This document shows, piece after piece, positions 1-32,323 of a stretch of 32,323 nucleotides of DNA (its first letter is position 1; every line of letters begins with the position of its first letter). The stretch is from Candidatus Saccharimonadota bacterium (lineage in GTDB: Bacteria > Patescibacteriota > Saccharimonadia > Saccharimonadales > Saccharimonadaceae), in NCBI GenBank assembly GCA_024682595.1, contig JAIKZA010000034.1, positions 1 to 32,323 of the forward strand, in the 5' to 3' direction. Made by a program: the position numbers and the translations under genes. The notes beneath the pieces were generated by a model. The model saw only the letters and a program-made list of their open reading frames with translations. It was not told the DNA's origin and searched no databases.

Positions 1-1
1 A

Positions 2-3000
2 AAGTATGGTCTTACGGAAAAAGATGAGAAAAGTCTTTTTGACTTATTAGATTCGACTTATGGCGAAAACGGTAGTGACCAAGGCCAAGATAGTGGTAGC
101 CAGAATAATGGCGAAGGCCAGGGCGATCAAGGCAATGGCGACAACAAAGACGGCCAAAATGGTGGCGACAATAAGGATGGCCAAAATGGCGGCGATAATA
201 AAGGTAACGACGGAAATGGCGAGAATGGCGAGAATGCGCCAGATTATAGTCCTTTGACATATGGAGAAGCCAAAAATAGTGGAGATTCATCTATCAGTCC
301 AGTGTCGAAAGAGTCGATTAAAAAGAAACATCCAGAGCTATCTGACCAAGATATTAGTATTGCGATTTCGTTCGTGTCTGCGTGGAATCGTATAAGCCAC
401 GAAGATAGACTAAGAATTTTGAGGAATGGTGCGATAAAAGACCTCGAGGGCATGGTAGATTCGTTGCTAGCAGCTGGATTAATAGAGATTGGCGGTAGCG
501 ATGAACCTAATGACGAGAATGGCGAAGATGGCAAAGACGAAGATGGCGAGAATGGCAAGGATGATGATAATGAAGAAGATGGCGAGAATGGAGAGAATGG
601 CGAGCGTGACAAAAAAGCCAGTGAATTTGTTGATGATAAGGATAAAAGTTTCTGGCTAGAGGTAGTAAAGAATATTGATCCAATTGATTTGTTGGATAAG
701 CCAGATGACTATACGATTGATGTGATTAATAATCTTGAAGGGGAGTATGAGAGCGATCGCGAAAAATTAGCGGATGAGCTGATGGATAATAACGAGTTCG
801 GCGATTGGTATGAAAGCCAGGGCGGAAATGCTTCCGATTTGGCCGATATGGGCTTCAAGGCGCTCTATGAGCTAAAGCAACAGTTCGAGAAGTCGAAAGA
901 ACCTAGTGAAGAACCACAAGAAAAGAACGAAGGCGATTTAATTGCGGTTGGGCTTAATAGCGACGATGAAATAACTCGTCGTGCACGCGAAATTGCAAAA
1001 GAGAAGATTGAAGCAGACATTAATTCGCAAAAGGGCCTCGTTGGTTTCTTTAAGAGGTTTTGGCTCACGCAAACAAAGATACTTCGTCAAGATAGAATGC
1101 AAGGCGAGATTAGGCAGAAAATTATAGAAAAGAACAATCTTCTTATGAAGAAAGAGTCAGGCACGATTAGCGCCGACGAAGAGAGGAAACTAAAAGAACT
1201 TCAAGATGAGCTTGGTGCGGATAGTTGGACTGCGAGCGAAGGGGATACAGAACGCTTCGTGTTGGCGCATGTTAACAATATGCGTGAAGCAGTTATGAAA
1301 GCGAAAGGCGAGTCGATGTTTGTTTATGGCGTAGAATACGTAGAAACAAATGAAGATGAGCTGAATGAAGATGGCACCGTAAAACTAGATGCAAACGGTA
1401 ATCCTATTAAGAAACGTATACCTAAAGCTTATCGTATGGATAAGGATCAGCAGGGTAATGTCAATAAGCAGGAAGTAACTGGTGAGGTGGCAGAGTTTGC
1501 GATTGCGATAGAGGGTGCCATTAGAGCTTATGCATCGGCTGTTGGGAATATTGAACGAGATGCTAATTTGGCTGCGGACCAGAAGAGGGATAAGCAAAAC
1601 GCTGAACTAGAAGATTTCCGCAGGAAAATGGATGAGTTGAGGCGGAAAGATATTCAGAACGGCGGCGACGGCACAATGATTAATAATTATGAAGCCGTCG
1701 CGCAGAGAGCTGCTGAACGCGCAAAGCACGAAATTGGTGTAGACGCCGTAATGGATGGCTTTAGGTATATTAACGGTAAAATAAATCGCGAAGTTAACTC
1801 TCAGCCACATCATAACGCCATAGAAAAACTTGGCCATATGATAGGCACGATCCCGTTTGTCCCAGAAGGTGCTGCTGTAATGTCGGCTTGGATTATTATG
1901 ACCGCTACGAAAACTGCTGGTAATACACTTGGCCGTGCAGCCGGTGGTCTCCTTGGCGGCTCGGTGGTTGGAGCGGTCTTTAATGGCTTGAAGTTTGCTG
2001 ATGACTACAGAGAGCAATATGCAACCGCCGCGCATGCATTGGCTACGAATGCGGAGCTTGGTGACAGGAAATTTGAAGGCAAAATGACAGAAAATGTCAT
2101 GCGCTTTATGACTCGCGAGAAAGAGGGGGGCGGTAGAGAAAAGATTACTGCCGATTTGCTAAGTAATGACTTGAATAAGTTAACAGCCGAATTAAATGCC
2201 GCATTCGAGGAGTTTAATAGAGACCCGAATAATGACGAAGCGCGCGCAAAAATGCTAGGTATCGCAACTACTATGAGTGGTTGTATATTAGATGCGAGAA
2301 ATAGGCTTTTGTATGGCGCGGAACAACAAGTTGATTTAATGGCATTCTCGAGTAATGATTTGGGTCAAATTGAGAAAGAGCGTCTAAATCTTTGGAAGAG
2401 TATAGCGGTGGCGCAGACTGCTTATAATAAGATGAGAGCCAGCGATAGACTTACCGATAGTGAGGTACCAGACGACCGGGCAATATTTGAAAAATCAAAA
2501 GCCAACTTGGAAGGTATTGTGAAAGAGGGGGAAAGTAAAATAAATAGCGATATTAGGTGGAGTACGGCGAAAAACATCGTAGGCGGTGCTATACGAGGTA
2601 TTATTATAGGTGCGCTTGCCGATGATACGATTGCTAACTTTTCGTCTGAGAAGATTAGTACATTGGAGCATCTTGGTATCGTAAAGACGCAAAATAGCGA
2701 TACGGCTACGAATTCTATCTTGTCTGGATTCCTAGATAAAATTGGCGTGTCAGGATTTAAGACGGGGGATCTCATAAAAGGTGGAGTTTTCAATACTCAG
2801 CAGGAGGCCGAGAATTACATAAAGCAGAATGGTGGAAAGCAATCATTCACGAAAGTACACAATCCATCAAAAGATCAGATGGTGAGTGGTGGCACTCAGA
2901 GCGATGCTGAGTATTCTAGAAATAACTTCGGAGAAATCAACAAACGTAAATGGTGGGGATATGGAAAGAAAGAGTCTATACGTAATGAGTTGAGGCTATA

Positions 3001-4051
3001 TGGAAAACCGGACAGTATGCGTATAGACATGAACGGTGTGTCAACGGATGGTCTAGGTAACTCTATAAATACGGAAGCACTTCAAAATGGAGGTAAATTG
3101 GAGCTGTTGGTTTCATTGTCGAAAGACTCGCAACAGCACCCGATACATATTCCGTTCGACGCGAATGGTGTTGCTGATTACTCGAATGTGCCCGCTGAGA
3201 TAATGACGCGACTTCGTGCTGGTGATATTTATATGGCAGAAGTTGCACAGGTCGCACAGCCTGGTGATACGGTAACAAATATTTTTGCAAGTATGCCGTA
3301 CTATAAGGGTGGCGGTTCAATTGAGGTACAGACGTTGAAACAAGGTTTTGACTTTGTTGTTGAGGAAATAAAGACCTTGCGCGACCCTGGTGTAACATTC
3401 AATCAATGGAGCTTCTTGGCGACAGCCCTACATGCTGGTCGCGGTCTTAATATTAGACGCAACGGTGGTCGTGGTCCGTCTGGCGGCAATGGTCCTGAGG
3501 GCAATCCTGGCGGTGGTAACAACCCTGACGGCAATCCAGAAGGTGGCAATGGTCCCGATGGTAATCCGGAAGGTAATCCAGATGGTGGCAACAATCCTGA
3601 TGGCAATCCGGAAGGCAACCCTGATGGCGGTAACAACCCTGACGGCAACCCAGAAGGTGGCAATGGTCCCGATGGTAATCCGGAAGGTAATCCAGATGGT
3701 GGCAACAATCCTGATGGCGGCAATCCGGAAGGCAACCCTGATGGTGGTAATGAAGGCAATGAAGGCGGCGAGGATCTAGATATTGTTCCGCTAACCGCCG
3801 AAGAGTTGTCTAGAGCAGGCATGAGGCGAATAGATGTCATTAACCGCATGAATGACATGATGAATAAGATTCTACCAACGCTCAGTAGCCCAGAGGATCG
3901 TAACGAGTTAACTGAAGCCGTGAAGAGATGGAATGATATGCGGCCGAATCAATGGAGAGTTTTCTTGTCGCGTCCGAATGATCCGCGTAGCCCAGAGAAT
4001 AAGGCTATGATGGAAGTCTTAAAGAAATATAAGATGGTAAAGGAAGGCTAA
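2..4051 (+). CDS. Giant hypothetical protein, 5'-truncated by the window edge; acidic/Asn-Gly-rich low-complexity segments, hydrophobic segments, C-terminal GNPEGGNGPDGNPEGNPDGGNNPD repeats
   Basis: The frame stays open upstream of the listed TTG start at 254, back to base 2 (KYGLTEKDEKSLFDLLDSTYGENGSDQGQ...), so the listed start is artificial. One continuous frame to TAA at 4051, followed by a terminator. Confidence 0.9.
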   Translation, partial: KYGLTEKDEKSLFDLLDSTYGENGSDQGQDSGSQNNGEGQGDQGNGDNKDGQNGGDNKDGQNGGDNKGNDGNGENGENAPDYSPLTYGEAKNSGDSSISPVSKESIKKKHPELSDQDISIAISFVSAWNRISHEDRLRILRNGAIKDLEGMVDSLLAAGLIEIGGSDEPNDENGEDGKDEDGENGKDDDNEEDGENGENGERDKKASEFVDDKDKSFWLEVVKNIDPIDLLDKPDDYTIDVINNLEGEYESDREKLADELMDNNEFGDWYESQGGNASDLADMGFKALYELKQQFEKSKEPSEEPQEKNEGDLIAVGLNSDDEITRRAREIAKEKIEADINSQKGLVGFFKRFWLTQTKILRQDRMQGEIRQKIIEKNNLLMKKESGTISADEERKLKELQDELGADSWTASEGDTERFVLAHVNNMREAVMKAKGESMFVYGVEYVETNEDELNEDGTVKLDANGNPIKKRIPKAYRMDKDQQGNVNKQEVTGEVAEFAIAIEGAIRAYASAVGNIERDANLAADQKRDKQNAELEDFRRKMDELRRKDIQNGGDGTMINNYEAVAQRAAERAKHEIGVDAVMDGFRYINGKINREVNSQPHHNAIEKLGHMIGTIPFVPEGAAVMSAWIIMTATKTAGNTLGRAAGGLLGGSVVGAVFNGLKFADDYREQYATAAHALATNAELGDRKFEGKMTENVMRFMTREKEGGGREKITADLLSNDLNKLTAELNAAFEEFNRDPNNDEARAKMLGIATTMSGCILDARNRLLYGAEQQVDLMAFSSNDLGQIEKERLNLWKSIAVAQTAYNKMRASDRLTDSEVPDDRAIFEKSKANLEGIVKEGESKINSDIRWSTAKNIVGGAIRGIIIGALADDTIANFSSEKISTLEHLGIVKTQNSDTATNSILSGFLDKIGVSGFKTGDLIKGGVFNTQQEAENYIKQNGGKQSFTKVHNPSKDQMVSGGTQSDAEYSRNNFGEINKRKWWGYGKKESIRNELRLYGKPDSMRIDMNGVSTDGLGNSINTEALQNGGKLELLVSLSKDSQQHPIHIPFDANGVADYSNVPAEIMTRLRAGDIYMAEVAQVAQPGDTVTNIFASMPYYKGGGSIEVQTLKQGFDFVVEEIKTLRDPGVTFNQWSFLATALHAGRGLNIRRNGGRGPSGGNGPEGNPGGGNNPDGNPEGGNGPDGNPEGNPDGGNNPDGNPEGNPDGGNNPDGNPEGGNGPDGNPEGNPDGGNNPDGGNPEGNPDGGNEGNEGGEDLDIVPLTAEELSRAGMRRIDVINRMNDMMNKILPTLSSPEDRNELTEAVKRWNDMRPNQWRVFLSRPNDPRSPENKAMMEVLKKYKMVKEG
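3515..3745 (+). repeat. Two near-identical tandem 114-117 bp units inside the CDS (38-39 aa, Gly/Asn/Pro-rich) with shorter internal sub-periods
   Basis: ggtaacaaccctgacggcaa(t/c)ccagaaggtggcaatggtcccgatggtaatccggaaggtaatccagatggtggcaacaatcctgatggc... starts at 3515 and again at 3629; the second copy carries an extra ggc. Confidence 0.9.
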
Positions 4052-4059
4052 TCGATTAT

Positions 4060-4089
4060 AAAAATACCCTCTGTATAGAGGGTATTTTT
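4060..4089. terminator. Bidirectional intrinsic terminator between convergent genes
   Basis: aaaaataccctctgtatagagggtattttt: stem with A-run on one side and T-run on the other. Confidence 0.9.
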
Positions 4090-4109
4090 GTGTGAATAAG
4101 ATATTTACT

Positions 4110-5339
4110 CTAGCGATAGAACTTCAGGGAAGTAATTGGATCTTTAGATGCAGCCTTAATGGCAGGATAAATGCCGAATAATATGCCTACGAAGAGTGAG
4201 ACGCCGCCAGTAATACCGAGGATTGCCCATGAGATGTGTGGGGCGAAAGGAGTGAGCAATGAAATAATGAAAGCGCCAATATATCCAAGAGTAAAACCGA
4301 GGATCCCGCCCATAACACTAAGGATGGTGGATTCAAACAAGAATTGAAGTAGAATATTGCCAGAAGATGCACCTACTGATTTGCGAATGCCAATTTCGCG
4401 TGTACGTTCAGACACGGAGACCAACATAATATTCATGATACCAACGCCGCCGACAACTAAGGAAATAGAAGCAACTAATGTTAACATACTTGATACGATG
4501 GAAAGAAGTGAGCCGGCTGGATGGATGTCTTCTGCGCTAGTGATAACAGAGAACGTTTGATCGCCGTTTTTTGATTCGGAAAGTTTTTTCTTGATTTCTG
4601 AGGTAGTTTTTTCGACAGCATCGGTTGTAGCGGTGCGGATGTCGATTTGTTGAATTTGAATTGATGATTCGAAAGAACTTGCATGGTTAATATCGATAAG
4701 AATAGATTGATCAATGTCGATGCCGTTAAAATTGATAGGATCGTCAATTTTATCCAGTACGCCAATAACCATGAAATGCTGGTCGTGATAAGAAAATGTT
4801 TTAGTGATGGCTTCTGTGCCGCCAAATTGTTGCATGGCGATATCGTAGCCTAATACAGCGACATTCTTGCGCAAAGTAGTGTCAAGAAATTGACCATTTT
4901 TTAGATGGAGTGATATGACATCAATAAAAGAGGTATTGGTTGCGACAATATTGACACCCTGCACGGTGCGGTCGCCAATTTTGATGGCGCCAGTAGAGGC
5001 GGCAATTGGGGCAACTGAAGCAACTCCGTCGATTTTACTGATGGTATCAATATCTTGAAGGACGAGGCTTGATTTGATGAATTGATTATTTGAAGTTAAT
5101 TCGCTAATGATATTTTCGGTAACATCTTTGCCGGTGCTTGGTCGGACTAAAATGAGGTCGGCATTGTTTTTGTCGGAATTGGCGCTAATGAGTTGATTAA
5201 TGCCGCCGGTTAAAGAGAGAATGAGGACAATAGAAGCTACGCCGATGGCGATGCCTAAAGCGGATAGGAAAGTACGACCGCGATTACGACGAAGGTTATC
5301 GACGGCGAGATGGAAATGAGTATTTAGTAATAGTGCCAT
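4110..5339 (-). CDS. MacB/FtsX-like ABC transporter permease
   Basis: N-terminal MacB periplasmic-core start (NLRRNRGRTFLSALGIAIGVASIVLILSL) and FtsX-like C-terminus (VGGVGIMNIMLVSVSERTREIGIRKSVGA...). Confidence 0.93.
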   Translation of the reverse strand: MALLLNTHFHLAVDNLRRNRGRTFLSALGIAIGVASIVLILSLTGGINQLISANSDKNNADLILVRPSTGKDVTENIISELTSNNQFIKSSLVLQDIDTISKIDGVASVAPIAASTGAIKIGDRTVQGVNIVATNTSFIDVISLHLKNGQFLDTTLRKNVAVLGYDIAMQQFGGTEAITKTFSYHDQHFMVIGVLDKIDDPINFNGIDIDQSILIDINHASSFESSIQIQQIDIRTATTDAVEKTTSEIKKKLSESKNGDQTFSVITSAEDIHPAGSLLSIVSSMLTLVASISLVVGGVGIMNIMLVSVSERTREIGIRKSVGASSGNILLQFLFESTILSVMGGILGFTLGYIGAFIISLLTPFAPHISWAILGITGGVSLFVGILFGIYPAIKAASKDPITSLKFYR

Positions 5340-5342
5340 ATT

Positions 5343-6326
5343 TTAGGATTCCTTCTTTTCGTCTTTAGATTTTTTGTCGGTTTTTTTGACGATTTTTCGA
5401 GTTTTTTGTTCTTTCTTCTTGCTTTTATCGGCCTTTTTGCCGTCGTTTGAGCTGTTTTTGATGTCGGCAATTTGTTTTTTGCTAACTTCCTTACCGATAG
5501 TGACATGCTCGCCAGAGACAACAACTTTTGTTTGCGAGTCCACCTCGAGTTCTACGGGACGTTTTTTGCTTAGGATACGGACGGATATTTTTTCTGGGTC
5601 ACCAGGACGTGGTAAGTCGCTGTCGGCTACAGTCTTGATGTCCGTGTCGATTTCGCCGTCAAGCATATTGATTACGCGAGTGGCATAGGTAGTTAGGGCG
5701 GGGTTATGGGTGACCATAATAATAGTGTTGCCTTGAGCATGAATGTCGCGGAGTTCCTCCATAATAATATGGCTGCTACGACTATCGAGGTTGCCAGTTG
5801 GTTCGTCGGCTAGAATAATGGATGGGTCGGAAATAAGACTGCGCGCAATCGCAACACGTTGTTGTTGGCCGCCGGACAGCTGATATGGCATATAGTATTC
5901 GCGCTCGCGGAGGTGAAAATGTTCAAGAATATCGTCAGCTTTGCGGAGGCGGCGAGTTTTGTGATGCCCAGAGTAAATTAGGGGAAGGGAGACGTTTTCG
6001 ATTACGGATAAATTTGGGATAAGGTTGAAGTTTTGGAAAATGAAACCGATTTCTTTAGCGCGGAAGTGCGCCTTGCGACGAGAAGGAATTTTTTCAACAT
6101 TTTTGCCGTTTAGTAGATATTCGCCTGAAGTTGGCTTATCGAGGAGGCCAATAATATTGAGTAGGGTGGTCTTACCGCACCCCGATGGTCCCATAATCAT
6201 AATGAATTCGCCACGTTTAACAGTGAGGTCGAAGTTGTGAAGTGCGTAAGATTCTGCATCGCCAAAACCGTAGCGCTTCGTGACGGCTTTGAGCTCGATG
6301 ATAGTTTCGTTGTTTTCTTTTGACAT
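5343..6326 (-). CDS. MacB/LolD-type ABC transporter ATP-binding protein with Lys-rich C-terminal extension
   Basis: Walker [10 protein letters not shown], signature [15 protein letters not shown], Walker [15 protein letters not shown]-loop VTHNP; C-terminal tail [31 protein letters not shown]. Confidence 0.95.
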
Positions 6327-6459
6327 CGTGTACTAATTATAAAGGTTTTTTAAAGATAAAGAAAATGCTAAAGGAAAAGAAAATTTTTTTGAGACATTAA
6401 TGTTGGTAGATGGTTCAATTTTGCGCGAGAGGGCTTTTTGTGTTAAGATTATATGAGCT

Positions 6460-6549
6460 GGAGAGGTGTCCGAGTGGTTGAAGGAGCACGCTTGGAAAGC
6501 GTGTAAGGTCGCAAGGCTTTCGCAGGTTCGAATCCTGTCCTCTCCGCCA
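6460..6549 (+). tRNA. tRNA-Ser (anticodon GGA), CCA encoded
   Basis: Acceptor GGAGAGG pairs with CCTCTCC-G-CCA; T-arm ggttcgaatcc; anticodon stem CACGC/GCGTG with loop TTGGAAA; long class II variable arm. Confidence 0.96.
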
Positions 6550-6560
6550 AGTTCAAGAAT

Positions 6561-6584
6561 ACAACCCGAAGGGTTGTTTTTTTT
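6561..6584 (+). terminator. Intrinsic terminator downstream of tRNA-Ser
   Basis: acaacccgaagggttgt followed by a T-run. Confidence 0.85.
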
Positions 6585-6800
6585 GAGCTTGCGAGAACAG
6601 GACGAGAGCCCAAGGTTCGCCCAATGCCCGGTCGAGCTTGCGAGACGACGGCGCATTGTTTATATCCTGTCCTCTCCGTCAAACAGAATAGCTTACCGTA
6701 ATTGGTTGAGCTTTTTTGATGGCTTCTATTTGTAAGATGGTTACTAATTTGTAATAAACATGCTATTATGTAAGCATAAATACTTCTGGTGAGGAGAAAG

Positions 6801-7562
6801 ATGAATCCACAACAAAACGACCAACAACAAGTGAATCAACAGGCGAATACAAACCCTCAGACTCAGAATTTTGATGGTTTTGGTGGACCAAATATAGCTT
6901 ATGCGAATTATGACGATAATATGGTCCAGCAACAAGCTCAGGTTGCTCAACAAGATCCAGGCGCAGTGCCTATGAATGTGGTCGATGTTGTGAACGCTAA
7001 CGGAGTTGTGAGTGGAAGAAAAGTTGTCGATTATCTTTGGCAACGCGTGGCTATCTGTATGATTGTGATAGCTTGTGGTTTGTTGATAGGTTTGGTTGTT
7101 TCCTTGATGATTGTAGTAACTAAGAACTCAGAAGTTGCATCTTTGAATCGTGAAAAGACCGGCTTGAACTCTGAGTTACAAAGTATTTATGGTAAGTTGG
7201 GTGTGGGAAATCTTGCCGATGCGGTAACTCAGATTGACAAGACCGAGACTATGGACGGTGGAGATCTTAGTGAAGTAAACGATTTGTTGACGGGAAAATT
7301 TGGTGCGAGTTACAAACTAGACTTAGCGGACGCTAACATTAATTTTGTTATTAGAAACGGCGTTTATAAGATTGTGAGTTTAGGTATATATCGCGAAAGC
7401 GGTACGCAGAGAGTCGTTTTATACGAAAAGATAGCTGATGGTAAATGGAAGCTTGGCGGTTTTGATGCGACAAAGGCTGATGCTTGTATGGATTCCACGG
7501 AAGAAGAGAAAGCTGCAATTGATGGCATAATTCCTTGCGTCGAAGAAAAAGAAGCAGAATAG
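6801..7562 (+). CDS. Hypothetical single-pass membrane protein with Gln/Asn-rich N-terminus
   Basis: GAGGAG Shine-Dalgarno just before ATG 6801 (the GTG at 6789 lies upstream of the SD); TM VAICMIVIACGLLIGLVVSLMIVV. Confidence 0.8.
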   Translation: MNPQQNDQQQVNQQANTNPQTQNFDGFGGPNIAYANYDDNMVQQQAQVAQQDPGAVPMNVVDVVNANGVVSGRKVVDYLWQRVAICMIVIACGLLIGLVVSLMIVVTKNSEVASLNREKTGLNSELQSIYGKLGVGNLADAVTQIDKTETMDGGDLSEVNDLLTGKFGASYKLDLADANINFVIRNGVYKIVSLGIYRESGTQRVVLYEKIADGKWKLGGFDATKADACMDSTEEEKAAIDGIIPCVEEKEAE

Positions 7563-7580
7563 TAGTAAAATAGGGGGAGT

Positions 7581-8180
7581 ATGATAGGAAGCTTGATTTC
7601 TTTAGTGATTGCGCACGAGGTTGCGGCTCGGAAGATTGAGCTGGAAAAAGTATCGGCAGAGTATAAGGCACTACAAGAGTCGAGTGCTAAAGTCGCCGTT
7701 AAGTATAATGTTAGCTTTGATATCAGTTCGCGCGGTTCTCTGAAGGGGGACGTGAATGAGTTTGCTGATTTTGTTGAAGAGACGCTAACAAGCCGTCAAG
7801 GGTGGATACGAGCTGGAGTTAAATTTTCGAAAGTGTCGAGCGGCGGAAGATTGCATGTGGTGTTAGCGTCGGGGGCGGAGATAGATAAATACGCAGGTTG
7901 CTCGGCGGAGTTAAGCTGTACAGTGTACCCTTATGTACTAATAAATGATGCGCGATGGCTGGGCGCTACGGACAGTTATAATTCGGCTGGTTTGAGTTTA
8001 ACCAGCTATAGGCAGATGGTAATTAATCACGAGGTTGGGCATTTTTTGGGGCATGATCATAGCTCTGCTTGTGGCGTGGGCGGTGTAGCCCCGGTGATGT
8101 TGCAGCAATCGACTGGGCTAAGAGGGTGCAAAGCAAATTCTTGGCCATTAGATAGCGAACTCTGGGTGACGCGATGGTAA
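7581..8180 (+). CDS. DUF3152-like putative zinc metalloprotease with N-terminal hydrophobic segment
   Basis: HEVGHFLGHDH (HExxHxxGxxH) followed by APVMLQQSTGLRGCKANSWP, an arrangement resembling DUF3152 proteins. Confidence 0.8.
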   Translation: MIGSLISLVIAHEVAARKIELEKVSAEYKALQESSAKVAVKYNVSFDISSRGSLKGDVNEFADFVEETLTSRQGWIRAGVKFSKVSSGGRLHVVLASGAEIDKYAGCSAELSCTVYPYVLINDARWLGATDSYNSAGLSLTSYRQMVINHEVGHFLGHDHSSACGVGGVAPVMLQQSTGLRGCKANSWPLDSELWVTRW

Positions 8181-8890
8181 AAAGAAAAAGTAATAGAGTT
8201 AAGATTGTATTTTGTGTAATCGTGATGCTCGTTGCGGCGATGGCGGTATTTTTGGGTGCTTTTTTGAGTCGAAAATTGACGGAAAATAAGAGGAAAGATT
8301 ATACGGAAATTCGGGTCGAAGTTTTGAAGTTGACGGATGGCCGAAAGGCGGTAGAGAAATTTTTAAATCTCGAGATAAAGACTGCAAAATTGAACGATGC
8401 GGATAAAAAAATAGTGGACGATTTTGAGGAAGCAGTGCCGGAAGATGGCGATATACAAACATTACTGCAAAAGGTTCTGGATATTAATGAGGAAGAGGAT
8501 GAGGGAATTAAGAAAGCAGTTGATGCCGTAGCCCTTACGTACATTGGGCTACATTCGGTTTATTTGTTGGAACAAGATTTAGCGATAATGTTTGACGGCG
8601 AGCTGAGCGATGAAGATTTGGCGATATTGGAGAAATCGGAAAACGATTATTTAGCGAAGCTTGCGAAAGAGGTGGGTGATTACCGCACGAAGGTGAAGGG
8701 GCTGAGTGCGAAAGACGACAACTTCGAGCAAAATTGTAAATTATTGGAAGAAGAGGGTGAAAAATTGCAAAAGAAATATGCCGAAGTAAAGTTGAAGGAC
8801 ATAATGGGGAAAACGGAAGAAGACATAATGGAGTATTATGATAAAGTTGAAGAATTGAACACAATTTTGCTTGAGTATGAACAAAAATGA
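8174..8890 (+). CDS. Hypothetical membrane-anchored, coiled-coil-like protein
   Basis: N-terminal TM IVFCVIVMLVAAMAVFLGAFL then charged helical sequence; overlaps both neighbouring genes. Confidence 0.75.
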   Translation: MVKRKSNRVKIVFCVIVMLVAAMAVFLGAFLSRKLTENKRKDYTEIRVEVLKLTDGRKAVEKFLNLEIKTAKLNDADKKIVDDFEEAVPEDGDIQTLLQKVLDINEEEDEGIKKAVDAVALTYIGLHSVYLLEQDLAIMFDGELSDEDLAILEKSENDYLAKLAKEVGDYRTKVKGLSAKDDNFEQNCKLLEEEGEKLQKKYAEVKLKDIMGKTEEDIMEYYDKVEELNTILLEYEQK

Positions 8891-9804
8891 AAAGATTGAT
8901 ATTGGTATATAATCCGAGGAGTTCGCATTACCTACACGTAAAGGAAGAGGTAATAGACAAGTTGCGCGGCTTGAAGGGGTGGATGCTAGGGAAGTTTGAG
9001 GTAGCGGATACCGATGTGGACGATAATGCGCATCGTTTGGCCAAGATTTTAATGGATGATGATCTGGTAATCGCGGCTGGTGGCGACGGTACGGCTAATA
9101 TTGCAATTAATGGAATTATGCTGTCGAATCGAGGAAACGTGCGAATTGGCGTACTTGGTTATGGGAATTTTAATGACACGGCGAGGACGTTTGGAAAATT
9201 AAGCCTCGAAGAAATATTGACTGGAAAAGCGCAAGAAGTTTGGCCGCTCGAGTGTAAGATAAACGAGAAACATTGGCGTTACGGTATGTGTTATTTCACG
9301 ATTGGCATGTTTGCGGAGGCTTGTGCAGTTTTTGATCATCCGAAAACCCGAAAGGCTTTGCAAAAAGGGAAGAAGAGAATATTTTTCAGCCTATCGGTGT
9401 TGGTGCACTGGTGGTTGAAACAACATCGTAAACATCGTTTTATGCCGGAATTTAGCTTGGGAGATAGGAATGGGGATTTTTTGCCAAGTAATAAAGCTTC
9501 AGACTATATGGCGATAAATGGCAAGTCTGTGGCGAAAATGATGAGAGGTGGTAATTATTACTTATCTAAGGATGATTTTTTGAGTTGTACTGGCAGAATG
9601 AATAGATTTTGGCATTTAGCTAGTATGATGCTGAGGAGCGTTTTTAAACGTATCCCCGGTAAAGAGAGCACATATGATTGTTTGGTATTTCGACGGCCAA
9701 GTAAAATGATGTTTCAAGCCGAGGGTGAATACAAAATGATTAATGACGTTTCTAAGGTAGAGATTCAGAAGTCGAAAAAACCGCTTCTTGCTATAATAAA
9801 ATAA
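8887..9804 (+). CDS. Diacylglycerol kinase/lipid kinase family protein
   Basis: LILVYNPRSS near the N-terminus and AAGGDGTANIAINGI (DAGK GGDGT motif); ATGA overlap with upstream gene. Confidence 0.85.
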   Translation: MKRLILVYNPRSSHYLHVKEEVIDKLRGLKGWMLGKFEVADTDVDDNAHRLAKILMDDDLVIAAGGDGTANIAINGIMLSNRGNVRIGVLGYGNFNDTARTFGKLSLEEILTGKAQEVWPLECKINEKHWRYGMCYFTIGMFAEACAVFDHPKTRKALQKGKKRIFFSLSVLVHWWLKQHRKHRFMPEFSLGDRNGDFLPSNKASDYMAINGKSVAKMMRGGNYYLSKDDFLSCTGRMNRFWHLASMMLRSVFKRIPGKESTYDCLVFRRPSKMMFQAEGEYKMINDVSKVEIQKSKKPLLAIIK

Positions 9805-10362
9805 ATGGAAGTTGTAGGCAGGGCAGGCTATAAGTTAAGTAACGCGATTAAGGCGTTTGGGATTGATTTGCGTGGAAAGACGGTTCTGGATATCGGGTCT
9901 TCTACGGGTGGTTTTACGCAATGTGCCTTAGAGAGTGGGGCGGAGCATGTGATTGCTGTCGAGAAAGGCACCAATCAAATGAAGGCGCCATTGCGATTTG
10001 ATCAAAGAGTGGAATTATACGAAAAGATGGATATCTTTGATTTTCATTGCATGCCGCCAGATTTAATAATGGCTGACGTGAGTTTTGTGAGTTTGCGAAA
10101 GGTGCTGCAATATGCGGCGAAAGAATTAGCAGATGGCCATACGGAATACCTCGTTATGCTCAAGCCGCAATTTGAAGCAAAGAAACATCAGCTGAAAGAT
10201 GGTATCGTGAAGAACAGTAAGATGCGACGAGAGATTATTGCGGAATTTGAGTTCTGGTTAAAAAAGAATGAGTTTATTGTCGTAAGGAAATGCGACAATG
10301 AATTGGCGGGGCGATTTGGAAATGTGGAGCGCTTCTATTATTTGAGGAGAGCGGCGAAATAA
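9805..10362 (+). CDS. TlyA/FtsJ-like rRNA methyltransferase lacking an S4 domain
   Basis: GRAGYKLSNAIKAFGIDLRGKTVLDIGSSTGGFTQCALESGAEHVIAVEKGTNQM and ADVSFVSLRKVL are TlyA-family hallmarks. Confidence 0.85.
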   Translation: MEVVGRAGYKLSNAIKAFGIDLRGKTVLDIGSSTGGFTQCALESGAEHVIAVEKGTNQMKAPLRFDQRVELYEKMDIFDFHCMPPDLIMADVSFVSLRKVLQYAAKELADGHTEYLVMLKPQFEAKKHQLKDGIVKNSKMRREIIAEFEFWLKKNEFIVVRKCDNELAGRFGNVERFYYLRRAAK

Positions 10363-10390
10363 AAATACCCCCTAGTTTGGGGGTATTTTT
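10361..10390. terminator. Bidirectional intrinsic terminator
   Basis: aaaaataccccctagtttgggggtattttt. Confidence 0.9.
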
Positions 10391-10405
10391 TATGTTGGCT
10401 TGTCT

Positions 10406-11100
10406 CTATTGGAGAGATTCGGAGTTAGCTTCGGTGGCGTTTTGCTCTGTAATCCATTTTTGGAGGATAACTAATTGGTCAATGTCTTTTTGTTGCTCAA
10501 CCGGATCTAGGTCTTTGTATGGCACAGCTAGCTTTGGGTCGCCATAGTTAGGGTCTTTAACCCATTCGTTACGGCTAATCCAGTTATTGTGTACGAGATC
10601 CCCGTATTTTTGACGAGCGTCTTCGTCGCTTGCAAAATCTTGTTTAAGTATTTCTTCTGCTCCTAATTCATCTAGTAGGGAAATGAGGTATTCTGCTCCG
10701 CCGCGGTTCTGATCTTTCCAATATTCGGAGTATTGGTCGTATGGGGTATTGGCAATGTCGACAACTGCCGCGCTAGCCTCCTCGATAGTTGCAAATGCAC
10801 CTTCTTGAACTAGATCTTCTGGGGATTTGTTTTTGTAAGCCTTCTCGCCATTCTTGCCACGCCAGGCAGGCTTAAATGTGCTGTTCTCGAGTTTTGGATA
10901 ATTCTTCTCGGCATAGTCACGAGCTAGAGGAATAGCAAGCGACTCGACGCGCGGATCGTGCTCTTGTTCGGCGCTAGCCTCTGTCTCGATATCGGTCTGG
11001 TCTTGATCGGCGCCAGGCTCACCGTCTAGGTTCTCTAGGATGTCCCACTCGCTACCGGCGTTTGGGTCTTGCTCGGATTTGATTTTATTGTTTCGCTCAT
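10406..11100 (-). CDS. Acidic hypothetical protein with apparent 5' frameshift (absent from supplied ORF track)
   Basis: Minus-strand frame open from TAA at 11147-11149 to TAG at 10406-10408: ...NNKIKSEQDPNAGSEWDILENLDGEPGADQDQTDIETEASAEQEHDPRVESLAIPLARDYAEKNYPKLENSTFKPAWRGKNGEKAYKNKSPEDLVQEGAFATIEEASAAVVDIANTPYDQYSEYWKDQNRGGAEYLISLLDELGAEEILKQDFASDEDARQKYGDLVHNNWISRNEWVKDPNYGDPKLAVPYKDLDPVEQQKDIDQLVILQKWITEQNATEANSESLQ*. The only ATG with an SD (GGAG) is at 11100, in the adjacent frame. Confidence 0.8.
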
Positions 11101-11145
11101 AGGCTTTTTCTCCAATGTTTATTTTTGTGATGAACTTATGCTTTA

Positions 11146-11174
11146 ATTATAGCAAAGTTCTTATGTTTTGTCAA
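11146..11174 (-). promoter_or_regulatory. Consensus sigma70-type promoter for the 10406-11100 gene
   Basis: Minus strand TTGACA (11169-11174), 17 bp spacer, TATAAT (11146-11151). Confidence 0.85.
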
Positions 11175-11256
11175 GACGTAAGGGCAGAGAGTGGAATTTG
11201 CGATAGAATTATTGCATAATTAGAGAAAAATACGATGGTATAGTAACGGAGGTAAA

Positions 11257-11895
11257 ATGCAAAAAAATAGCGTTGCGCACAATGGGATGATGGGTTTTCT
11301 AGGCATAAATATATTGGTCCTGATTTTTGAATTTATAGGGCTATGTAAGGTTTATGGCGAACTTGGCAATGAGAGTTTGATTTTTTACACGCAATTGAGT
11401 AATATATTTCTGCTAATTGCGGTTTGTATTAATATTGTTGAGTCAATCAAGTGTTTAATGTCGGGTAAAAATAGTGGTTTGCCAGCATACGCTTGGCGAG
11501 TTTTTCATGCGGCAGTGAGCGCGACGACGGTAACGTTCTTAGTAGTGTTACTGGTTTTGTCGTGGATGTATGGCAACCTGTGGTACGTGTTGACTGCCGG
11601 ATCGATGCTATTTACGCACACATTATGTCCGTTGATATCCCTCGGGGTCTTTATCGGTTTTGCGCCAAAAGTATTTAAAGGTATTGATGCAATTAGGGCT
11701 GCGAGCTTTACGTTTATATATGGCATTATAGCAATCATATTAAATATAATGCGCGTAATAACAGGACCATATCCGTTTTTGTGGGTATATGAACAACCGG
11801 TATGGATGACTATCTTTTGGGTAGTAACAATTATAGGTGGGGCTTGTGCAATATCGAGAGTTATTTTAATAGGCAAGACAAAAAGGGAGTCATAA
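11257..11895 (+). CDS. Polytopic membrane protein, Pr6Pr-like
   Basis: Six or so hydrophobic segments with FYTQLSNIF and THTLCPLISL motifs; family call tentative. Confidence 0.65.
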   Translation: MQKNSVAHNGMMGFLGINILVLIFEFIGLCKVYGELGNESLIFYTQLSNIFLLIAVCINIVESIKCLMSGKNSGLPAYAWRVFHAAVSATTVTFLVVLLVLSWMYGNLWYVLTAGSMLFTHTLCPLISLGVFIGFAPKVFKGIDAIRAASFTFIYGIIAIILNIMRVITGPYPFLWVYEQPVWMTIFWVVTIIGGACAISRVILIGKTKRES

Positions 11896-11925
11896 GCTCA
11901 GTTTGGTTCGTGGTAGAATATAAAT

Positions 11926-14900
11926 ATGGCAATGGAGGAACAACTTAAACCAAGTGATTTTGTGCATTTGCACAACCATACGCATTATTCGCTTCTTGAT
12001 GGTTTGACCAAAGTGGATGAGCTGGTGGATTTTGTGAAAGAGAAGGGCATGGAAGCGGTGGCCGTTACGGATCATGGCACAATGTCTGGTTTGATTGACC
12101 TCTATAAAACAGCAACAGATGCGGGAGTAAAGCCGATATTAGGTCTAGAAGCTTATGTAGCTGCTAGACGACTAGAAGATCGTGATCCGGCTTATGACAA
12201 GGAGCGTTTCCATATTACTTTACTAGCGATGAATGAAAAGGGTTTTGAAAACCTTTGTCGTCTGATGACGATTGCGGAGACGGATGGAAAGTATTATAAG
12301 CCGCGCATAGACCATCGTGTGATGGAGGAATACAACGAGGGTATTATTTGTTGCTCGGGCTGTGCGGGCTCGGAGATTTCGATGGCGATTCGCGCGGATG
12401 ACGACAAGCGTACGATGGAGCTAGTTAAGTGGTATTCAGAAGTTTATAAGGACCGCTTTTATCTAGAGATGCAGGATCATGGGCACCCAGATTCGCCAAC
12501 GCATTGGTCGGAACAGACGAAGATAAACAACAAGCTAATGGAAATAAGTAAAGAGACTGGTTTGCCACTAGTGGTAACTTGTGATGGTCATTATCTAAAG
12601 CATGAAGATCAAGATGCGCATGAGGTGTTGCTTTGTGTGGGTACGGGAAGCCGCATTACTGATACGAATCGTATGACTTTGAAGGATTTCCAGTTGAATG
12701 TGATTCCGCCAGAAGAACTGATTCCGCGTTGGCAGAAGACTTGTCCGGAAGCTATTCGCAATACGAAAGTAATTGCCGATCGTTGCAATGTGAAAATTGA
12801 GTTGGGTCGGATTTTGATTCCGAAGTTCCCAATTGAGACTGGAGAGACGGAAAAACAATACTTGGATAACATGGTTTTTAGGGGATTGGCGGAACGTTTT
12901 GGCTATATGTCTAAGGAAGAGGCACAGACTAAGACTGTTGAAGAAATTCGTCCAATATTGTCGAAAGAGATCCTTGAGCGTATTGACTATGAGCTGGCGA
13001 CTGTCGATAAGATGGGCTATAACGGTTATTTCTTGATTGTGCAAGACTTTATCAACTGGGGGAAGGGGCATGGGATTATTTATGGCCCTGGTCGTGGTTC
13101 GGCGGCTGGTTCGCTATTGGCATATGCAATTCACATTACGGACTTGAATCCGCTGGAATACGATTTGCTCTTCGAGCGCTTTTTGAACCCAGACCGTATT
13201 TCGATGCCAGATATTGATACGGATATTCAGGATAACCGTCGTGATGAGGTGATTGAATATTGTACGCAAAAGTACGGCAAGGGCAGAGTAAGCAATATTT
13301 GTACTTTTGGCAAGATGATGGCGAAGAACGCAGTGCGCGATGTGGCGCGGGTGCTCGATGTGCCATTTGCGGAGGCGGATAGAATTGCGAAGCTGGTGCC
13401 GGATCCGGTGATGGGGCATCATGTGAAGTTGAAAGATGCGATTGTGAATGAGCCGGATTTGAAGCACGAATATGAGACTAATCCGACCGCAAAAGAAGTG
13501 ATTGATTTGGCGATGCGGCTAGAGGGGACAATTCGTTCGCACGGCGTGCATGCTTGTGGCGTGGTGATTGCGCCGGACGATTTGGTCAAGTTTATGCCAC
13601 TAGAAGTTTCGGCTAAGGGGCCACTCGCAACACAATATCCTGGTCCACAGGTTGAGGAGCTTGGGCTTCTGAAAATGGACTTTTTGGGATTATCTAACCT
13701 TTCAGTGATTCAGCAGGCACTTCGTATTATCAAAAAAGTTCATGGCAAGATGATAGACATGAACAAGATACCGTTGGATGATGATAATGTATACGACTTG
13801 TTCCGTAGGGGAGATACAACGGGCGTATTCCAGTTTGAATCTGCGGGTATGAAGCGATATCTGCGTGAGCTACAACCGACGGCTTTTGACGATTTAATCG
13901 CTATGAACGCTTTATATCGTCCTGGCCCGATGCAGTTTATTGAGAGCTTTATCAAACGTAAGCATGGCGAAGAGCCAGTTACGTATTTACACCCCGGACT
14001 TGAGAATTCATTAAAGAATACTTATGGCATTTTGATTTACCAGGAGCAGTTCATGCAGGCTTCGAAGGAATGGTGCGGTTTTACGGGTGGCCAGGCAGAT
14101 ACCTTGCGTAAGGCGGTGGGTAAGAAGAAAGTAGACTTGATGAATAAAATGAAGCCGCTATTCGTAGAGGGCGCCGTGAAGGTGGGTGGCGCGACTAAAG
14201 AGATAGCAGAAACTTTCTGGGATCAGTTGCTCGATTTCGCTAACTACTGTTTTAATAAGAGCCACGCGGCATGCTACGCTTTGGTGGCATACTGGACGGC
14301 ATATCTGAAGACTTATTATCCGGAAGCATTCATGGCGGCATTAATGACGGCAGATATGCGTTGGACGGATCGTTTGGCGATTGAGATGACTGAGTGCAAG
14401 CACATGGGAATTCAGGTGCTTGGGCCGGACATTAATGAATCTTATGCTGACTTTGCTACAGTAGGTAAAACTAAGACAATTCGTTTTGGTTTAGCGGCCA
14501 TTAAGGGTATGGGCAAGGCTTTGGCCGAAGATGTGATAGACGAGCGTGACAAAAATGGCAAATTTAAGTCAGTATGCGATTTTGCGAAGCGCGTGTCGGG
14601 GGCGAAGTTTAATAAGAAGAGTTGGGAATCGGTAATTAAGACTGGTGGCTTCGATTGCTTTGGTGATCGCTCGGACTTATTGTTTAACTTGGATAAAATT
14701 CAGGCTTACGGTAATAAGATGCAAAAAGATGCCGCAAATGGCCAGACGGATTTGTTCGGTGCTATGGGTGCGGCGGCGGAGATTCCGGAAGTAGAAATTC
14801 AACCAGCACCGACGAAATATTCGGATAAAGAACAGTTAATGTGGGAGCGCGACCTGATGGGGCTCTATATCTCGGCACATCCTCTAGATAAGTATGATAC

Positions 14901-15648
14901 TTATTTTGAAGAGCAAACGATGCCAATTAGCGAGATTAAGCCGGAAATTGACGGAGCGACGGTAATAGTTGGCGGTATTATTACAAATGTACGTTCCTTA
15001 GTGACGAAGAGCGGCTCAAAAATGGCTTTCGTGAAGATTGAGGACAAGGTTTCAGAAATAGAGGCGATAGTCTTCCCGAAGACCTATGAATCAGTGGGCG
15101 CGAAGTTGGTTCAGGATGCCGTCGTAAAGGTAACGGGTAAAGTTAATGCTTCCGATCGTGACGGGAATAAGACAGATGAAGCGAAGATAAATGCTGAAGA
15201 AATAGACATTATTACCGATGAGGAGTTAGAGAATTACGAGTCAACTGGAGCAAAGCTAAAAGCTCCAACTAAGGGCGTGGCGCAAAAGTCGCGAAGTAAA
15301 GTGGCGGCAACGAATGTGAATAGCGGACACGGTAATGGTGGCGGTGGCGGTTTTCGTCGTGGTGGTGGCGACAAGCCGACGGTTCATTTTAAGACTAGCG
15401 AGAGTGGCATAAATGCTCAACCGATTAAGCCGAAGAAGGTGTTTGTGCGCGTATTGGATCCCTCTAACAAGGAAGCGTTAATTAGTTTGAAGCAGAGCTG
15501 CGCGGTTTATCCGGGACTTTCTGAGGTGATACTAGTAATTGGTGAAGATAAGAAAGCGATGCGAATGCCGTTTCGTTGCGAGCCACAAAAAGCACTCGTC
15601 GACGAGCTCGTAAGTGTCTTTGGGGAAGAGAGCGTAGTTGTTAAGTGA
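11926..15648 (+). CDS. dnaE: DNA polymerase III subunit alpha
   Basis: PHP start FVHLHNHTHYSLLDGLTKVDELV, polymerase core GPGRGSAAGSLLAYAI.. and PDIDTDIQDNRRDEVIEY, YRPGPMQFI, OB-fold near the C-terminus. Confidence 0.98.
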   Translation: MAMEEQLKPSDFVHLHNHTHYSLLDGLTKVDELVDFVKEKGMEAVAVTDHGTMSGLIDLYKTATDAGVKPILGLEAYVAARRLEDRDPAYDKERFHITLLAMNEKGFENLCRLMTIAETDGKYYKPRIDHRVMEEYNEGIICCSGCAGSEISMAIRADDDKRTMELVKWYSEVYKDRFYLEMQDHGHPDSPTHWSEQTKINNKLMEISKETGLPLVVTCDGHYLKHEDQDAHEVLLCVGTGSRITDTNRMTLKDFQLNVIPPEELIPRWQKTCPEAIRNTKVIADRCNVKIELGRILIPKFPIETGETEKQYLDNMVFRGLAERFGYMSKEEAQTKTVEEIRPILSKEILERIDYELATVDKMGYNGYFLIVQDFINWGKGHGIIYGPGRGSAAGSLLAYAIHITDLNPLEYDLLFERFLNPDRISMPDIDTDIQDNRRDEVIEYCTQKYGKGRVSNICTFGKMMAKNAVRDVARVLDVPFAEADRIAKLVPDPVMGHHVKLKDAIVNEPDLKHEYETNPTAKEVIDLAMRLEGTIRSHGVHACGVVIAPDDLVKFMPLEVSAKGPLATQYPGPQVEELGLLKMDFLGLSNLSVIQQALRIIKKVHGKMIDMNKIPLDDDNVYDLFRRGDTTGVFQFESAGMKRYLRELQPTAFDDLIAMNALYRPGPMQFIESFIKRKHGEEPVTYLHPGLENSLKNTYGILIYQEQFMQASKEWCGFTGGQADTLRKAVGKKKVDLMNKMKPLFVEGAVKVGGATKEIAETFWDQLLDFANYCFNKSHAACYALVAYWTAYLKTYYPEAFMAALMTADMRWTDRLAIEMTECKHMGIQVLGPDINESYADFATVGKTKTIRFGLAAIKGMGKALAEDVIDERDKNGKFKSVCDFAKRVSGAKFNKKSWESVIKTGGFDCFGDRSDLLFNLDKIQAYGNKMQKDAANGQTDLFGAMGAAAEIPEVEIQPAPTKYSDKEQLMWERDLMGLYISAHPLDKYDTYFEEQTMPISEIKPEIDGATVIVGGIITNVRSLVTKSGSKMAFVKIEDKVSEIEAIVFPKTYESVGAKLVQDAVVKVTGKVNASDRDGNKTDEAKINAEEIDIITDEELENYESTGAKLKAPTKGVAQKSRSKVAATNVNSGHGNGGGGGFRRGGGDKPTVHFKTSESGINAQPIKPKKVFVRVLDPSNKEALISLKQSCAVYPGLSEVILVIGEDKKAMRMPFRCEPQKALVDELVSVFGEESVVVK

Positions 15649-15660
15649 GCGGTAGTTATA

Positions 15661-15694
15661 AAAAAATACCCCCTTATTGTTGGGGGGTATTTTT
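15661..15694. terminator. Bidirectional intrinsic terminator between convergent genes
   Basis: aaaaaatacccccttattgttggggggtattttt. Confidence 0.9.
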
Positions 15695-15699
15695 GATGA

Positions 15700-16422
15700 T
15701 TAGATTTGCTTGTACGGTCGATGATTGTTGTAGAGGTTGTCATAAATGCTACGATGTCCGATTCGGTTAGCGGCCTTTACGACTTCGTCGACATCGTCGG
15801 TGATTTTGTAGATTTTGCGATCGTTGGCGTTGATGGTTTTGAGACCTTTTTGCATCTTTGATTCGAACCAGCGATTGAGTGGTTTCCAAAATGATTTACC
15901 GATTAAGAACATCGGCATTTTGGGCATTTTGCCTTCCTGCATAAGGAGGAGGATTTCTGAAAACTCATCGAGAGTACCGAAGCCGCCAGGGAAGAAAACG
16001 TAGACTTTTGAGCTCATCGTGAGCATAACTTTGCGAGCGAAGAAGTAATGAAACTCCATTTGGTCGGTAACGTAGGGATTAATGTGCTGTTCATGAGCGA
16101 GCTGAATGTTTAGACCAATGCTACGACCGCCAGCCTCATAACAACCTTGATTGGCGCATTCCATGATGGATGGGCCGCCGCCAGTAACAACTGGGTGTCC
16201 GTTGTGTGCTAGATTGTATCCGAGCTTATGGGCGAGTTTGCACCATTTGCTCTCTTTTGGGAGACGCGCCGATCCAAAGATAGCTACGCCCTGGGCGAAG
16301 GTGCGTATTTTTGCGAGGCCTTGCTCTAGGTCTTTTGCATAGCGTAGAGAACGTTCGACGTCTTCGGGGTTTAATTCTTCATTTGCGATTGCTTCTAGCC
16401 ATTTTGTAATAGCTTCATCCAT
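15700..16422 (-). CDS. LOG-family / TIGR00730-like Rossmann-fold protein (putative nucleotide 5'-monophosphate phosphoribohydrolase)
   Basis: VVTGGGPSIMECANQGCYEAGG...FFPGGFGTLDEFSEILLLMQ matches the LOG PGGxGTxxE signature. Confidence 0.88.
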   Translation of the reverse strand: MDEAITKWLEAIANEELNPEDVERSLRYAKDLEQGLAKIRTFAQGVAIFGSARLPKESKWCKLAHKLGYNLAHNGHPVVTGGGPSIMECANQGCYEAGGRSIGLNIQLAHEQHINPYVTDQMEFHYFFARKVMLTMSSKVYVFFPGGFGTLDEFSEILLLMQEGKMPKMPMFLIGKSFWKPLNRWFESKMQKGLKTINANDRKIYKITDDVDEVVKAANRIGHRSIYDNLYNNHRPYKQI

Positions 16423-17375
16423 TAACGTATCTCCTGTATTGGCATATTGTGTAATTTAACATTTTTATTAATAATACCCGCTTTGCTGCCGATTTTTTGT
16501 ACCACAGAGGTGGAGTTTGCGGACGCAAAGACCAACGATTCCTTGAAGCTGCGACCGTCGGAATATGCGGCAAGGAAGCCGGAACCGAAAGCGTCGCCGG
16601 CGCCAGTCGAATCTTTGATAGTTACATCTTCGTAGAGGCCGATGCGATAAGTTTCTTGGCCGTCCGAGGCGATTGCGCCTTGGTTGCCATCTGTAACGAT
16701 GGCGGCAGGGACGTAGTTTTTGATGCGTGCGACAATTTCGGAAAGTATAGCACCTTGAACAATTTTCTTCGCTTCATTTTTGTTAACGATTAATACATCG
16801 ACATCTGACAATAGCCCGAGGAGCTTGCGCTGGTGGTCTAGTTCTAGATTGCCAGGGTTGAACATGATTTTGGCGCCAATCGAGTGCGCCTTAGTAAATA
16901 GCTGGTCGAGCATATTCATGTTGCCACGAAATGTGGTGACGTACATCCAATCTGGGTGGATGGAGTCTAAGTCATCTGGATTGATGGCGTCGAATTTTGC
17001 CGATGCGCCACGGCAGGTCAGGATTGTGCGTTCGCCATTTGGGGCTAGCAGAATGACGGAATAACCTGTGTGGATGTTGGGTATATAAGTGACGTAGCTA
17101 TTGTCGATACCTTCATCGTCGAAAGCGGAGATGATGGCTGCTCCGGCTGGATCGTTTGAAATGCAGCCCATGAAAATTGATTCGTGTCCGTAACGGGCAA
17201 AAGTTGTGGCGGCGTTTGTGGCGCCACCGCCGGTGCTAAATTTAATTTTATCGATATCTACTTTTGTGCCGAGTTCGATTTGATTAAAAAAGCCGCGTTT
17301 GTTTGTGCCGAAGTCGTCATGGTCGATAAGATATACGTCTTGTAGGGCTGCTCCTACACTAACGATACGTGCCAT
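16422..17375 (-). CDS. PfkB-family carbohydrate/nucleoside kinase
   Basis: FSTGGGATNAATTFARYG and IKDSTGAGDAFGSGFLAAY (PfkB motifs). Confidence 0.92.
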   Translation of the reverse strand: MARIVSVGAALQDVYLIDHDDFGTNKRGFFNQIELGTKVDIDKIKFSTGGGATNAATTFARYGHESIFMGCISNDPAGAAIISAFDDEGIDNSYVTYIPNIHTGYSVILLAPNGERTILTCRGASAKFDAINPDDLDSIHPDWMYVTTFRGNMNMLDQLFTKAHSIGAKIMFNPGNLELDHQRKLLGLLSDVDVLIVNKNEAKKIVQGAILSEIVARIKNYVPAAIVTDGNQGAIASDGQETYRIGLYEDVTIKDSTGAGDAFGSGFLAAYSDGRSFKESLVFASANSTSVVQKIGSKAGIINKNVKLHNMPIQEIR

Positions 17376-18025
17376 TAAATTGGATCCTCCTTTTCAGTCT
17401 CCTTATTGAGTTCTTCGAATACTTTTGCTGGGTCTTCGGCTTTACTAAGAGCGCTACCAACATTTATGACAGATATGCCGATATGAGTAAGTTTGCGAGT
17501 GTTCTCTAAATTAGCTCCACCATCCCAGCCGATTTCAATGCCGGGATGAATATCCTGAATAAGAGCCGCTTTTTCTCCTAGTAGTAGATCTGCTTTGCCG
17601 CCGTATTTGCCGAGTTCGCCGGAAAAGATTAATGCATGGTCGGCTGCACTTAGGATAGCTTTAATGCTGCCCGGATAAACACTGCGTACGATAGCGACAC
17701 CTACTCTGATGCCGTTGTTCTTGAGGGTGTCGAAGAGCGGTAAGAGATCGTCGCGCGCTTCGGCGTGAAAAATGACCAGGTTAGGGTGAAGTTTCAAGAT
17801 GTTTTCGATATGCTTGGATGGCTCGATAGTCATCATATGCATATCGACCGTCCAGCCTTTCGGCCACCATACTGCTGTTTCGGCAATCGTTTTGCTGTGA
17901 GTCAGAGTGCCGTCGGATATGTCGATATGTACGCGTTTGGCGAAGGGATAGTACCGTTCGACTAATTGTTTATAGTTGGCGGGAGTTTCCGCGAGAATGC
18001 TGGGGGCGATAGTGGTTATTGCCAT
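17375..18025 (-). CDS. rpe: Ribulose-phosphate 3-epimerase
   Basis: APSILAET..., VHIDISDG, VDMHMMTIEPSKHIENI, EIGWDGGANLENTRKL; TIM-barrel epimerase pattern. Confidence 0.85.
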   Translation of the reverse strand: MAITTIAPSILAETPANYKQLVERYYPFAKRVHIDISDGTLTHSKTIAETAVWWPKGWTVDMHMMTIEPSKHIENILKLHPNLVIFHAEARDDLLPLFDTLKNNGIRVGVAIVRSVYPGSIKAILSAADHALIFSGELGKYGGKADLLLGEKAALIQDIHPGIEIGWDGGANLENTRKLTHIGISVINVGSALSKAEDPAKVFEELNKETEKEDPI

Positions 18026-18026
18026 A

Positions 18027-18467
18027 TTAATCCTCGTCTAGTTTTTGATTTCGGCGTTGATATTTTGGGTTAGCGATTGGGGTGCTATCCAAAAAGCTTT
18101 TGATAATTTCGGGATATTTATCGCTATCTTGGTCGGCTGATATGCATAGCACATTTGCGTCATTGTGGCCGCGTGTCTCGAGCGCGTCCATTGTAGAATG
18201 GCAGATGGCGGCGCGAATGCCCTTAAAACGGTTGGCTTGCATTGCGACTCCTTGGGCGGATCCGCAAATGAGTATGCCAAAGGTCGAAAGATCGTTTGAC
18301 TCCAAGATAGCATTTGCTACCTGTTTTGCGTAGTCATTATAGTCATCCTCGGCGTCGTAATCGAAAGCACCAAAATCGGTATAAGGGATCGATTCGGTTT
18401 CTAGCCAATTAATAACTTGGCTCTTTAGTTCATAGCCGCGATGGTCGGCGCCGAGGAAAACTTGCAT
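18027..18467 (-). CDS. rpiB: Ribose-5-phosphate isomerase B
   Basis: LGADHRGYELKSQVINWL, DYNDYAKQVANAI, GILICGSAQGVAMQANRFKGIRAAIC. Confidence 0.93.
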   Translation of the reverse strand: MQVFLGADHRGYELKSQVINWLETESIPYTDFGAFDYDAEDDYNDYAKQVANAILESNDLSTFGILICGSAQGVAMQANRFKGIRAAICHSTMDALETRGHNDANVLCISADQDSDKYPEIIKSFLDSTPIANPKYQRRNQKLDED

Positions 18468-18471
18468 TTTA

Positions 18472-19479
18472 TTATTGGCCCAGTTTGCCGAGGTCGACAG
18501 TTAATTCGACGAGACGATTGCTATAGCCCCACTCGTTGTCATACCAGGCGACGACCTTGATTAGGTTGCCACCTATAACGTCGGTTAGTTTGAGGTCGAC
18601 GATAGAAGAATGCGAATTGCCACGGTAATCGATTGAAACGAGTTCTTCTTCGGTTGCATCAAGAATGCCTTGATAATATGGGTCGGCGGCAGCCTTCTTG
18701 AACATTTCGTTGATTTCTTCGACAGAAGTGTCGCGCTTAGTAACAGCGGTAATGTCTGAAAGGGAGACTACTGGGGTAGGGACGCGAACGGAGAGACCAT
18801 TGAATTTGCCTTTGAGGGAAGGAATGGTAAGTGCGGCAGCCTTGCTAGCACCAGTAGTGGTTGGAACGATATTTTCGGCAGCAGAACGAGCTTCGCGGAT
18901 ATCCTTAGCTGGAGCATCTTGAAGTTTTTGACTAGCAGTATAGCTGTGAACGGTGGTCATCATGGCTTTTTCGATACCGATGTTATCTTCGAGAACTTTC
19001 ATAACAGGAGCGATACAGTTGGTTGTGCAGGACGCATTGGAAATGATTTGATCATCAACTGTAACGTCATCTTCGTTGACGCCAAGGACAATAGTTTTTG
19101 CGCCTTCGCCTTTTGCAGGGGCAGAGATGACGACTTTTTTAGCGCCAGCATCAATATGAGCGCGAGCCTTAGCTGGGTCAGTAAAGAAGCCGGTCGACTC
19201 GATAACTACATCGATGTTCATTTCGCCCCATGGAAGATTGGCTGGTTCTTTCTCGGAGAGAACACGAATGCGCTTTCCGTCTACGATAAGGTCTTCGCCG
19301 TCAGCGCTAACATCTTTTGAGTAGATGCCGTAGTTGGAATCGTATTTAAGAAGATGCGCTAGGGTTGGAGCATCGGTGAGGTCGTTAATTGCAACGATTT
19401 CAGTATCGTTGCGGTCGAAAGCGATTTTGAACGCATTACGACCAATACGCCCAAAGCCGTTGATGGCTATTCTTACCAT
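18472..19479 (-). CDS. gap: Glyceraldehyde-3-phosphate dehydrogenase, type I
   Basis: VRIAINGFGRIGRNAFK, SNASCTTNCIAPVMKVL, WYDNEWGYSNRLVEL. Confidence 0.98.
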   Translation of the reverse strand: MVRIAINGFGRIGRNAFKIAFDRNDTEIVAINDLTDAPTLAHLLKYDSNYGIYSKDVSADGEDLIVDGKRIRVLSEKEPANLPWGEMNIDVVIESTGFFTDPAKARAHIDAGAKKVVISAPAKGEGAKTIVLGVNEDDVTVDDQIISNASCTTNCIAPVMKVLEDNIGIEKAMMTTVHSYTASQKLQDAPAKDIREARSAAENIVPTTTGASKAAALTIPSLKGKFNGLSVRVPTPVVSLSDITAVTKRDTSVEEINEMFKKAAADPYYQGILDATEEELVSIDYRGNSHSSIVDLKLTDVIGGNLIKVVAWYDNEWGYSNRLVELTVDLGKLGQ

Positions 19480-19589
19480 TTTATTCTCCTAATTTTATTA
19501 GATGGTACTTATGCTTATTATATCATATGAGCTGTGTTATGATAATTGAAAGGAAAGCCCTTTGTGGTAGCCAAAATGAAAGGAGTGAA

Positions 19590-20111
19590 ATGGCTGATTT
19601 TAATCAAGTTTTAGAGCCTGGTGATTATAAAAAAGGTGAGATTAATGTAGTGATTGAGATTCCTACGGGGAGCAATCATAAGATTGAGTGGGATCGCAAG
19701 CGTGCTTGCTTTATGCTAGATCGTATTGAGCCAACGGCATTTGCAAAACCTTGCAACTATGGTTTTATTCCGCAAACTCTTGACGAGGACGGTGACGAGC
19801 TAGACGTACTTGTAATTACCGATCAGCCACTTACGACCGGTATTTATGTTAAGGCACGTATTCTTGGTGTGATGAAGTTTGTAGATGACGGCGAGGTTGA
19901 TGATAAGATTATTGCTGTAGTTGACGATGATCGCAATAATGGTGATGCGATTAAGACGTTGGAAGATTTGCCAAAGCGTACGATTGAGCAGATTGAATTC
20001 CATTTTAACCACTATAAAGATTTGAAGAAGCCGGGTACGACTAAGGTTAAAGGGTTCTTTGGTCTTGATGAGGCAATTAAGGTAATTGAGGACGCCACTA
20101 AGAGATTCTAA
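19590..20111 (+). CDS. ppa: Inorganic pyrophosphatase
   Basis: ATG 19590 preceded by aaaggagtga (better than the listed 19527 start); VVIEIPTGSNHKIEWD..., CNYGFIPQTLDEDGDELDVLV. Confidence 0.96.
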   Translation: MADFNQVLEPGDYKKGEINVVIEIPTGSNHKIEWDRKRACFMLDRIEPTAFAKPCNYGFIPQTLDEDGDELDVLVITDQPLTTGIYVKARILGVMKFVDDGEVDDKIIAVVDDDRNNGDAIKTLEDLPKRTIEQIEFHFNHYKDLKKPGTTKVKGFFGLDEAIKVIEDATKRF

Positions 20112-20132
20112 TTATTAGGAATTGATTTGAAG

Positions 20133-20168
20133 AATATTCCACATCTTTATTTGTGGAATATTTTTTTG
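20133..20168 (+). terminator. Intrinsic terminator after ppa
   Basis: aatattccaca-tctttatt-tgtggaatatt with T-run: 11-bp perfect stem. Confidence 0.9.
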
Positions 20169-20212
20169 GTTGTTATGTTATGATAAAAGAAAAGATAAGG
20201 AGGTTTTTACCT

Positions 20213-21385
20213 ATGGGTTTTCTAAAAGCTTTTGGTGGGGCCTTGAGCGGCTCTTTTGCTAATCAATGGCTTGAATATATGGCACCGCCGGCAAATATGA
20301 CCGATCATACTTTGATTGCGCGTGCTGTCCCAGTAACTAAGGCTGGTAGTGAGAATAATGACGGTGAAGAGAATGCTAATGTTATTACTAATGGTAGCAA
20401 GTTCTTGGTTCCAGAAGGTACTTGTTTGATTACCGTTGAGAATGGCGGTATTACTGGCGTTATTTCTGATCCAGGTGGATATACTTACACAACGGAAAAC
20501 CTCCCAGAGGCTAAAAGTTTGTTTTCTGGCGACGGTTTCTTTGCGTCAACTTTTGGTCAAAGCTGGAATCAGTTTAAGTTTGGTGGTCAACCAGGCAATC
20601 AACAGTTTGCTTTCTATGTAAATTTGAAAGATATTCTCGGTTTGCGCTATGGTACTCAAAATCCGATTCGCTATAAGGATGCAAACTACGCTAATACAAT
20701 GCTTGCGGTCACGAGCAACGGTACTTATACATTGAAGGTTATTGATCCAATTTTGATGGTAAAGAACTTGATTCCAGTAGACGTAATCTCTGGTCAAGGT
20801 CGCGCCGTGTTTGATCTCGGTGAAGGGGATGGTGGCGTAGAGGATGGCCTCTTTGCAGGTTTCATTGGATCCTTGGCAGCGGCTCTTTCGGCATTTACGA
20901 AGGGTGGCAAATCTATTGATGATATTCAAGGCGGCACAGTTGAGTTCGCAAAGAGCATGAACGAAGCTGTTGAGGCTAATTATCAGTGGGGCACTAAGTA
21001 TGGTCTTCAGATCGTAAATGTACAACCGATGGGTCTCGACTGGGACGAACAATCCGTCGAGCTTATCAACAAGTTCAATACTGGCAACCTTATGCAAGGT
21101 GGCGTTGGTGCTGCTTATGCGCAAACTCAGATTGCCGAAGGTTTCAATGCTGCTGGCAATAATGGCGGCGCCGGTAATATGATGGGCATGGGCATGGGTG
21201 TCGGCATGATGGGTGGCATGGCTGGTATGACTCAGCCGATGGGTGTTAATCCTGTAACGGCTCAACAAAATGCGGCTGTGGCCGCTGCGGGCGCGACTGC
21301 TGCGCAACCAGCTCCAGAAACACCAGCTCAACAAGCTCCGGAAACGCCAGCTGCTGAAGAAGATAATGCTTCGAAAGCGGAATAA
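20213..21385 (+). CDS. SPFH-domain protein, YdjI-like
   Basis: AAGGAGGT Shine-Dalgarno upstream of ATG 20213 (listed start 20153 lies within the terminator); MGFLKAFGGALSGSFANQWLEYM..., C-terminal Gly/Met-rich and Ala/Pro-rich tail. Confidence 0.8.
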   Translation: MGFLKAFGGALSGSFANQWLEYMAPPANMTDHTLIARAVPVTKAGSENNDGEENANVITNGSKFLVPEGTCLITVENGGITGVISDPGGYTYTTENLPEAKSLFSGDGFFASTFGQSWNQFKFGGQPGNQQFAFYVNLKDILGLRYGTQNPIRYKDANYANTMLAVTSNGTYTLKVIDPILMVKNLIPVDVISGQGRAVFDLGEGDGGVEDGLFAGFIGSLAAALSAFTKGGKSIDDIQGGTVEFAKSMNEAVEANYQWGTKYGLQIVNVQPMGLDWDEQSVELINKFNTGNLMQGGVGAAYAQTQIAEGFNAAGNNGGAGNMMGMGMGVGMMGGMAGMTQPMGVNPVTAQQNAAVAAAGATAAQPAPETPAQQAPETPAAEEDNASKAE

Positions 21386-21395
21386 CCAGTAAAAA

Positions 21396-23153
21396 ATGGT
21401 GGTAAAGTCCAAAAATGGGGTGCATCGCTGTCCACATTGTGGCTCCAGCGATGTGTCTCTGGACACAAAAGAGGGGAAATTAAAATGTAATTATTGTAAG
21501 ACGCTTTTTGAAGCCAAGAGCGATAATGCTTTTGGTGGAGTGAAGGGAATGAAGGGGGAGACTCGAGGTGAGGGGACTGAGGATATTGTGCCTGGCGAAG
21601 ATATTGTGAAGACTTTTCGTTGCCCGTCGTGTGGCGCAGAGGTAGTGATTAATACGGAAGAGTCTACGAGTGCGTCTTGTCATTGGTGTAAGCATATATT
21701 TTCGATAAATGAAAAAATATCGAATGGTGCTGTGCCTGATTTAGTTTTACCGTTCAAGATTACGAAAAAAGAAGCTGAAGCGGCTATTATAAAGTGCATC
21801 GACGGCGTGCGCACCGATGTTGATGAGACTTTTTTGACGAATATGAACATAGAAGAGGTGCGTGGCGTTTATTTTCCGTATTTGCTGGTAGACGTCAATG
21901 GTCATTTATCGATGAGAGGGCAGGCGGAGACTAGAAGTTCGGAAAGTAATTCGAAGCTTTCGAAGGTGGAATTGTATGACATTACGCGCGAGTTTGATAT
22001 TTTAGTTGACGATTTAACAGTGGAATCATCAGCTAAAAGATTGAATCAAGATACTTATGTTAATTCTAATAATATAATTAATGCGATTTTGCCGTTTGAT
22101 ACCGAAAATGCGGTTGCTTGGGATGCAAATTATCTCCGTGGTTTTGCAAGTGAAAAACGTAGCGTAAATGTGGATTCCCTAAAGGAGATAGTTGCGTTAC
22201 AGACGGGTGATATTGCGCGCAATCGAGCAAAATACGAGACGGCCAATGAATATGATAGAGGTATTCGGTGGGATAAAGAGCATCTTGGCATCAAGGGAAC
22301 GAAATGGCGGGCGGCATATCTGCCAGTTTGGCTGTTTAGCTATAAGCGACCAGAAGAGTCGGGCGATAGCAGGATTTATTATGTTGCCGTAAATGGACGA
22401 ACTGGTGAGGTGGCCGCTTGCTTGCCGGATAGAAAGTTTAAGAGCATAGGGAGAAGCGAAGCGAAGCTTAAAAAGAAAAATAAGAATGCGACCATAATTA
22501 CAGTAATAGTTTCGACGATAATATTGTTGATTGTATTCTCGTTAGCGAATCTTACTTTCCTAACCGCACTTACGCTTATATGGTTTATGTATATTATGCC
22601 ATTTTGGGCAATTATCTATTCCCAGAAAAAGAATAAAGAGATTGAGGCGCCAAATCTGAACAGAATAACGGCAGTATTAGTAAATGACAACAGTAGACAT
22701 CATCATGAGACTGATACAAAGGCTGAGATAGTCAACCTCAAGAAGCAGGATGATTATATTAGATCATATGTGTCATATATGTCGACCATTAGTGGAAAGA
22801 ATGACGAACGTGTAATTGGGTCATTGTCGACAGGCCGAATGGAGATGCTAGACAGTGAACGCGGTCGTTTTCAAATGGGGCGCGATTATACAAACTATGG
22901 TATGTCCAGGTCGGCGATGGAGTATCGTAAACGAAAAACAACTTCTTCGAGTTTCGATTGGCTTATCATAATCGCTTTTATTATATTGTGTTTGATTGTG
23001 GCAATGGCTGACGGCGGTGGTGGCGGTGGACATTCGTCTAGCTCAAGTTGGGACTCGGGATCGAGTTGGGACTCGGGATCAAGTTGGGATTCGGGTTCAA
23101 GTTGGGACTCGGGGTCAAGCTCTGGCGGTTTTGATTATAGTTATGATTATTAG
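21396..23153 (+). CDS. Zinc-ribbon membrane protein, paralog 1 (TFIIB-type zinc ribbon-like; (SSWDSG)n tail)
   Basis: CPHCGSSDVSLDTKEGKLKCNYC and CPSCGAEVVINTEESTSASCHWC; two TMs; C-terminal GGGGGHSSSSSWDSG repeats. Confidence 0.82.
   Translation: MVVKSKNGVHRCPHCGSSDVSLDTKEGKLKCNYCKTLFEAKSDNAFGGVKGMKGETRGEGTEDIVPGEDIVKTFRCPSCGAEVVINTEESTSASCHWCKHIFSINEKISNGAVPDLVLPFKITKKEAEAAIIKCIDGVRTDVDETFLTNMNIEEVRGVYFPYLLVDVNGHLSMRGQAETRSSESNSKLSKVELYDITREFDILVDDLTVESSAKRLNQDTYVNSNNIINAILPFDTENAVAWDANYLRGFASEKRSVNVDSLKEIVALQTGDIARNRAKYETANEYDRGIRWDKEHLGIKGTKWRAAYLPVWLFSYKRPEESGDSRIYYVAVNGRTGEVAACLPDRKFKSIGRSEAKLKKKNKNATIITVIVSTIILLIVFSLANLTFLTALTLIWFMYIMPFWAIIYSQKKNKEIEAPNLNRITAVLVNDNSRHHHETDTKAEIVNLKKQDDYIRSYVSYMSTISGKNDERVIGSLSTGRMEMLDSERGRFQMGRDYTNYGMSRSAMEYRKRKTTSSSFDWLIIIAFIILCLIVAMADGGGGGGHSSSSSWDSGSSWDSGSSWDSGSSWDSGSSSGGFDYSYDY
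23043..23114 (+). repeat. Four tandem 18-bp coding repeats (SSWDSG x4)
   Basis: tcaagttgggactcggga / tcgagttgggactcggga / tcaagttgggattcgggt / tcaagttgggactcgggg. Confidence 0.93.
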
Positions 23154-23168
23154 GAAGGAGTCGTTTCG

Positions 23169-24746
23169 ATGGCAATAGATAATAAAAAGAATGGCATGAA
23201 TCGCTGCCCTAAATGCGGCTCAACCGAGACTACGCTGAATGTTAAAACTGGAAATTTAAAATGCGAATTTTGTCGTGCGGAATTTAAGGGTAATAAGGTA
23301 AATGCGCCAGGTGGAATTAGTGAACTTAAAGGGGATATAGTTGGTTCTGGAGCGGGGGATATTATACCAGATGAAAGTGTGATTTTGACTCTGAAGTGTC
23401 CAGCTTGTGGTGCTGAGGTTGTAATAAATACGGATGAGGTAACCAGCGCGCGCTGTCACTGGTGTAGGCATAACTTATCAGTAAACGAAAAAATGCCAAA
23501 TGGTGCGGTGCCAGATTTAGTTTTGCCATTTAAGACGGAAAAGAAGTTTGCCGAAGGCAAAATTGACGAGTTTGTTAATAAGAGAAAGTTTTTTGCTCAC
23601 CCGACATTCACGAAGGAATTTAACTCTAATAACGTTTTGGGTGTTTATTTGCCTTATATGATTGTTGATGTAAATGCGCATGCGACATTGTCTGGCGAGG
23701 CGGAGCATTTAGTACGTTCGTATTCGGTTGGTAGCGGTAATGATAGACGAACCTATTATGATGCAGATGCGTATGATGTGTCGCGTGATTTTGATTTGTT
23801 AATTGACGATCTAACGATAGAATCTTCTGAAGATAAATTGAAGCAAGATTTAAAGACAAATACGAATAATGTGATTAATTCAATCTTGCCATTCGATACG
23901 GAAAATTGCGTAGAGTGGAATCCGAGTTATTTGCGTGGTTATGCTAGTGAGAAACGCGATACAAACGTGAGCGTGCTAAAACCTGCAGTGGAAATGCAAT
24001 CAAAAGATATCGCGCGCTACCAAGCGAAGCAAACAATGAAGTTCTATGATCGTGGCGTTAAATGGACTAGTGAATCGCTATCGGTGAAGGGGACGAGCTG
24101 GAAGGCGGCCTACTTGCCAGTGTGGCTTTATAGTTATTATCAGACGGATAAAAAGTTGATGCATTATGTAGCCGTGAATGCACGTACGGGTGAGACGATG
24201 GGCTCGGTGCCGATAAATAAAACACGCTTAATGATTGTTTCGGCGATTGTTGAGGTAATTGGAGTAGTGTTTGGTTTATGGTGGTTTAAATTTTGGATTG
24301 GCGTGGATGTAGATGATGACAACCCGGCGATTTGGGGCTTCTTGGGCTTTACTCCTGGTTTTATTTTCTATTGGATGCAGACGAGTCGTTATCGTAATAT
24401 GGGGGCACGTCATTTGCACGAAAAAGAAACTCGTTCTCAGGCGGAGAATATAAAATCAACAGATACCTTGAAAGAGCACCGCAAGCGTTTGCGTAATTCG
24501 CGCATTCAGGGCGAGAATGGCAACTCGGTTCAGGGCGTACTAGCGAAAAATGGCGAAAAAATGATGGGCGAGAAGATGGCGAACTTTATAGGTATTGGTC
24601 GCATGGCTGGCTCGACGCCGGATCAAACTCCAATTGGCCAGAAGACCATTGCTGACGCAAAAGAAAAAGGGGAAAAAGTTAATACCGTTACTACGATTAT
24701 TGTGATTATAATAATTCTATTTATATTATTTGCAATTATGGGGTAA
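23169..24746 (+). CDS. Zinc-ribbon membrane protein, paralog 2
   Basis: CPKCGSTETTLNVKTGNLKCEFC, CPACGAEVVINTDEVTSARCHWC, PNGAVPDLVLPFK; closely similar to paralog 1. Confidence 0.82.
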   Translation: MAIDNKKNGMNRCPKCGSTETTLNVKTGNLKCEFCRAEFKGNKVNAPGGISELKGDIVGSGAGDIIPDESVILTLKCPACGAEVVINTDEVTSARCHWCRHNLSVNEKMPNGAVPDLVLPFKTEKKFAEGKIDEFVNKRKFFAHPTFTKEFNSNNVLGVYLPYMIVDVNAHATLSGEAEHLVRSYSVGSGNDRRTYYDADAYDVSRDFDLLIDDLTIESSEDKLKQDLKTNTNNVINSILPFDTENCVEWNPSYLRGYASEKRDTNVSVLKPAVEMQSKDIARYQAKQTMKFYDRGVKWTSESLSVKGTSWKAAYLPVWLYSYYQTDKKLMHYVAVNARTGETMGSVPINKTRLMIVSAIVEVIGVVFGLWWFKFWIGVDVDDDNPAIWGFLGFTPGFIFYWMQTSRYRNMGARHLHEKETRSQAENIKSTDTLKEHRKRLRNSRIQGENGNSVQGVLAKNGEKMMGEKMANFIGIGRMAGSTPDQTPIGQKTIADAKEKGEKVNTVTTIIVIIIILFILFAIMG

Positions 24747-24756
24747 TACTCTCTGA

Positions 24757-26358
24757 ATGGTGGCTGAAGAGAAGAAGAAAATTGAAACGCGCGCAAAAGT
24801 TCTGCGTTGTCCAAACTGTGGCGCATCGGATGCCGAATATGATATTTCGGCTGGGGGGTTACGTTGCGCAAAATGTAGAACTATTTTTGTAAGCCCCAAG
24901 ATTAATGCGCTTGGAGGCGTAGATGAGTTGGTGGGCGAAATAAAGAGTGAGGGTGCGGACGATATTGAAGAAAATGACTTCGTAGTGACTTTTAGATGCC
25001 CATCGTGTGGCGCTAACGTGATGTTAAAAAAAGATGCGAAAAATGCGGAATGCCACTGGTGCAGGCATAGTTTGAAAATGTCGCAACGAATCCCGAATGG
25101 GGCGATGCCGGATATGATATTGCCTTTTAAGCTGACGCGAAAAGAGGCATTGTCCAGAATGAAAAGTTTTACTCGCGAACGTAGCCTTTTTGCGTTTAAT
25201 AATTTTGCGAAATCATTAACCGAAAAATCCATAGTTGGGGTTTATTTGCCGTATGCAGTAATTGATGTGCGGGCGCATGTCGAGATGGCGGGGCGGGCAG
25301 AAAAGACGGTGGGGATGCGTTTAATAATGGAGGGGAGTAGATATAAAGATGAACCAAATATAGTGCAAGTTTATGACGTTTCGTCTTTTGGTCTTAAAAG
25401 AGATTTTGACTTAGAGTTAGATGATTTGACAATTGAGGCATCGAGCGAAAAATTAGAGTACGGTTCGCTAATTAATACTACTCATATTATTAATGCTATT
25501 ATGCCATTCGATACTGAGGAGGCAGTAGAATGGGACGCGCGATATTTGGAAGGTTTCTCAAGCGAGAAGCGTGACTTAAATATAAAGCAACTTAATTATA
25601 GATTAAAGTCGCAGATTATGGATATTGCCAAATACAAGATGATGAGTACCACGATTGGATACGATAGGGGCGCATGTTGGGATAAAATAAATATTGAAGA
25701 GCGGGGAATAAAATGGAAAACGGCATATTTCCCAGTGTGGCTATATAGTTACGCAGAAGGCGGAATTAGAAAAAAGAACGCTATTCATTATATTGCAGTA
25801 AACGCAAGAACTGGCGAGACGATGGGGAGCGTGCCGTTAAAAGCGTGGGTAAGGACGATAATCTCGGGTGTTCCTTTACTGATAACATTGTGCTTCATAG
25901 TCGATACGTTTAAGATAGGCTTTGATGGCGGTTTTTCAAAACTGGCTTTTATAAAAATTATTTTTCCGGTGCGAATTTTGGCGATAATTATCTTGATTGC
26001 TATCACTGTATTGACGATGAAACTTGTTAGAAGGAAGACACGGGAATACCGTAATACTCATGCGCGTCATATGTATGAGGTCGACACCTGTATGGTACTC
26101 AAGAACTTGGAGCGAGAAGATGCTTTTGAATATACGAGCACGCGAAGAGATAGAACGATGATAAGCGGATATAATGAGGAAAGAAGGCTGGGGGCACATG
26201 ATTCAATGATGCATGACGATGCGCTTGAAGAGGCGACTGGAATAAAAACTAGTAGTGCGATTATGGCGGCAGGCTATTTGGTTTTGGGTGTATTGTTATT
26301 TGGCATACTTGCGATGTTGGGTTTGCTAGTCGCTTCAGTGGTAGATTTTGCGCACTAA
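24757..26358 (+). CDS. Zinc-ribbon membrane protein, paralog 3
   Basis: CPNCGASDAEYDISAGGLRCAKC, CPSCGANVMLKKDAKNAECHWC, PNGAMPDMILPFK; shares the same blocks with paralogs 1 and 2. Confidence 0.82.
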   Translation: MVAEEKKKIETRAKVLRCPNCGASDAEYDISAGGLRCAKCRTIFVSPKINALGGVDELVGEIKSEGADDIEENDFVVTFRCPSCGANVMLKKDAKNAECHWCRHSLKMSQRIPNGAMPDMILPFKLTRKEALSRMKSFTRERSLFAFNNFAKSLTEKSIVGVYLPYAVIDVRAHVEMAGRAEKTVGMRLIMEGSRYKDEPNIVQVYDVSSFGLKRDFDLELDDLTIEASSEKLEYGSLINTTHIINAIMPFDTEEAVEWDARYLEGFSSEKRDLNIKQLNYRLKSQIMDIAKYKMMSTTIGYDRGACWDKINIEERGIKWKTAYFPVWLYSYAEGGIRKKNAIHYIAVNARTGETMGSVPLKAWVRTIISGVPLLITLCFIVDTFKIGFDGGFSKLAFIKIIFPVRILAIIILIAITVLTMKLVRRKTREYRNTHARHMYEVDTCMVLKNLEREDAFEYTSTRRDRTMISGYNEERRLGAHDSMMHDDALEEATGIKTSSAIMAAGYLVLGVLLFGILAMLGLLVASVVDFAH

Positions 26359-26389
26359 TGATAGATATGGTGGTGTTATACTGTTAAAT

Positions 26390-27748
26390 ATGAAGCTATA
26401 CAATACCCTAAATCGAAAAATTGAGGATTTTAAACCTATAGACGGGAAAAGGGTAAAAATTTATACGTGTGGACCTACCGTATATAGTTTTGCGCATATT
26501 GGCAACTTCACTTCATACATTTATTGGGACTTATTAATACGAACGTTGATGCTTGATGGGTATAATGTTGAGCGAGTATTGAATATTACTGACGTGGGAC
26601 ATTTGGCTTCGGATGCCGATGATGGCGAGGATAAGATGGAAAAAGGCGCAAAAAGGGAGGGGAAAACTGTTTGGGAAATCGCCGAGATGTATATGGGTGA
26701 TTACTTGGATAATTTTCGCACTTTGAACTTAATAGAGCCGTCAAATATTTGCAGGGCAACGGATTTTATCGAAGAGGATATTAAACTTGTCGACGCTTTG
26801 GAGAAAAAAGGCTTTCTATACGATACGTCGGACGGACTCTATTTTGATACTTCGAAATTCCCAACCTATGCAGATTTTGCGCGGCTTGATTTAGATCACT
26901 TGAAAGCGGGAGCGCGAGTTGATTTTAATTCAGAAAAGCGTAATGTGTCTGATTTTGCGGTATGGAAATGGATTCGCGACGGCGAAGATCATGCGATGCA
27001 ATGGGAATATCGTGGTAGAATGGGGTACCCTGGATGGCATCTGGAATGCGCAACCATAATACATGAGAAACTGGGGGAGCCGATAGATATTCACTGTGGC
27101 GGCGTGGATCATATTCCGGTGCATCATACAAATGAGATAGCAGAGATAGAAGCAGCCTATGGCCATAAAATGGCGAATTATTGGCTGCACAATAACTTTA
27201 TTACGATTGAGGGCGAAAAAATATCAAAGTCGATTGGGAATGTCTATTATTTTAGCGATCTAAATAAAAAAGGCTATACGCACATGGATTATAAAATGTG
27301 GGTGCTTCAGGGGCATTTTCAGAGCGAACGAAATTTTGCATTTAGTGATTTGAGCGCGGCAAAACAACGATTACTGAATTACCGTAATTTTGCTGCTTTG
27401 CGGTGGCAGAAAGACGCAACAGACTTGAGCTCTGTAAAGAAGGCTATTATGGAGCAGCTGAATAATAATCTAAATTCGGCGGGGGCTTTTGCGGAGTTGG
27501 ATAAAGCAATTAATGCTAATGTACCAGACAAAGATTTTGTAGATTTCTTGGACGAAGCTTTTGGTTTAAGGATTGCAGAGACGACGCCAGATATTTCGGA
27601 CGAAATAAAACAAAAAATAAAAGAGCGTTTCGAGGCGAAAAAAGTACGTGATTTTGCGAAAGCCGATCAACTACGAAATGAGATTAGTAGGGAAGGAGTC
27701 GTCTTGCTTGATGGCGCCAATGGAACAATTTGGCAATTTGCTAAATAA
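26390..27748 (+). CDS. cysS: Cysteinyl-tRNA synthetase
   Basis: MKLYNTLNRKIEDFKP..KIYTCGPTVYSFAHIGN, GWHLECATI, CGGVDHIPVHHTNEIAEIEA, EKISKSIGN (KMSKS-like). ATG 26390 fits the family N-terminus better than 26348. Confidence 0.97.
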   Translation: MKLYNTLNRKIEDFKPIDGKRVKIYTCGPTVYSFAHIGNFTSYIYWDLLIRTLMLDGYNVERVLNITDVGHLASDADDGEDKMEKGAKREGKTVWEIAEMYMGDYLDNFRTLNLIEPSNICRATDFIEEDIKLVDALEKKGFLYDTSDGLYFDTSKFPTYADFARLDLDHLKAGARVDFNSEKRNVSDFAVWKWIRDGEDHAMQWEYRGRMGYPGWHLECATIIHEKLGEPIDIHCGGVDHIPVHHTNEIAEIEAAYGHKMANYWLHNNFITIEGEKISKSIGNVYYFSDLNKKGYTHMDYKMWVLQGHFQSERNFAFSDLSAAKQRLLNYRNFAALRWQKDATDLSSVKKAIMEQLNNNLNSAGAFAELDKAINANVPDKDFVDFLDEAFGLRIAETTPDISDEIKQKIKERFEAKKVRDFAKADQLRNEISREGVVLLDGANGTIWQFAK

Positions 27749-27762
27749 AGAGAAAGGAATAT

Positions 27763-28389
27763 ATGGCAAAGAAAGAGGACGAAGTGAAAATGGTTTTGAC
27801 GAAGAAGGGCTACAAAACGACCTGTACCGTATTGGGAATTTTGTCAAAAATAGTAGAAGTAGTGGCAATTATAGGCGCGATTACTTGCGGTGTATGTGGA
27901 GTTATTTTGGGGCTTGGCTATCAGTCAATTAACCTTAATGACGCGGTGGAGATAATTACATCAGATGCAGATTTGCGTGCGCAGTTGCCGATTTCAATAG
28001 ACGATGGTAAGCAGTGGATAGATGGTTTTTTGGCGAAGAGTCAAGGCGAACAATTGGCGGTTATTTTAGGTGGGATTGCACTTGTGGCGATAATGTTGGC
28101 AATTATTTCAATGCTTGCGCACCATGTGAGTAAATTCTTCAAGAATCTTGCTCATAGTCGTTCACCTTTCTCTATGGATAATATAGATCGTTTGCAGAAG
28201 ATTGGCATATGGATTTTTGTAGTAGTTGGCTATTCGATTTTGGTGGAGATTATTACTCCATTAATTCTTGGCGTAAGTAATGTGACGATTTCTGTATCAC
28301 TTGATTTAATCGGTGTTGGTTTTGGTGCATTAGTGTTGGCGGTCGTTTTTAAACGTGGCTATGATTTGGAGAATAAGAAAAAAGATTAA
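27763..28389 (+). CDS. DUF2975-like polytopic membrane protein
   Basis: Hydrophobic segments and HHVSKFFKNLAHSRSPFSMDNIDRLQKIG, typical of DUF2975. Confidence 0.7.
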   Translation: MAKKEDEVKMVLTKKGYKTTCTVLGILSKIVEVVAIIGAITCGVCGVILGLGYQSINLNDAVEIITSDADLRAQLPISIDDGKQWIDGFLAKSQGEQLAVILGGIALVAIMLAIISMLAHHVSKFFKNLAHSRSPFSMDNIDRLQKIGIWIFVVVGYSILVEIITPLILGVSNVTISVSLDLIGVGFGALVLAVVFKRGYDLENKKKD

Positions 28390-28505
28390 AAATACCCCTC
28401 CATGTGGAAGTGGTAAAAAATATAAACAATGCCACGGTAAATAGCTTATAAAATAAGGGTTTGCGAGGATTTGAAAATTTCAAAGAATCATAAAAAAGCC
28501 AAAAT

Positions 28506-28588
28506 GTTTGCAATTTGTTTGCAAAAAATGAAAATGTTTGCAAAAAGGCTATAAACCCTTATAAATAAAGGTAATTATTCTTGCAAAC
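28506..28588. repeat. Cluster of GTTTGCAA motifs: three direct (28506, 28517, 28536) and one inverted (28581)
   Basis: aaaatgtttgcaatttgtttgcaaaaaatgaaaatgtttgcaaaaagg ... cttgcaaacaaat. Confidence 0.85.
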
Positions 28589-28634
28589 AAATTTTGATTA
28601 TTGAATGAACTAAATTGTAGTATAAGAGGTGTGT

Positions 28635-29111
28635 ATGAATAATAAGATTGTTCTTACAAACATTTCCAAATTAGAAGGAAAAAGGAAGACAGGATTAGAC
28701 AAATATGATTATACAAAATATGAAGTTACTAAAAGAAAAGATTTTAGTCAGTGTTATGTATGCTTTTATGAGTTAGCACCTTTAAAAAGTGCCTATCCAA
28801 AACACTATCATAAATATAATACCGAATGTTTTTACATTATTAGTGGTTCTGGTGAAGTTGAGACTAATGATGAAAAATTAAAGGTTACTAGTGGTGATAT
28901 AATTGTTTTTCCATGTGGAGAAAGGGGAACTCATAAGATAACAAATACTTCGAAGAATGAAAAACTAACATATATAGATTTTGACACAACTAACTCTCCA
29001 GATATTATTAAATATGTTGACTCTGGAAAAATTGGCATAATAGAACATAATATATCTAGTTCATTTTATAAAGAAAATAGTCAAGTAGATTATTACGATG
29101 GAGAAAAATAA
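28635..29111 (+). CDS. Cupin-domain protein, AT-rich (putatively foreign)
   Basis: KHYHKYNTECFYIISGSGEVETNDEKLKVTSGDIIVFPCGERGTHKITN (cupin_2 pattern); ATG 28635 after aagaggtg. Confidence 0.83.
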   Translation: MNNKIVLTNISKLEGKRKTGLDKYDYTKYEVTKRKDFSQCYVCFYELAPLKSAYPKHYHKYNTECFYIISGSGEVETNDEKLKVTSGDIIVFPCGERGTHKITNTSKNEKLTYIDFDTTNSPDIIKYVDSGKIGIIEHNISSSFYKENSQVDYYDGEK

Positions 29112-29280
29112 TTTTGCAAACAATGTTTGCAGAATATAAATAACAATGGTTACAATAGTACTATAAATACTATATGTACTAAATGTTACCGAACCACTTT
29201 TTTATTGAAATAACAATAATAACGATAGTAATAATAATACTATATATACCAAAAGTGCATGAGCTTACGGAGGGGATTTT

Positions 29281-30453
29281 TTAATCTTTGGCAATGAGTT
29301 TAACTTTGGTTTTTTCGACTTTCGGGGTAGGCTTGTTTTTTTTGATAAGGTCGCTGCCGTTGATTTTGCCGTCATCCATAATGTCGCTGCTATATTCTTC
29401 AATAAGGACGCGAATACATCCTGCGATAGGAATTGATACAATGGCGCCAATGAGACCGAAAGTGTAGACGCCGACCGTGACGGCGGATAAGATAGCAAGT
29501 GCTGGCAGATTCATGCCTTTGCCTTGAACTTTTGGCGAGATGACGTTGGATTCTATCTGCAAGTAGACGACGGTATAGATGATAAATGCTACGCCAGCTC
29601 CAACTTGACTAAAACCGAGAAGTAGCGCAACGATGGCGCCGCCAATAAATGATCCAAACATTGGAATCAAACTGAAGACACCCGTAATAAGCCCAAACGG
29701 TAGAGCAAGACCTGGATTTAGATTAAAGACGATACTAATAATAAAGACGGCTGCCATGGTTGCACAAGCGTTGATTAGGCCGACAGTGATGGCGCTGGAA
29801 ACATAGGTGGAAATAGTCTGCGAAAGTCGATATATGACATGCTCGGCTTTTTGGGCGGTGCTATTGCCCTTGAAGTTGCTCCAGAATTTACGCGTGATTG
29901 AGGGGCCTTCAGTAAGCATGAAGAAGGCGAGTACGAGGGCGAGAATGATAGTTGCAAGACCGTTACCGACTGCAGTAATTGAGTTGGTTAGAGTTGAACC
30001 GACATTGTCTAGTTTGACGAAGCTTTGTGAAAAATCGCCCAATGTTTTGATAGCCTGCTCGCGGAAGTTGTCGATGTGGAGAGTTTCGCCAATATCGTCG
30101 ATAAAAGTGAGATTGTTGGTGGCGCCGTCGACGATGTTGGGGAGGATTTTGGCAAATTTAGCGGTTTCGCTAATGATAGTTGGTACAACAATGGCGACAA
30201 ATGTGCAGATAAAGCCAACTACGAGAATATAAGATAGGGCAATTGGCAAGGTGCGGGATTTGCTTGGAAAGAAGCTTGCGATACGGTTTACTAGCGGTTT
30301 GATGGCGAGTGCGAAGAATAGCGCACAACCGATGATAAGTAATCCGGCGCTAGCTTTGAATAAGAGGTAGCCAACAGCGGCAAAACCGATAATTACTAGC
30401 CAGAAGCGGATAAAGGTTTTGGTGTCAATCTGGACTTTGGTAGTGTTACTCAT
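29281..30453 (-). CDS. AI-2E family transporter / PerM-like permease
   Basis: GLALPFGLITGVFSLIPMFGSFIGGAIVALLLGF and QIESNVISPKVQGKGMNLPALAILSAVTVG are characteristic. Confidence 0.9.
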   Translation of the reverse strand: MSNTTKVQIDTKTFIRFWLVIIGFAAVGYLLFKASAGLLIIGCALFFALAIKPLVNRIASFFPSKSRTLPIALSYILVVGFICTFVAIVVPTIISETAKFAKILPNIVDGATNNLTFIDDIGETLHIDNFREQAIKTLGDFSQSFVKLDNVGSTLTNSITAVGNGLATIILALVLAFFMLTEGPSITRKFWSNFKGNSTAQKAEHVIYRLSQTISTYVSSAITVGLINACATMAAVFIISIVFNLNPGLALPFGLITGVFSLIPMFGSFIGGAIVALLLGFSQVGAGVAFIIYTVVYLQIESNVISPKVQGKGMNLPALAILSAVTVGVYTFGLIGAIVSIPIAGCIRVLIEEYSSDIMDDGKINGSDLIKKNKPTPKVEKTKVKLIAKD

Positions 30454-30490
30454 AAGGCAATTATAACATCCTGGTAGAACGTAAGCATTA

Positions 30491-30519
30491 TTGACAAATA
30501 TTGTTATGTGTGCTATAAT
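30491..30519 (+). promoter_or_regulatory. Consensus sigma70-type promoter
   Basis: TTGACA (30491-30496), 17 bp spacer, TATAAT (30514-30519). Confidence 0.88.
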
Positions 30520-30586
30520 TAAACTATGGATTGGTAAAAATCCATTTGTCGAAGCCGTTCATTACCACAAGAAAAGGAGATATGTG

Positions 30587-30814
30587 ATGAATGCAGTATT
30601 TGTGATAAAAAAGGCATTTTCTTCTGGCTGCGCAAGCATTACTCTTTTCGAAGATGGCAGCATCCTTTACGAAGACTCCTTCGAGAGAAGGGTTAAGGGT
30701 GGATGCAGCGAAAAGGCATTCGCGCTCTTCTGTATTGATACTATTGATTGCGAAGTTTGCGATAAGATTTATAGCATCCTGAGCGGTGGCAAAAAGGTGC
30801 CGGCGTCCGCGTGA
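30587..30814 (+). CDS. Small hypothetical protein (75 aa, five Cys)
   Basis: MNAVFVIKKAFSSGCASITLFEDGSILYEDSFERRVKGGCSEKAFALFCIDTIDCEVCDKIYSILSGGKKVPASA; aaaaggag SD; the listed 30491 start falls on the promoter. Confidence 0.72.
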   Translation: MNAVFVIKKAFSSGCASITLFEDGSILYEDSFERRVKGGCSEKAFALFCIDTIDCEVCDKIYSILSGGKKVPASA

Positions 30815-30826
30815 CGCCGGTTTTTA
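30800..30826 (+). terminator. Strong intrinsic terminator overlapping the stop codon of the small gene
   Basis: CCGGCGTC-cgcgt-GACGCCGG-TTTTT; TGA lies in the loop/right arm (30812-30814). Confidence 0.93.
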
Positions 30827-30839
30827 TTGTAACGTAAAA

Positions 30840-31351
30840 CCACCAGCTAGGCTGGTGGTTCCGTTTTTTTGCGCCGAAATATCGGCGCCTTGTGTTTTAC
30901 AAAAATAAAAAGATATTTATCGGGAAAATTTTACGGGAGCTCTGCGAATGGAAAGGCGTAAATATTGTGGAGGCTGAAACTCGCCCCGATCATATCCATA
31001 TGCTCGTAGAGATCCCGCCAAATTTTCCGTCTCGAGTTTCATGGGGTATTTGAAGGGTAAAAGTAGCACGATGCTCTATGAGCAATTCGGCGAGTTGAAG
31101 TATAAGTATAGAAACAGAGAATTCTGGTGTCGAGGATACTATGCAGATACTGTTGGCAAGAATACGGCGAGGATAGCGGAGTATATTCAAAACCAACTCA
31201 AAGAAGACAAGCTTGGTCAACAATTGACACTGGATAACAGCGGGATATTTTCTAAGAAATAGCAGCTGACAGGCTGCTCACGCGTTCCACGCGTCAGCGA
31301 GGAACGAAAGGGCTACGCCCGCACAAGAAAAACCACCGGCTAGGCCGGTGG
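30840..31351 (+). mobile_element. IS200/IS605-family (IS200-like) element, apparently decayed
   Basis: Terminal hairpins CCACCAGC-TAG-GCTGGTGG (30840-30858) and CCACCGGC-TAG-GCCGGTGG (31333-31351) flank TnpA-like coding sequence. Confidence 0.85.
30892..31262 (+). pseudogene. tnpA: IS200-type Y1/HUH transposase tnpA, N-terminally truncated and frameshifted
   Basis: Frame 1: ...IFIGKILRELCEWKGVNIVEAETRPDHIHMLVEIPP; frame 2 (from about 31026): SVSSFMGYLKGKSSTMLYEQFGELKYKYRNREFWCRGYYADTVGKNTARIAEYIQNQLKEDKLGQQLTLDNSGIFSKK. HUH motif HIH present; usual N-terminal strand region missing. Confidence 0.88.
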
Positions 31352-31578
31352 ATGTTTATTTATGGTTTTTAGTATGCCCACCTTTTCATACTAAAATATA
31401 TCAGACCAACTTTGCGATGCATTTACACCTGTTCTTTTAGATAAAAAGCAGTAAATATAGTATTTCTCGCTACTTTCGCTACATTTTCCGCTATTGCTTA
31501 TTTAAGCATAACTGCTAAAATTAAATTAGACCATGCATAGGAGGTGCCTGGCTATATATGATTTAATTCTCAACTACC

Positions 31579-32323
31579 ATGAGAAAAATGGAGGGTATAG
31601 TGTTTTTGGGAAAGTTTCTCCCTAAGTTCGGAGTAAAGACACGAAGAAATCGCGATCAGAAAGCAAAGAATAGAGTTAGTATTTTTGTGGCACTCATTTT
31701 GGGTGCCATTTCCATTTTTGCAGTCTTTAGTGTTTTTGCTGAAATTATCGAGGGAAACGAAGCTCACGTAGAAGTCGATTCGGATTTAACATACTACCTG
31801 AAAGTTAAGGAAGACGGCGTAGATGCTGCCGGCGTCGAATCCAGCGATACACAAGTCGCTAATGTGCGCGGTGGCCGTGTTGCTGTTACGGATAGGATCC
31901 CGGATGGCCTCATCTTCCAGGGATTCGTCACTACATCTAATGGCTTAATTGGCGCAGTATCCCGTGCCGACGGCGTGACTGTATGTTCCGGCAAGGTCGT
32001 CGACGACACCAAAGAAAAGACTCTGGATGCCGGCACCTGGAATGATGCCCATACGGAATACTTCTACCATGGCCTCCACTACAACGACTTAACCCGTACC
32101 GTCTCCTTTACGGCAGAGAGAATCAAAGCCGGCTGCGAACTGACGGTTGGCATCATCACCAAGACTCCGGCCACTGTCGACGATCCGGATACCGCCCAGG
32201 TCGAAACACGCCGCGACTTCTACAACTCTGCCTTCGCTGCCGAAAAAGACCTTACAGCAGTCTCTAATACTGTCCACGCCTGGATTGGGAGCTTAGACAC
32301 TCAGGTATATAAGGTCAGATATA
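31579..32323 (+). CDS. Putative surface/adhesin-type protein, N-terminal part (3' end beyond window; not in ORF track)
   Basis: Open frame to window end: MRKMEGIVFLGKFLPKFGVKTRRNRDQKAKNRVSIFVALILGAISIFAVFSVFAEIIEGNEAHVEVDSDLTYYLKVKEDGVDAAGVESSDTQ..., signal-anchor then extracellular-style sequence. Start 31579 or 31588. Confidence 0.82.
   Translation, partial: MRKMEGIVFLGKFLPKFGVKTRRNRDQKAKNRVSIFVALILGAISIFAVFSVFAEIIEGNEAHVEVDSDLTYYLKVKEDGVDAAGVESSDTQVANVRGGRVAVTDRIPDGLIFQGFVTTSNGLIGAVSRADGVTVCSGKVVDDTKEKTLDAGTWNDAHTEYFYHGLHYNDLTRTVSFTAERIKAGCELTVGIITKTPATVDDPDTAQVETRRDFYNSAFAAEKDLTAVSNTVHAWIGSLDTQVYKVRY

What the first reader, a model, noticed from the sequence alone, without database searches (positions are those of the whole stretch)
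20213..26358. SPFH (YdjI-like) gene followed by three tandem paralogous double zinc-ribbon membrane proteins
Sequence: three consecutive ORFs of 585, 525 and 533 aa share an N-terminal CxxC...CxxC ribbon, a second CPxCGAxV...CHWC ribbon, P(N)GAxPDxxLPFK, GVYxPYxxxDV, FDxxxDDLTxESS, INxIxPFDTExxVxWxxxYLxGFxSEKR, KxAYxPVWLxSY and xxYxAVNxRTGExxGSVP blocks, then TM segments with divergent tails. Knowledge: in Bacillus subtilis the ydjGHI genes beside pspA encode zinc-ribbon, TPM-type and SPFH proteins linked to membrane-stress responses. Inference: a membrane-stress or membrane-domain scaffold in which the zinc-ribbon partner has been triplicated, possibly forming a hetero-oligomer recruited by the SPFH protein. 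No pspA is seen in this window.
Basis: partly seen in the sequence, partly recalled or inferred. Interest (0 to 1): 0.75.

Follow-up and report, generated by a model that had tools for sequence, protein, structure and literature searches.

The report
SPFH scaffold with triplicated zinc-ribbon anchors
A gut-dwelling Saccharibacterium carries a known two-part membrane scaffold (an SPFH protein plus its zinc-ribbon membrane partner) in a PspA-free form whose partner gene was copied into three specialised versions, one with a repetitive tail predicted to stick out of the cell.

Summary
An SPFH gene (ATG 20213) is followed by three tandem paralogs (A, B, C) of 585, 525 and 533 aa that are 38-44% identical, keep all eight zinc-ribbon cysteines and are under purifying selection (dN/dS 0.03-0.10 against the nearest orthologs). 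They belong to the YdjG-like family (two zinc ribbons, an uncharacterised core, TM segments), almost always paired with a YdjI-type SPFH protein. The PspA stress-response reading is not met: PspA is absent from 45/45 genomes of the genus; TPM (YdjH-like) occurs in only 17/45 and is unlinked in this genome.

The conserved unit is an SPFH-ZR gene pair found sporadically in gut Firmicutes, Bacteroidales, Methanobrevibacter and one Saccharibacteria genus (1 of 313 Patescibacteria genera sampled), so it was probably transferred horizontally. Only the Saccharibacteria multiplied the partner. A, B and C are separate clades older than most sampled species. B resembles the single-copy form. A ends in a third TM plus a [WY]DSGSS-type tail with a conserved GF-x-Y-x-YDY/DW terminus, predicted outside. 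One subclade's B has a ~190-aa outside domain.

Best reading: PspA-independent membrane scaffold with subfunctionalised anchors. New variant of a known kind.

The parts
20129..20166 (+). terminator-like hairpin (15 pairs, loop 8) between ppa and the SPFH gene; probable upstream boundary of the operon
   Evidence: pattern scan, (consensus match only)
20213..21385 (+). SPFH/Band_7_1 protein (YdjI type), 390 aa from ATG 20213; disordered Pro/Ala/Glu-rich C-tail where the Methanobrevibacter relative has SHOCT and Bacteroidales/Vibrio relatives have GYF_2
21396..23153 (+). zinc-ribbon paralog A: double ribbon, core, TM1-TM2, cytosolic K/R-rich loop, TM3, predicted external tail
23043..23119 (+). 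18-bp tandem repeat (4.3 copies) coding the WDSGSS tail of A; the terminal GFDYSYDY-type motif is conserved in 32 loci
23169..24746 (+). zinc-ribbon paralog B, closest to single-copy forms elsewhere; AF2 model pLDDT 83.6, pTM 0.79; helices 351-376, 386-409, 494-524 taken as TM
24757..26358 (+). zinc-ribbon paralog C, the fastest evolving copy, also with a C-terminal hydrophobic segment
26390..27748 (+). cysS (cysteinyl-tRNA synthetase), 31 nt downstream, possibly co-transcribed; context, not part of the module
   Evidence: an ORF of cysS length follows in most loci of the genus

Best explanation
This is a PspA-independent SPFH/zinc-ribbon membrane scaffold. The YdjI-type SPFH protein, which has no membrane anchor of its own, is expected to oligomerise into a ring or cage under the membrane. 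The YdjG-type proteins, with two cytosolic zinc ribbons and a beta-rich core followed by TM segments, are expected to be its membrane-embedded partners. The pair was probably acquired horizontally as a two-gene unit by an ancestor of this gut Saccharibacteria genus, and the partner gene was then duplicated and its copies specialised: B keeps the ancestral form, A carries a third TM and an extracytoplasmic aromatic/Ser/Gly/Asp tail, C diverged fastest. The likely role is organising membrane patches and coupling them to envelope maintenance. Shown: homology, pairing, separate paralog clades, absence of PspA, purifying selection. Inferred: topology, direction of transfer, ring assembly, hetero-oligomer, envelope role.
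For: SPFH directly upstream of the first ZR in about 75 of 77 testable loci across phyla and two domains, and also in Enterococcus, Comamonas, Vibrio, Paracoccus and Tsukamurella records with short-type relatives. SPFH and ZR trees both set the Firmicutes/Bacteroidales/Methanobrevibacter sequences apart from the Saccharibacteria ones. Presence/absence concordance in the genus: G002, G011, G030 and G031 lack both. Patescibacteria survey: full-length family only in the own genus, none in the sampled genomes of other genera of the same family. A, B, C are separate clades; each has dN/dS 0.03-0.10. SPFH-B distances correlate beyond cysS (partial r 0.74; SPFH-A 0.50). The positive-inside pattern puts the ribbons inside and the A tail outside. 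In B. subtilis YdjG and YdjH are needed to bring YdjI and PspA to the membrane, and their loss mislocalises wall synthesis under alkali stress (PMC8581546).
Against: No interaction or localisation data. In B. subtilis two-hybrid tests the anchor for YdjI was YdjH, with YdjG contacting YdjH; here a YdjH-like protein is unlinked or missing, so direct ZR-SPFH contact is an assumption. Within the genus the SPFH of L014 groups with L030/L039/L040 while its A and B group with L012, so the genes are not strictly co-inherited, and linkage alone could raise the distance correlation. The ZR core matches no solved fold. Rooting and direction of transfer are unsettled.
Confidence: 0.62

Rival explanations
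1. A canonical Psp-type envelope-stress module (YdjGHI with PspA), with the zinc-ribbon partner triplicated.
For: YdjG- and YdjI-like proteins present; LemA-TPM genes elsewhere in the own genome.
Against: PspA in 0 of 45 genomes while the model rings in 9 of 14 controls. TPM in 17 of 45, including G030 which lacks the cassette. Gene order differs.
Confidence: 0.12
2. The zinc-ribbon proteins are membrane-tethered transcription regulators; the ribbons bind DNA or RNA polymerase and SPFH controls them.
For: The ribbons resemble TFIIB/TFIIE-type ribbons; the YdjG zinc ribbon was described as known to bind DNA (PMC9239133).
Against: Ribbon matches are short and sub-threshold; many of the most conserved residues lie in the core and near the TMs; a near-universal SPFH partner suggests structure rather than regulation.
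Confidence: 0.1
3. A horizontally spread protective cassette against membrane-attacking agents (phage, bacteriocins, rival toxins) in gut communities; duplication of the partner reflects an arms race.
For: Sporadic, cross-domain gut distribution as a two-gene unit; fast evolution of A and C relative to SPFH.
Against: Almost absent from 2.9 million viral contigs (1 locus, apparently bacterial flanking DNA); only marginal defence-model matches; strong purifying selection; stable chromosomal position beside cysS in most of the genus.
Confidence: 0.1
4. The tailed paralog A is mainly a surface protein (adhesin or matrix) and the others are paralogous leftovers; the SPFH link is ancestral baggage.
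For: A predicted external repetitive tail with conserved terminus in exactly one paralog per locus in 32 loci.
Against: A keeps all cytosolic ribbons and core motifs and usually sits next to SPFH; B and C are under purifying selection.
Confidence: 0.06

Closest known systems
Bacillus subtilis pspA-ydjG-ydjH-ydjI operon (YdjG double zinc ribbon + TM; YdjI SPFH)
   Same: Both protein families; partnership of a Band-7 protein with a double zinc-ribbon membrane protein (PMC8581546; PMC9239133; PMC11237479).
   Different: No PspA in the genus, TPM not linked, SPFH first and ZR after, ZR longer (more TM segments) and usually present in 2-3 specialised copies.
Short YdjG-like proteins with SPFH (Enterococcus SPFH-ZR-TPM; Comamonas, Vibrio, Paracoccus, Tsukamurella SPFH-ZR)
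   Same: SPFH immediately upstream, eight ribbon cysteines, PF(K), GxYxPY and PxW blocks.
   Different: About 345-450 aa, one C-terminal TM, 19-27% identity, single copy at each locus viewed.
Long single-copy SPFH-ZR pairs of gut Firmicutes, Bacteroidales and Methanobrevibacter
   Same: 50-58% identity to B over about 450 aa, same gene order.
   Different: One copy, no third TM or external tail; SPFH carries SHOCT or GYF_2 where examined.
SPFH scaffolds of known structure (stomatin, HflK/C, QmcA-YbbJ, flotillin)
   Same: SPFH fold; SPFH-membrane-partner pairing in principle (QmcA-YbbJ).
   Different: No own membrane anchor evident here; the partner is a zinc-ribbon protein, not YbbJ/NfeD or FtsH.

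Membership tests
YdjI-type SPFH (Band_7_1, PF13421) | PF13421 above the curated cut-off | tested here: met
   49.5 bits vs cut-off 24
YdjI-type SPFH (Band_7_1, PF13421) | SPFH fold | tested here: met
   Foldseek to stomatin/HflK/C/flotillin, E 5e-8 to 1e-3, prob about 1.0
YdjG-like zinc-ribbon membrane proteins | two N-terminal zinc ribbons, shared core, C-terminal TM | tested here: met
   aligned with short-type relatives; 8 Cys and core residues invariant; TMs
YdjG-like zinc-ribbon membrane proteins | direct similarity to B. subtilis YdjG itself | not tested
   its sequence was not in the collections reached; only its described architecture and primer-encoded N-terminus were seen in papers
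Psp/YdjGHI stress system | PspA in operon or genome | tested here: not met
   0 of 45 genomes of the genus
Psp/YdjGHI stress system | linked TPM (YdjH) protein | tested here: not met
   unlinked in own genome, 17 of 45 in genus
Psp/YdjGHI stress system | induction by envelope stress | not testable with these tools
   no expression data
Known anti-phage defence systems (PADLOC) | match to a defence model over most of the protein | tested here: not met
   only marginal partial matches, E no better than 2e-5

The most novel reading that the evidence does not exclude
An envelope-spanning scaffold in a reduced-genome, probably host-attached bacterium: a cytosolic SPFH ring binds three non-equivalent zinc-ribbon anchors, and one anchor displays a FUS-like low-complexity aromatic tail (repeated [WY]DSGSS, conserved GF-x-Y-x-YDY end) on the cell exterior, making an extracytoplasmic self-assembling or host-contact patch organised from within. 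The parent cassette crossed domains in the gut.
Probability: 0.12. Interest if true: 0.75.

Novelty: new variant of a known kind. Interest (0 to 1): 0.45.

Why it matters
It separates the SPFH-zinc-ribbon pair, the conserved unit, from PspA and TPM, which look like lineage-specific additions, and so suggests where to look for the minimal function of YdjG/YdjI-type scaffolds. Methanobrevibacter carries the same unit in an archaeal membrane, which argues that it acts on membranes in general rather than on murein alone (inference). The tandem copies with distinct tails are a natural dissection of an anchor into subunits, in organisms whose cell-surface biology is poorly known.

Tried and rejected
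Phage or defence cargo: 1 locus in 2.9 million viral contigs, apparently flanking bacterial DNA, and weak PADLOC/PHROG matches. Known fold for the ZR core: PDB Foldseek best E 0.07 with TM about 0.06, so the superficial matches to pore formers are meaningless. Conserved third gene in other phyla: neighbours of long-type pairs are not conserved. TPM replaced by the ~190-aa B extension: 0/9 extended-B genomes have TPM vs 15/24 other cassette genomes (Fisher 0.001), but the extended B copies form one clade (so perhaps one event) and the extension has no Pfam match, so this is not claimed. Second PF13421 hit in the genus: an ordinary Band_7 (PF01145) protein elsewhere in the genome (L117), not part of the module.

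Full report
OBSERVATION. The window is one contig of a ~1.04 Mb genome, 97.9% complete, whose nearest public relatives are Candidatus Saccharibacteria metagenome assemblies, many from rumen and gut samples. The four genes are as reported, with intergenic gaps of 10, 15 and 10 nt; the SPFH start is ATG 20213. A 15-pair terminator-like hairpin separates them from ppa upstream and cysS follows 31 nt downstream. The three zinc-ribbon (ZR) proteins, called A, B and C in gene order, share two CxxC...CxxC ribbons, a ~240-residue core and C-terminal membrane segments; pairwise identity is 38-44%. Pfam and NCBIfam see only weak ribbon matches; the core is unmodelled there. The SPFH protein matches PF13421 and folds like stomatin/HflK/C.

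WHAT THE FAMILY IS. Relatives found with the paralogs fall into two types. Short ones (about 345-450 aa, one TM) occur in genomes of one Bacillota phylum, in Bacteroidota, and in Enterococcus, Listeria, Comamonas, Vibrio, Paracoccus and Tsukamurella records; representatives keep the eight cysteines and core blocks at 19-27% identity. They fit what the literature describes as YdjG: two zinc ribbons, an uncharacterised domain related to YpeB, and a TM (PMC11237479). B. subtilis YdjG itself was not available for direct comparison. Long ones (about 460-530 aa, a TM pair plus a conserved cytosolic C-segment) are found in this Saccharibacteria genus and, at about 50-58% identity to B, in mostly gut, rumen or termite-gut Clostridia, Bacilli, Bacteroidales and Methanobrevibacter. 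In sampled surveys the long type is rare: 5 of 152 genomes of the methanogen phylum, two strong long matches in 349 genomes of one Bacillota phylum, only the survey's own centre in 297 Bacteroidota, and one genus of 313 in Patescibacteria (three other genera gave only marginal ribbon-sized matches).

THE PAIR IS THE UNIT. In 71 of 77 testable loci the first ZR has SPFH just upstream on the same strand, usually 3-34 nt away; four more were missed only because a longer antisense frame had been picked. Short-type loci on plasmids of five genera show the same order. Other neighbours are not conserved outside Saccharibacteria. Both trees set a clade of Firmicutes, Bacteroidales and Methanobrevibacter apart from the Saccharibacteria sequences, with Bacteroidales and Methanobrevibacter each grouped and nested among Firmicutes. 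In the genus, genomes without ZR (G002, G011, G030, G031) also lack the YdjI-type SPFH; in G022 and G023 the SPFH is missing only because ZR starts at a contig end. I infer horizontal spread of a two-gene cassette; direction is not settled, because the branch to the short outgroup is very long (4.5 changes per column).

DUPLICATION AND DIVISION OF LABOUR. A, B and C fall into separate groups whose members come from many species of the genus, so the copies predate those species; B is closest to the single-copy forms. Loci hold A-B-C, A-B, A plus an extended B, or a single copy. Each copy is under purifying selection; against orthologs at about 94% SPFH identity, B is about 79-83%, A 66-74% and C 55-79% identical. 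The tails differ consistently. A has TM3 and then a tail with no K/R (539-585: 0 K/R, 7 D/E), built of [WY]DSGSS-like repeats and ending in GF-x-Y-x-YDY or GF-x-YDW; 32 loci have exactly one such protein, while A of L011 and L016 lacks it. The window's B has a third TM with almost nothing beyond it; in one subclade B carries a further ~190-residue predicted external domain with two conserved cysteines and no Pfam match. C also ends in hydrophobic segments. Topology is inferred from hydrophobicity and the positive-inside rule and agrees with helices 351-376, 386-409 and 494-524 in the AF2 model of B. The SPFH tail also varies: SHOCT in Methanobrevibacter, GYF_2 in Bacteroidales and Vibrio, HTH in Comamonas, and a disordered Pro/Ala/Glu-rich tail in Saccharibacteria.

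HOW IT MOST LIKELY WORKS. SPFH proteins of known structure assemble into rings or cages on membranes (general knowledge). B. subtilis YdjI is soluble and needs YdjG and YdjH to reach the membrane; deleting either also mislocalises cell-wall synthesis under alkali stress (PMC8581546). Here PspA is absent from the genus and TPM is patchy and unlinked, so the ZR proteins are the only linked candidate membrane partners of this SPFH. I propose that they anchor the SPFH assembly, with A, B and C as non-equivalent subunits, and that A extends the assembly to the outside. SPFH and ZR-B distances correlate beyond what cysS explains (partial r 0.74; SPFH-A 0.50), which is compatible with contact, but physical linkage and the exchange of SPFH between lineages seen in L014 are alternative causes. 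No step of the mechanism beyond homology, pairing and selection has been shown.

VERDICT. Observation confirmed; family and SPFH link confirmed; PspA-type stress system not met. It is a new variant of the YdjG/YdjI kind: PspA-free, probably horizontally acquired, with a duplicated and specialised anchor. In the searched library no paper joins Saccharibacteria with SPFH or names the TFIIB-type zinc ribbon together with an SPFH domain-containing protein.

Noticed in passing
model m8d495a4a9e3c (window 23169-24743), BFVD search: The ZR-B model matches two giant-virus proteins annotated 'DnaJ-like subfamily C member 3' (Yasminevirus, Edafosvirus; Foldseek E 2.5e-7 and 2.7e-6, prob 1.0), suggesting that the zinc-ribbon/core architecture reached giant viruses or their eukaryotic hosts.
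   Followed up: no
L009 7986-10139 and 11 related loci: In one subclade paralog B is 699-740 aa with a ~190-residue predicted external domain (two conserved Cys, no Pfam match), and paralog A shows only one strong hydrophobic segment where the window A shows three.
   Followed up: partly
L014/L015 vs L030/L039/L040: The SPFH gene of L014 groups with L030/L039/L040 while its adjacent A and B group with L012: likely homologous exchange of SPFH alone.
   Followed up: no
G030, G011, G031: No match to the window's CysRS was found in these three genomes that also lack the cassette, although G030 is 98% complete; a divergent or replaced cysS is possible.
   Followed up: no
L116 3222-4699 (G000:C77): LemA followed by a TPM-domain protein with a Gly/Ser-rich tail, unlinked to the cassette; TPM is missing from all nine genomes with extended B.
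   Followed up: partly
L174 1-1301: A long-type ZR lies in a high-GC stretch at one end of a putative provirus contig (IMGVR_UViG_2667527926), so the long type also exists outside the groups listed above.
   Followed up: no
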